Part shown: positions 1-62,990 of the stretch, one piece after another
Layout: each line of letters starts with the position of its first letter
Position numbering within the stretch: position 1 is the first letter of the stretch
Assembly (NCBI RefSeq): GCF_917563915.1
Contig: NZ_CAKJTI010000020.1
Location: 1 to 62,990, forward strand
DNA: 62,990 bases
From: Bacillus rhizoplanae
GTDB taxonomy: Bacteria > Bacillota > Bacilli > Bacillales > Bacillaceae_G
Direction of reading: 5' to 3'
The notes under the pieces: model-generated
What the model was told of the DNA's origin: nothing
Seen by the model: only the letters and a program-made list of their open reading frames with translations
The model's database searches: none
Made by a program: the position numbers and the translations under genes

Positions 1-492
1 AAATTTATTTTTTCGACAGAAACGGCCGATCTTTTTACAATACAAAGAATATGAAACAACATTCTAAAACGCATGTCAATAAAGTGTATTTCAAAAAAGT
101 TGTCAACGGATTTACCCACATTTCCAAAAAAGTTAACAGTATAAAATTGTCAAAAAAAGAAACATACCTACGAAATCTATTGATCATTTGTCATAAAAAA
201 ACGAACAGTTTCCTTATTAGAAACTGTTCGAAACCGGTTACACATTTTCTATATGATGCACCTCTTACTTTTTTAAAAAGAGGCAGTTACATTCAAATAA
301 GAGATTTTCTTTTGAATATTCATCACTAAAAAACTCACAATCTATCCCTTTTTTGTATATTTCTGGTTCATTTACGACAAAAAGGAGAAAAATAATGAAA
401 TGACATTCTATTTACTGATGCTATGAAAAAGAAAAATGCGCAACATATCGTAAACATATGTACACGCAAAAAAAAAACAAAAAAAACGACTC
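1..492. other. AT-rich intergenic region
   Basis: I see no gene I can support here. A 92-codon open frame at 51-329 has no ribosome site and lysine/asparagine-rich composition typical of chance frames in AT-rich DNA. The only clear structure is the hairpin at 195-230, listed separately. A weaker 6-bp hairpin lies near 261-285. Confidence 0.5.
195..230 (-). terminator. intrinsic terminator
   Basis: A perfect 11-bp stem (202-212 with 220-230, 7-nt loop) is followed on the minus strand by seven T. It probably ends transcription from the minus-strand gene at 493-810, or protects against read-through in that direction. Confidence 0.7.
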
Positions 493-810
493 CTATTCAT
501 TATTTTTTACGTACACGATGTCCTTCACAAATATATGATAGAAATTTTCATCTTTACATTGCATCGTAAAAATAGGTGATTCTTCATCGAAATACGCAAT
601 CGTACCTTTAACTTTTTGAATAGAATTTTGAAGTTTAGCTGCTACAAGTACTGTTTGTTCTTGTTCATATGCTGTTCTTAGTTGTTGAATGATCTCCTTC
701 ATTCGCTTTCGCTTTTCAGGAAACATAATCATCCCAACAAATTTCCTTCCTTTCTCATCTTTCCAAAAATAATCCCAATGCGGAAGTATTCCTTGCTTAA
801 ACTCTCCCAT
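493..810 (-). CDS. YolD-like small protein
   Basis: A 105-residue protein with a strong AAGGAGGGG ribosome site 7-8 bases before the ATG. The C-terminal half has the alternating pattern KGTIAYFDEESPIFTM followed by FVKDIVYV, which resembles YolD-like proteins (a small beta-rich domain often paired with Y-family DNA polymerase genes). No UvrX/DinB polymerase gene is adjacent, so the family call rests only on pattern. It could equally be an unrelated small cytoplasmic protein. Confidence 0.45.
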   Translation of the reverse strand: MGEFKQGILPHWDYFWKDEKGRKFVGMIMFPEKRKRMKEIIQQLRTAYEQEQTVLVAAKLQNSIQKVKGTIAYFDEESPIFTMQCKDENFYHIFVKDIVYVKNNE

Positions 811-958
811 ATAAGCTCCCCTCCTTATCTTTATCTCACCCTTTTTGGCAGTTATCGCATACCTATCTTCTTTAGGTAGACAATAACTTTCAAAAAAAGA
901 ATTTACTTGTTTTAATTAGCAAACAAATACATTAGCGTTTAAGTAGCAGGTAATTGAC

Positions 959-1153
959 TTATGAACGAGGCATTTCCATATATGTATAGATAATTTCTCC
1001 CCCGCCCTGTGCGTTACCGCGAAAATGTTTAAAATCTTGGCGCTCTACTAAAACTTCACGAAACGTATAGAAGATTTCTTTTGTTACAACATATTCTTCT
1101 ATTTCTTTATTTTTAAGTTGATCTAAGATCATATTTACTTGTTGTTTATCCAT
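959..1153 (-). CDS. hypothetical 64-aa protein
   Basis: Start placed at the ATG at 1153, eight bases after GAGG; a GTG six bases closer to the left overlaps the ribosome site and is less likely. The sequence is charged, with no membrane segment, a predicted N-terminal helix and a glycine-rich GNAQGGGE stretch before the C-terminus. I do not recognise the family. A 54-bp bcr1-like element sits 24 bases upstream of the start (1177-1230). Confidence 0.6.
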   Translation of the reverse strand: MDKQQVNMILDQLKNKEIEEYVVTKEIFYTFREVLVERQDFKHFRGNAQGGGEIIYTYMEMPRS

Positions 1154-1176
1154 GCTAATCACCTCTCTGTAGTATT

Positions 1177-1230
1177 TTTATCCCGCATTAACGGGCAGTA
1201 AGACCCCCACTGATGGAAGTTTCATTTTAT
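1177..1230 (-). repeat. 54-bp bcr1-like mini element
   Basis: Bounded by TTTAT on both sides. It joins the TTTATCCCGC...GGGCAGTAAGAC end directly to the CCCCCACTGATGGAAGTTTCA end, lacking the ~100-bp interior of full copies. A second element of exactly the same length and junction lies at 18982-19035. Confidence 0.8.
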
Positions 1231-1329
1231 TTCACGACTACTTCTGAATATATCCTTCTAATATAGCAAATCATTTCTTATCATGCTAACTCTTATGATA
1301 CAATAAAACGGACAACCAGGAGGGATAAC

Positions 1330-1887
1330 ATGATTCGGAAAGCAAAACAAACAGATACTAAAGCAATATCTCCTTTATTGTACAACGCACTGCATGAAGT
1401 TGCTGAAAAATTAACAGGTGGTACAACTGAAACCGAAGTTCTAGAAGGTTTAGAGTATTGGTTTACAAAAAAACAAAATCGACTCAGTTATGAAAATTGT
1501 TTCGTTGAAGACCGTAATGGAAATGCAGTTGGTGTTATTGTAACCTACCACGGAAGTGAAGCAACAAAGCTAGATGCCCCAATTGTAAAACGATTACGAA
1601 AAGTGAAACAAGATTCTTCTATTATATTAGAAAAAGAAGCCGAAGAAGATGAATATTATATTGATACCTTGTCTGTTTCATCTACCCATGGCGGACAAGG
1701 TATCGGTTCAAATTTAATCCTTGCAGCTGAAACACACGCTCGAGAAAAAGGACATAAAAAAATTTCATTGTTAGTAAACTTAGAAAATAAGCCTGCATTT
1801 TCTCTCTATAACAAGCTTGGTTATAAACAAGATAACACAATTATGCTCGTAGGCGAACCATATGCTCATTTAATTAAGCGTGTATAA
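1330..1887 (+). CDS. GNAT family N-acetyltransferase
   Basis: A 185-residue acetyltransferase of the GNAT fold, expected to move an acetyl group from acetyl-CoA to an amine; the substrate is unknown. The acetyl-CoA loop is visible as GGQGIGSNLI (about residues 121-130), preceded by the beta-4 strand YYIDTLSVSS and followed by VNLENKPAFSLYNKLGYK, the usual motif B region. AGGAGGGATAAC precedes the ATG. It stands alone. Its stop codon lies inside a 27-bp perfect inverted repeat. Confidence 0.85.
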   Translation: MIRKAKQTDTKAISPLLYNALHEVAEKLTGGTTETEVLEGLEYWFTKKQNRLSYENCFVEDRNGNAVGVIVTYHGSEATKLDAPIVKRLRKVKQDSSIILEKEAEEDEYYIDTLSVSSTHGGQGIGSNLILAAETHAREKGHKKISLLVNLENKPAFSLYNKLGYKQDNTIMLVGEPYAHLIKRV

Positions 1888-1937
1888 TACAAAGGCACAA
1901 TCATAAAATAATGATTGTGCCTTTGTATTATACACGC
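1878..1937. terminator. 27-bp perfect palindrome, probable bidirectional terminator
   Basis: Arms 1878-1904 and 1911-1937 are exact inverted repeats with a 6-base AT loop. They contain the stop codon of the acetyltransferase and lie between two convergent genes. There is no long T-tract outside the stem, so it is an unusual terminator; RNA processing or another role is possible. Confidence 0.6.
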
Positions 1938-1957
1938 TGCATTACGCCTATTTTGCT

Positions 1958-2557
1958 TCATGTATACGTTACAAATACATTTCCTTCTATTACTTCGTGA
2001 AAAGTATAAATTGTACATCCCCACGGTTTCGTCTGAAACAGCAGCGGTCCATGCCATCCTCGAGTACGCAGCTCTTTACCAATCATCGCATTAAAATAAC
2101 TATGTCCAATAAGGGCAACTCGCTGATATACATTTGCATATCCAATCAATACATCCGCTGCTTGCTTCGCTCTTTTTTGTACTTCTAAGTATGATTCAAC
2201 ATTCTTCGAATAACCGACCATCCAAAATGCGCGACCTAAAAACATCCATACTTTCGGTTTACATTTCATCCATCTTGGTACAGGTAAAATAGAAGGAATA
2301 GCAGCTTCGCGAAAAAGTGGATTCTGAATAAAAGTAATATTGTTAGTCAACATTGTTGCTGATTGAACAGCTCTTTTTTGATCACTTGCCGCTATAAACT
2401 TCGAGGCTTCAATCACTTCAAGCGTTTTACTTGGAATGTCTGTGTCTCTCACAATATCTTCATCCTCATATCTTTGCAGCCATTCTTGAAATTCTCGTAC
2501 TGTAATCGCTTTTTTGTGAACACTAGAGCGTCCATGACTTATGAAAGAAATTTGCAT
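1958..2557 (-). CDS. histidine phosphatase superfamily protein, divergent
   Basis: A 199-residue member of the phosphoglycerate-mutase/histidine phosphatase superfamily. The start at 2557 is chosen because GGAG lies about ten bases before this ATG and because the catalytic strand MQISFISHGRS begins there. The family signature is normally Arg-His-Gly; here it reads Ser-His-Gly. The second conserved histidine is present in ALIGHSYFN near residue 155. Substrate unknown. It converges on the acetyltransferase gene. Confidence 0.7.
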   Translation of the reverse strand: MQISFISHGRSSVHKKAITVREFQEWLQRYEDEDIVRDTDIPSKTLEVIEASKFIAASDQKRAVQSATMLTNNITFIQNPLFREAAIPSILPVPRWMKCKPKVWMFLGRAFWMVGYSKNVESYLEVQKRAKQAADVLIGYANVYQRVALIGHSYFNAMIGKELRTRGWHGPLLFQTKPWGCTIYTFHEVIEGNVFVTYT

Positions 2558-2615
2558 CTTTCTCACTCTCCGTTCAGCATGTTTCACATTATATTACTAC
2601 AACTCCATATAGGTC

Positions 2616-2774
2616 TCATTCAGTGCTCCCATCTTCATGACTAGAAAAAGAAGATCCACTATCAATTCCCTCATAGTATATGTATGTTTCATGTTCTCGA
2701 ATCATTTTTAATTTCGTATATGCAAACAGAAATAAAACAATAGCTATCAAGCTCCCCGCAATCTCAAGTTCCAT
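2616..2774 (-). CDS. small single-pass membrane protein
   Basis: A 52-residue protein starting at the ATG after GGGGGGCGATAAA. It has one hydrophobic segment (ISLIAIVLFLFAY-like, residues about 5-22) followed by a basic turn (KLKMIREHE) and an acidic serine-rich tail, so it is probably inserted with its C-terminus in the cytoplasm. Unknown function. A good promoter is seen directly upstream. Confidence 0.6.
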   Translation of the reverse strand: MELEIAGSLIAIVLFLFAYTKLKMIREHETYIYYEGIDSGSSFSSHEDGSTE

Positions 2775-2792
2775 TTTATCGCCCCCCGTTTC

Positions 2793-2820
2793 ATTATACT
2801 CCCATATTTTCATGTTACAA
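2793..2820 (-). promoter_or_regulatory. probable sigma-A promoter
   Basis: Reading the minus strand: -35 TTGTAA (2815-2820), 16-base spacer, -10 TATAAT (2793-2798), about 19 bases before the small membrane-protein start. The -35 lies in the first unit of a 33-bp tandem duplication. Confidence 0.5.
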
Positions 2821-2875
2821 TTATGAAAATGAGTTTCTTACATTCATGTTACAATTGTGAATATGAGTTTCCTAC
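2809..2875. repeat. 33-bp tandem direct repeat
   Basis: Units at 2809-2841 and 2843-2875 both begin TTCATGTTACAATT and share nearly all positions. They lie between the divergent small membrane-protein gene and the YkvS-like gene, over the -35 region of the former. Confidence 0.75.
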
Positions 2876-3025
2876 TATGAATTTCTTGTGAAAAATTAGT
2901 ATTTTTTTCAAAAAATTATCATGGAAACATTTACAAAAGATGAAATATCGTTCAAAATAAAGAAAAATACAAAAAGAACGAATCTTGTTCTCTTTTTCGT
3001 AAAAATGTAACAAGGAGAGTTGCTT

Positions 3026-3211
3026 ATGAAAATCGCAGAAGCTGGAGATATCATTGAATTCAAAGACGGTATACAAGGGCGCGTTCAAAAAGTAAATAAA
3101 AACTCTGTTATTGTAGATATAACAATTACGGATAATTTTAAAGATTTAGATATGGAACCGCTTACTGTTGTCAATCATAAAAACTATATAATTATTACGC
3201 AACATGCATAG
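3026..3211 (+). CDS. YkvS-like DUF2187 protein
   Basis: A 61-residue protein starting MKIAEAGDIIEFKDG, with AAGGAGAG seven bases before the ATG; a TTG two codons upstream is not used. The pattern GxIIEFxDGxxGxVxKVNxNSVIVD...VVNHKNYxII matches the short KOW/SH3-like proteins of the YkvS (DUF2187) family in Bacillus. Function unknown. It converges on queF across a shared terminator. Confidence 0.8.
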   Translation: MKIAEAGDIIEFKDGIQGRVQKVNKNSVIVDITITDNFKDLDMEPLTVVNHKNYIIITQHA

Positions 3212-3219
3212 AATACTAG

Positions 3220-3252
3220 AAAAAAGAGGCAGCCTACAAAGTTGCCTCTTCT
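3220..3252. terminator. bidirectional terminator
   Basis: Stem GAGGCA...TGCCTC flanked by A-rich and T-rich tracts between convergent ykvS-like and queF genes; it can end both transcripts. Confidence 0.75.
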
Positions 3253-3256
3253 TTCC

Positions 3257-3754
3257 TTAGCGATTATCTACTGTTTCTGGATATAAATCATGATTCATTA
3301 AACGATATTCAGCCATTTTTTCATATTTTGTACCAGGACGTCCATAGTTACAATATGGATCAATAGAAATACCACCACGTGGTGTAAATTTACCCCATAC
3401 TTCAATGTAGCGAGGGTCCATTAGTTTAATTAAGTCATTCATAATTACATTCATACAATCTTCATGAAAGTCTCCATGATTACGGAAACTAAATAAATAT
3501 AACTTTAACGACTTACTCTCCACCATTTTTTGCTCTGGAATGTAGCTAATGTAAATTGTCGCAAAATCGGGTTGTCCCGTTTTCGGGCATAAGCTTGTAA
3601 ACTCCGGACAATTAAATTTTACAAAATAATCACGGTTCGGGTGATTATTATCAAACGTCTCTAAAATTTCCGGGCTATATTCAAATAAATATTTTGTATT
3701 TTGATTTCCCAGTAATGTAACATCTTTCAAATCTTCATCTTTTCTTCCAGTCAT
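3257..3754 (-). CDS. queF: preQ0 reductase QueF
   Basis: NADPH-dependent 7-cyano-7-deazaguanine reductase; it reduces the nitrile preQ0 to the amine preQ1, the last soluble precursor of queuosine. The 165-residue length is that of the short, unimodular QueF. The nucleophilic cysteine is in [12 protein letters not shown] (about residue 56), and the QueF motif [11 protein letters not shown] is present. AAGGGAG lies nine bases before the ATG. It is the last gene of queCDEF, 30 bases after queE, and is presumably under the preQ1 riboswitch. Confidence 0.97.
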
Positions 3755-3784
3755 CTTAAAAATCTCCCTTCATTCATACAGTAA

Positions 3785-4501
3785 TTATACACCGCGTTTA
3801 TTGCCCCACACTAAAGCGTGAAGTTGCGGCAATACTTTCGCGTCATTCATTTCCTTACATTGTACTGCTTTGTCAATGAGCCATTCATATTTTGTGAGCA
3901 GACGTTGAATTAACGATGCATCGTCCGTCGTCTTCGTATCATCATTTCCAACTTGTAAGAAAAACGGAATGTGCGGATAACGTTCATGCACCTCTTTTGC
4001 GTATCCAAAATCGCGATCATCAAATACAACCACTTTTAAACTAAATTCCTTTCCTTCTAGCTTATCAATGATTGAATCTAACATAACAAAATCCGTTGTC
4101 ATCTTTGAACTCGGTGGCTTTGGTGAAATTGTCACCTCATCTATATGAAGTAGCCAATCTTGCCATTTACTTCCTTGCGTTTCAATTGCTGTACGAATTC
4201 CATTCTTTTTTAGTAAAGAAATCAATTCTCCTAAATGTTTCAACAACGCTGGATTCCCACCTGAAATCGTTACATGTGAGAAATTTTCACCACCAATTTG
4301 CACCAGTTCAGAAAAAATTTCTTCTGGCGGCATTTGACGAATTTGCTCTTTCGCAGAACCGTCCCATGTAAATGCAGAATCACACCATGCACAGCTATAA
4401 TCACAACCTGCTGTGCGAACAAACATTGTTTTTTGTCCAACAACCATTCCTTCTCCTTGAATTGTCGGTCCAAAAATCTCTAACACAGGAATGTTACTCA
4501 C
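3785..4501 (-). CDS. queE: 7-carboxy-7-deazaguanine synthase QueE
   Basis: A radical-SAM enzyme that ring-contracts 6-carboxy-tetrahydropterin to CDG. The iron-sulphur motif is CDYSCAWC (Cys-x3-Cys-x2-Cys, near residue 33), preceded by GPTIQGEG, the family's N-terminal signature. It is 238 residues, usual for the Gram-positive form. The start is GTG at 4501, overlapping the end of queD by 8 bases, which suggests translational coupling. Third gene of the operon. Confidence 0.96.
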   Translation of the reverse strand: MSNIPVLEIFGPTIQGEGMVVGQKTMFVRTAGCDYSCAWCDSAFTWDGSAKEQIRQMPPEEIFSELVQIGGENFSHVTISGGNPALLKHLGELISLLKKNGIRTAIETQGSKWQDWLLHIDEVTISPKPPSSKMTTDFVMLDSIIDKLEGKEFSLKVVVFDDRDFGYAKEVHERYPHIPFFLQVGNDDTKTTDDASLIQRLLTKYEWLIDKAVQCKEMNDAKVLPQLHALVWGNKRGV

Positions 4502-4988
4502 CCATCATCCACTCCCGTCTTACTTCTGCATAACTTGTTGGTGTTTCAAATAAGCGCACAAACTCAACACGCGCTCCTTTATATTCATTTTGTCGATCAC
4601 CTTTTGTTAGCGCCTCTTCCATCTTCTCAAAAATCCATACAACCATATTTTCAGCAGTTGTATTCATTGCTGGAAGTGTTTCATTTAAGTAACGATGATC
4701 TAAATATATTTCAATTTCATTTTTCCAAATTTCCTTTATATCACCAAAATCAATCGCTAGGCCAATTTCATTGACATAACCACTAATTCCGAAAATTACT
4801 TTATACGTATGTCCATGAAGGTTTTTACATTTCCCTTCATAACAGTGTAGATGATGTGCAGCATCAAACGTAAATTCTTTACTAACCATAACACGCTTAT
4901 TATGATACTTTAGTTGCTCACGCCCAATGTCTTGATCAATTTTTTGTAAATTTTCAACAATGCGAAATCCAAAGAAGTTTTGTGTCAT
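4494..4988 (-). CDS. queD: 6-carboxy-tetrahydropterin synthase QueD
   Basis: Converts dihydroneopterin triphosphate to 6-carboxy-tetrahydropterin. The zinc ligands are visible in FDAAHHLHCYEGKCKNLHGHTY (first His and the later HGH pair), with the downstream active-site DHRYLNE segment. At 164 residues it has an N-terminal extension of about 25 residues compared with the shortest family members. The ATG shares one base with the queC stop (TAATG), so the two are coupled. Confidence 0.95.
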   Translation of the reverse strand: MTQNFFGFRIVENLQKIDQDIGREQLKYHNKRVMVSKEFTFDAAHHLHCYEGKCKNLHGHTYKVIFGISGYVNEIGLAIDFGDIKEIWKNEIEIYLDHRYLNETLPAMNTTAENMVVWIFEKMEEALTKGDRQNEYKGARVEFVRLFETPTSYAEVRREWMMGE

Positions 4989-5650
4989 TATGCTTTCGCT
5001 CCTTTACGCTCTTGTACATATTTATCAAGTCCTGCTTTACGAAGCTGACACGCTGGACATTCACCGCAACCATCACCAATAATCCCGTTATAACAAGTTA
5101 ACGTTTTTTCACGGACAAACTCAAATGCCCCAAGTTCATCTGCCAATTCCCACGTTTCTGCTTTATCAATCCACATAAGCGGTGTATGAATAACGAATGG
5201 ATAATCCATTGATAAATTTAATGTAACATTTAACGATTTCACAAACACATCACGGCAATCTGGATACCCGCTAAAATCTGTTTCACACACGCCTGTTACA
5301 ATATGACGCGCCCCTACTTGTTTAGCTAACACAGCTGCAAATGATAAGAACAATAAGTTACGTCCATCCACAAATGTCGATGGCAACTCACCATCTTCAT
5401 GTGTAATTTCCATATCTGTACGTGTTAACGCATTAGGCGCAAGCTGATTTAACAAGCTCATATCAAGTACGGTATGCTTCACACCTAATTCCTTTGCAAT
5501 TTCAGCCGCACAGTCAATTTCAAGTTTATGGCGCTGATTATAATTAAACGTCACTGTTTCTACTTCTTCAAACTGTTCAAGCGCCCAAAATAAACATGTT
5601 GTACTATCTTGACCGCCACTAAAAACAACAACTGCTTTTTCCTTTTTCAT
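4988..5650 (-). CDS. queC: 7-cyano-7-deazaguanine synthase QueC
   Basis: ATP-dependent conversion of CDG and ammonia to preQ0. It shows the PP-loop motif [12 protein letters not shown] at the N-terminus and the zinc-binding cluster [10 protein letters not shown] near the C-terminus. The start at 5650 ([10 protein letters not shown]) is preferred over an ATG three codons upstream, which sits only one base from the ribosome site; 220 residues then match the family. It is the first gene behind the preQ1 riboswitch. Confidence 0.97.
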
Positions 5651-5711
5651 TTCACTCATTCTCCTCTTTTTTCGATTACAAGAAGAAAGAGCGTTCTTGA
5701 ACTGTCATACT

Positions 5712-5744
5712 AAAAAAACAAAACAATATATAAAGAATATTGTT
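5712..5744 (-). terminator. AT-rich attenuator of the que operon
   Basis: On the minus strand AACAATAT pairs with ATATTGTT and is followed by a T-rich tail, directly after the preQ1 aptamer and 60 bases before queC. The layout is that of a transcriptional OFF switch in which ligand binding favours termination. Confidence 0.7.
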
Positions 5745-5750
5745 CTCTCC

Positions 5751-5783
5751 TTAGTTTTTTATAGAGGGAGTTCGCGAACCTCT
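5751..5783 (-). promoter_or_regulatory. preQ1-I riboswitch aptamer
   Basis: The minus strand reads AGAGGTTCG...CCCTCT followed by ATAAAAAACTAAG. The P1 stem AGAGG/CCTCT and the A-rich tail with ACTAA match the class I preQ1 aptamer known from the B. subtilis queC leader. It precedes queCDEF, which make preQ1, so feedback repression is expected. Confidence 0.93.
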
Positions 5784-5825
5784 CCCATGCTATACATGGA
5801 CTGTCTTCTTCAATTTGCATCTTTT

Positions 5826-5855
5826 ATTGTAACATAGCGGGTGTATGAGTGAAAA
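5826..5855 (-). promoter_or_regulatory. candidate que promoter
   Basis: Minus strand -35-like TTTTCA (5850-5855), 18-base spacer, -10-like TACAAT (5826-5831), about 40 bases before the preQ1 aptamer. Position fits; the -35 is weak. Confidence 0.45.
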
Positions 5856-5968
5856 ACGTCTGTTTTTTCTTTTTTTTCTAAAAATAACATTTCATTTTCT
5901 TTCATATTAATAGTATGATAATTTTATATGTCGCATCTTTCACTTCTCACAACAAGGAGGTTTTATAG

Positions 5969-7231
5969 CTGAAGGTTTTTATTATGTACCTCTTCTTAAA
6001 TATATTGTTTATTCTGGTTACAATGTTAATTTATCATTTATTTTGGAGCGAAAAAGGAAATCACTCTCCGAAGCTCAATTCGTTTGTATTTATCCTCTCT
6101 TGCAGCATTACCACTATTCTCTGTATGTCATTTGCTGCAAAAGTTGATTTTGGATTTCAATTCGACTTCCGACATATCGTGCTAATTGTCGGAACATTAT
6201 CCGGTGGCCCAGTAGCAGGTGCTACAATTTTTGGTGTTATGAATCTTTATCGTTTTTTTATTGGCGGGAGCGGTGCCATGCCTTCTTTTATAGCATCTAT
6301 CGCTTTGTACATTTCCCTTATTGCAACATACAAAACATATATAAAAGGGAAAATAAAATCAAAAATGTATTTAGCTTTTTTTTACTGCCTGATTTTTGGC
6401 ATAGTTTGGATTCCTTATTTTCTATCTATGGCTCCAAATCCAAAGAACTATATACTTTATATCATTACATACGAATTATGCGCAATCATAGGAACTATTT
6501 TAATTTTATACTTAATGGACGTATTACAATCGCAAGTTCGTCTTGCAAAAGAACTTGTAAATGCTGAGAAATTTCAATTGATTGGTGAGATGGCTGCTTC
6601 AATCTCGCATGAAATCCGAAACCCTCTTACATCAACGAGAGGATTTCTTCAATTGCTACAGTCGAAAAACTATTCAGAACAAGACAAACTGTTATACTTA
6701 GACATCGCTATACACGGTATTGATCAAGCCAACCATGTATTAACAGACTATTTAACATTCGCAAAACCAAGTATTGAAAAAATACAAACGTTACAGTTAG
6801 AAGAAGAATTACTTCATGTTCTTACGTTCATGACACCATTAGCGAACCTTTCTAATGTTCGGTTTCATTATACGAAACAAAGTAAAATATTTTACATAAC
6901 GGGAGAAAAACAAAAGCTTAATCAATGTCTTTTAAACATTGTAAAAAATTGCATTGAAGCGATGCCAAACGGCGGAGACCTTACATTTACCTTAACACCC
7001 GCTCATAAACACATCCAATTACATATTCAAGATACCGGAATTGGTATGAACAACGAACAAGTAAAACGCCTCGGTTCTCCTTTTTACTCTACAAAAGAAA
7101 AGGGTACAGGTCTTGGAATGATGGTTGTGTTTAGCGTTATAAAAGCAATGAACGGAAAAATTGATATCTCTAGCAAGAAAAATGTTGGAACATCTTTCCT
7201 TCTTACATTTCCTTTAACAAAAAAACCGTGA
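5969..7231 (+). CDS. sporulation-type sensor histidine kinase (LytS-like 5TM, KinB-like)
   Basis: A membrane histidine kinase. The N-terminal ~180 residues contain five to six hydrophobic segments and the GGPVAGA...NLYRFFIGGSGA pattern of the 5TM-5TMR_LYT sensor domain. The phosphoacceptor is in ASISHEIRNPLTSTRG (His about 209 from the ATG), followed by an ATPase domain with NIVKNCIEAMPNGG and DTGIGM. The HEIRNPL box with its GFLQLL extension is that of kinases feeding Spo0F. Start: the first ATG is at 5984, but GGAGG at 5956-5960 is 8 bases from a CTG at 5969, directly after an in-frame TAG, so a CTG start is likely. Monocistronic. Confidence 0.85.
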   Translation: MKVFIMYLFLNILFILVTMLIYHLFWSEKGNHSPKLNSFVFILSCSITTILCMSFAAKVDFGFQFDFRHIVLIVGTLSGGPVAGATIFGVMNLYRFFIGGSGAMPSFIASIALYISLIATYKTYIKGKIKSKMYLAFFYCLIFGIVWIPYFLSMAPNPKNYILYIITYELCAIIGTILILYLMDVLQSQVRLAKELVNAEKFQLIGEMAASISHEIRNPLTSTRGFLQLLQSKNYSEQDKLLYLDIAIHGIDQANHVLTDYLTFAKPSIEKIQTLQLEEELLHVLTFMTPLANLSNVRFHYTKQSKIFYITGEKQKLNQCLLNIVKNCIEAMPNGGDLTFTLTPAHKHIQLHIQDTGIGMNNEQVKRLGSPFYSTKEKGTGLGMMVVFSVIKAMNGKIDISSKKNVGTSFLLTFPLTKKP

Positions 7232-7254
7232 TGCAACTGCATCACGGTTTTTTC
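7220..7254. terminator. terminator of the histidine kinase gene
   Basis: An 11-bp stem (7225-7235 with 7238-7248) with a 2-base loop, flanked by A and T tracts. It overlaps the 3' end of the small minus-strand gene at 7242-7358 and can work in both directions. Confidence 0.9.
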
Positions 7255-7358
7255 GTTTCATCCACAAGCTCTGCAAAAGTCTTCACTTTCCCATGTGGCT
7301 GCTGATGTTCTTTTCGCGCTTTCCATTGTCGTTCTTGCTCCTTCTTTTTATTTCCCAT
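7242..7358 (-). CDS. small conserved basic protein (38 aa)
   Basis: Begins MGNKKKEQERQWKARKEH and ends GKVKTFAELVDETKKP, with AAGGAG eight bases before the ATG. The composition and the (H/P)HGKVKTF motif resemble small DUF6254-type Bacillus proteins; the family name is from memory and uncertain. The last codons run into the terminator stem shared with the opposing kinase gene. It is too short to be found by usual length cut-offs, but ribosome site and terminator support it. Confidence 0.65.
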   Translation of the reverse strand: MGNKKKEQERQWKARKEHQQPHGKVKTFAELVDETKKP

Positions 7359-7494
7359 TATCTCAACTCCTTTTAAGATGTCCTTATATATGTTCCAACA
7401 TATAAAGTAGGAATATACATACGTGAAGTGATAGAAAATTCATGAAAATTGAAACAAAAGTGGTGCATGTCGCTTGCAGCACTCTGAACAATTC

Positions 7495-7546
7495 ATAAAA
7501 AAACTTCCATCAGCTATTGAATCCACTGATGGAAGTTTCACTTTAT
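7495..7546. repeat. palindromic bcr1 fragment
   Basis: Flanked by ATAAA (left) and TTTAT (right). The arms ACTTCCATCAG and CTGATGGAAGT form a hairpin. Only the GTGAAACTTCC end and its inverted partner remain. The right TTTAT contains the stop codon of the DinB gene. Confidence 0.7.
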
Positions 7547-8076
7547 CTTTGCAAAATTGAATGTTTCGCTTCTTTTAACTGTGTAAGATGACGTTGTTCA
7601 TGTAAATCTAAAAATTGTACCCATTGATATAAATTAAGCTCATTAAATATAGGGTGTTTGAGCGATTTTTCAAGTAGCTCTTTTTCATTAACAATGCTAT
7701 GAAGAACATGCAAAAGCTTTTCTCTTGAACTTTGCAGCAATTGAATCATTTGTGTTTTTTTCATTAGCGTTTCTGTTGGTTGCATTTGCTGAGGGGCTTC
7801 TCTCTTTCTTGTTCGATCGAGTGTAACTTGAAGGTCTTGGAGTGGAACAACTTTTCTTTCGTTTTTATGAAGTGAATATACAATGGCGGATGTTACAGAT
7901 TGTTCAACAAGATGAAGATGATGTAAAACTTGCATAATGCTCCATTTATCACGGCGCGGTTTCGTATTAACTTCTGTATCTGTTAACATTTCAATTTCCG
8001 ATAAAAGCATCTTTCTTGTAGATGACATTCCTCGTAACAACGTCTCCATATTCATATTCGCATAAGATTGCATCAT
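7543..8076 (-). CDS. DinB family protein
   Basis: A 177-residue four-helix-bundle protein of the DinB/YfiT type, putative metal-dependent enzymes. The metal-site histidines are probably those in VLHHLHLVEQ (about residue 52) and in DLHEQRHLTQL near the C-terminus, the usual spacing of the family. Substrate unknown; many members are bacillithiol-dependent transferases. The TAA stop at 7543-7545 is embedded in the TTTAT flank of a bcr1 fragment. Confidence 0.8.
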   Translation of the reverse strand: MMQSYANMNMETLLRGMSSTRKMLLSEIEMLTDTEVNTKPRRDKWSIMQVLHHLHLVEQSVTSAIVYSLHKNERKVVPLQDLQVTLDRTRKREAPQQMQPTETLMKKTQMIQLLQSSREKLLHVLHSIVNEKELLEKSLKHPIFNELNLYQWVQFLDLHEQRHLTQLKEAKHSILQR

Positions 8077-8097
8077 ATTTCTCCCCCCTATTTGGTT

Positions 8098-8137
8098 AAA
8101 AAAAGGCGCTTCTTCTAAAGAAACACCTCTTTTTAAA
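8098..8137 (-). terminator. terminator after M3 peptidase gene
   Basis: On the minus strand AAGAGGTGTTTCT pairs with AGAAGCGCCTTTT (with mismatches), ending in a T run, 80 bases downstream of the oligoendopeptidase stop. Confidence 0.65.
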
Positions 8138-8216
8138 TTATTCTTAATTTTCTTTTATTATCTCATTTTTCAAAACACGTGTCGATTGCAATTCCATAAA
8201 AAACAGTGTATATTTT

Positions 8217-9911
8217 TTACAATTTTGTGTCATCTACTTCATCTAACCACGCATGAATTTCATCAATAACACCCTTCACACATCCATCAGCAAACGGAGA
8301 GGTTAAATTTGCCGTTTCAACTAATTGTAAGAATGATTTACTTCCGCCTTGGCGGCAAAGATGAACATAATCTTCCCATGCTTCTGGACGATTCTCTCTA
8401 GAGCGTTTCCAAAATTGAAGTGCACAAATTTGTGCTAACGTATAATCAATATAATAAAATGGCGAATTATAAATATGCGCTTGACGTTGCCAAAAACCTC
8501 CGCGCTCTAAATAATCATTTTCTTCATAATCACGGTGCGGTAAGTACTTTCTTTCAATCTCACGCCAAGCTGCTTTACGCTCAGCTGGTGATGCTTCTGG
8601 ATGTTCATATACAAAATGCTGGAATTCATCAACAGATACACCATATGGTAAAAACAGTAAAGCTGAACTTAAGTGTGAGAAGTAATACTTTTCCGTATCT
8701 TCTTCAAAGAATAATTTCATCCACGGCCATGTGAAAAACTCCATGCTCATAGAATGAATTTCACATGCCTCATATGTCGGCCAATTATACTCTGGAATTT
8801 CATAATGGCGGCTTTCATATACTTGGAAAGCATGTCCTGCTTCGTGCGTTAACACATCAATGTCACCAGACGTTCCGTTAAAATTCGAGAAAATAAAAGG
8901 TGCTTTATAGTTTTCAATATATGTACAATAGCCTCCGCCAGCTTTTCCTTTTTTGGCAACAAGATCAAGTAAATTATTTTCTAACATAAAGTTAAAAAAT
9001 TCATTTGTTTCTTCTGATAGTTCTCTATACATTGTTTTGCCGTGGTTCACAATCCAATCCGCATCACCTTTCGGTACGGCATTACCGGATGCGTATTCAA
9101 AATTCTCATCATAATACGCAAGTTTCTCTACCCCAATGCGCGCCTGTTGCCTTTGTCTAAGTTCTGTTGCAACAGGAACAATATAATCAAGCACTTGCTT
9201 ACGGAAATTTGCAACCATCTCTGCATTATAGTCAGTACGATACATTCTTGCATATCCAAGTTCTACAAAATTGTTAAAGCCCAGTTTTTTCGCAATTGCC
9301 GTTCTTACTTTTACAAGTTCATCATAAATACGGTCTAACTCTTCCTCATGCTCTGCTAAAAAACCATAATATGCCTCACTTGCTTGTTTACGCATATTAC
9401 GATCTGTATGCTGCATAAACGGAACAAGTTGTGATAATGTTCGCTCTTCTCCTTCAAACAAAATTTTAGCTGCCGCTAATAACTGTGTATATTGAGAAGA
9501 TAATTTATTTTCTAACTGTAGATCTGCTACCACGTCATCAGAATATGTCTTCATTTCAGCCTCTGCAAGTGCAAATAGCTGCGTACCATAATATTCTTCT
9601 AATTGTTTTCGAAATGGGGATTGTGTTAATACCTCATAGTATTTTGTCACATACCCTTTCACAATTGGAGAATACTCATCAAAGAAATCTTGTTCTTCTT
9701 TATAGAATACATCTGTCGTATCTATACTGTGACGAATATAACATACGTTATACATAGTGCTGAAATCATTGCGAATTGCATTAATATGTGCAATCACTTC
9801 CTTTTGTTCTGCCACTGTTTTTGCATTCTTGAATTGCTGCAAAGTTTCAGTAAACCTTTCTTTCACTTCGTCCATATTTGGACGTTTGTATTCATAACTC
9901 TCAAATGACAT
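8217..9911 (-). CDS. M3 family oligoendopeptidase (PepF-like)
   Basis: A cytoplasmic zinc metallopeptidase of 564 residues that would cleave short peptides. The HExxH zinc motif is in LTHEAGHAFQVYESR (about residue 357), and the downstream third ligand lies in YEACEIHSMSMEF. The protein is soluble with no signal peptide. AAAGGAG lies nine bases before the ATG. It is monocistronic with its own terminator. The physiological substrate is not evident. Confidence 0.92.
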   Translation of the reverse strand: MSFESYEYKRPNMDEVKERFTETLQQFKNAKTVAEQKEVIAHINAIRNDFSTMYNVCYIRHSIDTTDVFYKEEQDFFDEYSPIVKGYVTKYYEVLTQSPFRKQLEEYYGTQLFALAEAEMKTYSDDVVADLQLENKLSSQYTQLLAAAKILFEGEERTLSQLVPFMQHTDRNMRKQASEAYYGFLAEHEEELDRIYDELVKVRTAIAKKLGFNNFVELGYARMYRTDYNAEMVANFRKQVLDYIVPVATELRQRQQARIGVEKLAYYDENFEYASGNAVPKGDADWIVNHGKTMYRELSEETNEFFNFMLENNLLDLVAKKGKAGGGYCTYIENYKAPFIFSNFNGTSGDIDVLTHEAGHAFQVYESRHYEIPEYNWPTYEACEIHSMSMEFFTWPWMKLFFEEDTEKYYFSHLSSALLFLPYGVSVDEFQHFVYEHPEASPAERKAAWREIERKYLPHRDYEENDYLERGGFWQRQAHIYNSPFYYIDYTLAQICALQFWKRSRENRPEAWEDYVHLCRQGGSKSFLQLVETANLTSPFADGCVKGVIDEIHAWLDEVDDTKL

Positions 9912-10090
9912 GCAAATAGCTCCTTTCTCTTCTTAAAAGCATTCTCGTACTATTATTCCATATATTTTGCAAATCCCCTTTATTCATCAGCAAAATTCAT
10001 CCTACACGCATTTTAAAATTCATACATTTTAATTTCAAACTTGAGATACATTGAAAATTCCATCATACTGTCCATTAAGTAAGAAATAAT

Positions 10091-10131
10091 GTTCAACTAA
10101 CCATCAGCGGAGGGCTTACTATCCACGAAAT
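10091..10131. repeat. bcr1 remnant
   Basis: GTTCAACTAACCATCAGCGG followed by a short tail; only the middle hairpin arm of a bcr1-like element is recognisable. Confidence 0.55.
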
Positions 10132-10162
10132 AAAAAAACTTTGAACTGTGCATTCAAAGCTT
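10130..10162 (-). terminator. terminator after marR-type gene
   Basis: Minus-strand stem CTTTGAA...TTCAAAG followed by seven T, 14 bases after the stop codon of the MarR-family gene. Confidence 0.8.
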
Positions 10163-10175
10163 ACAAAAACTTTTA

Positions 10176-10622
10176 TTATTTCTCATATTTCCCTATCTTC
10201 TTTAACAACGTTAATAGTTGATCTTTCTCATCCTTTTTTAACATATGAAATGATTCATGTATGACTTTTTCATGATTCGGAAAAATATTGGAAATCAATT
10301 GTATCCCTGATTCTGTTAAATGAGCATAAATGACACGCCGATCATTTGGACAAGGCTTTCGCTCTACAAGTCCTTTTTTCTCTAATTTATCAACAACATA
10401 TGTAATACTACCGCTTGCAATTAAAATTCTTTCTCCAATTTGTTGCAATGGTTGATCTCCCTTATGATATAACAGTTCTAGCACAGCAAACTCTGTTGGG
10501 TTTAACCCGTTACTTTGAATAGATTTATTGGCGGTATCCATAACCGAACGGTGTACGCGTGATAAAGCGATAAATAGTTTTAATGATTTGGAAACATTTT
10601 CTCTCTCATACTGAGACGTCAT
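10176..10622 (-). CDS. MarR family transcriptional regulator
   Basis: A 148-residue winged-helix regulator. The HTH is in LQQIGERILIASGSITYVVDKLEKKGLV (residues about 75-103), followed by the wing with RKPCPNDRRVIYAHLT, the conserved D-x-R-R motif of MarR proteins. It has one cysteine near the wing (Cys107), which might allow redox sensing as in OhrR, but the OhrR N-terminal cysteine is missing. No target gene is obvious; the adjacent kinase gene is divergent. Confidence 0.88.
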   Translation of the reverse strand: MTSQYERENVSKSLKLFIALSRVHRSVMDTANKSIQSNGLNPTEFAVLELLYHKGDQPLQQIGERILIASGSITYVVDKLEKKGLVERKPCPNDRRVIYAHLTESGIQLISNIFPNHEKVIHESFHMLKKDEKDQLLTLLKKIGKYEK

Positions 10623-10760
10623 AACTCTTCAATCCTTTACTAAATTTCTTTTCAAATAGCGATATTATATCTAATTTCAAAAACACTGTCTTGTTTCAAT
10701 ATATTACAATAAAAAATAATAAAAAAATATAAAAGCACTGCATATTTAAGAGTGTTTATA

Positions 10761-10766
10761 TATAAT
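10761..10766 (+). promoter_or_regulatory. -10 box of kinase promoter
   Basis: TATAAT at 10761-10766 overlaps an ATG at 10765, which argues that this ATG is upstream of the transcription start and that translation begins at the TTG at 10795. No convincing -35 was found 16-18 bases upstream. Confidence 0.45.
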
Positions 10767-10794
10767 GAAGATAAAAACAGAAGGGGTAGCAATT

Positions 10795-12291
10795 TTGAAC
10801 GTAAATTTACGCAACACATTTTTATATATTTTGCTTGTTATATTGCCAACTCTTTGTATTAGCACTCTCTTTTTTTCATACCACAAATATACAATGCAGC
10901 GTGAAAATGAACAGGCAGCTCATACAGTCGTATTTTTATATAGAGACTATTTAGATCGTTACCTAGGGGAAGCAACATCCGCATTAGAAATGCTTGCCAT
11001 GGTAATTAGCGCAACAGCGAACGATAATATTCAAATACAACAAGTCCTACAGAATGCAGATGAAAGAGACCCTCGCTTTTCTGGTCTGTATTATGCAAAT
11101 ACAGATTTTAAAATTACAGTAGCATCATCCAGTTTAAAAAGAAACTTTGATATCGCCGATCGTTCTTATGCACAAGAAGCTTTGAAAAATAAAGAGACAA
11201 CGGTTTCATCTGCACTTACTGATCGTGTTTCTGGACATCAAGTCATTGTGATTGCTACTCCTGTTCTCGATAAGAACAAAGATGTTTCTGGACTCCTCGT
11301 AGCAAGTTTGCGTTTTGACTATATTGCAGCATCTTTAAATGCAATCAAACCAGAATACCATTTTGAAGTGCTTGATAAGCAGGGAATTTCATTTTTACAA
11401 GATGATGATCACAAATTTGCTCAAAAAAACACACAACAAATTACTGTTCCATTAACAAGATTACCGTGGAGCGTTACTATTTATCCGTTACCTATTCAAC
11501 AAACCGTTCTATATCGGAACGTCTTTACGGAAATTTTAATAACATTATTTCTTATGAATATTTTATTTTTAGTTATAAAGTATATGCTTCTGAAAAGACA
11601 AACAAAATTGGAAAGAAAACAAAATGAAGTACAGAAAATGGAATTAGTTGGCTCTTTTGCTGCAAGTACAGCTCACGAAATCCGCAATCCTCTTACAGGC
11701 ATTAAAGGACTTGTTACTCTTTTAAAAGAAAAACATACAAATGAACAAGACCAATTTTATTTCTCGGTTATTGAACAAGAAATTGAGAGGATTAATGAAA
11801 TTGCCAGTGAATTCCTTTTCCTTGGCAAACCAACTGCTATTATTGAAAAAACATACGATTTAAGAGACATTGTAAAAGAAGTTTCGTTAATTATTCAATC
11901 TGAGGCAAATTTACATAATGTTCAAATTTCCATACATATGCAAGAACATCCAATTCTTATTCGTTGCTCAAATGATCATATTAAACAAGTTATTTTAAAT
12001 ATTACAAAAAATGCTTTTGAGGCAATGTCATTAGGTGATACATTGACAATTACAGCCGAATCAAATGGAAATATAGCTCAATTACGTATTATAGACACAG
12101 GGAAAGGAATTCCAGAACACATCCAAAAACATATTTTTCATCCATTTTTTACAAACAAAGATACAGGAACAGGACTAGGCCTTGTCGTATGTAAAAGAAT
12201 CGTTGAAATGTATAATGGTCAAATTACGATTAAAAGTAAAGAACATATAGGAACAACTGTCTGCATTATACTCCCGCTCCATTCACCGTAA
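10795..12291 (+). CDS. sensor histidine kinase with extracellular Cache domain
   Basis: A membrane histidine kinase. TM1 lies at the N-terminus (LYILLVILPTLCISTLFF), followed by ~220 extracellular residues resembling a dCache sensor (SGLYYANTDFKI, DIADRSYAQEAL, VIVIATPVLD), TM2 (ILITLFLMNILFLVIKY), the phosphoacceptor box ASTAHEIRNPLTGIKG, and an ATPase domain with NITKNAFEAMSLGD, DTGKGIP and GTGLGLVVC. The TTG at 10795 has AAGGGG 7-8 bases upstream and is preferred over an ATG ten codons earlier. A Spo0E-like phosphatase gene converges from the right, so a role in the sporulation phosphorelay is likely. Confidence 0.87.
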   Translation: MNVNLRNTFLYILLVILPTLCISTLFFSYHKYTMQRENEQAAHTVVFLYRDYLDRYLGEATSALEMLAMVISATANDNIQIQQVLQNADERDPRFSGLYYANTDFKITVASSSLKRNFDIADRSYAQEALKNKETTVSSALTDRVSGHQVIVIATPVLDKNKDVSGLLVASLRFDYIAASLNAIKPEYHFEVLDKQGISFLQDDDHKFAQKNTQQITVPLTRLPWSVTIYPLPIQQTVLYRNVFTEILITLFLMNILFLVIKYMLLKRQTKLERKQNEVQKMELVGSFAASTAHEIRNPLTGIKGLVTLLKEKHTNEQDQFYFSVIEQEIERINEIASEFLFLGKPTAIIEKTYDLRDIVKEVSLIIQSEANLHNVQISIHMQEHPILIRCSNDHIKQVILNITKNAFEAMSLGDTLTITAESNGNIAQLRIIDTGKGIPEHIQKHIFHPFFTNKDTGTGLGLVVCKRIVEMYNGQITIKSKEHIGTTVCIILPLHSP

Positions 12292-12325
12292 TCATCCCTT
12301 TTTTTATACGGGGATGATTATTTCA
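12291..12325. terminator. bidirectional terminator
   Basis: AATCATCCC pairs with GGGGATGATT around a T-rich loop between the convergent kinase and Spo0E-like genes. Confidence 0.75.
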
Positions 12326-12599
12326 TAAATGATGTAATAAACATTCTCCAAAACATATTCGATTTCACATTATATGACATTTTTAAAAATGGCGTTTTTA
12401 GCATTAAAAGCCATTTCGATACATTACTCTCTTTGTAACGTTGATATTTCATAATAAGCATGTCCAATTCCTGACTTACTTGAATTGTCTCTATGCTATT
12501 AAGTCCATTTGTAAGCCCTAAATGAATCATTTCTTCTCGCTTCACATTAATATCGCACAAAAGCTTGTCCATTGTAGATTTCCGTTTTGCTACAAACAT
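12318..12599 (-). CDS. Spo0E-like aspartyl-phosphate phosphatase
   Basis: A 93-residue protein. Its N-terminal half, LLCDINVKREEMIHLGLTNG then SIETIQVSQELDMLIMKYQR, matches the two-helix Spo0E fold with the signature SQELD, in which the aspartate acts on phosphorylated Spo0A. The C-terminal ~35 residues (KTPFLKMSYNVKSNMFWRMF) are extra and hydrophobic/basic, unlike the shortest Spo0E proteins. AGGGGG precedes the ATG. Its position, convergent with a sporulation-type kinase, fits a drain on the phosphorelay. Confidence 0.8.
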   Translation of the reverse strand: MFVAKRKSTMDKLLCDINVKREEMIHLGLTNGLNSIETIQVSQELDMLIMKYQRYKESNVSKWLLMLKTPFLKMSYNVKSNMFWRMFITSFMK

Positions 12600-12922
12600 A
12601 CGTATCCCCCTCGATATTCTTCCGTAATCTGTATTCCTTTCTTATTAAAAATGGAATTTTCTGTTTCTTTGCCCATCAAATACGAACATTCAGAAAATTA
12701 AACATTTTATCCCTGTAATTTACAAATCTTTATCCTCACCTTGAGAATTATTACAAATTATTCTATCTTTGTAAATACATTCGCAATAATAGACATTTTT
12801 TTTGTTTTATTTTAGCTAAAACCTCTCTCAATTATGATTTTCCCTCTTTTTTACAATTATATTTTCGACATTTTGTGCGATTAAATTCCTTCAAAACGCA
12901 AACGATAACAGTAGATTATCAT
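12600..12922. other. AT-rich intergenic region
   Basis: Between the Spo0E-like gene and a degenerate bcr1 copy I see only AT-rich sequence with short T-runs and no supported gene or RNA element. Confidence 0.4.
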
Positions 12923-13020
12923 TTTATCTCGCATTAACAAACAATCACCCCATCTCAAGATTATGAGGAATTAAAGAATGTAGATGGGTCTACCATCTAC
13001 TAATGGTAGTTTCATTCTAT
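12923..13020 (-). repeat. degenerate bcr1-like element
   Basis: Bounded by TTTAT and TCTAT. TTTATCTCGCATTAAC, CCCATCTCAAGATTATGAGG and CTAATGGTAGTTTCA are diverged versions of the three bcr1 blocks; about 98 bp instead of ~155. Confidence 0.65.
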
Positions 13021-13094
13021 TCATTTAAACCGAAAATGGACAATCTCTCGTCTATTGATGGGTGTTTTGTATTATTAAGAAGGGAGAATCTTAC

Positions 13095-13868
13095 ATGCGA
13101 AAATATATTGTTATCTTTTTACTTACGGCACTACTGCCAATCATAACTTTTTCTGTACCGACCTACGCTCATACAAATAAAGTAGCGATTGTCATTGATG
13201 ACTTTGGAAATAATATGAAGGGAACAGAAAAAATGTTATCTCTTCCTATCCCGTTAACTGTTGCAGTTATGCCATTTCTTCCATCTACAAAACAAGATGC
13301 AACATCAGCTCATCAAAAAGGACACGAAATTATTATCCATATGCCAATGGAGCCTGTAAAAGGAAAAAAAGAGTGGCTTGGTCCAAAAGCTATTACAACA
13401 GACTTAAGTGATGATGAAATTAGAAGTCGTGTCAAACAAGCAATTGAAGAAGTTCCATTTGCAATTGGAATGAATAATCATATGGGTTCAAAAGCAACTG
13501 CTGATGAAAGGGTCATGCGTATTATACTATCAGTTTGTAAAGAACATGGTCTCTTTTATTTAGATAGTAAGACAAGTCCGAACAGCGTTGTAAAAAAAAT
13601 TGCTGAAGAAATTGGTGTACCTACTGTAGAAAACAAACTATTTTTTGATGATGTATATACTTCTGCTCACGTAACAAAACAAGCAAATTCTCTATTGAAA
13701 AAAGTGGAAAAAGAATCTGTTATGATAGCTATTGGTCATGTTGGACCACCAGGTGAAATTACCTCTTCCGTCATCCGGTCTTATATTCCGAAAATTCAAG
13801 AAAAGGCTGATTTCATCTTCTTATCTGATCTTGTATCACCAGCACCACCTGTTTCTTCACAAAAATAG
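13095..13868 (+). CDS. divergent polysaccharide deacetylase (YibQ/DUF610 family)
   Basis: A secreted 257-residue protein. The start at 13095 (MRKYIVIFLL) follows AAGGGAG and gives a clean signal peptide ending near TYAHTNK. The mature part has VAIVIDDFGNN, EIIIHMPMEP and FAIGMNNHMGSKAT, the divergent polysaccharide-deacetylase pattern with Asp-Asp and His pairs as likely metal ligands. Late motifs FYLDSKTSPNS and AIGHVGPPGE are also typical. It may act on cell-wall or capsular glycan; substrate unproven. Confidence 0.87.
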   Translation: MRKYIVIFLLTALLPIITFSVPTYAHTNKVAIVIDDFGNNMKGTEKMLSLPIPLTVAVMPFLPSTKQDATSAHQKGHEIIIHMPMEPVKGKKEWLGPKAITTDLSDDEIRSRVKQAIEEVPFAIGMNNHMGSKATADERVMRIILSVCKEHGLFYLDSKTSPNSVVKKIAEEIGVPTVENKLFFDDVYTSAHVTKQANSLLKKVEKESVMIAIGHVGPPGEITSSVIRSYIPKIQEKADFIFLSDLVSPAPPVSSQK

Positions 13869-13895
13869 AGAGAGGCTTCTGCCTCTCTCTATTTC
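13866..13895. terminator. bidirectional terminator
   Basis: GAGAGAGGC-TTCT-GCCTCTCTC stem directly after the deacetylase stop and touching the stop of the convergent CBS-domain gene. Confidence 0.8.
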
Positions 13896-14521
13896 TAAAT
13901 AAGGTCTACATGACTAACTCGAAAACCCTTTTTCTCTAATCTCGCCACTAATGTTTCTAGCTCTTTTTGATTCAAATCCTCTGTAAGATTAACAATAACA
14001 CGCCTTATATATTGATCACCATTATCTAGCGTAAATAAACCACCGATATTATAAGACTTTAATAATGTGCCAAGCTCTTTAATGATTCCTTTAGATTCAT
14101 GCGTCGCTAACGTTAATATATACCCACCTGTATTCATTCCAAATGAGTCTTCAATCACATCAAAAATATTAGAATGTGTTAAAATACCAACAAACTCATG
14201 GTAATCATTTAGTACAGCTAGAAATGGCAGTCTACGAATTGTATAAAAAGCCCGAAAGAAAGAATCACGTTCAAAAATAAATGCTTGCTCATTTTCCATT
14301 AGCTCAGAAACACTTTCTTTTCTTCCTTCTTTCTCCCTACATTTATTCTCTAACATACCTACTTTATAAACAATACCCTTGAAAGTCTTACTATCTTCTG
14401 TTAAAACAGGAATCGCTCTATATCCGCTACAATCCATTATCTCTAGCGCTCGCTCCGCATCTTCACTCTCAAAGCAAGTCACAACTTGTTGCTTCGGAAG
14501 AAAATGATATTTAACTCGCAA
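13895..14521 (-). CDS. CBS-pair plus ACT-like protein, possible c-di-AMP binder (CbpA-like)
   Basis: A 208-residue cytoplasmic protein. Two CBS motifs are visible: ALEIMDCSGYRAIPVL...FKGIVYK near the N-terminus and RRLPFLAVLNDYHEFVGILTHSNIFD in the middle. A C-terminal ACT-like fold follows (GIIKELGTLLKSYNIGGLF...RRVIVNL). This CBS-ACT order resembles the Firmicute protein CbpA, reported to bind cyclic di-AMP. The TTG at 14521 has GGGGAGG eight bases upstream and is preferred over an ATG nine codons earlier. Confidence 0.75.
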   Translation of the reverse strand: MRVKYHFLPKQQVVTCFESEDAERALEIMDCSGYRAIPVLTEDSKTFKGIVYKVGMLENKCREKEGRKESVSELMENEQAFIFERDSFFRAFYTIRRLPFLAVLNDYHEFVGILTHSNIFDVIEDSFGMNTGGYILTLATHESKGIIKELGTLLKSYNIGGLFTLDNGDQYIRRVIVNLTEDLNQKELETLVARLEKKGFRVSHVDLI

Positions 14522-14647
14522 AATACGTTCCTCCCCACATGACGACATGTAATCTATATATAATAAGGAGAGCCGTATTTTATGAGTAAAACTTCATTTA
14601 TAAAAACGCTTTCATTTTTAAAGTTACTTTGTACCTTATCCTACTGC

Positions 14648-14673
14648 TCTTTAGGCATTTCTACCTAAAGAGG
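14648..14673 (-). terminator. hairpin after MtnB-like gene
   Basis: Perfect stem CTCTTTAGG/CCTAAAGAG nine bases after the stop of the MtnB-like gene. No T-tract follows, so termination is uncertain. Confidence 0.45.
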
Positions 14674-14681
14674 ACTTTCAA

Positions 14682-15311
14682 TTAAATAACTGAGCTTTTT
14701 GTTCCTTTAATCATTAACAGTTTCACATGATAATTCATTAAATACTCTAATCCTTCTAACCATTTTTTCGTTTCTTCTGGCGTTGTTCCCCATACAATTA
14801 ATCCGTAATTATGAACAAGCACAGCTCCGCCACCCTCGGTAAAGCAAGGCACACTCTCTTCTAGCAAATTCGCAAATTTACTTTCATTTTCTACAATTGG
14901 AATTGTAATACCTGTAATACCTTCCTTACCAAAAACACGTTCTACATTTCTTTGTTCAAATGTTACTTCTCCTTCTTTTCCATATAACTCAGACATTAAA
15001 TGACTATCAACTGTTTGTACTTGTAAAATGCATTCTGCCTGACTTTTCTTATAAATATCTGCGTGCATAAATGATTCAGAAGCTGGTTTCTCATCGATCG
15101 CAAATACTGGTTCACACGTACTATTGACTACAATAAAATCATCCTCCACAAATAGTCCTTTATCTTTTCCTTCTATATTAACTAAAAACGTAAGCGGATC
15201 TTTAGACGTACGCATTGATAAGCTAATTTTTGTCCCATAAAACCAATCACGAAGAGCTAATTCCATCTTAATATCCCGTAATTCTTTCCATTTCTTTAAA
15301 AATAATAACAT
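14682..15311 (-). CDS. class II aldolase/MtnB-like protein lacking metal ligands
   Basis: A 209-residue protein colinear with methylthioribulose-1-phosphate dehydratase (MtnB): WKELRDIKMELALRDWFYGT, PLTFLVNIEGKDKG, DDFIVVN, a KPASES block for PSAET, and GAVLVHNYGLIVWG. In MtnB the zinc is held by HVHT and by the histidine of RNHG. Here these read QVQT (Gln97, Gln99) and HNYG (Tyr169). All three ligands appear lost while the fold and glutamate 79 remain, so it is probably a pseudoenzyme with a regulatory or binding role. GGGGGTGAC precedes the ATG. No other methionine-salvage gene is nearby. Confidence 0.75.
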   Translation of the reverse strand: MLLFLKKWKELRDIKMELALRDWFYGTKISLSMRTSKDPLTFLVNIEGKDKGLFVEDDFIVVNSTCEPVFAIDEKPASESFMHADIYKKSQAECILQVQTVDSHLMSELYGKEGEVTFEQRNVERVFGKEGITGITIPIVENESKFANLLEESVPCFTEGGGAVLVHNYGLIVWGTTPEETKKWLEGLEYLMNYHVKLLMIKGTKSSVI

Positions 15312-15454
15312 ATTGTCACCCCCGTATTGTTATCTTCTGTTTCTATGTAAAAGGAAATATTTTTTGATAATTCACAAAATTTAATTGAATTATCACACGA
15401 GAACTCCTTTTTGTCAATACGCTTTTGCCATGTTCCATAAACTTTATCCAAATG

Positions 15455-15480
15455 AAAAGAGCCCTTTATAAGGCTCTTTT
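15455..15480 (-). terminator. terminator of the 36-aa gene
   Basis: AAGAGCC-TTATAAA-GGGCTCTTTT on the minus strand overlaps the last codons and stop of the small gene at 15466-15576. Confidence 0.75.
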
Positions 15481-15576
15481 GTTCATCATAATTTGCAACA
15501 TTGCATTCTTCTCTTGTTCATTAATAATGCGTAGTTTTTGTAGTATATGTGCATATATAATTACCTTCTCACGCAT
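15466..15576 (-). CDS. small protein, unknown (36 aa)
   Basis: Begins MREKVIIYAHILQKLR and ends MMNKRAL. GAGGTG lies about nine bases before the ATG, and a terminator stem starts within the last codons, so a transcript seems to be built around this frame. Predicted to be mostly helical, amphipathic and basic. I do not recognise the family; it is upstream of the MtnB-like gene on the same strand but has its own terminator. Confidence 0.5.
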   Translation of the reverse strand: MREKVIIYAHILQKLRIINEQEKNAMLQIMMNKRAL

Positions 15577-15666
15577 TCTTTTACTCACCTCTTCCCCTTC
15601 TTTCCTCTAACCAACTTTTTTTCTGTTGGTAAATTATATGACAATCTAGGGAAAATGTGTCCTTTT

Positions 15667-15823
15667 TTTATCCCGCATTAACGGGCAGTAAGATCCCCAC
15701 CTCAAGGTTGAGAGAGTAGCGAAGAAGATAGACGGGGGATAACTGCCCGTAAAAGTCCGATTGGTTCAACTAACCATCAGTGGGGGATGAAGAAAACCCT
15801 CACTGATGGAAGTTTCACTTTAT
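15667..15823 (-). repeat. full-length bcr1-like element (157 bp)
   Basis: TTTAT at both ends. It runs TTTATCCCGCATTAACGGGC, CCCCACCTCAAGGTTGAGAG, CGGGGGATAACTGCCCGT, TTGGTTCAACTAACCATCAG and GATGGAAGTTTCACTTTAT. All three internal hairpin blocks are present, so this is a reference copy for the window. Confidence 0.85.
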
Positions 15824-15892
15824 GCAAATTCAACATCTTGCGAATGTTGTTTTTTTCCATATATATGCCTATACTAAACTCAACAATGTAAT

Positions 15893-16280
15893 TCTAAAGT
15901 CAACTACCCACCACTGAAACGCTAACGTGTTTTGATGTGGGGGCTTGCAAAAAGCTCTGGTTGTCTAGCCTCAGTCTTTTATAGACTCCGTTTGTAGGTT
16001 GCATACCCAAGAATGATTCCCTAGTTCTTGGCTCTATGGTGGCTCTGTAACAATTCTGATTGGGAAGGAACGGTCAACCACAAGCCTTCTTGTATAAGAA
16101 GTTGCCAACACCTACAAACATTGGCGAAGGGAAACTACATCCTTATTAGGATGGGCAAAACACGCGTGTATTTGCCATGACTTGCTTTAGGCTGTGCCTA
16201 ACCAAAATTCATCCCCATCTTATCGCTAGGCTATTGTCCGTCACGCGTACGAAGATGGGGATGAATTTCGGAAATACGTT
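15893..16280 (-). mobile_element. non-autonomous IS200/IS605-type element with structured RNA-like body
   Basis: A ~390-bp block without an open frame and with higher GC than its surroundings. Read on the minus strand it starts with a 15-bp perfect stem (ATTCATCCCCATCTT with its complement, 16207-16264) and ends with an imperfect hairpin CCCCCACATCAAAAC...CAGTGGTGGG followed by TAGTTGAC, the kind of subterminal palindrome seen at ends of IS605/tnpB elements. Between them lie at least five more hairpins and a long-range stem GTTTGTAGGT/ACCTACAAAC (15989-16119). It resembles a tnpB-less derivative whose right end could give an omega-RNA. The right-hand limit is close to the ribosome site of the next gene. 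Confidence 0.55.
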
Positions 16281-16298
16281 AAAGTTGAGGGAAAAAAT

Positions 16299-18047
16299 AT
16301 GAACGTTGTTATTAGTACGTTAAACGCAAAGTACATTCATACAAATCTAGCAATTCGTTATATTAAAGCATATGCCCAGCCTGAATTTGATTTAGAAATG
16401 GCTGAATATACGATTAACGATCCTGTCATGAATATTGTTACTGATTTGCATAGGCGCAAACCTGATGTAATAGGATTTAGCTGTTATATTTGGAACATCG
16501 AAGAAACAATTGAAGTCATTCAAATGCTCAAGAAGATTAATCCAAACCTTATCATTTTTGTCGGTGGTCCAGAAGTTACATATGATGTGAAATATTGGCT
16601 AAAACGTGTTCCTGAAATCGATTTTATTATTATTGGTGAAGGAGAAATTGCTGTAAAAAATCTTCTATTTGAAATACAAGGTGCACAGCAATTTGAAAAT
16701 CTTGACGGTATCGGATTTATAAAAGCTGATGGTACCCATGTAATAAAACCGCAACGTGAGAAACTAAACTTAAAAGAATTACCATCCCCATATCGTTTTC
16801 CGGAAGATATTCCACATTTAAGTAAACGTATTACCTATATTGAGACAAGTCGCGGTTGTCCGTTTAGTTGTCAATTTTGTTTATCTTCTATTGAAGTTGG
16901 CGTTCGTTACTTTGATCGCGAACGTATTAAAGAGGATATTCGCTACTTAATGAAGAATGGTGCACGTATTATTAAATTCGTCGATCGTACTTTTAACATT
17001 AGCCGTAGCTATGCTATGGAGATGTTTCAATTTTTAATTGATGAACATGTACCTGGAACCGTATTTCAATTTGAAATTACAGCCGATATTATGAGGCCTG
17101 AGGTCATTGAATTTTTAAATACACATGCCCCTGCTGGTTTGTTCCGGTTTGAAATTGGTGTACAATCTACAAACGACCAAACAAACGACCTCGTAAAAAG
17201 ACGTCAAAACTTCGAAAAATTGACGAGAACAGTTACAATGGTTCGTGATGGACAAAAAATCGCACAACATTTAGACTTGATTGCCGGATTGCCTGAAGAA
17301 GACTATCAATCCTTCAGAAAAACATTTAATGATGTCTTTGCTTTAAGACCAGAAGAATTACAACTTGGCTTTTTAAAACTGCTGCGTGGTACGGGCCTTC
17401 GAATTCGGGCAAATGATCATCAATATATATACATGGATCATGCACCATATGAAATGCTCGGAAATAATGTACTATCCTTTGATGATATTCTTCAAATTAA
17501 ACAAGTTGAAGATGTATTAGAAAAATATTGGAATGCTCATCGTATGGATCATACCGTGCCATATGTCATATCTCATACATTTGATACACCTTTTGATTTC
17601 TTCCAAGAGTTTGGAACTTATTGGGATACACAAGGATGGAGCCGAATTGGACACCAACTAGAAGATTTATTCCAACGTCTGTATCAATTTTTACAATCAA
17701 GAAAAACTGCACAACTTTATACGATTAAAGCCTTATTGACAATTGATTATTTACAAAATCATAAATATCGTCCTCGTAAATCATGGATAACGGAACAAAG
17801 GAAAAAGGGAGAAGTAGATTCCTACTATAAAATGATTATGGAACGACCTAACATACTAGGAGACGCATTTGCTGCACTTCAATTGACAGAAAAAGATTTG
17901 TATAAACACACAATTGTAGAGCATATACCATTTGACTACCACCATTACATGAAACATGGTGAAATGATTTCAAAACCTTCCATCCTTGTTGCTTACTACA
18001 ATCCAAAAACAACACAATGTCGATTATACGCAACAAATATAAGCTGA
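16299..18047 (+). CDS. B12-binding radical SAM protein (DUF4080 C-terminus)
   Basis: A 582-residue protein with an N-terminal cobalamin-binding domain (residues about 1-135, with VIGFSCYIWNIEE and IIFVGGPEVTYD), a radical-SAM domain with the cluster motif RGCPFSCQFC (Cys-x3-Cys-x2-Cys near residue 188), and a ~180-residue C-terminal region typical of DUF4080 proteins. The substrate is unknown. GAGGG lies about eight bases before the ATG. Its upstream region is taken up by the IS605-type element, so its promoter may lie within it. Confidence 0.88.
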   Translation: MNVVISTLNAKYIHTNLAIRYIKAYAQPEFDLEMAEYTINDPVMNIVTDLHRRKPDVIGFSCYIWNIEETIEVIQMLKKINPNLIIFVGGPEVTYDVKYWLKRVPEIDFIIIGEGEIAVKNLLFEIQGAQQFENLDGIGFIKADGTHVIKPQREKLNLKELPSPYRFPEDIPHLSKRITYIETSRGCPFSCQFCLSSIEVGVRYFDRERIKEDIRYLMKNGARIIKFVDRTFNISRSYAMEMFQFLIDEHVPGTVFQFEITADIMRPEVIEFLNTHAPAGLFRFEIGVQSTNDQTNDLVKRRQNFEKLTRTVTMVRDGQKIAQHLDLIAGLPEEDYQSFRKTFNDVFALRPEELQLGFLKLLRGTGLRIRANDHQYIYMDHAPYEMLGNNVLSFDDILQIKQVEDVLEKYWNAHRMDHTVPYVISHTFDTPFDFFQEFGTYWDTQGWSRIGHQLEDLFQRLYQFLQSRKTAQLYTIKALLTIDYLQNHKYRPRKSWITEQRKKGEVDSYYKMIMERPNILGDAFAALQLTEKDLYKHTIVEHIPFDYHHYMKHGEMISKPSILVAYYNPKTTQCRLYATNIS

Positions 18048-18072
18048 TTAACAAAACTGAGATAATTTCACA

Positions 18073-18113
18073 ATGAACAAGGGCTTTCTACCGAAAGCCT
18101 CTGTTATTCTAAC
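18073..18113. terminator. bidirectional terminator
   Basis: AACAAGGGCTTTC / GAAAGCCTCTGTT stem between the radical-SAM gene and the convergent DeoR-type gene. Confidence 0.6.
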
Positions 18114-18891
18114 AAATAGTCCAGCGAATCCCCGCTCCCTTTACTTCTTCTTCAAAGCTATGCGGCATGCTTTTATCACAAATAACATGGTGTATATCTG
18201 AAAATCCAGAAATGCGATAATTTCCTTTTATACCAAGCTTCGTATGATCACATAAAATAAATGTTTCTTCTGCCTGTCGAATCATAGCTTCTGATAACTT
18301 CGCTTTCTCTAATTCAAAGCTCGAAACTCCGAAATTAGGCAAAAGTCCATCAATTGAAATGAATGCTTTATCAAAGTGAAATTGATGAATAGCTTGCTGA
18401 GAAATAGAACCTGATACTCGGCAGTGCTTTGGAGCCACTTTTCCACCAATAAACATCACTTGACCATCAATCATTTTCTTATTAATAAAAGAAATTAATT
18501 GCATTGCAACAGGAAACGAGCTTGTAATAACAGTCAAATTTTTTCGGTAAATGAGATATGGCACCATTTGGAGTGGCGTACTACCATCATCAATAACAAT
18601 GACATCACCATCTTCTACAAAAGTTGCTGCTTTATAGCCGATACGTTTTTTTTCTTCTAAACATAACATTTCTCTTTCTAGCATTGGAGGATCCACTTTA
18701 GTCCTTGGCAATCCGACTGCTCCCCCATATACTTTCTTCAATTTCTTCTCGCGATCTAAGTCTCCTAAATACCTACGAATTGTCTCTGTTGATACCGAAA
18801 ATTCTTTTGCAAGCTCTGATACCTTTACTTTTCCTTTTAACTCTACTTGCTCAATAATAATCCGCTTACGCTCTTCTCCAATAACAGACAT
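18109..18891 (-). CDS. DeoR family transcriptional regulator
   Basis: A 260-residue repressor. The N-terminal HTH is VSELAKEFSVSTETIRRYLGDLDREKKLKKVYGGA, typical of DeoR proteins, followed by the sugar-phosphate isomerase-like sensor domain with VIVIDDGSTPLQM and FISIDGL. GGAGG lies seven bases before the ATG. No sugar-catabolic genes are adjacent, so the inducer is unknown. A 33-bp palindrome about 285 bp upstream is a candidate operator. Confidence 0.88.
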   Translation of the reverse strand: MSVIGEERKRIIIEQVELKGKVKVSELAKEFSVSTETIRRYLGDLDREKKLKKVYGGAVGLPRTKVDPPMLEREMLCLEEKKRIGYKAATFVEDGDVIVIDDGSTPLQMVPYLIYRKNLTVITSSFPVAMQLISFINKKMIDGQVMFIGGKVAPKHCRVSGSISQQAIHQFHFDKAFISIDGLLPNFGVSSFELEKAKLSEAMIRQAEETFILCDHTKLGIKGNYRISGFSDIHHVICDKSMPHSFEEEVKGAGIRWTIC

Positions 18892-18981
18892 GACTTCACC
18901 TCCAGTTATACAAATTCATATTTCTCTTCTATGTAATACTACTTCTCCGTTCATAATAAGCTCTATTTTTCATCTTTCGTT

Positions 18982-19035
18982 TTTATCTTGCTATTCGCGG
19001 GTAGTATGCCCCCACTGATGGAAGTTTCACTTTAT
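18982..19035 (-). repeat. 54-bp bcr1-like mini element
   Basis: TTTAT-bounded, same 54-bp length and same junction (GCAGT-type end joined to CCCCCACTGATGGAAG) as the copy at 1177-1230, with several base changes in the left half. Confidence 0.8.
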
Positions 19036-19069
19036 TGCCACTGTTTCTTCTTTCTTTGGACTGCATCCT

Positions 19070-19091
19070 ATAAAGTGAAACTTCCATCCCT
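19070..19091 (+). repeat. bcr1 end fragment
   Basis: ATAAAGTGAAACTTCCATCC, the outer end of a bcr1 element, 34 bp away from and inverted relative to the end of the 54-bp element, so the two can form a hairpin. Confidence 0.65.
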
Positions 19092-19173
19092 ATTGTTAAA
19101 ATTCCCCTTCATGCTTTGCCCTCTCCTTTTTTTCATATGTATAATTTCAATATAAACGTAAAATGTAAAAACC

Positions 19174-19206
19174 ACATTAAACAAAGATTAATCTTTTGTT
19201 TAATGT
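19174..19206. promoter_or_regulatory. 33-bp near-perfect palindrome, candidate operator
   Basis: ACATTAAACAAAGATT pairs with AATCTTTTGTTTAATGT apart from one bulged base. On the minus strand it is just upstream of a TTTACA -35-like box and ~285 bp before the DeoR-type gene. An operator for that regulator is the simplest reading; a terminator is possible because a T-rich tail follows on the plus strand. Confidence 0.45.
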
Positions 19207-19311
19207 TTGTTTTTGTGTAATAGGTTGCTATTCCTATGTTTTCTCCCCTCGTCTTCGCCTACAACATAACAATAAATTTACAAACAATTAAAAATTCTAT
19301 AAAAAATCCCG

Positions 19312-19346
19312 CAAAAAAAGAGGCGTTTATAAAAAACGCCTCAGTT
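19312..19346 (-). terminator. terminator of 50-aa gene
   Basis: GAGGCG...CGCCTC stem followed by seven T on the minus strand, overlapping the stop codon of the gene at 19341-19493. Confidence 0.85.
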
Positions 19347-19493
19347 TTTCTTGCCTTTTTTTGAGTTGCGATTTGCATATTTTGCAACATTTTCATTTTC
19401 GTACTCTACTGCAAATTCCGCATCCGGCAAGCTTTCTTTAGGAGTTTGATTGTTCTTTGCAGCTGCATTACGACTCACCTTGCGTTTTACCAT
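19341..19493 (-). CDS. small basic protein (50 aa), possibly spore-associated
   Basis: Begins MVKRKVSRNAAAKNNQ, has a central DAEFAVEYENENVAKYAN segment and ends SKKGKKN. AAGGAG lies nine bases before the ATG, and a strong terminator overlaps the stop. The lysine/asparagine/alanine-rich composition and the EFAxE motif recall small spore proteins (the FGTEFASE motif of gamma-type SASPs), but I cannot place it in a named family. Confidence 0.7.
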   Translation of the reverse strand: MVKRKVSRNAAAKNNQTPKESLPDAEFAVEYENENVAKYANRNSKKGKKN

Positions 19494-19670
19494 ACGAAAC
19501 ACTCCTTAATTCTTTATATAAAATCAATGCTTGTAGTACTAATATGGACATTAAAACTTCACTCTATAGATGGTAACTGTTAACAAGTTGCGAATATGCA
19601 ATGTGAGGAAATGCTATAAAATAGGAAGGTCCATATGCCTTTCCACTTTTATAAACAAGGAGCGGTAAAT

Positions 19671-20006
19671 GTGAAAAGAAACCAACCGATCGACTCTCCG
19701 ATTCTTGATGAAACAATTCCGCATCAAATGAATTTTCCTTCTTTTAAAGGAACTGGTATCACGATGCAACCACCATTCACCAATGAGTATGGCGTAATTA
19801 TTGGTGACAGCCAATATAATTCAGAAAATAGTCCCCTGAACAATTGGAGTGATGATATTGATCCTGCTATTATGGCCGGAGACCAATGGATACATCCAAC
19901 AAATGATATCGGCTGGATTGCTGAAGAAAATCAAGACTTACTGCAAAAAAACAATAATGATGCAGAAGAAACTTTTATGCATCCGCAGTTTGGTATTAAC
20001 GATTAA
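19671..20006 (+). CDS. DUF3905-like protein
   Basis: A 111-residue acidic protein starting at GTG 19671, nine bases after AAGGAGC; an ATG twelve codons upstream lacks a ribosome site. It is rich in Pro, Asp, Asn and Trp: DSPILDETIPHQMNF, PPFTNEYGVIIGD, LNNWSDDIDPAIMAGDQWIHP. It is soluble with no cysteines. I believe this is the DUF3905 family of Bacillus, recalled from memory; function unknown. It is followed by a strong terminator shared with the opposite potassium-channel gene. Confidence 0.65.
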   Translation: MKRNQPIDSPILDETIPHQMNFPSFKGTGITMQPPFTNEYGVIIGDSQYNSENSPLNNWSDDIDPAIMAGDQWIHPTNDIGWIAEENQDLLQKNNNDAEETFMHPQFGIND

Positions 20007-20010
20007 TGTA

Positions 20011-20047
20011 GAAAAGCGATTCTATGTTATAAAATAGAATCGCTTTT
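20011..20047. terminator. bidirectional terminator
   Basis: Perfect 10-bp stem GCGATTCTAT/ATAGAATCGC followed by five T, between two convergent genes and touching the stop of the TrkH gene. Confidence 0.85.
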
Positions 20048-21396
20048 TATCCAACAATAATCCGTTCTTTTGGATACTTATATCGAAGTGGTCTCTCTTT
20101 GCCCCCAATTACAAATATGAACGTTAAAATACCAATTCGCCCGATAAACATGAGCACAATCAATACGAGTTTTCCAACTGTTGTGAGTTCTGCTGTAATT
20201 CCGGTCGATAAACCAACTGTTCCAAATGCTGAACATACTTCTACAAACAGATTCATTAATGGAAATGGTTCCGTTATACATAACACAAATAGTGCTACGG
20301 CACATAGCAAAGCACCCATCAATGCAACAACAAATGCTTTTATAATATCTTCTTCGTGTAATTGTCTCCCAAATACCCGTACACTTCTACCACCTTTTGC
20401 AAAGGTATACAATACGAGGATACAAACTGCAAATGTTGTTGTACGAATACCACCACCGACAGAGCTTGGAGAAGCGCCAATAAACATTAATATACTCATA
20501 AAGAAAAGTGTTGGGGGCGAAAATTCTTGAATATCCATCGTTGCTAAGCCGCCACTTCTTGTTGTAACAGATTGAAACAATGTATAAAACAACATTTCAT
20601 GCCATGATTTTCCACGTAAAAAATGATTCCACTCTAACAAAAAAATAATGATGGTTCCAACAACCACTAAAGTAAAGAATGTTGTCGTTGTGAGTTTTGT
20701 AAATAATGAAAACCGAAATAATTCATGTTTCTGTTTACCTATATATTGTTTCACTTCCATCAATACTGGAAAACCAATTGCCCCTAAAATAATAAGAAGC
20801 ATATGAATAATTTGTACGATATAATCTTCTTGGTACGGTACAAGCGATTGTCCCGTCAAATCAAATCCACCATTCGTTGTAGCACTAACAGCCGCAAAAA
20901 AGCCATGAAAATATGCTTCCTTCCAATTAGGGAAGTAACGTAAAAATCTTGTTCCTAATAACAGTGCACCAATTACTTCAATTGAAACAATTAATATTAA
21001 AATAGAGCGCATTAAATGAACAAGTCCCGCTAAATTCCTTTGATTTTGGTCTGCCATAATTAAACGCCGCTGCTGCAGGCCTATTTTCTTTCCTGTAATC
21101 ATCCAAACAAACGTACCAAGCGCCATAATACCAAGGCCACCTAATTGTAAAATAAGCGCTAATATAACAATACCTGCTGTAGTAAATGTATCTGGAATCG
21201 ACACGACAGATAAACCTGTTACACTTACTGCACTAACAGATGTAAATAAAGCATCAATAAATGTCCACTCAACTTCTGGTTTTATAACAAATGGCATGCT
21301 TAATAATATAACAGACACAATAACAGCAATACCATAAAATAAAACGATGAGCTGTACTGGTCTTAAATGTTGTAACCATTTCCTAATACCTTTCAT
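20047..21396 (-). CDS. TrkH/KtrB family potassium uptake protein
   Basis: A 449-residue integral membrane subunit for K+ (or Na+-coupled K+) uptake. The four pore-loop filters of the TrkH/KtrB fold are visible as SVSAVSVTGLSV, AVSATTNGGFD, QSVTTRSGGLATMD and SAFGTVGLSTG, with glycines in the filter positions. The length fits KtrB rather than TrkH. It starts 12 bases after the FAD-oxidoreductase stop, so they are probably co-transcribed. No KtrA gene is in the window, so it would use a partner encoded elsewhere. Confidence 0.9.
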   Translation of the reverse strand: MKGIRKWLQHLRPVQLIVLFYGIAVIVSVILLSMPFVIKPEVEWTFIDALFTSVSAVSVTGLSVVSIPDTFTTAGIVILALILQLGGLGIMALGTFVWMITGKKIGLQQRRLIMADQNQRNLAGLVHLMRSILILIVSIEVIGALLLGTRFLRYFPNWKEAYFHGFFAAVSATTNGGFDLTGQSLVPYQEDYIVQIIHMLLIILGAIGFPVLMEVKQYIGKQKHELFRFSLFTKLTTTTFFTLVVVGTIIIFLLEWNHFLRGKSWHEMLFYTLFQSVTTRSGGLATMDIQEFSPPTLFFMSILMFIGASPSSVGGGIRTTTFAVCILVLYTFAKGGRSVRVFGRQLHEEDIIKAFVVALMGALLCAVALFVLCITEPFPLMNLFVEVCSAFGTVGLSTGITAELTTVGKLVLIVLMFIGRIGILTFIFVIGGKERPLRYKYPKERIIVG

Positions 21397-21408
21397 TCCA
21401 TCACTTCT

Positions 21409-22611
21409 TTAACTTTTTTTACGACGAAATATTTCGAAATCTGAACTACTGCCATGTGTAAATAATTCCTGAAATATTTTTGCAAATACCATACTATAAA
21501 CGGTACCATTTCCGCCATAACTTAATGCATAATAGAGGTTTGCAATTGATTCATCCTCTTTCAGAATGGGCATTCCATCATGTGTTCCGCCAAATATTGC
21601 TGCCCAATAATATTCTGCTTTTACGTGTTTCAACTGTGGAAATAATTTTGATGTTATTTGAACAAGAAGATTTCTTTTATGTAGTAGATGTGTGTCACCA
21701 TATTTTTGTAACATACTCGGTTCATCTAAGCCACCGATTATAATTCGATTCTTATACGTGCGGCAATATAAATACGGACGCGCAGTTTCCCAAATTAACG
21801 ACTGCTCGTACCATCCTTCAAAATTTGGTTGTTCATTTGTGACAATTGCATAGGAAGTTTCCAAAATTGCATTTGCTTCTTTTTTTATCTGTTGCGTTTC
21901 GTATCCTGTAGCTATAATAACAGCTTTAGATATAATTTTCTTTCCATTTTTAGTATAACAGATTGTGTCTTTATGAACAGATTTAATATGAATAATCTCT
22001 GTATCCTCAAAAATAGCCGTTCCATTCTTTTTTGCTTTATGAATAAGAGCATGTGCTAACACATACGGATTCACTTCCGCATCTCCTCTTGTGTATAAAG
22101 CAGCTGGTTTTGTAAATGAGTAACGTTTCGTTATATCTTCTTCTGTAAAAAACTCAACAGGAAAATCATAATATCTTAAGGTTTCATATTCTTTTCTTAG
22201 AAATGAAACATCATCTTTATTACTTGCATAATATAAGCTTCCTCTACGAATAAATTCAGGATCTATATCGAGTTTTGTTACTACTTGCTCCAAAGTATCC
22301 AGCGCATCATAACATAATCGATATGCCCGAACGCCTTTTTCTTCACCAAATGTATGCACAAACGAAGTTAATGATTTATCTTGAGTGTATTGTAACAACC
22401 CTGTATTCGCAAGCGTACTTCCACTTGCAGCTTTCCCTTTATCTACAACTGCCACTTGTAGTCCAATTGCCGATAACATATATGCAAGATGAGCACCCAC
22501 TTGACCACTTCCAATAATAAGCACATCACATATCATATCATTTTCCAGCTTTTCATAACAAGGTACAGAAATCCCTTCATCCCAAAACAATTTTCCAAAT
22601 CGCAGTTTCAT
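21409..22611 (-). CDS. FAD-dependent amine oxidase/DAO-type oxidoreductase
   Basis: A 400-residue flavoprotein. The start at 22611 (MKLRFGKLFWDEG) follows GGAGAG; longer frames upstream run through a terminator stem. The FAD-binding motif is VLIIGSGQVGAHLAYMLS followed by VAVVDKGKAASGSTLANTGLL. The late motif YYWAAIFGGTHDGMPI fits the DAO superfamily (deaminating oxidases or ThiO-like). No C-terminal Rieske domain is present. Substrate unknown. First gene of a likely operon with the K+ channel. Confidence 0.8.
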   Translation of the reverse strand: MKLRFGKLFWDEGISVPCYEKLENDMICDVLIIGSGQVGAHLAYMLSAIGLQVAVVDKGKAASGSTLANTGLLQYTQDKSLTSFVHTFGEEKGVRAYRLCYDALDTLEQVVTKLDIDPEFIRRGSLYYASNKDDVSFLRKEYETLRYYDFPVEFFTEEDITKRYSFTKPAALYTRGDAEVNPYVLAHALIHKAKKNGTAIFEDTEIIHIKSVHKDTICYTKNGKKIISKAVIIATGYETQQIKKEANAILETSYAIVTNEQPNFEGWYEQSLIWETARPYLYCRTYKNRIIIGGLDEPSMLQKYGDTHLLHKRNLLVQITSKLFPQLKHVKAEYYWAAIFGGTHDGMPILKEDESIANLYYALSYGGNGTVYSMVFAKIFQELFTHGSSSDFEIFRRKKS

Positions 22612-22673
22612 GAAATCTCTCCTATAAATAAAGATGTCTTTCTTTGTCTTGTTATTTTTCTTTATTTTCCATA

Positions 22674-22706
22674 AAAAAATCCAGCTAGTTTTCACTAGCT
22701 GGGTTA
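22674..22706 (-). terminator. terminator of phaRBC
   Basis: CCAGCTAG-TGAAAA-CTAGCTGG followed by a T run on the minus strand, 120 bases after the phaC stop and before the FAD-oxidoreductase start. Confidence 0.85.
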
Positions 22707-22829
22707 TACTATAACGCTCTAACAGCGGTATTTTTCACTTCTCTCAATACCAAGTCGCCCGTATGAGCCCGATTGGCTCAACTAACTATCAGTGGGAAAA
22801 ATCGCCCACTGATAGAAGTTTCGCTTTAT
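22707..22829 (-). repeat. degenerate bcr1-like element
   Basis: ACGCTCTAACAGCGGTA, GTCGCCCGTATGAGCCCGAT, TTGGCTCAACTAACTATCAG and CACTGATAGAAGTTTCGC are diverged bcr1 blocks. The TTTAT end at 22825-22829 contains the TAA stop of phaC. Confidence 0.7.
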
Positions 22830-23911
22830 CTTGAACGTTCCTCAAGCCAATTACCAATTGTCGGATATGTTTGTTTCACTGCCGTTCCTCCGTATACAAT
22901 TGACATATGCCCTGTCGGAATACACACATATTGTTTATCAACACTGGAAATATGATCTAACAATGCTTCTACTTGACATGGAAGTGCAATATGATCACGT
23001 TTAGCAGAGATATTCAATACATTTGCTTTAATATTTTCTAATTTCACTTGTTGGCCACGAATGATAAGTTCCCCTTTTACTAACTTATTTTTTTGGTAGA
23101 ACTCACGAATCCATTGACGATATGCTTCTCCTGGAAACGGAATTCCATCCGCAACCCATTTTTGAACTAATCTCCAACTTTCTACAAACCGTTCGTTTTC
23201 TGAGCGATCAAGGAGCGCTACGTACGGACCTACAAAATTCGAAAGTGGTTTCAACATTTTATTTCCAAAGTCAATCATTTCTGGAGGGATATTTCCAAGT
23301 GTATCAACTGCTTTATCTAAATTAAAATATTTTTCATCTAATAATGGTCCATATAAACCTGTATCTGAAAAGTCAAATGGGCTCGTCATGAAAATTAAAT
23401 TACGAATTGGCATATGCGGATGAAGCGCAGCATAAATAGAAGTTAAGGTTCCACCCATGCAATAACCAAGAAGAGAAATTTCTTCCGCATTTGCTGTACG
23501 CAATACTTTTTTCACAGCTTTTGCAATGTAATCTAGAATAAAATCATCAAATTTCAAATGACTATCTTCTAAACCAAATGTTCCCCAATCTAGCATATAC
23601 ACATCAAAGCCACGGTCTACTAAATATTCCACTAAACTATTCCCTGGCGTTAAATCCATAATATACGGCTTATTAATAAGAGCATAAATTAACAAAATAG
23701 GAACAGAATGTGTTTTTTCTTGTTTCGGAATGTAACGATATAACTTCGTCTTATTTTTTGTCCAAATAACCTCTTTCGGTGTTAAGCCCACTTGCGGCTC
23801 TGGTTCACGAAGTAACACTTCACTTGCTCGTCTAAAGCGTTTATATGCTTTTTGATATTCCTCTGGATATAACTCTAATTGTTTTTCCCATTCCGTTCTT
23901 AATGTTGTCAT
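22826..23911 (-). CDS. phaC: PHA synthase catalytic subunit PhaC (class IV)
   Basis: Polymerises (R)-3-hydroxyacyl-CoA into polyhydroxyalkanoate at the granule surface. The nucleophile is in the lipase-like box LLGYCMGGTL (Cys about 151); the catalytic Asp and His are in SAKRDHIALP and PTGHMSIVYGG. At 361 residues it is the short form that needs a partner subunit, here PhaR. The start is the ATG at 23911, eight bases after AAGGAG. phaR-phaB-phaC run in one direction. The TAA stop is part of a bcr1 TTTAT flank. Confidence 0.96.
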   Translation of the reverse strand: MTTLRTEWEKQLELYPEEYQKAYKRFRRASEVLLREPEPQVGLTPKEVIWTKNKTKLYRYIPKQEKTHSVPILLIYALINKPYIMDLTPGNSLVEYLVDRGFDVYMLDWGTFGLEDSHLKFDDFILDYIAKAVKKVLRTANAEEISLLGYCMGGTLTSIYAALHPHMPIRNLIFMTSPFDFSDTGLYGPLLDEKYFNLDKAVDTLGNIPPEMIDFGNKMLKPLSNFVGPYVALLDRSENERFVESWRLVQKWVADGIPFPGEAYRQWIREFYQKNKLVKGELIIRGQQVKLENIKANVLNISAKRDHIALPCQVEALLDHISSVDKQYVCIPTGHMSIVYGGTAVKQTYPTIGNWLEERSR

Positions 23912-23952
23912 TTTCACAACTCCTTTATTTTCATTTCTTTTCTTTCAGAAAG

Positions 23953-23990
23953 AAAGAAGTGCATACCTATCATAGACATGCACTTCTTTG
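23953..23990 (-). terminator. hairpin between phaB and phaC
   Basis: AAGAAGTGCAT pairs with ATGCACTTCTT in the 87-base phaB-phaC gap. It may partially terminate or stabilise the upstream message, setting the phaB/phaC ratio. Confidence 0.55.
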
Positions 23991-23998
23991 TTGTTAGA

Positions 23999-24742
23999 TT
24001 ACATATATAAACCGCCGTTAATATTTAATTGCTGTCCTGTAATGTATGCACCATCGCGGCATAAATATACAACACCTTTTGCAATTTCATCTGCTTGACC
24101 GAAACGTTTCTTCGGAATTTTCGCTACGATTTGCTCACGAACGTTTTCCGGAACTTCTGCTACCATTTCCGTATCGATAAACCCTGGGCAAATTGCATTT
24201 ACTGTTACATTCGTTCTTGCATACTCTAACGCTAAAGATTTTGTAAACCCAATCATACCAGCTTTTGCAGCTGAATAGTTCGTCTGCCCAAATCCACCAG
24301 CTTGTCCAATAATAGAAGAAATACTAATAATTCGTCCTTCTTCAGCTTCTGTTATGTATGGAAGTGCAGCACTTGTTGTATTGAATACGCTGCTTAAATT
24401 CACATCAATAACGCGATCCCAATCTTCACGGTTTAACTTTTTAAATGTACGATCTCTCGTAATACCAGCATTGTTAACTAAAATGTCTACTTTTCCAAAA
24501 TGCTGTACTGTTTCTTCTACAAGACGCTTTGCATCCTCTAATTTAGAAACATCCGCTTGACAAGCATATACATCATGTCCTTCTTTCGCTAGCTCATTCA
24601 CAAGGTTCTCAGCAGCATCTTTACTGCTATTGTAATTAATCACTACTTTTGCACCTTCTGCTGCTAGTGCTACTGTAATTGCTTTTCCAATCCCCTTTGC
24701 TCCACCTGTTACAATTGCTACTTTTCCATGTAATTGAGCCAT
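23999..24742 (-). CDS. phaB: acetoacetyl-CoA reductase PhaB
   Basis: NADPH-dependent short-chain dehydrogenase making (R)-3-hydroxybutyryl-CoA for PhaC. Cofactor motif TGGAKGIG, NNAG at the core strand, catalytic Ser in SSIIGQ and YSAAK with Tyr/Lys, and the PGFIDTEM loop. The start at 24742 (MAQLHGKVAIV) follows AAAGGGGGAG and gives 247 residues, normal for the family. Second gene of phaRBC. Confidence 0.95.
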   Translation of the reverse strand: MAQLHGKVAIVTGGAKGIGKAITVALAAEGAKVVINYNSSKDAAENLVNELAKEGHDVYACQADVSKLEDAKRLVEETVQHFGKVDILVNNAGITRDRTFKKLNREDWDRVIDVNLSSVFNTTSAALPYITEAEEGRIISISSIIGQAGGFGQTNYSAAKAGMIGFTKSLALEYARTNVTVNAICPGFIDTEMVAEVPENVREQIVAKIPKKRFGQADEIAKGVVYLCRDGAYITGQQLNINGGLYM

Positions 24743-24844
24743 TTTTGCTCCCCCTTTGTTATAATTCGCGGCCACATGATGGATGAGCTTTGCCTAGATG
24801 AACACCGCAATGCATACATACATTTATAAATGATATACCGCCCT

Positions 24845-24875
24845 AGAAAGAGGTGCTCCCTTCCTCTTTCAGAAC
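24845..24875 (-). other. hairpin in phaR-phaB gap
   Basis: GAAAGAGG...CCTCTTTC on the minus strand, with no T-tract. Possibly an mRNA processing or stabilising element within the phaRBC transcript. Confidence 0.4.
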
Positions 24876-24894
24876 GAATATATATTTAACGAAA

Positions 24895-25371
24895 TTATTT
24901 TTTATTATCGTTTTTAGCTTGTACCGCTTGTACTGCTGGTACTTGTAACTTTGCTAATACTTCATTTTGTTTTTCAAGCAGTTCAAAAATTTTATCTAAT
25001 TTATTTTCTAATGTACGAATATCTTGTTTCACTTTTGTGACATCACGCTTTATTGTAGGAGATTGTCCAAGAGACTCTATCTTTTCTTCCAAAAACTCTT
25101 CGATATTGTCAACTTTGTTTTCTAAATTAATAACAAGAGAAGCAACTCTGGCAATATCTTCTTGCGTTGGGATATTCACTTTCTCTAAATATCCCTTCGT
25201 TGCATCATTCATCATCTTTTGATAAAACAAGTTCAAATCTAGAACGCTTCCCATCCATGCAGAATACTCTTCTGTCTTGACTGTTTCATTAAGCGTTTTT
25301 CCCCAATACTTTTCTGTCTGTTCGTAAACTTCTTTCCAAGCTTGTAGTGGATCGAGTTTTTGTTCAATCAC
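24895..25371 (-). CDS. phaR: PHA synthase subunit PhaR
   Basis: The non-catalytic partner of class IV PhaC, 158 residues. It starts with GTG ten bases after AAAGGAG. The sequence is helical: DPLQAWKEVYEQTEKYW, then a long coiled coil (VINLENKVDNIEEFLEEKI, TKVKQDIRTLENKLDKIFEL). The order phaR-phaB-phaC is the Bacillus arrangement. It is divergent from phaQ, with the phaQPJ promoter in the 190-bp gap. Confidence 0.93.
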   Translation of the reverse strand: MIEQKLDPLQAWKEVYEQTEKYWGKTLNETVKTEEYSAWMGSVLDLNLFYQKMMNDATKGYLEKVNIPTQEDIARVASLVINLENKVDNIEEFLEEKIESLGQSPTIKRDVTKVKQDIRTLENKLDKIFELLEKQNEVLAKLQVPAVQAVQAKNDNKK

Positions 25372-25483
25372 TTCTCCTACACTCCTTTATTTAGTTATTG
25401 GAACAATTCAATCTATTCATTATTTTCCAATATTCTGACTGAAAGTTCAAGTGTGTATTTATTTTTTATTTTCTAAAAATACA

Positions 25484-25512
25484 TTGACAAAAAATACAGA
25501 TAGGTGTAAATT
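25484..25512 (+). promoter_or_regulatory. sigma-A promoter of phaQ-phaP-phaJ
   Basis: TTGACA (25484-25489), 17-base spacer, TAAATT (25507-25512), about 50 bases before the phaQ start. PhaQ is known in Bacillus to repress its own operon and to be released by PHB, so its operator should lie near here. Confidence 0.7.
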
Positions 25513-25565
25513 GCACATATAAGAAAAAAATTCCATCTAACTGATTCATGAGGTGATGCACAATC

Positions 25566-26015
25566 ATGCTACAAAATGAACCAGAAAAAAAAGAAAGTTT
25601 GGACACAACCCAAACGAAACAACCAAACTCCATGCCAAAAAACTTCTTAGTTCCATTCTTACTTCTCTGTCTTAAAGACTGGAGTCTTCACGGTTACAAA
25701 CTCATTCAGATGCTAATGGATATTGGCTTTTCTTCTATTGATCAAGGTAATGTATATAGGACTTTACGCAAACTAGAAAAAGAAAACCTCATATCTTCTA
25801 CTTGGGATACAAGTGAAGGAGGTCCAGCAAAACGAATTTATTCTTTAACGGAATATGGAGAGGAATATTTAACATCTTGCGCTACGTCATTTGAGCAATA
25901 TCAAAAAATGCTTCGTACGTTTTTTAACCTATACACGAGTGCATTCTTTCCATTTTCCAATGTTCCAACAAAGGATGAGAAATCTTCATCGTCTTTTGGT
26001 GACACAGCAGATTAA
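25566..26015 (+). CDS. phaQ: PHB-responsive repressor PhaQ (PadR-like)
   Basis: A 149-residue PadR-type winged-helix protein: LVPFLLLCLKDWSLHGYKLIQML, VYRTLRKLEKENLISSTWDTSEGGPAKRIYSLTEYGEEYL. It has a shorter C-terminal helix than classic PadR proteins, ending in a charged tail. It is known from Bacillus to sense PHB and control phaQP. GAGGTGAT lies about eight bases before the ATG. First gene of phaQ-phaP-phaJ. Confidence 0.93.
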   Translation: MLQNEPEKKESLDTTQTKQPNSMPKNFLVPFLLLCLKDWSLHGYKLIQMLMDIGFSSIDQGNVYRTLRKLEKENLISSTWDTSEGGPAKRIYSLTEYGEEYLTSCATSFEQYQKMLRTFFNLYTSAFFPFSNVPTKDEKSSSSFGDTAD

Positions 26016-26058
26016 TCTGCGTTCACAATATGTAAAAAATTTATTTGGAGGTCAAGTC

Positions 26059-26583
26059 ATGGAAACGAAACCACACGAACTTGTTGATGCATTCTGGAAA
26101 AACTGGTCACACTCTCTTTCCCTTTTTTCTTCAGCGGGAAAACAAATGGAACAACTTACATTAGAAACATTGAAACATCAGCAGGAAGCTTTGCATAAAT
26201 TAACAGAAAGTACGGAAGAAATCGAAAAAGAAATCCAGCAATTTTCAGCGCAAGCAAACGCGCAATATGCTGAATATGTAAAGCAATTTTCTGGCAACTC
26301 CTTTAATGAACAAATTGACGGATGGCAAGAAAAATGGAATGAACTTTCTAGTCATATGCACCAATTTACTGTTTCTCCAACAAAAGCATCTTTGTCTTTA
26401 CTTTCACAAACAAGCGGACAATTCGAAGAAGCAGTGAAACAACTGATTAGCCAACAACAACAACAACGTCAAGAGGTTCAAAAACAAATGGAAAGTTTTT
26501 TAGAAGAATTCAAATCCATGCAACTAGACCTCGTAAAAAAGTTCGAGGAAAACTCAAACAATCTATTCACTTCCATGAAATAA
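26059..26583 (+). CDS. phaP: phasin PhaP
   Basis: A 174-residue granule-coat protein starting METKPHELVDAFWKNW, with GGAGG seven bases before the ATG. It is almost wholly helical with glutamine-rich heptads (QEALHKLTESTEEIEKEI, QLISQQQQQRQEVQKQM), as expected for a phasin that covers PHA granules. An open frame extends 56 codons upstream, but that part overlaps phaQ and has no ribosome site. Confidence 0.93.
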   Translation: METKPHELVDAFWKNWSHSLSLFSSAGKQMEQLTLETLKHQQEALHKLTESTEEIEKEIQQFSAQANAQYAEYVKQFSGNSFNEQIDGWQEKWNELSSHMHQFTVSPTKASLSLLSQTSGQFEEAVKQLISQQQQQRQEVQKQMESFLEEFKSMQLDLVKKFEENSNNLFTSMK

Positions 26584-26684
26584 GAAAAATGTGGCAACTT
26601 ACTGCAAAAAATACTCGTCTCTTTCTTTCTCCTCTTACATCAGGATGGCCCACATTTTTCAACATGGAACAGAAGGAGGAAGAA

Positions 26685-27128
26685 ATGAATCCTTTTCAAG
26701 AAGCAGAATCTGTCCATGAGCTTTATTATGATGAGATTCACATTGGTGATCAAGCTTCTTTAACAAAAACGATTACAGACGAAGATATTGTTACTTTTGC
26801 AAAACTTACCGGTGACGTAAATCCAATTCATTTGCTTGATTCTTTTGCAAAAACAACGATGTTTAAAGAACGTATTGCTCACGGTATGCTCGTATCTAGC
26901 TTTATTTCAACAATACTTGGAACAAAGCTTCCAGGGAAAAATACCATTTATTTATCTCAAAATATGGCATTCCGTGCCCCTGTAAAAATTGGAGATACGC
27001 TACGTGTTGTCGCTGAAGTAATTGAAAAGCGCGATGACAAAAGAATTATTACACTACAAACAAATGTATATAATCAATACGACAAAGTTGTTGTTGAAGG
27101 TACAGCAACTGTCCTGAAAAAAGAGTAG
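26685..27128 (+). CDS. phaJ: (R)-specific enoyl-CoA hydratase PhaJ (MaoC family)
   Basis: A hot-dog-fold hydratase of 147 residues that turns trans-2-enoyl-CoA from beta-oxidation into (R)-3-hydroxyacyl-CoA for PHA synthesis. The hydratase-2 motif is FAKLTGDVNPIHLLDSFAKTT...RIAHGMLVSSF, with catalytic Asp and His. The start at 26685 follows AAGGAGG with a 5-base spacer. It is 100 bases after phaP on the same strand and is followed by a terminator. Confidence 0.93.
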   Translation: MNPFQEAESVHELYYDEIHIGDQASLTKTITDEDIVTFAKLTGDVNPIHLLDSFAKTTMFKERIAHGMLVSSFISTILGTKLPGKNTIYLSQNMAFRAPVKIGDTLRVVAEVIEKRDDKRIITLQTNVYNQYDKVVVEGTATVLKKE

Positions 27129-27147
27129 CGCTGCTACTCTTTTTTCA
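27119..27147 (+). terminator. terminator of phaQPJ
   Basis: AGAGTAGC-GCT-GCTACTCT followed by six T; the stem overlaps the phaJ stop codon. Confidence 0.85.
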
Positions 27148-27265
27148 TTTCATCCAAGAACTGTTAGTATGACCGATTACTTCCGCGTATGAGTGAAAAC
27201 AGAACACATACAATAACATTATCAGCTATCATAAGCTGAAAATAAAAAAAAGGGGTATATCTAAC

Positions 27266-27451
27266 ATGGCGAAAACAAATAAACTACTTGTCCCTGGCGC
27301 TGAACAAGCACTAGAACAATTTAAGTATGAAATTGCTCAAGAATTTGGCGTGAATTTAGGCTCTAACACAGCTTCTCGCTCTAACGGATCTGTTGGCGGT
27401 GAAGTAACAAAACGTCTCGTTTCACTTGCACAACAACAATTACGTGGATAA
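27266..27451 (+). CDS. alpha/beta-type small acid-soluble spore protein
   Basis: A 61-residue SASP that coats spore DNA and protects it from UV. Signature segments are [21 protein letters not shown] and [19 protein letters not shown], with the conserved Glu-Phe site where germination protease cuts (KYEIAQEF). AGGGG precedes the ATG. Single gene, expected to be read by sigma-G in the forespore. At 61 residues it is slightly shorter than typical alpha/beta SASPs. Confidence 0.95.
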
Positions 27452-27515
27452 TTAAATAAATAATGGATTTGAGGCAGATATTCTCTGCCTCTTTTCTTTT
27501 GCCTGTAGAAAGTAT

Positions 27516-27590
27516 ATAAAGTTCAACTAACCATCAGTGGGGGTTTTTTTCATCCCCCACTGATGGTTAGTTGAACCAATCCCGCATAAA
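27516..27590. repeat. symmetric bcr1-derived palindrome (75 bp)
   Basis: Flanked by ATAAA on both sides. Arms 27521-27543 and 27554-27576 are perfect 23-bp inverted repeats of the GTTCAACTAACCATCAGTGG block, whereas normal copies pair this arm with the shorter GTGAAACTTCC arm. It is followed by CCAATCCCGCATAAA. Confidence 0.8.
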
Positions 27591-27667
27591 CGTTAAATAT
27601 CTGAGCAAAAATTTTTAAAATGGTTGACAAACATTAACAGTTCCCATATATTATAAATAACAGCATA

Positions 27668-27765
27668 TTTCCAAAGGGGAGTAGCGTCAGAGAAATTATT
27701 CTCTGAAACAAAGTCGTCATTACGTGGAACTATGTTCCTCCGGCTTTGTTGGCATATTTTATTAC
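27668..27765 (+). promoter_or_regulatory. yybP-ykoY manganese riboswitch
   Basis: Contains AAAGGGGAGTAGCGTC, the GTCGTCATTACG loop and CCGGCTTTGTTGGC, the conserved pieces of the yybP-ykoY aptamer that binds Mn2+. It is followed by a terminator hairpin and then a TerC-family exporter gene, so Mn2+ should prevent termination and turn on export. Confidence 0.95.
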
Positions 27766-27774
27766 ATATGTCTA

Positions 27775-27811
27775 GCAAGACCTTTGCCTATCAACGGCAG
27801 AGGTCTTTTTT
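27775..27811 (+). terminator. expression-platform terminator of the Mn2+ riboswitch
   Basis: AGACCTTTGCC...GGCAGAGGTCT stem followed by six T between the aptamer and the terC gene. Confidence 0.85.
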
Positions 27812-27922
27812 GTGTTCGTTTTGAAATTTCTCTGCCATTGGTAGAGCTTATTTTGGGGAAGCTAAACAATGGGGAATTTTCTTCTTTTGTTTAGCACCTA
27901 TACAAACGAGAGGAGAATGTAA

Positions 27923-28723
27923 ATGGATTTATCTTTATTATTGGAGTATGGTTGGGTATTACTTATTTTAATTGTTTTGGAGGGAATTTTAGCAGCAGAT
28001 AACGCGCTTGTCCTTGCTATTATGGTAAAACATTTACCGGAAGAAAAACGTAAAAAAGCCTTATTTTATGGGCTTGCAGGAGCCTTTGTATTTCGCTTTG
28101 GATCGCTGTTTATGATTTCATTTCTTGTCGATGTATGGCAAGTACAAGCGATCGGCGCCATCTATTTAATGTTTATTGCTGGTAACCATCTTGTAAAAAC
28201 TTATGTAAAAAAGAATGCAGCGCACGAAGAAACAGAGGAAAACGAGACAGAGAAAAAACAAGAAAACTTTTGGTGGACTGTATTTAAAGTAGAGGTTGCT
28301 GATATTGCGTTTGCTATTGACTCTATTTTAGCGGCTGTTGCATTAGCTGTGACATTACCGAAAACAAATCTTGGTACGATCGGTAGCCTCGATACAGCAC
28401 AGTTTTTCGTTATTTTCGCAGGTGGTATGATTGGATTAATCATTATGCGCTTTGCCGCATCTGCTTTCGTAAACTTACTGAAACGTAAACCTGGGTTAGA
28501 AACTGCTGCATTCACAATTGTAGGTTGGGTTGGTGTGAAATTAGCAGTTCATACGTTGGCTCACCCTGCATTAGGTGTGATTCCACATGAATTCCCAGAA
28601 TCAGCTACTTGGAAAATTATATTTTGGACTGTATTGCTTGGAATTGGTGCATGTGGCTGGTTCTTATCAAAAGAAACAACGCCAAATGTACAACAAGATT
28701 CGAAAAAAGAAAAAGCGCTGTAA
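27923..28723 (+). CDS. TerC family manganese exporter (MeeF/MeeY-like)
   Basis: A 266-residue membrane protein with seven or so TM segments. TerC motifs are EGILAADNALVLAIMVKHLP and VEVADIAFAIDSILAAVAL, each with acidic residues in the membrane that would bind the metal. A charged loop (EETEENETEKKQEN) separates the two halves. The Mn2+ riboswitch upstream supports Mn2+ export, possibly to metallate secreted proteins as reported for B. subtilis homologues. GAGAGGAG precedes the ATG. Confidence 0.92.
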   Translation: MDLSLLLEYGWVLLILIVLEGILAADNALVLAIMVKHLPEEKRKKALFYGLAGAFVFRFGSLFMISFLVDVWQVQAIGAIYLMFIAGNHLVKTYVKKNAAHEETEENETEKKQENFWWTVFKVEVADIAFAIDSILAAVALAVTLPKTNLGTIGSLDTAQFFVIFAGGMIGLIIMRFAASAFVNLLKRKPGLETAAFTIVGWVGVKLAVHTLAHPALGVIPHEFPESATWKIIFWTVLLGIGACGWFLSKETTPNVQQDSKKEKAL

Positions 28724-28742
28724 TTTCAGCGCTTTTTCTTTT
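28705..28742 (+). terminator. terminator of terC gene
   Basis: AAAAAGCGCTG-TAATTT-CAGCGCTTTTT, overlapping the stop codon. Confidence 0.9.
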
Positions 28743-28835
28743 TTCTTTGAAAATGACCGAACTTTCTTAATCATTGAAAACACACTATATTATATAACAT
28801 AAATGTTAACGCTTTCATTAAAATGATGTCCTTTT

Positions 28836-28851
28836 TGTGAAATATTGCACA
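28836..28851 (+). promoter_or_regulatory. candidate Fnr/CRP-family box
   Basis: TGTGA-AATATT-GCACA, one base from the TGTGA-N6-TCACA consensus, about 100 bp upstream of the formate/nitrite transporter gene. Anaerobic control by Fnr would suit that gene; the match to a promoter spacing is not exact. Confidence 0.4.
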
Positions 28852-28937
28852 AACTTATTGAAAGTATGAACAAATACGTGTACTTTATTCATATCAAGAG
28901 TATTTATAAACGATGTATTAAAGGAGCGTAATGACTT

Positions 28938-29786
28938 ATGCTAGAACAGGGAGTAGCTTACCTTGTGCAGCTTGCAAAGAAGAAGAAACAAATGCTAGAT
29001 AACAATCCAATGCAATATTTTCTTCGTGCTGCACTTGCTGGTATCTATATTGGTTTTACGATTGTACTATGTTTTAAATTAGGGAATTTCTTTCATGATG
29101 CACATTCACCTGCAACATATTTAGCATCTTCTATGTTTTTTGGAATTGCACTCATTTTAATTATTTATGGCGGTGCTGAATTATTTACAGGAAATACAAT
29201 GTATTTCACAGTTGCAACTTTACGAAAAGAAACAACAATTGCTGATACATTACGTAACTGGGGTGCTTGTTATTTAGGGAACTTAGTAGGGGCAATATTT
29301 TTCGCAGCACTCTTTTATGCGACTGGTATTTTTGAAACAATTAGTCACAGTCACTTATTAAATGAAGTTGTCGGAGGAAAGATGGGCGCATCAACAATGC
29401 ATCTATTTTTTAAAGCTATTTTATGTAACTGGCTCGTTTGTCTTGCATGTTTCCTTCCTTCTCAAGTAAAAGGAGATACAGCGAAAATGCTTATGACGAT
29501 GCTTATTGTCTTTACTTTCTTCTTATCTGGATATGAACATAGCATCGCAAATCTATCACTATTTACAATTTCTTTAGTATCACCACACCCTGATACAATT
29601 TCTTTTGCAGGTGCAATCCATAACTTAATTCCAGTTACCATTGGAAATATTATTGGCGGATCGGTGTTTGTCGGCATGGTATATCATTATTTGACTATAA
29701 CAAAAAGTAACCTAGAATCTACAGAAGATGGAATCGTTTCCCCGCAAACTGAAGAAATCATTCCATTACAGGCGCATGCGAAATAA
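28938..29786 (+). CDS. formate/nitrite transporter family protein
   Basis: A 282-residue FNT channel with six TM segments. Typical parts are MQYFLRAALAGIYIGFT, GAELFTGNTMYFT and NWGACYLGNLVGA, and the second-half AILCNWLVCLACF and ANLSLF. These are the two half-repeats that line the anion pore. It could carry nitrite or formate; the context does not decide. AAGGAGCG precedes the ATG. The TAA stop lies in the ATAAA flank of a bcr1 copy. Confidence 0.92.
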   Translation: MLEQGVAYLVQLAKKKKQMLDNNPMQYFLRAALAGIYIGFTIVLCFKLGNFFHDAHSPATYLASSMFFGIALILIIYGGAELFTGNTMYFTVATLRKETTIADTLRNWGACYLGNLVGAIFFAALFYATGIFETISHSHLLNEVVGGKMGASTMHLFFKAILCNWLVCLACFLPSQVKGDTAKMLMTMLIVFTFFLSGYEHSIANLSLFTISLVSPHPDTISFAGAIHNLIPVTIGNIIGGSVFVGMVYHYLTITKSNLESTEDGIVSPQTEEIIPLQAHAK

Positions 29787-29907
29787 AGTGAAACTTCCTT
29801 CTGGGAGCGTTTTTTTCCCAGAAGGTTAGTTGAACCAATCGGGCCCTTACAGACGGTTTGTTTCTCTTCCTTGCCTTACTTCTTACCGGCTGTTTGGGCG
29901 GGATAAA
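29783..29907 (+). repeat. bcr1-like copy 1 of a tandem pair (125 bp)
   Basis: Starts ATAAAGTGAAACTTCCTTCT, contains the CCCAGAAGGTTAGTTGAACC arm and ends GGGCGGGATAAA. Its final ATAAA (29903-29907) is also the first ATAAA of the next copy. The 5' ATAAA contains the stop codon of the transporter gene. Confidence 0.85.
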
Positions 29908-30053
29908 GTGAAACTTCCTTCTGGGAGCGTTTTTTTCCCAGAAGGTTAGTTGAACCAATCGGACACATGCAAGCAGTTGATCCCCCACCTTCCTTCCTTG
30001 TTTCTCTCTGAATCTTGAGGCGGGAGTCTTACTGCCCGTTAATGCGGGATAAA
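29903..30053 (+). repeat. bcr1-like copy 2 of a tandem pair (151 bp)
   Basis: Shares its first ~60 bases with copy 1 and continues with the ATCTTGAGGCGGGAGTCTTA and GCCCGTTAATGCGGGATAAA blocks missing or diverged in copy 1. The unusual CTTCTGGGAG/CCCAGAAG arms (not CATCAGTGGGG) are shared by both copies, so they probably arose by duplication. Confidence 0.85.
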
Positions 30054-30056
30054 TAA

Positions 30057-30102
30057 AAAAACATGCTTCATTATGATTCTATAACGAAGCATGTTTTTTT
30101 AT
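30057..30102. terminator. terminator of opuAA-opuAB
   Basis: ACATGCTTC / GAAGCATGT stem with T or A runs on both sides, next to the opuAB stop. Confidence 0.85.
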
Positions 30103-30942
30103 TTATCCTCTTCTTTTTCGATGAAAACCTTGTGTAATTCGATCTAATATAATCGCAATCACTACGATAGCTAGTCCAGCTTCAAATCCCATTCCAATAT
30201 TCACTTGCGTAACTGAACGATACACATCTACACCAAGTCCTGGTGCTCCTACAAGTGACGCTGTAACAACCATTGATAATGATAACATAATACTTTGGTT
30301 AACCCCAGCCATAATGGTTCCTGTCGCAAGCGGCAATTGTACTTTAAACAACTTTTGTGATGCAGTAGAGCCAAAAGCATTCGCAGCTTCAATCAAATCT
30401 TCTGGTACTTGTCTAATTCCTAAGTCTGTAAAGCGAATTGTTGGTGGCATCGCAAAAATTACAGATGCAATAATCCCTGGAACGACACCTACTCCAAAGA
30501 ATGTAATAGCTGGAATTAAGTACACAAAGGCTGGCATTGTTTGCATAAAATCTAATGTTGGCCTTAAAATTTTTGAAAACCGTTCATTTTGTGACGCTAA
30601 AATACCGATTGGAATCCCGACAATAATGGAAATGATAACCGACGTAAGAACAAGCGCTAATGTTTGCATCGTTTGTCCCCAGTAGTGAATGTTTAGAATG
30701 AATAATAAGCCAATTAACGCAAAAACCATTAAAGATATTTTCCGCGTTGTATACCAAATGAGAAAACATAAAACGATGATCATTAAAAATGCTGGAATCA
30801 ACGTTAAAAAATTTGTAAATAAATCAACGAAACCACCAATAACGTATGAAAAACCTCTAAATAGCCCTTCAAAATGAGCATATAAACTAGCTACAAACAC
30901 ATCGACCCATTCACCTAATGGAATGCGTGGAATACTATTCAT
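30103..30942 (-). CDS. opuAB: glycine betaine ABC transporter permease OpuAB
   Basis: Membrane subunit of an osmoprotectant importer, 279 residues, with six to seven TM segments and the EAA loop DLIEAANAFGSTASQKLFKVQLPLA. The start at 30942 (MNSIPRIPLGEW) is nine bases after GAGG; an ATG two codons earlier is too close. It overlaps the end of opuAA by eight bases. The N-terminus matches OpuAB/ProW proteins rather than the OpuCB type. Confidence 0.92.
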   Translation of the reverse strand: MNSIPRIPLGEWVDVFVASLYAHFEGLFRGFSYVIGGFVDLFTNFLTLIPAFLMIIVLCFLIWYTTRKISLMVFALIGLLFILNIHYWGQTMQTLALVLTSVIISIIVGIPIGILASQNERFSKILRPTLDFMQTMPAFVYLIPAITFFGVGVVPGIIASVIFAMPPTIRFTDLGIRQVPEDLIEAANAFGSTASQKLFKVQLPLATGTIMAGVNQSIMLSLSMVVTASLVGAPGLGVDVYRSVTQVNIGMGFEAGLAIVVIAIILDRITQGFHRKRRG

Positions 30943-32140
30943 CGTCATTCACCTCTTCCTCAATATTTCCTGCAAGGGCTTGAATGACACTTTCTCGTTT
31001 GATTATGCCTCTTAACCTTTTCTTCTCATCAATAACCGGTAATGGGAGCTTCATCTCTGCCATTTTCGCATATGTCTCTTCAAGTAATGTATCTAAATAC
31101 ACGTGCGGAATATCTTTCAGCAGTAAATCAGCAATCGGCCACTGTTTTTGAACCGCTTTATTTGCGTCATCAGCTGTTAATATCCCTAAAAATTCATGTT
31201 TTTTATTTACAACATATACAGTAGACACGCCTGCATTTCTCATAATTTGCAGTGCTACACGTGGTCCGCGATCGATTAGTAATGTTTCTGGTCTTTTCAA
31301 AATAGATTCAGCAGTAATAACTTTTCCTAAATTCACATCCGCAACGAATTTTTCCACGAATTCATTCGCAGGGCTCATCATAATTTCTTCAGGAGTTCCA
31401 ATTTGTACGATTTCTCCATCTTTCATTAATGCAATACGATCACCAATTCGAAGCGCCTCATCTAAATCATGCGTAATAAAAATAATTGTTTTTTCCATCT
31501 TATCTTGCAGCTCTAACAATTCATCCTGCATTTCTTTTCGAATGAGTGGATCTAATGCGCTAAATGCCTCGTCCATAAGTAGGACATCCGGGTCGTTTGT
31601 AAGAGCTCTTGCAATGCCGACGCGTTGCTGCATTCCACCGCTTAATTGCCCTGGATAACTATCTTTATGATGATCTAATCCTACTAACTTAAGTGATTCT
31701 AGAGCCTTCGCTTCTCTTTCTTCTACCGGAACCCCCTGTATTTCTAATCCATAGGCAACATTTTGCAAGACAGTACGATGTGGGAATAGCGCAAACTTTT
31801 GAAAAACCATACTCATTTTCGTTCTTCTGACTTTCCTAAGCGCCTCTTTCCCCATCGTTGCGATGTCTTCTCCATCTATGTATATATGACCTGCTGTTGG
31901 TTTTATTAATTGGTTTAACATCCGAACTAGAGTCGACTTCCCACTTCCTGACAATCCCATAATTACAAATATTTCTCCTGTATATACTTCAAACGTTGCC
32001 TTTTTCACCCCAACGTTCATCCCTGTTTCTTTCAATATTTCTGATTTACTTTTTCCTTTTTTTAATAACGCAACTGCTCTTTGAGGGTTTTTTCCAAATA
32101 CTTTTGTTACGTTTTCAACACGAACTTTTGTATTTTCCAT
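30935..32140 (-). CDS. opuAA: glycine betaine ABC transporter ATPase OpuAA
   Basis: A 401-residue ATPase with Walker A GLSGSGKST, signature LSGGMQQR and Walker B VLLMDEAFSALD, plus two C-terminal CBS domains (VYVVNKKHEFLGILTADD and PLPVIDEKKRLRGIIKRESV), which in this family sense ionic strength or c-di-AMP. The N-terminal extension with KVFGKNPQRAVALLKKGKSK is typical of ProV/OpuAA. AAAGGAG precedes the ATG. Divergent from the binding-protein gene, a different order from B. subtilis opuAA-AB-AC. Confidence 0.94.
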   Translation of the reverse strand: MENTKVRVENVTKVFGKNPQRAVALLKKGKSKSEILKETGMNVGVKKATFEVYTGEIFVIMGLSGSGKSTLVRMLNQLIKPTAGHIYIDGEDIATMGKEALRKVRRTKMSMVFQKFALFPHRTVLQNVAYGLEIQGVPVEEREAKALESLKLVGLDHHKDSYPGQLSGGMQQRVGIARALTNDPDVLLMDEAFSALDPLIRKEMQDELLELQDKMEKTIIFITHDLDEALRIGDRIALMKDGEIVQIGTPEEIMMSPANEFVEKFVADVNLGKVITAESILKRPETLLIDRGPRVALQIMRNAGVSTVYVVNKKHEFLGILTADDANKAVQKQWPIADLLLKDIPHVYLDTLLEETYAKMAEMKLPLPVIDEKKRLRGIIKRESVIQALAGNIEEEVNDDE

Positions 32141-32350
32141 ACAACGACTCCTTTTCTGTCCATCTATTCACATAGTGTAGCGATTTTAAACAGAAATATT
32201 ACATAGAAATTACTCCTATAAGTTTTTTTAAAATCTTCGTTTCCGTTCATAATAAGAAGGTTCGCATATAGATTTAGCAATGCTATACAAAATTAAATAC
32301 ACACATTCCCATAAAAAGAAATTTTCTATTTATGAAACGGGAGGCTTTCA

Positions 32351-33208
32351 ATGAAACGAAAAATATGGCTTATATGCATTTTGTTATTCATCGGTATGAT
32401 TATTACCTCTTGTAATGCAACAAATGCAAATACGAAAGGAAAAATTAAACTTGGTGTAACAAGTTGGAAGGAAAATATTGCGGTTGCAAATATGTGGAAA
32501 GTTTTATTAGAACAAAAAGGATACAAAGTTGAACTCATGTATTTAGAAAAAGCTGCCATTTGGACCGGTGTTGCTCGCGGCGATGTAGATGCAAACTTAG
32601 AAGTATGGCTCCCTGTTACTGATAAACCATTAAATGATCGGTATAAAAATGACATTGTTTTAAAATCAAAATGGTATGAAGGAACTGGGCTAGGTTTAGT
32701 CGTCCCTTCTTATATGAAGGACATTAACAGTATCGAGGAGTTAAATGCTCATAAAGATGAATTAAATAATAAAATTGTCGGTATTGAACCTGGTAGCAGT
32801 CTTATGAATTTAACCGATAAAGCAATGAAAGAATATGATATAAAGCTAAAACTTGTCCAATCTTCAGAAGCAGCAATGATGAGTGAGCTAAAAAAAGCAT
32901 ATACGCAAAAGAAACCAATCGTTGTAACGCTTTGGAATCCACACTGGGGCTTTTCAGAATTTGATTTAAAATATTTAAAAGACCCTAAGAAAGTATATGG
33001 TGAAAAAGATAACATTTATTACTCTGTAAGAAAAGGTTTTGAAAAAGATTACCCGGATATTGTGAAATATTTCGATAGATGGAAAATGAATGATGAACAG
33101 CTTGGTACATTAATGGTTATGTTAAATAAAACAAAGGATCCCGAAGAGGCTACTCGAAAATGGATTAAAAAGAACCAGGCATTAGTAAATGAATGGATAA
33201 AAGATTAA
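32351..33208 (+). CDS. opuAC: glycine betaine-binding lipoprotein OpuAC
   Basis: Substrate-binding lipoprotein of the OpuA system, 285 residues. Signal peptide with lipobox IITSC (Cys23). The mature part has KLGVTSWKENIAVANMWK, a WTGVARGDVDANLEVWLPVT segment and WNPHWGFSEFDLKYLKDP, including tryptophans likely to box the quaternary ammonium. GGGAGG precedes the ATG. It is transcribed away from opuAA/opuAB across a 210-bp gap that must hold both promoters. Confidence 0.92.
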   Translation: MKRKIWLICILLFIGMIITSCNATNANTKGKIKLGVTSWKENIAVANMWKVLLEQKGYKVELMYLEKAAIWTGVARGDVDANLEVWLPVTDKPLNDRYKNDIVLKSKWYEGTGLGLVVPSYMKDINSIEELNAHKDELNNKIVGIEPGSSLMNLTDKAMKEYDIKLKLVQSSEAAMMSELKKAYTQKKPIVVTLWNPHWGFSEFDLKYLKDPKKVYGEKDNIYYSVRKGFEKDYPDIVKYFDRWKMNDEQLGTLMVMLNKTKDPEEATRKWIKKNQALVNEWIKD

Positions 33209-33218
33209 TTTATTACGC

Positions 33219-33270
33219 AAAAATAGGCCAGAGAACCCAATGTCCTCTGGCCTATTGTAAGTTATTTTTT
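33219..33270. terminator. terminator of opuAC
   Basis: TAGGCCAGAG...CCTCTGGCCTA stem 15 bases after the opuAC stop, adjoining the clpP fragment; works in both directions. Confidence 0.8.
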
Positions 33271-33393
33271 GTCAATAACAGCATTAATAATCCCATATGC
33301 TTTCGCTTCTTCCGCTGTCATAAAGTAATCTCTTTCTGTATCATGTTCTACCTTTTCAATTGGTTGCCCTGTTCGATCTGATAGGGATACCGC
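33262..33393 (-). pseudogene. 3' fragment of a clpP-type protease gene
   Basis: About 42 codons reading [19 protein letters not shown] then [21 protein letters not shown] and a stop: the C-terminal end of ClpP, including the conserved DRDYFMSAEEA-type aspartate helix. The rest of the gene, with Ser and His of the catalytic triad, is absent; the frame breaks where IS231-like sequence begins. A deletion or transposition event probably removed the 5' part. Confidence 0.85.
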
Positions 33394-33515
33394 CACATGC
33401 CCATCAACTTAAGATCTCATAATACCCCCAGGACGAAAATTCTGTGCATTTTGCTCGTTTTTATTGTTTTGGGATAACTCGTTCATTTAGCTTGATGGCG
33501 ATGTGGTGTTACCCC
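33386..33515. mobile_element. IS231-like end pair, remnant or MITE
   Basis: GGGATACCGCCACATGCCCATCAACTTAAG-type sequence (first part at 33385-33412) faces an imperfect inverted copy CTTGATGGCGATGTGGTG (33489-33506), about 75 bp apart. CATGCCCATCAACTTAAG is what I recall as the IS231 terminal repeat. No transposase remains. A third, diverged half copy is at 34013-34045. Confidence 0.55.
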
Positions 33516-33568
33516 TATATACAAAAACAGAGGGCAGATATGCATCCCCCTCTTGTGTCCAACCAATA

Positions 33569-33838
33569 TTATTCTTGCTCGTCCATAATTTTTTCAAACG
33601 CAGCAGATACTTTTTCAAATTCCTCGTCACTTTCAATATATGAGAATTCACTATCTTCTTCTACTTTTAAAAAGAAGATATCAATGTCTTCCTCTGTTTC
33701 CGTTTGAATGTCTTCTACAAAGCCAACAGCAATGTATTCTGCTCCTTCGACATTCATCGTTCCGAGCACTTCAACTTCCTGCTCCTCATTACTCTCATCG
33801 CTAAGGGTAAAAATTTCGCCTACTTCAATTTCCGACAT
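33569..33838 (-). CDS. DUF1292 family acidic protein
   Basis: An 89-residue, strongly acidic protein: MSEIEVGEIFTLSDESNEEQ, VLGTMNVEGAEYIAVGFVED, FFLKVEEDSEFSYIESDEEFEKVSAAFEKI. This is the DUF1292 (YrzB-like) pattern, function unknown. The second ATG (33838) is chosen because GGAGGAG lies seven bases before it, whereas the first ATG overlaps the ribosome site. It is a full-length gene beside remnants. Confidence 0.85.
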   Translation of the reverse strand: MSEIEVGEIFTLSDESNEEQEVEVLGTMNVEGAEYIAVGFVEDIQTETEEDIDIFFLKVEEDSEFSYIESDEEFEKVSAAFEKIMDEQE

Positions 33839-34012
33839 ATTCATTCTCCTCCAGTTATACTCTAAAAAATAGAACGTTCAAATCGCATACTTTCTAGTAT
33901 ATCTTTCCATAAAAAATCAAATTAATGCGCAAAGAACAACAATTTTTTGCTGCTTCAGCATAAGAATCCTACTAAAAGGATATCATCTGTGAATATGAAT
34001 GAATACATTTGG

Positions 34013-34045
34013 GGTTCTCGTCACATGCCCATCAGGCTATGACAA
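34013..34045 (+). mobile_element. IS231-like end fragment
   Basis: GGGGTTCTCGTCACATGCCC followed by ATCAGGCTATGAC resembles the inverted ends at 33385-33412 and 33489-33515. It is isolated, with no internal IS sequence. Confidence 0.4.
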
Positions 34046-34104
34046 ATCATTATCTCCAAAACGAAAAAACGCTATTCTTTCTATAAACAGGATAGCGTTC
34101 TTTG

Positions 34105-35785
34105 TATGAAAACTCCCGCCACTTATCTCCTCCGGATCTTGAAGTGGGGGTTTCTCGTGTATCACCTTCAAGAGATGCTTAACACGAGTGGAGTTGACAC
34201 AGCTGCCTGATGGCACAACCCCTCTATTCCATCGGCAAACGCCTTTGGAACTGCTTTTTTTAAGATGTTATAGGAACCGTTCACATCTGCGTTCAGTAGT
34301 TTATTCTCTTTCGTACGATACAAGCCACGTTTGATACGTTTCCCACTGAATACAGGAATGTCTTCCTCACCGTAAGTGGGGATCACATCATTGTCTAGAA
34401 AGGATGCCTTGCTTGTATACGATTCTTCCACGACTTGTGCAATAATACCTTTTCGTTTTGCTTTATAGATGATCATTTTAATGAGGAGATTGTGTGGGAT
34501 ATGGCAGAACGATTGATTCTGTCGTTTTCCCATCTCACTGTTTTGTTTCCATGATGTATTTTTCCCAATCACAATCATAGAGATCTCATGTTGAACTGCG
34601 AAATGAACAATGTGGTAACTGATTTTGTGAAAGAAATCTTTTATCTTGAGAAACCGTTTTTCATGAAGCCTCTCTAAGCGATTTGATGTATGTGGTCCTT
34701 CTTTTGGTTCTTTTCCATGACGAAGAATCCCCAGTAAATGAGCCTTTTGTTTGTTGTAGTATTGATTGATACTTTTGATGACACTGCCCTTTACTAACAC
34801 AGGAGTAGCCCCTGTATTCGTTGTGATAGTTGCAATGTTATTAATCCCTAAATCAATACTCATATAGCGATTGTTGTCTACATACTCAGGTGATGGTTCG
34901 GACTGTTCTGTTACAATTTCCACCTTGAATTTCCCGTAAGCAGGACACACACGTACCTCTTTGAGATTACCAATCTGTCCGAACAATTTACCAATATTTA
35001 ATTTTATGCTTGTTTTTGGAAAACGAATGTATTTATCTTGGAGTTTACATACTTGATTTGTGAATGCAATTTCTCTCATAGGTGATCTAATATACTTTGG
35101 AATGCGAGGTCTGCCCGTAAAAGTGGAGGGATGTTTCTGATATGCTTTCATGGAAGCGAAGAATGATTTCCAGTTTTGATATAACTTCTTCATGACCGCT
35201 TGATTCGTTTGCGCTGGCAAGTTCATATAATCTTGTTGTTTCATTGTTTTAAACAAACAATCTAGAAAGTTATAGGATAGAAATGATTTCTCTTTTGTAG
35301 GTAATGTGAACAGATTACATTTCATTTCTTTGTGTTCTTTAACAGGTTTTTCTTTCTGTTTTTGCACACGTTTTTGATACGCACGAAGTTGATTTTCATT
35401 CATGATTTCAATATATGCTTGTAATGTATGAAGAACTTCTTGTTGAAGTGGCTGTAATGGTTTCTCAGTACGTAAGGCCGTATATACTTGGCGAATATAG
35501 AAGTTTGTTGTATTGTAAAGGTTTTTGGCGTTTTGACACATTTCTAGGAAGTAAGAGTATAGCTTATGACCTTTCTTGATCCAAATTTGATAGGTTGCAT
35601 ATTCTCTTTCTTTCGTCATCATTTTCACCTCCTTCTTTCCTTTATGATACTACAAAACACCAAAAAAAGAACATATATTCGCCATACTACAAAAATATTT
35701 TTACAAATGCTCTGGCAATTCATCTCCACCTTAAACTGGGCTATGCCCTGCACGTTTTGAAGGTGGAGTTTTCTTGCCAATTTTT
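34105..35785 (-). mobile_element. tnpB-only IS605/IS1341-type insertion sequence
   Basis: Contains tnpB without a tnpA. Left end (near 35710-35785): hairpin CTCCACCTT...AAGGTGGAG with an inner GGGCTATGCCC, then GTTTTCTTGCC. Right end (34105-34165): two hairpins, CTCGTGTTAAG...ACACGAG and CCCCCACTT...AAGTGGCGGGAG, followed by TTTTCAT. Both ends finish with a GGAGTTTTC stretch pointing outward. Such right ends in tnpB elements make the reRNA/omega-RNA, with the guide taken from flanking DNA (here about 34087-34108). Confidence 0.7.
34168..35619 (-). CDS. tnpB: RNA-guided endonuclease TnpB, displaced catalytic glutamate
   Basis: About 483 residues. RuvC-I aspartate in RYMSIDLGINNIATIT; last aspartate in LLNADVNGSYNILKK. 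The place where most TnpB have the RuvC-II glutamate (IVIEDL) reads MIVIGKNTSWKQ; a glutamate pair occurs later in QVVEESYTSKASFLD, and the usual CPxCG zinc finger is missing. This may be an active lineage with a shifted glutamate, or an inactive one. The start is one of two adjacent ATGs (35619 or 35622), 5-8 bases after AAGGAGG; a GTG at 35628 overlaps the ribosome site. Confidence 0.85.
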   Translation of the reverse strand: MTKEREYATYQIWIKKGHKLYSYFLEMCQNAKNLYNTTNFYIRQVYTALRTEKPLQPLQQEVLHTLQAYIEIMNENQLRAYQKRVQKQKEKPVKEHKEMKCNLFTLPTKEKSFLSYNFLDCLFKTMKQQDYMNLPAQTNQAVMKKLYQNWKSFFASMKAYQKHPSTFTGRPRIPKYIRSPMREIAFTNQVCKLQDKYIRFPKTSIKLNIGKLFGQIGNLKEVRVCPAYGKFKVEIVTEQSEPSPEYVDNNRYMSIDLGINNIATITTNTGATPVLVKGSVIKSINQYYNKQKAHLLGILRHGKEPKEGPHTSNRLERLHEKRFLKIKDFFHKISYHIVHFAVQHEISMIVIGKNTSWKQNSEMGKRQNQSFCHIPHNLLIKMIIYKAKRKGIIAQVVEESYTSKASFLDNDVIPTYGEEDIPVFSGKRIKRGLYRTKENKLLNADVNGSYNILKKAVPKAFADGIEGLCHQAAVSTPLVLSIS

Positions 35786-35884
35786 CGATAAATTTATGTT
35801 ATATTGGTGGCGATAGGATTACCGTATCATAAAAAAGTCTTATACGTTAAAAAATAATATCTAAACTTCTCATCCTCAATGTTT

Positions 35885-35983
35885 TTATAAACAGAAAAAA
35901 GGGTAGATGGTGAACGATTGTACTGTTATAGCTAGCATAAAGCCAGCTGGACACGGCCTTTGATCATCCATATATACGTTCAT
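35885..35983 (-). pseudogene. 5' fragment of a cyclic-phosphate-processing receiver-type gene
   Basis: GGAGGG then ATG opens a 32-codon frame MNVYMDDQRPCPAGFMLAIT that soon changes to unrelated sequence and stops. The first ~19 residues match what I recall of small receiver-like proteins starting MNVYxDDxRPCPxGF. The gene starts 12 bases after comC and is broken ~100 bp before the end of the tnpB element, so insertion or a linked deletion may have truncated it. Confidence 0.6.
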
Positions 35984-35995
35984 CTAATCCCTCCT

Positions 35996-36712
35996 CTACA
36001 TACACATACTATATGCACATACTGTTCCAAGCGCAATAAATGGTGCAAAAGGAAGCGGTTCTTTATAAGTCATGCGCCGAACGATAACAGAAATAGTAAG
36101 AAAGCAAAGACCAAATAATGAAGAGAAACAAAGTGACAGTAGTATTGCTTTTGTTCCAACTACAAATCCAAGTAAAATGAACAATTTGACATCTCCACCG
36201 CCAATACCTGCTGGATGAATTACTTGAATCATATATAAAAACACAAACATAACCGCTGCTCCCAGTAACCCATCCCACCATGGGGAAAGCGGTATAAAAA
36301 AACGTTCTATTACAAATAGCCCTGCAAAAAAGAATAAAATACGATTTGGAATTATCATATAGAGAAGATCTGTGATGGTAACAATGAAAAGAAGTGATAA
36401 TAGAGTCCAAACAATAATAAGCTGCTCACTAGGACCGATAAAAAGTGCTGTAAGGAGAAACGATATACCTGCAATCCCCTCAAATAGCGGATGAAAAAAT
36501 GAGATTTTTATATCACAATGTGTGCACCGTCCTTTTTGTATACAAAATGATAAAATAGGAATCAACTCTTTTACTTGTAATACATAATGACAATGCGAAC
36601 AGTGTGAGCGCGGTTTTATAATGGAATAACCGAGTGGAATGCGATAGGCAACAACTTGATAAAAAGAGCCTAGTATCAAGCCAGCGAAAAAAGCATATAC
36701 ATAAAATAGCAT
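35996..36712 (-). CDS. comC: prepilin peptidase (ComC type, A24)
   Basis: Membrane aspartyl protease that cleaves and methylates type IV-like prepilins for competence pili. The 238 residues show a cytoplasmic loop with two CxxC pairs (CSHCHYVL and CTHCDIKI), then multiple TM segments, the first catalytic Asp in VTITDLLYMIIPN and the GxGD motif in GGGDVKLFILLG. The start at 36712 is eight bases after AAGGAG. No other com genes are adjacent. Confidence 0.9.
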   Translation of the reverse strand: MLFYVYAFFAGLILGSFYQVVAYRIPLGYSIIKPRSHCSHCHYVLQVKELIPILSFCIQKGRCTHCDIKISFFHPLFEGIAGISFLLTALFIGPSEQLIIVWTLLSLLFIVTITDLLYMIIPNRILFFFAGLFVIERFFIPLSPWWDGLLGAAVMFVFLYMIQVIHPAGIGGGDVKLFILLGFVVGTKAILLSLCFSSLFGLCFLTISVIVRRMTYKEPLPFAPFIALGTVCAYSMCM

Positions 36713-36786
36713 TTCGCCATCTCCTTTCGCACCTAATATAGCAAAAAAGTTTAACATGTTGTATTTTCAAAAATTTATCTTTATCT

Positions 36787-36823
36787 ATAAAAAAACAGAC
36801 CTTTACTAGGCCTGTTTTTTTAT
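36787..36823 (-). terminator. terminator of lutABC
   Basis: ACAGGCC-TAGTAAA-GGTCTGT followed by seven T on the minus strand, immediately after the lutC stop. Confidence 0.85.
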
Positions 36824-37534
36824 TTATACAACAAAATAAAATGCTTTTAATGGTCCATGTACACCAACGACAAGGTTCATTTCAATGTCAGCAGAGTTAC
36901 TTGGTCCTGTAATAAAGTTAATACAAGAAGCTGGGGCTTCTCCATTTTCTACACGTGTATTTAAATCATGCACTGCTTGTGTAATACGCGGTACTAATGT
37001 TTCACGTGGAATAATAGCTACGTAAATAGTTGGTAAGAAGTGTAGTGAACGTCCTCTTCCTTTATGACTTTGCACTACAATTGTACCAGATTCCGCTAAC
37101 GTATAATCACTAAACGAAATTCCGATATTTGCTTTTTCCGCTAGCTTCATGTTTTCATCTTTCTTCTCGGGATCCCAAGTATTCACTTCTACGTTTTCAC
37201 CCGGAAGTTCCGCTCCAAACAGCTCTTGTAATCCATACTCTTCAAAACGATCATCTTGAGATAACATAATTGGCCCGCCGCCATTTTCTGTGATAACTTT
37301 CTTGATTGCTGCACTTAATTCATCTCTATTCGTTTCAATGACAGTCGTATGAATGTTGTTACATTGTTTCTTAAATACTTCTAATAGTTCTTCTTGTGAG
37401 TAATCATTTAGCGTTTCTAAATTCACATTATTTTTCCATAAAGGGCGCTGTACCCCTTCTGTTTTGCGTTCCCGTCCAAGCTGTTTTGCGACATTCTCTA
37501 AAAATGAATCACGGTTTTGAATCGTTCCTGCCAT
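36824..37534 (-). CDS. lutC: lactate utilisation protein LutC
   Basis: A 236-residue LUD-domain protein of the LutABC L-lactate dehydrogenase complex. Features: [71 protein letters not shown] and [20 protein letters not shown]. The ATG overlaps the lutB stop (TAATG), so they are coupled. Last gene of the operon. Confidence 0.95.
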
Positions 37535-38955
37535 TAGTTATTCCCGCCTTTCTTATGCTCTTTATACCAATCACGGAATCTTTCTTTGCTTGGAGCTGGG
37601 AATTCACGAATCTCCGTCCAATTTTTAAGCGGTCCCACACCTTTAGAAACGCGGTTTCCGGATGTGAATGGGCTCATTGCAGCCGGCGCCATTTTAGATC
37701 CCATTTTGTATAAAGCAGCAGAAGAAGCGCCCATACTAAACATCTTCATCGCAAGCTTTTCTGCAAGCGGTGCACGTCCTTCTTTTTCCACAATTACTTG
37801 ACGATGTTTTAATAACAAGTCATGTAATGGAATTTTTACTGGACAAGCTTCTGTACATGCTCCGCATAAACTAGATGCATATGGAAGTTCTTTATAATCA
37901 TCATAGCCACCTAAAAGCGGTGTTAATACCGCACCAATTGGACCTGAATAAATAGATCCGTAAGAGTGACCGCCAACATGACGATACACAGGACATACAT
38001 TCACACATGCCGCACAGCGAATACATTGCAATACTTGACGGAACTCAGAACCTAAAATTTCAGAACGGCCATTATCTACAACAACTAAATGGAACTCTTC
38101 TGGTCCATCTACTTCGTCTTCTTGAATTGGCCCTGCTACTGTTACATAACTTGTTAGCTTTTGACCAACAGCACTGCGGCAAAGTAAACCAACAAGAACA
38201 TCAAGTTCTTCCATTGTTGGAACCATACGTTCCATACCCATTACTGCAATTTGCGTTTTCGGGATGGACATAACAAGGTCTGCATTACCTTCATTTGTTA
38301 CTAAACAAAGAGAGCCTGTGTTAGCAACTGCAAAGTTACATCCTGTTACGCCAATTTCTGCATCCATAAATTTTTCACGAAGAATTTTACGAACGAATTT
38401 CGTCATTTCATACGGATCATCAGAGTTTTCATATCCTAATTTTTCTTTAAACACACCTTGAATTTGCGTTCTATTTTTATGAAGCGCTGGTGCAACAATG
38501 TGAGATGGTGGATCATTGTCTACTTGTAAAATGTATTCCCCTAAGTCACTCTCAACGACTTCACAGCCGATTTCTTGAAGTACATGGTTCATACCGATTT
38601 CTTCTGTTACCATTGATTTTGATTTAACTACTTTTTTCGCTTGTTTCTTTTCAGCTACTTGTTTAATATACTCAGCTGCTTCTTCCTTCGTTTTCGCAAA
38701 GAAAACATGACCGCCTCGTTTTGATACATTTTCACTCAGCTGCATTAAATAATAATCTAAATTTTCTAGCGTATGCTGACGAATTTGTTCACCAAGGTCA
38801 CGCCACTCTTCCCAGTTTCCTAGCTCATCAGCTGCCTCTAAACGTTTTGTGTATAGACGCGTTTGTGCAGACGATACTGCTCCGCGCATAAATGAATCTT
38901 GAAGATTTTCGCCAACACGATCATTAAATTTTTTATCACTAGTTTTCATAGACAT
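37534..38955 (-). CDS. lutB: iron-sulphur protein LutB
   Basis: A 473-residue subunit of LutABC, joining a LUD domain (residues about 70-300) to a ferredoxin-like domain with two [4Fe-4S] motifs, [12 protein letters not shown] and [10 protein letters not shown], and a C-terminal LutB tail. Electrons from lactate pass through it to the respiratory chain. GGGGGAAG precedes the ATG. Eighteen bases separate it from lutA. Confidence 0.96.
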
Positions 38956-38973
38956 AGCTTACTTCCCCCTCCA

Positions 38974-39690
38974 TCAGCGGCTATTCAATACTTCAGCAAT
39001 ATGCATCACTTTTACATTTTTTCCTAAACGCTCGATACGCCCGCCAATGTTTAACAAACACCCACAGTCTGCTCCAATTAAATAATCTGCTCCAGTTTCC
39101 ATGACACTGTCGACTTTTTCATCTACCATTTGCTCAGAAATTGGAGTCATTTTTACTGAGAACGTTCCCCCAAAACCGCAACAATTTTGTACATTTGGTA
39201 GTTCTTTCACTTCTAGACCTTTCACATTTGATAGTAAAATGCCTGGAGCCTCTTTTACTCCTAGTAAACGTGTCATATGACAAGATTTATGAACCGTTGC
39301 TACGCCATCCAAACGAGCACCAACGTCAGTAACTTTTAACACATCAACAATAAATTGTGTCAGTTCGTATGTCTTTTCAGCTACTTTTTTCGCACGTGGT
39401 CCCCATTCTGGATCATCTTTAAATACGTGTGGATACTCGTGAAACATTGTCGCACAAGAACCGGAAGGTGTAACGATATACTCAGCGTTTTCAAATGTGC
39501 TAATCATATGCTTCATTGCTTCTTTTGCTGCTTCTACGTGGCCGCTATTGTAAGCTGGTTGTCCACAACAAACTTGCGCTTCTGGAAATTCAATTTCACA
39601 ACCTAATCGCTCTAAAATTTCAACCGTTGCTTTGCCGACATTTGTTTCAAACATATCGACTAAGCACGTAACAAATAATGTAACTTTCAT
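38974..39690 (-). CDS. lutA: (Fe-S)-binding protein LutA
   Basis: A 238-residue protein with two CCG-type cysteine domains: [14 protein letters not shown] and [15 protein letters not shown], each ending a half-repeat that includes [10 protein letters not shown] and [11 protein letters not shown]. This is the heterodisulphide-reductase-like catalytic subunit. The ATG at 39690 ([12 protein letters not shown]) follows GAGGGGG. An operator for LutR lies about 45 bases upstream. Confidence 0.95.
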
Positions 39691-39732
39691 ATTATAGTTC
39701 CCCCTCATTTCAACTCAGCCAACATTCATATG

Positions 39733-39745
39733 GTCATCAGATGAC
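39733..39745. promoter_or_regulatory. LutR operator
   Basis: Perfect palindrome GTCATC-A-GATGAC, containing TCATC-N-GATGA, the LutR target I recall from B. subtilis. It lies upstream of lutA. Confidence 0.75.
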
Positions 39746-39865
39746 TTAGTAAAAAAGAAAGAAGCGAAACATAAACTGCTCATGTTCATTCTTTCTTCTA
39801 TTTAGAAAACGCTTACTTATTCTTTCTCTATTTTATCAAAAAAATAAAATTTTGAAAGTACAATA

Positions 39866-40594
39866 TTACGAATTTGTTTTCTCGATGCCTGTGACCATAG
39901 ATTCTACATTCGTTAGATGATCTTGCATCGCTTGCTGCGCTGCTTCAATATCATTCTCTAACACTGCTTCATAAATTTTTCGATGCTCTTCTAGAAGTCG
40001 TTCTGCTGTTGTTTGTTCACCATATAAAATAATCCGTCTTGTTTCACCGATTGCTTCAGCAATCATTTCAGAAACATGGTTCATCAATTCTAACAAAATG
40101 TTGTTATGTGAAGCTTCTGCAATTGCCATATGGAAACGAAAATCTGCTTGTTCACCGCCATCTTCATCTCCTATACTCTTTTGCATCTCATCTAACCAAT
40201 GCTGCATATTGTGTAAATTTTCTTCTGTACGTTTTACTGTTGCCGCACGAACTGCTCCTACTTCAAGCACTTTCCGCACTTCCAATAAATTCACAATATC
40301 CTCTTGTTTCATTAATAGCGTTGTACTTAATGACGTAGTTAATGAAGATGCATCAAAATTCCTCACATACGTACCTTCCCCTTGTTTCATCTCAATTAAG
40401 CCCATTGCTCGCAAAGCGCTTAACGCTTCGCGCACAGCAGATCTGCCAACTTGAAACTGCTCTGCCAATTGATGAACAGGAAGAAGTTTGTCACCAGGCT
40501 TTAATGTACCATTTTTAATCATTGCTAAAATGGCTTCCGATACTTCTTCGTAAATTTTTTTCGGCTTAATAGATTTATACTCCAGTTGTATCAC
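39866..40594 (-). CDS. lutR: GntR/FadR-type lactate regulator LutR
   Basis: A 242-residue repressor. HTH at residues about 40-75 (LPVHQLAEQFQVGRSAVREALSALRAMGLIEMKQGEGTYV fragments), then an FCD ligand domain with DFRFHMAIAEASHN and MQDHLTNVESM, which bind a metal and lactate in this family. It stands just upstream of lutABC in the same direction. The start is uncertain: GTG at 40594 lacks a good ribosome site, and a CTG four codons later is better spaced from GGGG. Confidence 0.92.
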   Translation of the reverse strand: MIQLEYKSIKPKKIYEEVSEAILAMIKNGTLKPGDKLLPVHQLAEQFQVGRSAVREALSALRAMGLIEMKQGEGTYVRNFDASSLTTSLSTTLLMKQEDIVNLLEVRKVLEVGAVRAATVKRTEENLHNMQHWLDEMQKSIGDEDGGEQADFRFHMAIAEASHNNILLELMNHVSEMIAEAIGETRRIILYGEQTTAERLLEEHRKIYEAVLENDIEAAQQAMQDHLTNVESMVTGIEKTNS

Positions 40595-40625
40595 CCCAGT
40601 ATCATCCAGACAACAATGACAACAA

Positions 40626-40782
40626 TTTATCCCGCGCTAACGGGCAGTAGGACTCTCACCTCAAGATTCTGAGAAGTCAAAGAAGATAGGCGAGAGATAA
40701 CTGCTGGCATGCGCCAGATTCGTTCAACTAACCATCGGCAGGAAGATAAATCGTCTCCCCACTGCTGCAAGTTTCACTTTAT
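40626..40782 (-). repeat. full-length bcr1-like element (157 bp)
   Basis: TTTAT at both ends; CCCGCGCTAACGGGCAGTAG, CACCTCAAGATTCTGAGAAG, GTTCAACTAACCATCGGCAG and TGCAAGTTTCAC blocks. The third hairpin arm has diverged (CTGCTGCAAG instead of CTGATGGAAG). Its GTGAAAC end faces the 3' end of the kinase gene 80 bp away. Confidence 0.8.
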
Positions 40783-40861
40783 ATAGAAAATAGCATCCAT
40801 ATCTATTTTAGAACTAAATACACAGAAGTACAAACATTTTGTTCATAAAATGGACAAAAAA

Positions 40862-42253
40862 TTATTCCGAAGAGATAATTGGTAAATAAATCGAAATTTT
40901 CGTTCCTCTGCCTTCTTCACTTTCAATATGCCACGTTCCGCCGTGAATGTGCACAATTTGCTTTACAATCGCAAGTCCTAGTCCCGTTCCACCATTATGG
41001 CGGCTTCTTGCTTTATCGACTCGGTAAAAACGTTCACCCAGTTTTTCAAGATGTTCCGGACCAATGCCAATCCCGGTATCTATGATTTGCAATTTACATT
41101 GCCCTGCCTGTTGTTCTAATTGCACATAAATAGCACCTTTTTTACCTGTATAGCGAATAGCATTATCTAATACATTATGAAGCACTTGTTGCATCCTATC
41201 TTCATCAATATTGACAATAATATCTGGATCGAGAGTTGTATGCAGTACAATTTGTTTTTCAATCACTTGTAATTCATACGTCTCTAGTACATCTTCAATT
41301 AACTGCGCAAATACAATAGGCTGCTTTTTAAGAGGAAAACGCTCTCCTTCAAGCTGTGCTAAATCCAGCAAGTCATGAACAAGCCGTTGCATCCGTCCTG
41401 CTTCTTTATGAACAAGCTGGGTGAATTTTAATTGTTGCTCTCCTTTTGCTACTCCATCAATAATCGCTTCACTATATCCTTTAATATAACTAAGCGGAGT
41501 TCGAAGCTCATGTGACACATTTGCTAAAAATTCTTTCCGCTGTACATCCTCTTCTTCTAGTGAGCTTGCCATCTTATTGAACGCTTTGCCAAGCCTTCCA
41601 ATTTCATCTTCTGATGAAATCGTAATCCGCTGCGAAAAATCTCCTTTTGCCATATGATGCGCAACTCGTTCCATTTGTGAAAGCGGCTTTGTAATTGCAA
41701 TGACAATCTTTCGTCCAATCCATATAGTTAACACAATCATTACAAGGGCAAGAGGAGCTAAAATAAGTCCCATTTCATAAATTAAATCTTTAATGCTCTT
41801 TAAAGGAATATAAGAATATACAACACCGACTAACTTTTTATTGTCTAACACAGGAATAACGACACCCATTATGTTACGATGAAAATGTTCTTCATACCCA
41901 ATCTTTGTAATCGTATTTCCTTCTAATAGTGCTTGCCGATCATCCTCACTAATAATTGAATTGTAATGCACATCAAATGGAAGGCATGCACTTAAATCGC
42001 GCGGATTGCTAACAAACAGTACGTCTGCACTCGCAATTTTATCGAATGTTTTTACCTTTTCTTCAAATACATCTACGGGTTCATCTGCTCTATATTGCGC
42101 CACAAGACGATTTCCCTCTGCTTTTAATGTCTCTTCAATATTTTGGACATATAATTTCTCATACGAATATAGTGAGACAAAATATAAAAAAGAAACTGTT
42201 ACACATACAGCACATGCAACTGTAAGCCATAACTTTTGTACCATCGTAAACAT
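40862..42253 (-). CDS. HAMP sensor histidine kinase
   Basis: A 463-residue kinase. TM1 near the N-terminus (VACAVCVTVSFLYFVSLYSY), ~135 extracellular residues, TM2 (LILAPLALVMIVLTIWIG), HAMP (ITKPLSQMERVAHHMAKGDF), phosphoacceptor VSHELRTPLSYIKGYSEAI, and ATPase with NVLDNAIRYTGKKG, DTGIGIG and GGTGLGLAIVK. The ATG follows the regulator stop by one base. Third gene of lipoprotein-RR-HK. Signal unknown. Confidence 0.9.
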   Translation of the reverse strand: MFTMVQKLWLTVACAVCVTVSFLYFVSLYSYEKLYVQNIEETLKAEGNRLVAQYRADEPVDVFEEKVKTFDKIASADVLFVSNPRDLSACLPFDVHYNSIISEDDRQALLEGNTITKIGYEEHFHRNIMGVVIPVLDNKKLVGVVYSYIPLKSIKDLIYEMGLILAPLALVMIVLTIWIGRKIVIAITKPLSQMERVAHHMAKGDFSQRITISSEDEIGRLGKAFNKMASSLEEEDVQRKEFLANVSHELRTPLSYIKGYSEAIIDGVAKGEQQLKFTQLVHKEAGRMQRLVHDLLDLAQLEGERFPLKKQPIVFAQLIEDVLETYELQVIEKQIVLHTTLDPDIIVNIDEDRMQQVLHNVLDNAIRYTGKKGAIYVQLEQQAGQCKLQIIDTGIGIGPEHLEKLGERFYRVDKARSRHNGGTGLGLAIVKQIVHIHGGTWHIESEEGRGTKISIYLPIISSE

Positions 42254-42254
42254 C

Positions 42255-42926
42255 TTACACCTCAAATTTATAGCCTACGCCCCAAACAGTTTGAATACAA
42301 TTCCCCTGTTCTTTAAGCTTTAAGCGCATTGTTTTTACATGTGTATCCACTGTTCGAGTGCTGCCAGCATAATCATAGCCCCAAACTTTTTCAAGCAATT
42401 GCTCACGGCTAAATACTTGGCCATTATGTTGACAGAGAAAATAAAGTAAATCAAATTCTTTAACAGTTAATGAAATACTCTCATTTTCTATTTCAACGCG
42501 GCGACTTTTTTCATTAATTACAATCGGTCCAAATTCTATCTCTTCTTGTTCTTCATATTTCGTATATCTCCTTAACACCGCTTCCATACGTGCAATTAAT
42601 TCCCCAGGGCTAAATGGTTTAACAATATAATCATCCGCCCCTGTACGCAGTCCATTTACACGATTCCACTCTTCCCCTTTAGCTGTCAAAAAGATAATCG
42701 GAATATCCGATGTTTTTCGAATTTCTTTACATACCGCAATCCCATCCATTTCTGGCATCATGATATCTAAAATAACAAAATCAAAGTCTTCTATTTCCAG
42801 TATGTGCAGTGCCTGCTTTCCATTCTGGGCTTCTTTCCACTCATAACCAAAGTTGTCTAAATACATACCAACAAGTTGCCTCATATCACTTTCATCATCA
42901 ACAAGTAATACTTTATACTTACTCAT
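42255..42926 (-). CDS. OmpR family response regulator
   Basis: A 223-residue regulator. The receiver domain has DD at residues 11-12, the phosphorylated Asp in DFVILDIMMPEMDG and Lys in DYIVKPFSPGELIAR; the winged helix has SLTVKEFDLLYFLCQHNGQVFSREQLL and GSTRTVDTHVKTMRLKL. AGGGGAG precedes the ATG, which overlaps the lipoprotein stop by four bases (ATGA). It would act on genes elsewhere; its partner kinase follows. Confidence 0.93.
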   Translation of the reverse strand: MSKYKVLLVDDESDMRQLVGMYLDNFGYEWKEAQNGKQALHILEIEDFDFVILDIMMPEMDGIAVCKEIRKTSDIPIIFLTAKGEEWNRVNGLRTGADDYIVKPFSPGELIARMEAVLRRYTKYEEQEEIEFGPIVINEKSRRVEIENESISLTVKEFDLLYFLCQHNGQVFSREQLLEKVWGYDYAGSTRTVDTHVKTMRLKLKEQGNCIQTVWGVGYKFEV

Positions 42927-43894
42927 TTCTTCTCCCCTACTCTTTGCACGAATTGAAATGGACCTTTACCAACTGAAATCGTCTGTTTTATTTTCATTTC
43001 GTTTAAATCTACAACGTACACTTCATCACTATCATAGCTTGCAACATACCCTTCACTGCCAATTTGCCAAAATGCAAATGGATTCGATCCTACTTCAAGA
43101 GAATCTACTTCTTTATACGTTTTCCCATCAAATTTTCTTAGCATGCTGGACCCGTGACTAAGTACATAAATGAATTGTTGATCTGTAGACAGACTGACCG
43201 GCATAAATGGTGCATGTAACGATTGAAGCATTTGTCCATCTTGCAGAGAATACACGAGCACTTTTTCATTTACTTGTTTACCATCACCATGCCCGCCAAT
43301 AAATATGTCCCTTCCATTTTCGCTAAGAACCGCACCTGTTGAAGCTGGCGGAATCATAAAAGAGTTCACAACCTTTTTTTGTTTTACATCAATACTAGAC
43401 AATTTCGTATCATAAAAATTGAGAACATATAACATCTCATTATGTTGCACCATAGTAAGCGGACCCTTTCCAACCGAAACACTTCCTGTTTCTTTTCCAT
43501 TGGTTGTAAAAATACGAATTTTTTGCTGATTTTGATCCGCTAGAAATAATTCTTTTCCGTTTTCAGATAATAAGATGTTCGCTATTCCTTTTCCTGTATT
43601 CCATTTCTCAAGCTGCTTTCCATCTTTTAAAGAATACACATATATATGATCTAGTTGCTTACCATACACAAGCAAACGATTCCCGTCTGGTAACAACGTT
43701 GTTCCCATAATAGGTTCATTTAAATGCCACGTTGTAATTGTTTTTTTCGTATCAGTATCAATAAAGCTAATACTTCCTTCTTTTATATTTGTCGTAATGA
43801 GAAGATCCCTTTTTGGATCAATAGACTGATAAGCCCCTCCCTTACACCCTGTAAGTAATAGTACGATACAAAGTGAAATAAACCACCTTTTCAA
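42923..43894 (-). CDS. YncE-like beta-propeller lipoprotein
   Basis: A 323-residue surface lipoprotein starting at TTG 43894 (LKRWFISLCIVLLLTGC), nine bases after GGAGG; the lipobox is LTGC. It consists of repeated ~40-residue blades with VYSLKDGKQLEKWNTGKG, FLADQNQQKIRIFTTNGK and VYVVDLNEMKIKQTISVGKG, like YncE propellers. It is the first gene of an operon with a response regulator and a kinase, so it may bind the ligand sensed by that system. Confidence 0.8.
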   Translation of the reverse strand: MKRWFISLCIVLLLTGCKGGAYQSIDPKRDLLITTNIKEGSISFIDTDTKKTITTWHLNEPIMGTTLLPDGNRLLVYGKQLDHIYVYSLKDGKQLEKWNTGKGIANILLSENGKELFLADQNQQKIRIFTTNGKETGSVSVGKGPLTMVQHNEMLYVLNFYDTKLSSIDVKQKKVVNSFMIPPASTGAVLSENGRDIFIGGHGDGKQVNEKVLVYSLQDGQMLQSLHAPFMPVSLSTDQQFIYVLSHGSSMLRKFDGKTYKEVDSLEVGSNPFAFWQIGSEGYVASYDSDEVYVVDLNEMKIKQTISVGKGPFQFVQRVGEKK

Positions 43895-44032
43895 AAGATT
43901 ACCTCCATTATGGACAGTTTCGATATACTTGTAAAATAGCAAATAATTGTGAGGAAAGTGTGAAATCTTCTTTCTTTATCATAATCACTATATAATGGTA
44001 AAACAAATATAAAAATAGTGGGTGTTAAATGT

Positions 44033-45148
44033 ATGCTATTTCCCGATCTAGCAAATAAAATTGTCCGTGAAGTACGAAGACTCATTACCGAAAATATTAT
44101 CATTATTGACATAAACGGAACAATTATCGCAAGTACAGACCAGGAAAGGCTTGGAAGCTTTCACGAAGGAGCTCTTCGCTGTGCGGAACAAAAAAAGACG
44201 GTAATTATTACAAATGAAGATGAACAGCGTCTATGCGGCGTAAAAGCAGGCATCAACCTCCCTCTCCTCTTTCACGATGAAGTGATTGGTGTAATTGGAA
44301 TTACAGGAGATCCTGAAAATATTTCACAGTACGGAGAAATATTACGGAAAATGACTGAGCTATTAATTCACGAAAACTATTTTGTAGAACAATTAGAGCT
44401 TGAACAGCGCTCATACGAAGCATTCGTATTTGATTGGCTCCAAGGTACTGATTGGTCCCCTAGCTTCTTAGACCGCGCAAAAACCCTTGGAATTGATTTA
44501 CAACAAAAGAAACAACTCATTTTGCTTTCATGTAATCAAGATGATACGATGCTCCAGCGGAAAATTTGGCAACATATACGTAACCTTTTACCAAAACAAG
44601 ACTTGTTTGTACGCTGGGGCAACGACCGCTTTATTTTATTTCAGCCATTTCAAACAAAAAAAGAAACATTTCAATTTTTAAAGCGATTAAAATATGAATG
44701 TGAAACATTATTTCCTATTATATTAAGCATCGGTATTGGACAAGCAGTTGCGCCAAGTGAGATGCACCACTCTTATGAACAAGCACTCCGAGCACTTACT
44801 GTTTCTCAAAAAACGACAGACATTGTTTTTAATGAAGATTTGCGCTTAGAAATGTGTCTTCAGGATATTACTCCCCGTACGCGTGAAGCATTTTTACAAC
44901 GCACCATTCATAAACTTCATACAGAAACTGAATTGATTGAAACATTGCGTTTATTTATCGAAAACAATCAATCGTATAAACAAACAGCGGAAATACTTCA
45001 TATTCATATTAATACATTGCATTACCGCTTAAAAAAAATTGAAGAACACACCGAATTAGATCCAAAGCAAATAAAGGATTTAGTCATTTTATATTTCGCC
45101 CTACTCTTATTAGATAATCATCCAAAAAAAGAAGGAAAAATAGGATAA
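44033..45148 (+). CDS. CdaR-type sugar-diacid/glycolate regulator
   Basis: A 371-residue activator with an N-terminal diacid-recognition domain (LFPDLANKIVREVRRLITENIIIID fragment, GRIID-like INGTIIAST, GVKAGINLPL) and a C-terminal PucR-type HTH (QTAEILHIHINTLHYRLKKIEEHTEL). ATG at 44033; only GGGTG is available as ribosome site. It lies just upstream of glcDF in the same direction, like ysfB-ysfCD of B. subtilis, so it probably controls glycolate oxidation. Confidence 0.88.
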   Translation: MLFPDLANKIVREVRRLITENIIIIDINGTIIASTDQERLGSFHEGALRCAEQKKTVIITNEDEQRLCGVKAGINLPLLFHDEVIGVIGITGDPENISQYGEILRKMTELLIHENYFVEQLELEQRSYEAFVFDWLQGTDWSPSFLDRAKTLGIDLQQKKQLILLSCNQDDTMLQRKIWQHIRNLLPKQDLFVRWGNDRFILFQPFQTKKETFQFLKRLKYECETLFPIILSIGIGQAVAPSEMHHSYEQALRALTVSQKTTDIVFNEDLRLEMCLQDITPRTREAFLQRTIHKLHTETELIETLRLFIENNQSYKQTAEILHIHINTLHYRLKKIEEHTELDPKQIKDLVILYFALLLLDNHPKKEGKIG

Positions 45149-45165
45149 TATTTGTTTATTCACAC

Positions 45166-45190
45166 ATAGCGGGAGCCCCCGCTTTTTTTT
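45166..45190 (+). terminator. terminator of the CdaR-type gene
   Basis: AGCGGG-AGC-CCCGCT followed by eight T, 25 bases after the stop codon. Confidence 0.85.
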
Positions 45191-45269
45191 ATCATAAAAA
45201 TAGAAAAACACTGTGACAAAGTTTGTATTCAGAAAAACTTTGCATAACAGTTTGAGGGGGATTTTCAGT

Positions 45270-46682
45270 ATGTTAAAACAACAAATTGTTGATGCACTCG
45301 TATCCATTGTTGGTAAAGAGAATGTAGATACGTCTAACATGGGACGTTTAACGTATAGTTACGATGCGACTCCAAACTTTCAGGCAATGCCAGATGCCGT
45401 TGTCGCACCTCGTAATACGCAAGAAGTAGCAGAAGTTTTAAAAATATGTAACGAACATAAGATTCCTGTATACGTACGCGGTTCTGGAACGAATCTTTGC
45501 GCAGGAACTTGTCCGCTAGAAGGTGGAATCGTCCTTCTTTTCCGCCATATGAATCGCATTTTAGAAATTGATGAAGAAAACTTAACAATTACAGTGCAAG
45601 CTGGTGTCATTACATTAGATATTATTAAAGCTGCAGAGGAAAAAGGATTATTTTATCCACCAGATCCAAGCTCGATGAAAATTTCAACAATCGGTGGAAA
45701 CATTAATGAAAATTCTGGTGGTTTACGTGGTTTAAAATACGGGGTAACGCGTGATTATGTCATGGGACTTGAAACAGTACTACCAAATGGTGATATTATT
45801 CGCACAGGTGGAAAATTAGCAAAAGATGTAGCTGGCTATGATTTAACACGTTTATTTATTGGATCTGAAGGAACACTTGGCGTTGTAACAGAAGCAATTC
45901 TAAAGCTTGTTCCAATGCCAGAAACGAAAAAAACAATGCTAGCTTTATATCAAGATATTAATGAAGCTGCACGTGCTGTTTCTGCGATTATTGCAAACAA
46001 AATTATTCCCGCAACATTAGAATTTTTAGATCAACCGACCATTGAAGTCGTAGAAGAATTTGCTCAAATCGGCTTACCAACAGATGTAAAAGCCGTTCTG
46101 CTCATTGAACAAGATGGTTCTCCGGAAGTAGTAAACCGTGATATTGAAAAGATGGCAAACATTTGCCGTTCTCTTCATGCTGTTGATGTACGCGTTGCAA
46201 AAGATGAAACAGAAGCAGATGCACTTCGCACAGCACGCCGCAGTGCGCTATCTGCATTAGCACGATTAAAACCAACAACAATTTTAGAAGATGCAACAGT
46301 GCCTCGTTCGCAAATTGCACCGATGGTCGAAGCAATTAATGAAATCGCAAAAAAATATAACATTCCCATTTGTACATTTGGTCATGCTGGTGATGGTAAT
46401 CTCCACCCTACTTGTATGACAGATGCTCGTAATGAAGAAGAAATGCACCGTGCGGAACAAGCCTTTGCGGAGATCTTCGCAAAAGCGATTGAACTTGGCG
46501 GCACCATTACAGGTGAACATGGCGTTGGTGCGATGAAGGCTCCTTACTTAGAGCTAAAGCTTGGTAAAGAGGGCATTGCTGCGATGAAAGCTATTAAGCA
46601 AGCATTTGATCCAAACAATATTATGAATCCTGGTAAAATGTTTGCAAAAGACTCTCGTAAAAGAGTGGTGGCTCAGCAATGA
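45270..46682 (+). CDS. glcD: glycolate oxidase subunit GlcD
   Basis: An FAD-binding oxidase of 470 residues. The VAO-type FAD domain shows RGSGTNLCAGTCPLEGGIVL, PPDPSSMKISTIGGNINENSGG and GSEGTLGVVTEA; the C-terminal domain has CTFGHAGDGNLHP and GGTITGEHGVGAMK. Oxidises glycolate or D-lactate. The start at 45270 follows GAGGGGG; a frame 19 codons longer has no ribosome site. It overlaps glcF by four bases. Confidence 0.93.
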   Translation: MLKQQIVDALVSIVGKENVDTSNMGRLTYSYDATPNFQAMPDAVVAPRNTQEVAEVLKICNEHKIPVYVRGSGTNLCAGTCPLEGGIVLLFRHMNRILEIDEENLTITVQAGVITLDIIKAAEEKGLFYPPDPSSMKISTIGGNINENSGGLRGLKYGVTRDYVMGLETVLPNGDIIRTGGKLAKDVAGYDLTRLFIGSEGTLGVVTEAILKLVPMPETKKTMLALYQDINEAARAVSAIIANKIIPATLEFLDQPTIEVVEEFAQIGLPTDVKAVLLIEQDGSPEVVNRDIEKMANICRSLHAVDVRVAKDETEADALRTARRSALSALARLKPTTILEDATVPRSQIAPMVEAINEIAKKYNIPICTFGHAGDGNLHPTCMTDARNEEEMHRAEQAFAEIFAKAIELGGTITGEHGVGAMKAPYLELKLGKEGIAAMKAIKQAFDPNNIMNPGKMFAKDSRKRVVAQQ

Positions 46683-48010
46683 CTACATTAAATACAAAAC
46701 AAATTCAAAAAGAATTTAAAGAACGTTTAAATGAAGATGAACTGCTGAACTGTATGCGCTGCGGCTTTTGTTTACCAACATGTCCAACCTACATTCAATC
46801 TGGGTTTCAAGAATCACACTCTCCGCGCGGACGCATCGCGTTAATGAAAGCAGTCGTTGATGGCTTAATTGAACCAGATGAAGACATAGAAAACACGCTA
46901 AATGTTTGTCTTGGCTGCCGCGCTTGTGAACCCGTTTGTCCATCGGGTGTTAATTATGGACATTTATTAGAAGAAGCACGTGATATTATAAATCAAAACA
47001 AGAAATTCTCTACCCTAGTCAAAGCTGTTCGTAAAATTGTCTTTGAAGGATTATTCCCTCATCAAAATCGTATGCGGACATTAACTGGACTGATTGGTTT
47101 TTATCAGCGTTCCGGCTTACAAACATTCACACATAAAACAGGGATTATGAAGTTATTCCCTGAAACATTAGCAACAATGGATCTCGTTCTTCCAAAAGTA
47201 CCAAAAATGAAAGAAATGAAAAATCGTCCTGAATTTTTACCAGCAAAAGCAGTAACGAAAAAACGTGTTGCTTTCTTTACTGGCTGTTTAATGGATACAA
47301 TGTTCTTAGAAACAAATAATGCGACAATGAAACTATTGCAAATTGCAGGTTGTAATGTTGTCATTCCAAAAGATCAAAATTGCTGCGGGGCCCTGCACGG
47401 CCATGCTGGTGAAAAGAGCGGTGCAAAAGAGCTTGCGAAGAAAAACATTCAAGCATTTGAAGACTTAAAAATTGATTATATTATTACAAACGCTGGAGGC
47501 TGCGGAGCCTATTTAGTTGATTACGACTATTTATTAAAAGATGATCCCGAATGGACAGAGCGGGCAAAACAATTTGTTGCGAAAATTAAAGATATTTCTT
47601 CTATATTAGTAGAATTAGATTTTCATAAACGCACCGACTTACGTCTACCACCGCAAGTCATTACGTATCAAGATTCTTGTCATTTACGAAATGTGATGCG
47701 TACATCTTCTGAACCTCGCAAGCTATTACAAGCGATTCAAGGTGTAATCTATAAAGAAATGAAAGATGCTGATCGTTGCTGTGGTTCAGCTGGCATTTAT
47801 AATATTGTACACTCCGAACTATCAATGGAGTTTTTAGACTACAAAATGGAACGAGTTCATGAAACCGAAGCGACAACAATTGTAACAGCAAATCCTGGCT
47901 GTTTATTGCAAATGAAACTTGGTATTGAACGTGAGGGCCTTTCCCATAAAATGCAAGGAGTTCATATTGTAGACTTGTTACTTGAAGCAGTAACACAAAA
48001 AGGACGATAA
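46679..48010 (+). CDS. glcF: glycolate oxidase iron-sulphur subunit GlcF
   Basis: A 443-residue electron carrier with two ferredoxin motifs (CMRCGFCLPTCP and CLGCRACEPVCP) and two CCG domains (DQNCCGALHGHAGE and DRCCGSAGIYN). It takes electrons from GlcD to the membrane. ATGA overlap with glcD couples them. Its TAA stop at 48008-48010 lies in the ATAAA flank of a bcr1 copy. Confidence 0.93.
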   Translation: MTTLNTKQIQKEFKERLNEDELLNCMRCGFCLPTCPTYIQSGFQESHSPRGRIALMKAVVDGLIEPDEDIENTLNVCLGCRACEPVCPSGVNYGHLLEEARDIINQNKKFSTLVKAVRKIVFEGLFPHQNRMRTLTGLIGFYQRSGLQTFTHKTGIMKLFPETLATMDLVLPKVPKMKEMKNRPEFLPAKAVTKKRVAFFTGCLMDTMFLETNNATMKLLQIAGCNVVIPKDQNCCGALHGHAGEKSGAKELAKKNIQAFEDLKIDYIITNAGGCGAYLVDYDYLLKDDPEWTERAKQFVAKIKDISSILVELDFHKRTDLRLPPQVITYQDSCHLRNVMRTSSEPRKLLQAIQGVIYKEMKDADRCCGSAGIYNIVHSELSMEFLDYKMERVHETEATTIVTANPGCLLQMKLGIEREGLSHKMQGVHIVDLLLEAVTQKGR

Positions 48011-48159
48011 AGTGAAACTTCCATCAGTGGGGTTTTCTTCATCCCCCACTGATGGTTAGTTGAACCAATCGGCTTTTACAGTTATCCCCCACCTATCTTC
48101 TTTGCTTCTCTCTCAATGTTGAGGTGGGGGGTCTTACTGCCCGCGAATAGCGGGATAAT
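48007..48159 (+). repeat. full-length bcr1-like element (153 bp)
   Basis: ATAAAGTGAAACTTCCATCA, CCCCCACTGATGGTTAGTTG, CCCCCACCTATCTTCTTTGC, GTTGAGGTGGGGGGTCTTAC and GCGAATAGCGGGATAAT. Both ATCAGTGGGG/CCCCACTGAT and AGGTGGGGG/CCCCCACCT hairpins are intact. The right flank is ATAAT rather than ATAAA. Confidence 0.85.
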
Positions 48160-48165
48160 TTAAAA

Positions 48166-48213
48166 TGAAAGACGGACGTACCTTTCTCTATTAAAGATAC
48201 GCCCGTCTTTTTT
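48166..48213 (+). terminator. terminator of glcDF
   Basis: AAAGACGG...CCCGTCTTTTTT, with extra ACGTA/TACG pairing, located just beyond the bcr1 element, which therefore ends up in the 3' UTR of glcF. Confidence 0.8.
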
Positions 48214-48610
48214 ATGGTCTACAACATTAAAAGTATGTTACTGTATCGTAAAAAAGAACGACAAAAAGATTACAGTTATGTAAAAAAGCATCCATAATAT
48301 TCCTCGTTACTCCTCTATAAATGCTGATGTTATCCCTTTTCTCTTCCTCTTCACCGGAAGTTATACCCAATTTCTCTTTTATTTCTCCTCAGAAAAAATA
48401 CTGTCTATTCCTTATAACATCTAGTATTTCGGCATTTGTTCTTTCTCTAAAATCTAGGATAAAAAAGGAAATCTCATAACCTATGAATTTTTTTCCAACC
48501 TTTTTTCGACAAAATCTGTGCTACGATGAATTTGTCAGTCAAACAGGCCGACAAAAATAAAATCTGTGTGATAACAGTTTCATAAACTTTTACATAGGGG
48601 GACAATTATA
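48214..48610. other. upstream region of the CAP-domain gene
   Basis: No gene is supported. It holds a repeated AAAATCTGTG motif (two copies near 48514 and 48560) and the ribosome site AGGGGG for the CAP gene. I could not identify a confident promoter. Confidence 0.4.
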
Positions 48611-49588
48611 ATGAAAAAACGTGTTTTACTATCTGTAGCAGCAGCAACTGCTCTTACATTTGGATTAGGAACAAATGGTGCGAAAGCAGAAACAGTGCAA
48701 CCATCACCAATTAAAGTTCAAAATATTTCGCAATCTCCATTTTTCATGCAACATATGAATCAACAAGACTTCCAATCTTTCTTAACATCTCTTTTAAACT
48801 CATATGCAAAATGGAATCCAGGTGCTTTCCAACCAGGTAACTGTGTAATTCCTGGACAACCAACTAACATAACGATTACAACTCCTTGGGGAGATGTTGT
48901 AATTACAAACCCAATTAATAACAACGAAACAAATACACCTGCTGATAAACCAGCTGATAACAACCAAGCTAATAAGCCTGCTGATAAACCAGCTGATAAA
49001 CCGGCTGATAAGCCTGCTGATAAGCCTGCTGATAAGCCTGCTGATAAGCCTGCTGATAAGCCTGCTGATAAACCGGCTGATAAACCGGCTGATAAACCGG
49101 CTGATAAACCGGCTGATAACAATCAAGCAACTAAACCTGCTGATAAACCGGCTGATAACAACCAAACAAACAAACCTGCTGATAAACCAGCTGAAGACTC
49201 AAAAGGTTCATTAAGCGCATTTGAGCAAAAAGTTGTTGATTTAACAAATGCTGAACGTGCAAAACAAGGTTTACCAGCATTAAAAGTAGACACTGAGTTA
49301 AGCAAAATGGCACGTATTAAATCAGAAGATATGCAAAAAAATCATTACTTCGACCACACTAGCCCAACATACGGTTCTCCGTTTGATATGATGAAACAGT
49401 TTGGTATTTCATACAGATCTGCTGGTGAAAATATTGCACAAGGACAACAGACTCCAGAAGAAGTTGTACAAGCTTGGATGAATAGTGCAGGTCACCGTGC
49501 AAATATTTTAAATAGCGGATACACACATATCGGTGTTGGTTACGTAGAAAACGGAAACTACTGGACACAAGAATTTATTTCAAAGTAA
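48611..49588 (+). CDS. secreted CAP-domain protein with PADK repeat
   Basis: A 325-residue exported protein. Signal peptide ending near GAKA|ETV; an N-terminal ~85-residue segment with FFMQHMNQQDFQSFLTSLL; a linker of PADK/PADN tetrapeptides (residues about 115-195); and a C-terminal CAP/SCP domain (YkwD-like) with FDHTSPTYGSPFDMM, SAGENIAQGQ, HRANILNSGYTHIGVGY. The function of bacterial CAP proteins is unclear. The repeat is an internal minisatellite, which may vary in length between strains. Confidence 0.88.
   Translation: MKKRVLLSVAAATALTFGLGTNGAKAETVQPSPIKVQNISQSPFFMQHMNQQDFQSFLTSLLNSYAKWNPGAFQPGNCVIPGQPTNITITTPWGDVVITNPINNNETNTPADKPADNNQANKPADKPADKPADKPADKPADKPADKPADKPADKPADKPADKPADKPADNNQATKPADKPADNNQTNKPADKPAEDSKGSLSAFEQKVVDLTNAERAKQGLPALKVDTELSKMARIKSEDMQKNHYFDHTSPTYGSPFDMMKQFGISYRSAGENIAQGQQTPEEVVQAWMNSAGHRANILNSGYTHIGVGYVENGNYWTQEFISK
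48977..49120 (+). repeat. 12-bp minisatellite (PADK coding)
   Basis: Twelve in-frame 12-bp units, eleven encoding PADK and the last PADN. Units vary only at third positions (CCT/CCA/CCG, AAG/AAA), with a block of identical CCTGCTGATAAG units flanked by CCGGCTGATAAA units, as expected from slippage or unequal crossing-over. Confidence 0.95.
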
Positions 49589-49590
49589 GC

Positions 49591-49729
49591 ATAAAGTGAA
49601 ACTTTAATCAGTGGGGGTTCTCCCACTGATTATTAGTTCAACCAATTAGCAGTTTATCTCCTATCTACCTTCTTTGCTTTCTGCTGAATTTGGAGTTTTG
49701 GGATTACTGCATGCAAATAGCGGAATAAA
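49591..49729 (+). repeat. degenerate bcr1-like element (139 bp)
   Basis: ATAAAGTGAAACTTTAATCA, CCCACTGATTATTAGTTCAA, TTGGAGTTTTGGGATTACTG and AAATAGCGGAATAAA. Starts two bases after the stop of the CAP-domain gene. Confidence 0.75.
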
Positions 49730-49757
49730 TAGAGCCTTCTGAGAAGGCTCTATTTAT
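49730..49757. terminator. terminator between CAP and RluA genes
   Basis: AGAGCCTTCT-GAGAAGGCTCT, overlapping the RluA-family stop region. Confidence 0.75.
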
Positions 49758-50674
49758 TTTGTATACATATAAGAATGTAATATATGAGAAAAGTCATGAG
49801 GGAGAGGTATATCTACGTCAATTTGACGTTTTGTAATCGGATGTAACATTGAAATGTGAGCAGCATGCAATGCTTGACGAGAAAGTAGCTTTGTCTTACC
49901 TCCATACAATACATCGCCGACCAGTGGATGACCGAGATAACTCATATGAACACGTATTTGATGTGTTCTTCCCGTTTCTAATTGAACTTTAACGATTGTT
50001 ACATTACTCTCTTTTGAATATTGTACGACCTCATAATGCGTTACAGCACGGTCACCTTTTGGAGAAACACGGCGCCTCGATGCATGGTGACGATCTCGTC
50101 CAATTGGAGCATCGATTGTGCCCCGCTTCTTTTGTACTTTCCCTTCAACAAGTGCCATATATGTTCTCTTAATTTTACGTTCCATCAATAATCGATCCAT
50201 AATCACACCAGCTAATGCATGCTTTGCAAAGACGACTCCGCCTGTTGTATCCTTGTCTAGCCGGTGAATGTGACGTACCTTTGTTTCAATTCCTTGCATT
50301 TGCAAATGAAATGCTACATAGTTTGCTAATGTCCCTGTCCCGCCTTTACTTGCAGGATGCGTATCTACTTGTATTGGCTTGTTAACAATCAATACATGAT
50401 CATCTTCATATATGACTTCTATATCATAAAACTCTGGTTCCACGTCATACTCCTCTTGCATGAACATATGAACTTGCAATTTATCCCCTTCTTGCAGTTG
50501 TTCACTCCATCGTTTTCCTTCTCCATTAACAAGAATGCTTTTTTCCATACGATAGTGATGTAATAATTTTTTCGGAACTTGCCATTCTTCCTTCAAAATA
50601 GAATCAATCGTTCGTCCCTCCCATACAGAAGGAACCGTAATCTCACACCATTCTCCCATTTTCTTTACTTTCAT
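49754..50674 (-). CDS. RluA family pseudouridine synthase
   Basis: A 306-residue RNA modification enzyme. An S4-like N-terminal segment (RTIDSILKEEWQVPKKLLHHY, ILVNGEGKRW, EGDKLQVHM) precedes the synthase domain with VLIVNKPIQVDTHP and the catalytic Asp in RHIHRLDKDTTGG. Later motifs QLETGRTHQIRVHMSYLGHPLVGD are typical. The RNA target (rRNA or tRNA) cannot be told from sequence alone. AAGGTGAT precedes the ATG. Confidence 0.92.
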   Translation of the reverse strand: MKVKKMGEWCEITVPSVWEGRTIDSILKEEWQVPKKLLHHYRMEKSILVNGEGKRWSEQLQEGDKLQVHMFMQEEYDVEPEFYDIEVIYEDDHVLIVNKPIQVDTHPASKGGTGTLANYVAFHLQMQGIETKVRHIHRLDKDTTGGVVFAKHALAGVIMDRLLMERKIKRTYMALVEGKVQKKRGTIDAPIGRDRHHASRRRVSPKGDRAVTHYEVVQYSKESNVTIVKVQLETGRTHQIRVHMSYLGHPLVGDVLYGGKTKLLSRQALHAAHISMLHPITKRQIDVDIPLPHDFSHILHSYMYTK

Positions 50675-50788
50675 ATAATCACCTTATTTCTATTAATCCT
50701 CTTATTGTAACGGAAAATCCCTTCTAACGCATAGTTAAAAAGACAGTTCAACAATTAATGAACTGTCCTTAATAACCCGGATCCAGCA

Positions 50789-50822
50789 AGTGAAACTTCC
50801 CCACTGAGAAGTTTCACTTTAT
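50789..50822 (-). repeat. truncated bcr1 hairpin abutting a full copy
   Basis: AAGTGAAACTTCCCCACTGA followed by GAAGTTTCACTTTAT: both arms are the GTGAAACTTC end. Its TTTAT (50818-50822) is also the first TTTAT of the next element. Confidence 0.7.
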
Positions 50823-50958
50823 CCCGCTCTAACGGGCAGTAAAGCTACCATTCCAAAGTTATATGAAAACTAAGAAGATAAGCGAGAATAAACTGCCCGT
50901 AAGATCCCGATTGGTTCAACTAACCATCAGAACATCACTGATGGAAGTTTCACTTTAT
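50818..50958 (-). repeat. bcr1-like element (141 bp)
   Basis: TTTATCCCGCTCTAACGGGC, AAACTGCCCGTAAGATCCCG, TTGGTTCAACTAACCATCAG and GATGGAAGTTTCACTTTAT. The CCCCACCTCAAG block has decayed. The right TTTAT supplies the TAA stop of the gene at 50955-51371. Confidence 0.8.
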
Positions 50959-51371
50959 GCGCGAAGTTTTTTTATTTCTTGCAACAGTTCTTCAGCTTTT
51001 CTTTCATATGAAAAATCCTTAAAAAATTCAGCTAGTCTCTTGTAATCATTATAAGCATCTAATAATTGATCTATCGTTTCATGATTACATTTTTTCCGCG
51101 GTGTTTTCATTTTAACAGGATAACGATATTCTCCTATATCATGAATTTTATAATACTCCTCCTCTACTTGAATAACTTTCACAAGCTCATCCTCTTCCGC
51201 ATCTAGTGTGTACCCATCAAACTCTCGCAGTAGTTCATAAATAATATGTGTCCATTCATCATTTGGATAAAAACCTTTTTCTAACCGATAGCCGACAATG
51301 CGATACATATGCCCATCATTTTCTGCAAATTGTACAGTATCATTCAATTTAAATTTAAAATAACGAAACAT
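50955..51371 (-). CDS. hypothetical 138-aa protein
   Basis: Starts at ATG 51371 (MFRYFKFKLNDTVQF), six bases after GGGTG. An N-terminal beta-rich part (VQFAENDGHMYRIVGYRLEK, IIYELLREFDGYTLDAEEDEL) is followed by a helical, charged C-terminus (IDQLLDAYNDYKRLAEFF, ERKAEELLQEIKKL). No membrane segment, no motif I recognise. Its TAA stop is inside a bcr1 TTTAT flank, so the original 3' end may have been slightly altered. Confidence 0.7.
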   Translation of the reverse strand: MFRYFKFKLNDTVQFAENDGHMYRIVGYRLEKGFYPNDEWTHIIYELLREFDGYTLDAEEDELVKVIQVEEEYYKIHDIGEYRYPVKMKTPRKKCNHETIDQLLDAYNDYKRLAEFFKDFSYERKAEELLQEIKKLRA

Positions 51372-51448
51372 TGTCTTCACCCACTCTTATATGTAATCTT
51401 CTTACCTCATACTATTCGCTAAAAGGGTGGGAGGCTATTCATACAAAT

Positions 51449-51484
51449 AGCTCTCACCATATAAGATGAGAGCTATTTTTCAAT
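51449..51484 (-). terminator. terminator of MMPL gene
   Basis: AAATAGCTCTCA...TGAGAGCTATTT, overlapping the stop codon on the minus strand. Confidence 0.85.
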
Positions 51485-53675
51485 GCATTTCTTTCTGTTT
51501 CTTCTTCCTAAATGGGAGCCACCAGTTCCACTCACCAAACATTTTCATTAAACTCGGTACAAGGATTAATCGAATAATTGTTGCATCAAGAAATATCGCT
51601 AGCGCAACGCCAAGTCCCATTTGTTTCACTGGCAATATATCAGTAAAAGCAAATGCACCTGTAACAACAATCATAATTAATGCGGCTGATGTAATAATTC
51701 GGCTCGTTGACACTAATCCTTCTAATGTTGCATAATCATTATCTCTTGTCTCCTCGTATAATTCATGAATACGTGAAATAAGAAATACTTCATAGTCCAT
51801 ACTTAATCCAAATACTAATCCGAAAATAAAGATAGGTAATACAAATAATACTGAGCTCTGTTCTAATCCAAAATGGCCTCCTTCAAAGAGCCAAATGACA
51901 ATTCCAATGGTCGCACTTAAACTAAGCACATTCATCACAATTGCTTTAATCGGTATAAGCAACGAACGAAATGCTAGCAATAAAATCAGAAATGTTGAAG
52001 CGAAAATAACAGACATACTAACAACAACTTTATTTTTAATCTCATCTTCTAATTCTTGTTGAAATGTTGTCATTCCGCCTAAATAATACGTTACACCTTC
52101 CGTTTTATAGTTTTCTTTAAAATCTCGCACCCACTGCTTTGCCTTTTCTGTTCTTGGCTTTGTATCTAAAACAATTTCAATTGTTGTCTTATTATCTCTC
52201 ACATACGCCTCTAATACTGGCTCTACTTGCGCACGATTTGGCGATTGCAGCATTGCTGACAGTTGTTCTGCAGACATATTTCCAAGCTGCTCGTATAGAC
52301 TTTTCACCTCATATACATCTTTATCATTCTTTAATTTCTGTACAACCTTTTGCAACGCTTGTAAATTTTCTTTTTCTGTTACATTTCCTTTTGTCTCAAC
52401 AACAAGTGTTACATCTGCATGAGTTTTTACCATTTTATTAAACGCGTCTTCATAACGTTCATAGGCAATGCGCGCTTCACTTTTCTCAGGTAATGATTCT
52501 ACACCAGGGAACTGTAAATCTGCACTGCGCAGCGGTAATAAACAAATAATAATAAATGTAAATACAGCAACTGTCATCACAATCGGATACTTCATTACAA
52601 ACTGTGCAAATTTACGCCACATTGGTGCTGTACGATGAACATGTTGGTTCTTTCCTATTAAACGTTTCCCCATTAATGCTAACAACGCTGGGAGCATCGT
52701 TAAAGAAAATAAAATACTCATTACTACAACAATCATCCCGCTAATTGCGACAGATTGAATATAATCAATTTTGAAAAAGAACAAACCAGATAAACCGACA
52801 AATACGCATAAACCTGAGAAAATAATTGCGCGTCCAGCCGTTTGATATGTAACGATAATTGCTTCTTTAACAGAACGATGTGCAAGCTCCTCCCGGAAGC
52901 GATTCACAAATAAAAGAGCAAAATCAATGGATAAAGCAAGCCCAATCATCGGCGCTACGTTTAGTACAAAAATAGAGAGTTCCTTTTGTTCTCCAACAAA
53001 ATATAAAATCCCCATCGTACTAATGACACTTAGCGCTCCGTTTAAAATAGGCAAAATAGATGCAAACAAGCTACCAAAAGAAAGCAATAATACAAGAAAA
53101 GCAATCGGCAAACCAATCATCTCGGCTACTTTCAAATCATTTTGTGTTCTTGTATTTATTTCATCATTAATGACTGGATATCCAGTTGGAGACACTTTTA
53201 CTTCCCCGTTACTTTCTTTTTGAATCTCCTTTGCAAAGGCTAATGTTTTTTCTTTCCGCTCTTTACTTGTTTTCCCGGAAAATAAAATGGTTGCATAAGC
53301 AATATCATCCTGTAACATTGCTTTATTTTCTATAGGATGATGAAAAGAATCGTATGTTTCTTCTTTTTGCATTTTCTTTACAATCTCATCAATTCTCTCT
53401 GTAAATCTTTGCTGAGACACACCTTGTTCTTTTTGAAAGACGAGCAGGAGCGTATCTTGTGACTGTTTAAAGTCTTTCTCTAATATCCCTTTTGTCGTTT
53501 GATAATCGCCTTCCGTTTGAAATCCATCCCCGCCTAATACCCCTGGAAGCTTCGGTGCAAATATGCCAAGTGTCACAGCTAGCAATACTAATAGAGCAAT
53601 CGTTGTATAGCGAAATCGATATAAGAACGCTCCAACCTTTCCCCATGCATCTACTTTATGTACAGTTGTTTTCAC
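51480..53675 (-). CDS. MMPL/RND family exporter (YdfJ-like)
   Basis: About 731 residues with twelve TM segments in two halves; each half has a large extracytoplasmic loop after TM1/TM7. Proton-relay type motifs are GLALSIDFALLFVNRFREEL in the first half and GLSMDYEVFLISRIHELYEET in the second. It probably exports lipids or hydrophobic compounds. Start at GTG 53675 (VKTTVHKVDAW), seven bases after GGGTG; TTG one codon earlier is possible. Unlinked to a regulator. Confidence 0.9.
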   Translation of the reverse strand: MKTTVHKVDAWGKVGAFLYRFRYTTIALLVLLAVTLGIFAPKLPGVLGGDGFQTEGDYQTTKGILEKDFKQSQDTLLLVFQKEQGVSQQRFTERIDEIVKKMQKEETYDSFHHPIENKAMLQDDIAYATILFSGKTSKERKEKTLAFAKEIQKESNGEVKVSPTGYPVINDEINTRTQNDLKVAEMIGLPIAFLVLLLSFGSLFASILPILNGALSVISTMGILYFVGEQKELSIFVLNVAPMIGLALSIDFALLFVNRFREELAHRSVKEAIIVTYQTAGRAIIFSGLCVFVGLSGLFFFKIDYIQSVAISGMIVVVMSILFSLTMLPALLALMGKRLIGKNQHVHRTAPMWRKFAQFVMKYPIVMTVAVFTFIIICLLPLRSADLQFPGVESLPEKSEARIAYERYEDAFNKMVKTHADVTLVVETKGNVTEKENLQALQKVVQKLKNDKDVYEVKSLYEQLGNMSAEQLSAMLQSPNRAQVEPVLEAYVRDNKTTIEIVLDTKPRTEKAKQWVRDFKENYKTEGVTYYLGGMTTFQQELEDEIKNKVVVSMSVIFASTFLILLLAFRSLLIPIKAIVMNVLSLSATIGIVIWLFEGGHFGLEQSSVLFVLPIFIFGLVFGLSMDYEVFLISRIHELYEETRDNDYATLEGLVSTSRIITSAALIMIVVTGAFAFTDILPVKQMGLGVALAIFLDATIIRLILVPSLMKMFGEWNWWLPFRKKKQKEMH

Positions 53676-53738
53676 CAAATATCACCCATCCCTCTTCTCC
53701 ATTCTATGTCTTAGTGTATCATATCCATTCTCTAGCTC

Positions 53739-53847
53739 GTAAAGTGAAACTTCCATCAGTAGGGCTTTTTTCATCCCCCACCTAGCTTCTTCGATTCTCT
53801 CTCAATCTTGAGGTGGGGGTCTTACTGCCTGCGAATAGCGGGATAAA
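53739..53847 (+). repeat. internally deleted bcr1-like element (109 bp)
   Basis: GTAAAGTGAAACTTCCATCA directly joined through CATCCCCCACCTAGCTTCTT to CTTGAGGTGGGGGTCTTACT and GAATAGCGGGATAAA. The GGTTAGTTGAACCAAT block is deleted. Confidence 0.8.
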
Positions 53848-53883
53848 AAAAGCTACCCTTTTAACCAAAAGGATAGCCTTATT
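53846..53883 (-). terminator. terminator of PAP2 gene
   Basis: AGGCTATCCTTTT-GG-AAAAGGGTAGCTTTTTTT on the minus strand, next to the PAP2-phosphatase stop. Confidence 0.8.
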
Positions 53884-54531
53884 TTAACGTTCCTGATTTG
53901 TTTGAAAACGAGCTGAAAATAAGCGATGTAAGTAAATCGTGATAATAAGTAATACACCGCCTATACAATAACCAGCTAAAACATCAGTCGGGTAATGTAC
54001 AGATAAAATGATACGACTTAGTCCAATTAAGACAATGACTACAATTGCCAATATCGTTACAAAACATTTCGCTACTGCACTTTTTACGTTTGCTGCGATG
54101 ATATAGGCAAGAAATCCATACGTAACAATCGCTAACATCGCATGCCCGCTTGGAAAGCTATATCCAAGTGCATCTAGCGCCTCATTTATATTCGGACGAT
54201 TTCTTTTTACAATGGATTTGATGAGCTTATTAATAAGATTCGTACTAATAATAGAAAGAGGATATATTACCATTGCTACGTAATAACGCTTCTTCCAAAA
54301 AAAGAAAAGACTTACTACTAGCACACTTACAATTCCAATTGCAGAACCGAGTTTTGTAAAATAACGAAAAAATGAAAGCGATGCTTCTGTTTGAAATCCT
54401 TTTACCATCGTTCTCACATATTCATCAACTATCGTTACTCCACCTGAACGTACTTTCCATGCAATAATACTAAATAATCCAAGCAAAAGTATGATGCACA
54501 TCATTTCATACATATGTAATTTCTTTTTCAA
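53884..54531 (-). CDS. PAP2 family phosphatase
   Basis: A 215-residue membrane phosphatase with six TM segments. The three catalytic motifs are KSIVKRNRPN, GYSFPSGHAML and SRIILSVHYPTDVLAGY. It may dephosphorylate undecaprenyl pyrophosphate or phosphatidic-type lipids on the outer face. TTG start with GGAGG nine bases upstream. Monocistronic. Confidence 0.9.
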   Translation of the reverse strand: MKKKLHMYEMMCIILLLGLFSIIAWKVRSGGVTIVDEYVRTMVKGFQTEASLSFFRYFTKLGSAIGIVSVLVVSLFFFWKKRYYVAMVIYPLSIISTNLINKLIKSIVKRNRPNINEALDALGYSFPSGHAMLAIVTYGFLAYIIAANVKSAVAKCFVTILAIVVIVLIGLSRIILSVHYPTDVLAGYCIGGVLLIITIYLHRLFSARFQTNQER

Positions 54532-54552
54532 ACTTCAGTTCCTCCTACTACA

Positions 54553-54592
54553 AAAAAACGCGATTTCCGCTAAGAAATCGCGTTTTTTTATT
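54553..54592 (-). terminator. terminator of potABCD
   Basis: AACGCGATTTC-TTAGC-GAAATCGCGTTTTTTT on the minus strand; it touches the potD stop. Confidence 0.9.
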
Positions 54593-55643
54593 ACTTCCCT
54601 TTTCCTGTCTTTAGTTCTGTCCAGTAACGATCATAATCTTTTAATTTCCCATCCACATCGACAAGCCATTCTGTACGATTTAACTCTTCTGGTGTTAAGA
54701 AAATCATACGATTCTCTTGATATTCTTTACTATGAAGAGAACGAGCTTTTTCATTTGGGTTACTATATCCAATGGATTCATAGTTTTTCACACTGACTTT
54801 TGGATCCATTAAGTAGTTAATAAACTTCTCTGCAAGCTCTTTATGCTTTGCACCTTTTGGAATCGCTAATGTATCTGCCCAAATTGTTCCGCCTTCTTTT
54901 GGAACTACGTAACCAACATCTTTATTCTCTTTTGCAATAAACGCTGCATCCCCAGACCATACTGTACCAATCCATGCTTCTTCTGTAATGAAATTTTGCT
55001 TAATATTATCTGTATCAAACGCTAATACATTTGGTAATAATTTTTGAATATCCGTGAAAGCTGTTTTTAATTCAGCATCATTTTGCGTACTATTTGAAAA
55101 TCCATTTTTCTTAAGTCCCATACCAAGCACTTCACGAGAATCATTTAATAACTCTACGTGACCTTTATATTTTTCATTCCAAAGATCACTCCAACTTGTT
55201 GGCGTTTCTTTCACATATTTTTTATTATAAGCAATTCCTGTTACGCCCCATGTATAAACAATAGAATACTTATTTTCCGGATCAAACGGAGGCGTTTTAA
55301 AGTTCGAAACAAGATTTTCTACATTCGGAATGTTCTTTTTATCTAACGGCTCTAACAAATTCATATTTACCATTGTTTTTACCATATAATCAGACGGTTG
55401 AATTAAATCATACTGCGAACCGCCTGCTTGTAATTTCGCAAGCATTTCTTCATTACTTGCATACTTATCATAGTTCACTTTAACGTTATATTTTTTTTCA
55501 AAGTCTTTAATAACTTGCTCATCAAAGTTATCAGCCCAGCTGTAAATATTTAATTCCTCTTTCTTTTCACCGCATCCTGCTAACACTCCAGCGGTAATTC
55601 CGAAAGTAAGTACTGTACTTGCAGCTACTTTCATCCATTTCAT
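54591..55643 (-). CDS. potD: spermidine/putrescine-binding lipoprotein PotD
   Basis: A 350-residue substrate-binding lipoprotein; lipobox VLAGC. Polyamine-binding family motifs are LNIYSWADNFDEQVIKDFEKK, YDLIQPSDYMVKTM, SDLWNEKYKGHV and WSGDAAFIAKENKDVGYVVPKEGG. The second ATG (55643) is chosen because it is eight bases after GGAGGGA. Last gene of potABCD, 55 bases after potC. Confidence 0.95.
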   Translation of the reverse strand: MKWMKVAASTVLTFGITAGVLAGCGEKKEELNIYSWADNFDEQVIKDFEKKYNVKVNYDKYASNEEMLAKLQAGGSQYDLIQPSDYMVKTMVNMNLLEPLDKKNIPNVENLVSNFKTPPFDPENKYSIVYTWGVTGIAYNKKYVKETPTSWSDLWNEKYKGHVELLNDSREVLGMGLKKNGFSNSTQNDAELKTAFTDIQKLLPNVLAFDTDNIKQNFITEEAWIGTVWSGDAAFIAKENKDVGYVVPKEGGTIWADTLAIPKGAKHKELAEKFINYLMDPKVSVKNYESIGYSNPNEKARSLHSKEYQENRMIFLTPEELNRTEWLVDVDGKLKDYDRYWTELKTGKGK

Positions 55644-55698
55644 TTGCATTCCCTCCTGAATTTGAGCTTAATAGATGCAACCTGTATTCGTTCATCTA

Positions 55699-56499
55699 TT
55701 ATAATGGCAAATGGCCTCCTGAATTTTTTTTCCCATCCGCACCCTTGTTACGGAACATTTCAGAAGCAATCATTAATCCGACAATCACAACAATCAAAAT
55801 TGTAGAAAGCGCATTGATTTCTGGCGTTACACCATGTTTTACCATACTGTAAATATACAGCGGTAATGTTGTTGATCCTGGTCCTGATACGAAGAAGCTA
55901 ATAACGAAATCATCAATAGATAATGTAAATGTCAATAATGCCGCTGAAATAATACCTGGTGTGAGCCCTGGTAGCGTCACATAACGAAACGTTTGCCACG
56001 GAGTCGCACCTAAATCATTTGCCGCTTCTTCTAAATCACGTCCCATACCTGAAAGTCGTGCCGATAAAATAATAACAACAAATGAAACACTAAATGTAAT
56101 ATGAGCAATAATAATTGTCATTTTCCCAAGTTCAATACCAAGCTGACTAAACAAAATTAGAAGTGATAATCCCATTAAAATATCTGGAATTAAAATTGGT
56201 AAATATACAAGTCCATTAATTGCACCTTCAAAACGATATTTATAACGATGCAGAGCAACTGCAAACAAAACACCAAGCAGCGTGGAAACAATTGTCGTAA
56301 CAACCGCAATTGTTAAACTGTTTACAAACGCATCCAGTACATCCTGTTTTTGAAATAAATCTGTATACCAATGAAGTGTAAAACCTTGCCACTCCGCATT
56401 AATACGCGAGTCATTAAACGAATACACCATGAGTACCATCATTGGTAAATAAAGAAACAATAAAATCAACCAAGAATAGGTGACTAAAAACTTTTTCAT
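55699..56499 (-). CDS. potC: spermidine/putrescine ABC permease PotC
   Basis: A 266-residue permease with six TM segments and the EAA loop DLEEAANDLGATPWQTFRYVTLP. The N-terminal SFNDSRINAEWQGFTLHWY stretch is typical of PotC. Six bases separate it from potB. Confidence 0.95.
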   Translation of the reverse strand: MKKFLVTYSWLILLFLYLPMMVLMVYSFNDSRINAEWQGFTLHWYTDLFQKQDVLDAFVNSLTIAVVTTIVSTLLGVLFAVALHRYKYRFEGAINGLVYLPILIPDILMGLSLLILFSQLGIELGKMTIIIAHITFSVSFVVIILSARLSGMGRDLEEAANDLGATPWQTFRYVTLPGLTPGIISAALLTFTLSIDDFVISFFVSGPGSTTLPLYIYSMVKHGVTPEINALSTILIVVIVGLMIASEMFRNKGADGKKNSGGHLPL

Positions 56500-56505
56500 A
56501 TTCGT

Positions 56506-57351
56506 TTATTTCCCTCCGTTTCCATAGTTATATACTTTCGTAGCACGATAATATAAATAAATTAACAGAACGGAGAATAACACAACAATGATAGATAATG
56601 CTGATCCAAACGGCCAATCACGTGCACCTAAAAACTGATTTTGAATAACATTTCCGATTAATGCAACTTTCGAACCACCCATGATATCTGATACAACGAA
56701 CATACCAATAGATGACACAAATACTAAAATCGAACCCGTCGCTATCCCTGACATCGTCATTGGAATTGTTACATGCCAAAACGCTTTAAGCGGTGTGGCT
56801 CCTAGATCGTATGCAGCTTCTAATTTTCTCTTATCAAGCTGTGCAATTGCTGCATATACAGGTAAAATCATAAACGGTAATAGTGAATATACCATTCCTA
56901 AAATAACAGATGGCATATTATATAATAAATTTAAAGGTTCACTAATAACACCTAACTTCATCAATACTGTATTGACAAGTCCTTGTGAACGTAAAATAAT
57001 AATCCAAGCATACGAACGTATTAAAAAGTTAATCCAAAACGGAATTGTTGCAAGAAGTAGTAAAATAGATTGCCACTTACGATCAACAATTGTTATCGTA
57101 TAGGCAAATGGATATCCAATCAATAAACAAAGTACTGTTGTAATAACCGCAATTTTCACTGTTTCCCATAACGTCTCCATATAGAGCGGATCAAACACAC
57201 GTCTCATATTCTCTAACGTAAAGCTCATCTCAACTGTCCCATACGTCCCGCGCTGCATAAATGCAAAAGCTAATACAAACAAGAGAGGGACTAAGAAGAA
57301 GGCACACAACCAAATAGCTGTAGGTAATGCAAGTAATTTTCCTTTTTTCAA
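56506..57351 (-). CDS. potB: spermidine/putrescine ABC permease PotB
   Basis: A 281-residue permease with six TM segments and EAA loop [27 protein letters not shown] start, five bases after GAGGTGACC, overlapping the potA stop (TTGA). Pairs with PotC. Confidence 0.94.
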
Positions 57352-58331
57352 TTTAAGGTCACCTCATCCGCTTGCTCCCAGTCTACATATACATTATCAC
57401 CAATGTTCCACTGCATTACTTCTTCTGCACTTTGATATGCCATCCATAGTTCTGCCGTCTTCTCATCGCGAATATATAATTTCTCCATATTTCCAACAAA
57501 TTCAATATCTTCAATATGACCAAGGTGGTATCCAGGGGCAGCTTGCTCTTCCACTGAACGTACTTTCACATTTTCGGGACGTACTGCCACATAAGTTTCC
57601 CCTGTTTGAATAATATTATTTTCCCCAATAAACTTTGCAACGAACAACGTTTTTGGTTTATGATAAATTTCTTTTGGTGTTCCGATTTGTTCAATGTGAC
57701 CTTTGTTCATAACCACGATGCGATCGCTCATGCTCATCGCTTCTTCTTGATCATGCGTCACATAAATGAACGTAATACCAAGATTACGTTGTAGGTTTTT
57801 CAATTCACGTTGCAAATCTTTTCTAAGCTTAAAGTCTAGTGCTCCTAGTGGCTCATCTAATAACAACACACGAGGATTATTTACAATTGCACGCGCAATC
57901 GCCACACGCTGCTGTTGTCCACCAGAAAGTTTAGCCGGCTTACGATTACGGAATTCTGTTAATTGTGTTAAACGCATCGCTTCCTCAGCACGCTCTTTTT
58001 GTTCTGCTTCAGCAACTTTCTGCATCTTCAGTCCAAAACGAATATTTTTCTCAACGGTCATATGCGGGAATAGCGCATAATGCTGGAATACTAAATTCAT
58101 ATGACGTTTATAAGGAGGCAAATCATTAATCTTTTCTTCATCAAGTGCAATCGTACCTTTTGTTGGTGTCTCAAAACCAGCAATCATACGAAGTAACGTT
58201 GTTTTCCCACAGCCACTCGGACCAAGAATTGTTACAAACTCCCCTTCTTTAATATCTAAAGAAAGCGGTGGAATAATAACTTGATCCCCAAAATATTTTT
58301 CTACTGCTTCGATCTTAATAATATTTTTCAT
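57348..58331 (-). CDS. potA: spermidine/putrescine ABC ATPase PotA
   Basis: A 327-residue ATPase with Walker [12 protein letters not shown], signature [15 protein letters not shown], Walker [13 protein letters not shown], and a C-terminal TOBE-like domain with [10 protein letters not shown] and [12 protein letters not shown]. It is first in potABCD. GATGAGGAA precedes the ATG. Confidence 0.95.
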
Positions 58332-58461
58332 TTCCTCATCCTATCTATCTCATATTTTTTATATTAATCTAAGCAAAAATCATGTTTTATACCACGCGAA
58401 CGAGCGGTAAAAGTCTGAATAATTACGAAGGCTTCAATTTATGTAGTATGTTTGATTCATT

Positions 58462-58560
58462 TTTATCCTGCTATTCACAGACAATGAGTTCCCACCTCAA
58501 AATTCCGAGGAATCAAAAAACAGATGAGAGAAAACCCTATCGATAAAAGTTTCACTTTAT
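58462..58560 (-). repeat. degenerate bcr1-like element (99 bp)
   Basis: TTTATCCTGCTATTCACAGA, CCCACCTCAAAATTCCGAGG and CGATAAAAGTTTCACTTTAT; the middle TTGGTTCAACTAACC block is lost. Confidence 0.7.
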
Positions 58561-58577
58561 ATGATACATACCTTGAA

Positions 58578-58613
58578 TAGAAAAACCCCTTCAATTATGA
58601 AGGGGTTTTATCA
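58578..58613 (-). terminator. terminator of aldehyde dehydrogenase gene
   Basis: AACCCCTTC-ATAATT-GAAGGGGTTTTT on the minus strand, 30 bases after the stop codon. Confidence 0.85.
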
Positions 58614-58643
58614 TACAGCTACGCTAACTGATAAATACCATCA

Positions 58644-60011
58644 CTATTTTAACAATTTTCGGATGAATTTTAAAGCACTTTTTGTAGAAGAATAGCGGAT
58701 TTTCATGTCAAACACTGTCGATTGAGATAAAATACTTTTATAATGCGAAAAGGTTTGAAAACTATACTCTCCATGATAACTACCCAATCCGCTTGGACCA
58801 ACACCACCAAATGGTAAATATGGAGTCGCTAAATGATACACAGTGTCATTAATACAACCACCTCCATAAGAAATGGATTGCGTCACTTGCTTTTGTATAT
58901 CTCGTTCCTCAGCAAAAACATATAATGCTAATGGCTTCGGATGACGTTGAACAGTTGCAATCACATCTTCTATATGTTCATATTCTAACAGCGGTAAGAT
59001 TGGCCCAAAAATCTCATCTTCCATTACTGCATGATTCCACGTCACACCTGTAAGCACTGTAGGTTCAACAAGTAGTTTATCTTTATCATAATTACCGCCT
59101 ATTACAGCCTCTCCATCTTCTAAAAATGAACACAATCTTTCAAAATGACGCTGACTCACAATACGAACATATTTTTCATTTTGCAAAGGCTGCTCTCCGT
59201 ATTGTTCACGCACAGCCTTTCTCATTTCTTCTATAAACTGTTCTTTAACAGAGGAATGAACATATACATAATCAGGGGCAACACACGTTTGTCCTGCATT
59301 TAAAAATTTCCCCCATACAATCCGCCGCGCTGCAACATCAAGCTTTGCATCTTTATGGACAATACAAGGGCTTTTGCCACCAAGTTCAAGTGTAAGAGGT
59401 GTTAATTGTTTTGCAGCTGCCTCCATAACAATTTTCCCAACTCCGACACTCCCGGTAAAGAAAATATAATCAAACGGCTCCTTTAATAAAGCTGTACTCG
59501 TCTCAACACCACCCTCCACTACAGCGACAAGCTCTGATGGGAATAGTTCCGTTAACATTTTCGCAATAATCTTAGAGACATTCGGCGTTAACTCTGATGG
59601 CTTTAATATAACTGTGTTTCCGGCTGCCAATGCTCCAATTAACGGGGCAAGCGCAAGTTGAAACGGATAATTCCACGGGGCAATCACCAACGTTACACCA
59701 TAGGGCTCAGGAATAATTTTTCCTTTCGATCCAATATGAGTCATTGCTGTTTTAGCACGCCTCGGTTTACTCCACTTCGAAAGATTCTTTGTCATAAATG
59801 AAATTTCTTTTAATGTATACCCAACCTCTGTTGTATACGATTCATGCTCTGATTTATTTAAATCAAGCTTTAGCGCTTGAAAAATTTCAGACTCATAACG
59901 CTGAATACTTGCATATAGCGCTTGTAGCTGTTTCTTTCTCTCATCGATTGCTCTTGTTTTCCCGCTATAAAAGTGCGTTTTTTGTCGTTCTATAATCGAT
60001 GCAATCTCCAT
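58644..60011 (-). CDS. aldehyde dehydrogenase family protein (YwdH-like)
   Basis: A 455-residue NAD(P)-dependent enzyme of the class 3-type group. Glu in TLELGGKSPCIV, nucleophilic Cys in NAGQTCVAPDYVYV, cofactor loop FTGSVGVGK and C-terminal ITYLPFGGVGPSGLG-like YLPFGGVGPSGLGSYHG. It has a basic hydrophobic C-terminal tail (KSALKFIRKLLK), which in this group can attach to membranes. Likely oxidises fatty or aromatic aldehydes. GAGAGGTG precedes the ATG. Confidence 0.9.
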   Translation of the reverse strand: MEIASIIERQKTHFYSGKTRAIDERKKQLQALYASIQRYESEIFQALKLDLNKSEHESYTTEVGYTLKEISFMTKNLSKWSKPRRAKTAMTHIGSKGKIIPEPYGVTLVIAPWNYPFQLALAPLIGALAAGNTVILKPSELTPNVSKIIAKMLTELFPSELVAVVEGGVETSTALLKEPFDYIFFTGSVGVGKIVMEAAAKQLTPLTLELGGKSPCIVHKDAKLDVAARRIVWGKFLNAGQTCVAPDYVYVHSSVKEQFIEEMRKAVREQYGEQPLQNEKYVRIVSQRHFERLCSFLEDGEAVIGGNYDKDKLLVEPTVLTGVTWNHAVMEDEIFGPILPLLEYEHIEDVIATVQRHPKPLALYVFAEERDIQKQVTQSISYGGGCINDTVYHLATPYLPFGGVGPSGLGSYHGEYSFQTFSHYKSILSQSTVFDMKIRYSSTKSALKFIRKLLK

Positions 60012-60072
60012 AAATATTCACCTCTCTATTTCATCGTACATCATAATACATTCTTGTTTCTTCCTATTTAAA

Positions 60073-60227
60073 ATAAAGTAAAACTTCTATCAATGATTTT
60101 TTCATCCTCAACTAATGAAAAGCTCACACCAATCAAGCGCATGCTAGTCGTTATCTCCCACCTATCTTCTTCGCTTCACTCTCAATCTTGAGGTGGGGGT
60201 CTTACTGCCCATGAATAGCGGGATAAA
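60073..60227 (+). repeat. full-length bcr1-like element (155 bp)
   Basis: ATAAAGTAAAACTTCTATCA, CAACTAATGAAAAGCTCACA, CCAATCAAGCGCATGC, ATCTCCCACCTATCTTCTTC and TCTTGAGGTGGGGGTCTTAC to GCGGGATAAA. The left hairpin has decayed, the right one is intact. Confidence 0.8.
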
Positions 60228-60285
60228 ACGATAAGTAGAATTTAATTATATATTACTTTACAAATGACTTGAAACATATTTGCCC

Positions 60286-60325
60286 ATGAAAAAAGCTGTT
60301 GAAAGGAATCTCTTTCAACAGCTTC
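60286..60325 (-). terminator. terminator of inhA1
   Basis: AAGCTGTTGAAAG-AGATTC-CTTTCAACAGCTTTTTTC on the minus strand, just after the inhA stop; 13-bp stem. Confidence 0.9.
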
Positions 60326-60329
60326 TCCA

Positions 60330-62720
60330 TTATTTGCGGTATACGCGAATTGCACCTGCGGAATTATCGTCTGCTTCTCCAACTACTTCAAACTTCAGTC
60401 CAAGCTGCGGCACTTTACGTCCTGCATCTGGAATTGCGTTGTTCATATACGCTTTAGAGTCATCAAACTTCGTTACACCCGGTAATCCTTTGTAATCAAA
60501 TGTTCCGCGTGTTGGAGATACAACTTTCCAAGCCGGTGTTTGATCAAATGAGAACGCAGCATCTGCAATTTGATATCGTGTGCTATTCGCAACACTTGGT
60601 TGACCATTTAATGTTCCCCAAATTGCTTCTGGGTGAGAGTCGACTACACCAAGGAATCCTTCACCTGGATGAACACCAACCCAGTTATCTGTAAAGCTAG
60701 AGTCTGCATACCATACAACAAGACCTGTATTGTATACTGGACCGCGGCCATATTGTAATGCCTCATCTGCACCAGCATAGTTTCTCCACTCTAAATAGTA
60801 GTTATGTTTCTTTTTCTCAAAACCGTTTGATACAACGAAACCGTTTAATGTAAATTGTGGTGTACCTTCTGCATCATCAGAGAATACAACCTTGCCATCT
60901 ACAGTTAATGTAGCATTATCAAGAGTAAAGCCGTTTGGAGCTAAACCACCATCTGTAATATATTCGAATACTAATTTGACTTTTTGACCTTTAAATTGGC
61001 TTAAGTCATATGACTTATCTACCCAGTTACCGTCAGTTGTATCCATGCCGCCTTTAACATGTTCGTCACCGATTGTGTCAATTAACGTTTTTGTTCCATT
61101 TTCCGCTACTGCATGTACTTCAAGAAAATCATAATCTGCTTCAACTTCATACAATGATTTGTAATCAAATTTCGCATTTGTTGCATTTGTTAAATCAAAT
61201 ACTGGCGTTTCTAATGTTGTATGAAGATCATCGCCTTTTGTACTATAGTAGTATTTTTGACCAAATGCAGGCTGAATACCTTTTACATCTTTATCTGGTA
61301 AATTTACACGAATCAGGCCAGGACGAGCTGATTTCGTTACACTTTGATCTAAGTATGTTGCAAAACCAATCCCTTTATTTAACTTATCATAATCTACTTC
61401 AACGATATTTGCCCAGTTACCACCAATGTTCTTTTGGAAGAACTCTTTGTTTTGCGGAGAGAAGCTTGTTGGTGCTGTGCCCGCAATGTTACCAGCCCAG
61501 CTGCCGCCACTCATAATAGACCAAGCTTGAATCGGCTCACCAGCTCCAGTATATTGTGTATCATACTCATCAGGAAGACCTAAATCATGACCATATTCAT
61601 GTGCGAATACACCAACTGCTCCGTCTTCCGGTTCAATTGTGTAATCAAATGCGGCCATCTTACCGCCCCAATATGGAACCTTTGCTTGTGTGCCTTCAAC
61701 TGGATATGGTTTTGGTCCAATCGTCCAGCGATGAGACCAAATCGCATTATCCTCCAATTTACCGCCACCAGCTTCTTGTCCTACACCAGCATGAAGTACC
61801 ATTAAATGGTCAACAAGTCCATCTGGTTCATTTTTATTGCCGTCACCATCAATATCATATTGATCAAACTCATCGTAGTCAGCTAAGTTTACACCACTAT
61901 CTACTGCAGCTTTTAAGGCATCTTTTACAAGATCACGTGGACCTAGAGGAGCTTTATTATCGTGACCAGTACCAGCATCATCACCATAATCAGCAGCTTT
62001 TCCTGGAACGGTTAACCAATTTGTTACTGTTCCGTCTACTGTATAGCTGCCGCCTGATTGCTCTTCATAGTAATTCTTAAATGTTTCAATTTTTGAACCA
62101 TCGAATAATGTAAACGGCTCATCACCAAATAACATTTTTTCATAGTGTTCTTTATTAAAATCGTTTGAATACATGTAACCAGGTTCTTGATCAATGTTGT
62201 TATGCTTAAAGTCAGCATATTCTACAAGTAATACAAGAACTTTATCTTTGCGAACAGGTCCGTTATATTCTTTTTGTTTTGCTGAAGTAGTTGGTACTTT
62301 GCCGTTTAGTCCCCCTTTACCAATAGCTTGTCCAGCTACCGGACCGCTGACATGTTGATTTGCCTTTTCTTTTGTGTCGGCCTTTTCATCTTTAACTTTT
62401 TTCAGAAAGTCAGAAGCTTCTTTCGTAACACTATCCCCCGCTGCTGGTTCTTTTCCAGGATTTTCACCCTTTTTCTTTTCTACATATTTTTCAACAGCTT
62501 TTAACGTGTCCTCTTTCGACGCAGAGTTGCTAATGACACCACGTTTTTTCAACGCTTCTGCTAGGCGCTCCTCTGGAATTAAATGATCGTCAATCGGACT
62601 ATAAGTTACTTCATTAGACGGCGTTGCCGCATAAACAGATTGGCTTCCAAACCCAAATGTGCAACTAAGCACAGCTGCCGCCGCAAGCGTAGACAGCACC
62701 TTAAAAGGCTTTTTCTTCAT
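60330..62720 (-). CDS. inhA1: immune inhibitor A metalloprotease InhA1
   Basis: A secreted M6-family zinc protease of 796 residues that degrades insect antibacterial peptides and host proteins and is found on spores. Signal peptide ending SVYA|ATP, propeptide (residues about 32-150), catalytic domain with [14 protein letters not shown] (zinc His 374 and 378) and a calcium-like [12 protein letters not shown] loop, then beta-rich C-terminal domains. Length and linked genes fit InhA1 rather than InhA2 or InhA3. GGGAGG precedes the ATG. Confidence 0.93.
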
Positions 62721-62990
62721 CCCTATTTCCTCCCTAAGCTCAAATATGTACCAATATTTTGATAATATTAAAAATTCAATCTATTTACAATATAATGTCT
62801 TAATTTGTAATATTTTTGAAAAAATCCTTCATTTTATATACATAGATATTAAGATTTATTCATTTTTTCAGAAAATATTGATAAATTACAATAAACCTAT
62901 TAAAATTCTATATAGAATCATAAAATTTAGTTATTTTTTTACAAAACTTAAAATTACGCCCAAATTTTACATTTTTCGACACTATTATAA
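62721..62990. other. inhA1 upstream region
   Basis: Extremely AT-rich, no gene. It holds a 14-bp perfect palindrome ATTCTATATAGAAT (62905-62918), a possible regulator site, about 185 bp before the inhA1 start. No confident promoter was identified. Confidence 0.45.

What the first reader, a model, noticed from the sequence alone, without database searches (positions are those of the whole stretch)
15893..16280. Hairpin-rich 390-bp element: tnpB-less IS605 derivative or new structured RNA
The block has no open frame but contains a 15-bp perfect end stem (16207-16264), a long-range stem GTTTGTAGGT/ACCTACAAAC enclosing ~110 nt, the hairpins CCAAGAA/TTCTTGG, CTTCTT/AAGAAG, GGGCAAAA...TTTGCC and TAGGC/GCCTA, and an end hairpin followed by TAGTTGAC. 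IS605/tnpB elements have such subterminal palindromes, and their right ends give omega-RNAs. Here no protein is left, yet the RNA-like structure is well preserved, as if an RNA guide outlived its nuclease and could use a TnpB encoded elsewhere. The putative guide would be the ~20 bases next to TAGTTGAC (about 15873-15893, minus strand). It also abuts the ribosome site of the radical-SAM gene and may affect its expression.
Basis: partly seen in the sequence, partly recalled or inferred. Interest (0 to 1): 0.75.

Follow-up and report, generated by a model that had tools for sequence, protein, structure and literature searches.

The report
Orphan guide RNA of IscB nuclease
A 380-base mobile DNA element without the gene for the RNA-guided nuclease IscB still carries the complete guide-RNA part, inserted between the predicted promoter and the start of a host gene; orphan guide RNAs of this kind are already known, so it is a well-documented new example rather than a new system.

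Summary
The block is real. It is an IS200/IS605-type element (15899-16277) that carries a full-length IscB omega-RNA (Rfam HEARO, 100.8 bits, E 1.4e-19, + strand) and no iscB. One end is shared with iscB and tnpB elements of related Bacillales; the other, followed by GTTAAA, with iscB and tnpA/tnpB elements. The residue between omega-RNA and that end resembles the iscB start region, so this reads as an iscB-deletion derivative. Six of six aligned orthologous leaders lack it: it sits between a -10 box (TATACT, shared by four of the six) and the ribosome site of a B12/radical-SAM gene. The predicted transcription start lies about 16 nt before the omega-RNA, so the host promoter would make guide plus scaffold. 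RNA helices covary. A second protein-less element of the same build occurs in another genome; the closest omega-RNA found (87%, Bacillus methanolicus PB1) belongs to an iscB element split by an IS110 insertion. Standalone IscB omega-RNAs are already reported. Whether this one has a partner IscB is untested: the host genome is not held.

The parts
15847..15875 (+). Predicted sigma-A promoter of the radical-SAM gene, TTGTTT-N17-TATACT (-35 15847-15852, -10 15870-15875)
   Evidence: TTG-N20-TATACT block present in 4 of 6 aligned orthologous upstream regions (L141, L143, L144, L145; L144 and L145 nearly identical there). The generic scan did not flag it; its -35 matches the consensus at 3 of 6.
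15883..15898 (+). Putative 16-nt guide: flanking DNA immediately 5' of the scaffold; predicted transcription start about 15881-15884
   Evidence: Follows from the HEARO start and the -10 box; 16-17 nt suffice as guide in OgeuIscB (PMC9640706, passages). Inferred, no transcript data.
15899..16138 (+). HEARO / IscB omega-RNA scaffold, model positions 1-211
   Evidence: Rfam RF02033, 100.8 bits, gathering 83; covariation
15899..15950 (-). Transposon end with hairpin (right end in the transposase orientation), shared by iscB and tnpB elements
16086..16101 (+). Extra hairpin CTTCTT-GTAT-AAGAAG, inserted relative to the Rfam consensus; B. methanolicus PB1 and, by eye, G300 have a hairpin with other letters there
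16139..16184 (+). Apparent residue of the iscB translation-start region (two hairpins) fused to the other transposon end
   Evidence: By eye, against L205, L206, L209, L222
16185..16277 (-). Other transposon end (left end in the transposase orientation): small hairpin plus large palindrome 16202-16271
   Evidence: Shared with L098, L101, L103, L104, L205, L206, L261, L266
16278..16283 (+). GTTAAA, target motif / predicted TAM (TTTAAC in the transposase orientation)
   Evidence: TTTAAC in 9 of 9 aligned ends; two truncated ends without it (L123, L161) were not aligned. Contains TTAAA, fitting the NTAAA TAM of NovaIscB (PMC13180657, passage).
16299..18047 (+). B12-binding / radical-SAM gene (DUF4080) whose leader the element has entered

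Best explanation
It is a protein-less IS200/IS605-family element that arose by loss of iscB from an omega-RNA--iscB element and inserted at a TTTAAC site between promoter and ribosome site of a radical-SAM gene. Mechanism: a Y1 transposase supplied in trans moved it. The host gene's promoter transcribes about 16 nt of flanking DNA as guide, then the omega-RNA, then the gene. If an IscB is present in trans, it loads this leader RNA and cuts the empty allele (guide followed by TTAAA), so that repair from an element-bearing copy restores the element. Supported by sequence: identity of RNA and ends, empty sites, promoter-RNA-gene order. Inferred: transcription, loading, cutting, retention. Confidence in identity and origin about 0.95; that it is still used as a trans guide about 0.3.
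For: Full-length HEARO match. Relatives with iscB directly behind the omega-RNA: Anoxybacillus plasmid, G003, G403. B. methanolicus PB1: 87% identical omega-RNA, uninterrupted IscB frame (377 bits, cut-off 175), same other end and GTTAAA, iscB split off by an IS110-family insertion. Both end types and the target occur, by eye, in a tnpA+tnpB element of G403. Second protein-less copy L205: HEARO 105.3 bits, both ends, GTTAAA; its orthologous site in G403 lacks it. Six of six aligned orthologous leaders lack the window's element. Against PB1, of the pairs formed in the window, 5 changed compensatorily, 3 on one side kept, 1 broken, against 0.40/2.2/11.1 expected at random. IscB guide 16-17 nt (PMC9640706).
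Against: None of five query proteins (IscB, TnpA, TnpB of relatives) has a significant match in the 63-kb window (best E 0.25), and the host genome is not held. G404, which holds L205, has no IscB above the family cut-off (best 53.5 of 175 bits; such weak matches also occur in 9 of 14 control genomes), so protein-less copies can persist without a partner. The window copy shows some decay: pair 16053-16071 is broken only in the window (14 of 15 keep it), the transposon-end hairpin has two window-only mismatches (by eye), and one search counts 2 pairs broken in the window but formed in PB1. Covariation could predate loss of iscB, since PB1 has iscB; 3 of the 5 compensatory pairs lie in the extra hairpin, and without it the counts are 2, 2 and 1. 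No transcript data.
Confidence: 0.8

Rival explanations
1. Inert relic: same identity and origin, but the omega-RNA has no remaining function and is decaying (MITE-like).
For: Window-only broken pairs; no IscB over the cut-off in G404 although it holds a similar element; other iscB-less copies exist in other HEARO lineages (L090, L094, L095).
Against: Scaffold still scores 100.8 bits; most changes against PB1 keep pairing.
Confidence: 0.5
2. Co-opted leader: the omega-RNA now acts as a structured 5' leader that tunes the radical-SAM gene, with or without IscB binding.
For: Element lies between -10 box and RBS, sense orientation; the consensus scan found no + strand terminator in 15600-16400; L205 lies likewise about 28 nt upstream of a MoxR-type gene.
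Against: Only two such placements; target motif and the need for an outside promoter could explain them; no clear promoter was seen upstream of L205; no expression data.
Confidence: 0.12
3. TnpB omega-RNA on the minus strand.
For: The terminal ~50 nt are shared with tnpB elements.
Against: BLAST similarity to those elements goes no further; the minus strand folds no better than shuffles; the + strand is HEARO.
Confidence: 0.03
4. A B. cereus repeat (bcr) family member.
Against: Relatives lie in B. methanolicus, Anoxybacillus and other genomes, whereas bcr repeats are said to be specific to that group (PMC6542083, passages).
Confidence: 0.03

Closest known systems
HEARO RNA (Rfam RF02033) = omega-RNA of IscB
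   Same: Full-length model match, 5' guide position, most helices
   Different: No iscB behind it; extra hairpin at 16086-16101; 3 of 5 Rfam pseudoknot pairs formed
Standalone omega-RNAs that function with IscB (stated in a passage of PMC9581776, citing its reference 4, which I take from recall to be Altae-Tran et al. 2021)
   Same: omega-RNA without an adjacent iscB
   Different: Here a partner is unknown, both transposon ends are recognisable, and the RNA lies in the leader of a host gene; no activity shown
Non-autonomous IS200/IS605 elements (MITE / PATE; names from recall)
   Same: Both transposon ends and TTTAAC target, no protein
   Different: Keeps a complete nuclease guide RNA inside
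TnpB omega-RNA of IS200/IS605
   Same: Shares the transposon-end hairpin
   Different: Similarity ends after about 50 nt; strand and guide side opposite

Membership tests
HEARO / IscB omega-RNA (RF02033) | Covariance-model score above the gathering cut-off over the full model | tested here: met
   100.8 against 83 bits, model 1-211
HEARO / IscB omega-RNA (RF02033) | Covarying helices | tested here: met
   27 of 60 pairs with changes on both sides, shuffled mean 17.5, 0 of 500 as high; further pair types 55 against 50.0, 18 of 500 as high
HEARO / IscB omega-RNA (RF02033) | Pseudoknot of the Rfam model | tested here: inconclusive
   3 of 5 pairs formed in the window; that helix 76% of cells paired in the alignment
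IscB OMEGA system | iscB directly downstream | tested here: not met
   No IscB match in 1.5 kb downstream, none significant in the window
IscB OMEGA system | Guide in the flank 5' of the scaffold and TAM at the other end | tested here: inconclusive
   Geometry fits and GTTAAA is present; activity not tested
Standalone trans-acting omega-RNA | Active with an IscB encoded elsewhere | not testable with these tools
   Host genome not held; activity needs an experiment
IS200/IS605 non-autonomous element | Both ends shared with a transposase-bearing element | tested here: met
   tnpA+tnpB element in G403 (L266) has both end types and TTTAAC; one end aligned, the other compared by eye
IS200/IS605 non-autonomous element | Empty orthologous site | tested here: met
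   6 of 6 aligned relatives lack it at the radical-SAM leader, but these are at most 78% identical in the protein; within-species polymorphism not tested
TnpB omega-RNA | Core scaffold beyond the transposon-end hairpin | tested here: not met
   BLAST similarity to copies beside tnpB stops by query position 58
bcr repeats of the B. cereus group | Match to a bcr consensus | not tested
   Consensus sequences not available

The most novel reading that the evidence does not exclude
iscB-less omega-RNA elements are selected in Bacillales as solo guides placed under host promoters: the insertion makes a host gene's own leader into an omega-RNA with a 16-nt guide, so that one IscB elsewhere polices many insertion sites and at the same time binds the leaders of host genes, coupling element retention to host gene expression.
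Probability: 0.1. Interest if true: 0.7.

Novelty: new member of a known kind. Interest (0 to 1): 0.42.

Why it matters
It shows, with recognisable ends, empty sites and iscB-bearing relatives, how an IscB element can turn into a protein-less guide-RNA element, and gives a concrete case (host promoter, predicted 16-nt guide, shared target motif, a close B. methanolicus IscB) around which trans use of an orphan omega-RNA can be tested.

Tried and rejected
TnpB omega-RNA on the minus strand: rejected. B. methanolicus PB1 copy as a second standalone omega-RNA: first believed (notes), then withdrawn when an uninterrupted iscB frame was found about 1.8 kb downstream behind an IS110-family insertion. 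An exact 41-base stretch of the element in viral contigs: none. Element in phages: no match. PB1 IscB in viral contigs: none by its six peptide patterns. IscB on B. cereus-group plasmids: none among the 60 of 74 matching records that were listed (14 not seen). Plasmid matches to the whole element: 1 record; to the right part: 2 weak ones. Loose promoter pattern in the 80 orthologues: 12 of 80 match, of which only L002 has TATACT.

How common: HEARO matches at E <= 0.001 in 2 of 19 genomes and 10 of 397; DNA matches to the element in 3 of 19, 10 of 193, 10 of 397 and 3 of 50; these sets overlap. Only a few candidates per genome were scored (5, 2, 3), so numbers are lower bounds. In the HEARO searches 0 of 14 control genomes rang.

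Census of HEARO copies: 55 examined, the window included, some of them below the Rfam gathering score. 34 had 900 nt or more downstream: 25 with iscB (250 or more residues; L180 and L194 share one iscB), 2 partial, 7 without (window, L205, L090, L094, L095, L184, L185; L184 is the PB1 copy with displaced iscB). 13 had an iscB start and less than 900 nt downstream (in L089 the similarity stops after 17 residues, with 499 nt held); 8 had no match and no room. Left out before counting: L097, L210, L215, L222 (truncated or at contig ends) and duplicates from a second search.

Full report
Identity. The Rfam scan of the whole window gave three hits, one of them HEARO (RF02033) at 15899-16138 on the + strand, 100.8 bits against a gathering score of 83, E 1.4e-19, model positions 1-211 (alignment). 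HEARO is the omega-RNA of the RNA-guided nuclease IscB; passages of PMC9755519 state that 65% of the 5' untranslated regions of these nucleases hit RF02033 and that the 5' region is the reprogrammable spacer.

Ends. The HEARO copies printed with iscB begin GTCAA; a G004 lineage with other starts does not. Copies beside tnpB genes carry the same hairpin in reverse at their end. The other end (palindrome plus GTTAAA) occurs in G002, G003, G403, G404 and B. methanolicus PB1. TTTAAC stands just outside the end in 9 of 9 aligned copies; two truncated ends, L123 and L161, lack it and were not aligned. One copy, L266 in G403, is a tnpA+tnpB element with both end types, the hairpin end compared by eye. 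The block thus has the ends of an IS200/IS605 transposon, with the omega-RNA lying against the end at 15899.

Loss of iscB. In several iscB-bearing copies the scaffold is followed by a GGAGG ribosome site and a hairpin around the iscB start. In the window two hairpins in the same place are followed at once by the other transposon end (16139-16185), by eye. The same build is seen in L205 (G404), which matches query 6-391 at 70% and scores 105.3 bits as HEARO. The nearest omega-RNA found, 87% identical over query 4-246, is in G065, which one search identifies with the locus of B. methanolicus PB1. There an IscB frame without stops (453 codons from stop to stop, 422 from its first methionine, 421 searched: 377 bits against a cut-off of 175) lies about 1.8 kb downstream, behind an IS110-family transposase gene. 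The iscB of L206 in G403 lies in two frames.

Insertion. The six orthologous leaders aligned, from G001-G005 and G019, lack the window's element (150 nt upstream). Four of them share a TTG-N20-TATACT block with the window, though two of these four are nearly identical to each other; G001 and G019 do not share it. Four of six share the ribosome site as GTTGAGG or GTCGAGG. The element lies between the two, its first base at 15899, the -10 box ending at 15875. With a start 6-9 bases after the -10 box, the transcript would carry about 15-18 nt before the scaffold. Passages of PMC9640706 say that about 16-17 nt serve as IscB guide; passages of PMC9755519 give 24 nt as best for another enzyme of the family. 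The flank on the other side contains TTAAA, which fits the NTAAA TAM of NovaIscB (PMC13180657, passage); OgeuIscB prefers NNRR. For L205 the orthologous site in G403 also lacks an element, with an 84% identical left flank.

Structure. In 15 aligned omega-RNAs, 27 of 60 pairs have changes on both sides (shuffled mean 17.5, 0 of 500 shuffles as high; slid partners 6-11), and 83.5% of cells are paired. The number of further pair types is less striking (55 against 50.0; 18 of 500 shuffles as high). One helix (columns 183-188 with 299-304) is paired in only 43% of cells, and the extra hairpin has letters in only two or three sequences. Against PB1, of the pairs formed in the window, 5 changed compensatorily, 3 on one side and 1 was broken; random placement of 16 random substitutions gave means of 0.40, 2.2 and 11.1, and none of 20,000 draws reached 5. 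Without the extra hairpin the counts are 2, 2 and 1. One search, which also counts pairs not formed in the window, finds 2 pairs broken in the window and formed in PB1. Because PB1 has iscB, this does not show selection after iscB was lost. Signs of decay in the window copy: the pair 16053-16071 and, by eye, two positions of the transposon-end hairpin deviate only here.

Function. The anatomy allows a trans-acting guide RNA, and a passage of PMC9581776 cites standalone omega-RNAs that function with IscB. The partner could not be looked for, because the host genome is not held. In G404 no IscB passes the cut-off, while Y1 transposases do occur there (5 matches). I therefore hold the identity at about 0.95, continued use as a trans guide at about 0.3, and an inert relic at about 0.5.

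Novelty. Literature searches for HEARO with IscB, HEARO RNA, IscB with standalone, HEARO with Bacillus, and IscB with MITE and related terms (titles and starts of abstracts seen; 25 of 66 listed and 30 of 452) listed no paper that I recognised as describing an iscB-less HEARO element in the B. cereus group. The primary papers on IscB omega-RNA and HEARO are not held, so this is no proof of absence. One paper on Limnospira sets aside its introns and HEARO RNAs as remnants (PMC8400943, passage). The kind is known; this is a new member.

Noticed in passing
window 925-958 (minus strand, perhaps to about 840): A decayed copy of the same transposon end (79% over 34 nt, E 0.003) lies upstream of a small open frame (493-810, minus strand); possibly a second, older relic, possibly chance.
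   Followed up: partly
L261 (B. methanolicus PB1, G065:C3): An IS110-family insertion has separated an omega-RNA from its uninterrupted iscB by about 1.8 kb, a natural case of an omega-RNA and IscB that may no longer share a transcript.
   Followed up: partly
L090 (G004:C13): A HEARO of another lineage (108.8 bits) is followed directly by a tnpA piece that seems to lack its start, with no iscB.
   Followed up: no
L101:1560-2051 (G002): A Y1 transposase reading frame fused to the C-terminal TNB domain of TnpB, perhaps by internal deletion of a tnpA-tnpB element.
   Followed up: no
L205 / L268 (G404:C7): The second protein-less HEARO element lies about 28 nt upstream of a MoxR-type ATPase gene, in sense orientation, like the window's beside its gene.
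   Followed up: partly
window 5745-5788 (minus) and 27664-27836 (plus): PreQ1 riboswitch and manganese (yybP-ykoY) riboswitch, ordinary Rfam matches.
   Followed up: no
window 15678-15753 and 15774-15809: Two further inverted repeats left of the element (12-nt and 13-nt arms), not part of it.
   Followed up: no
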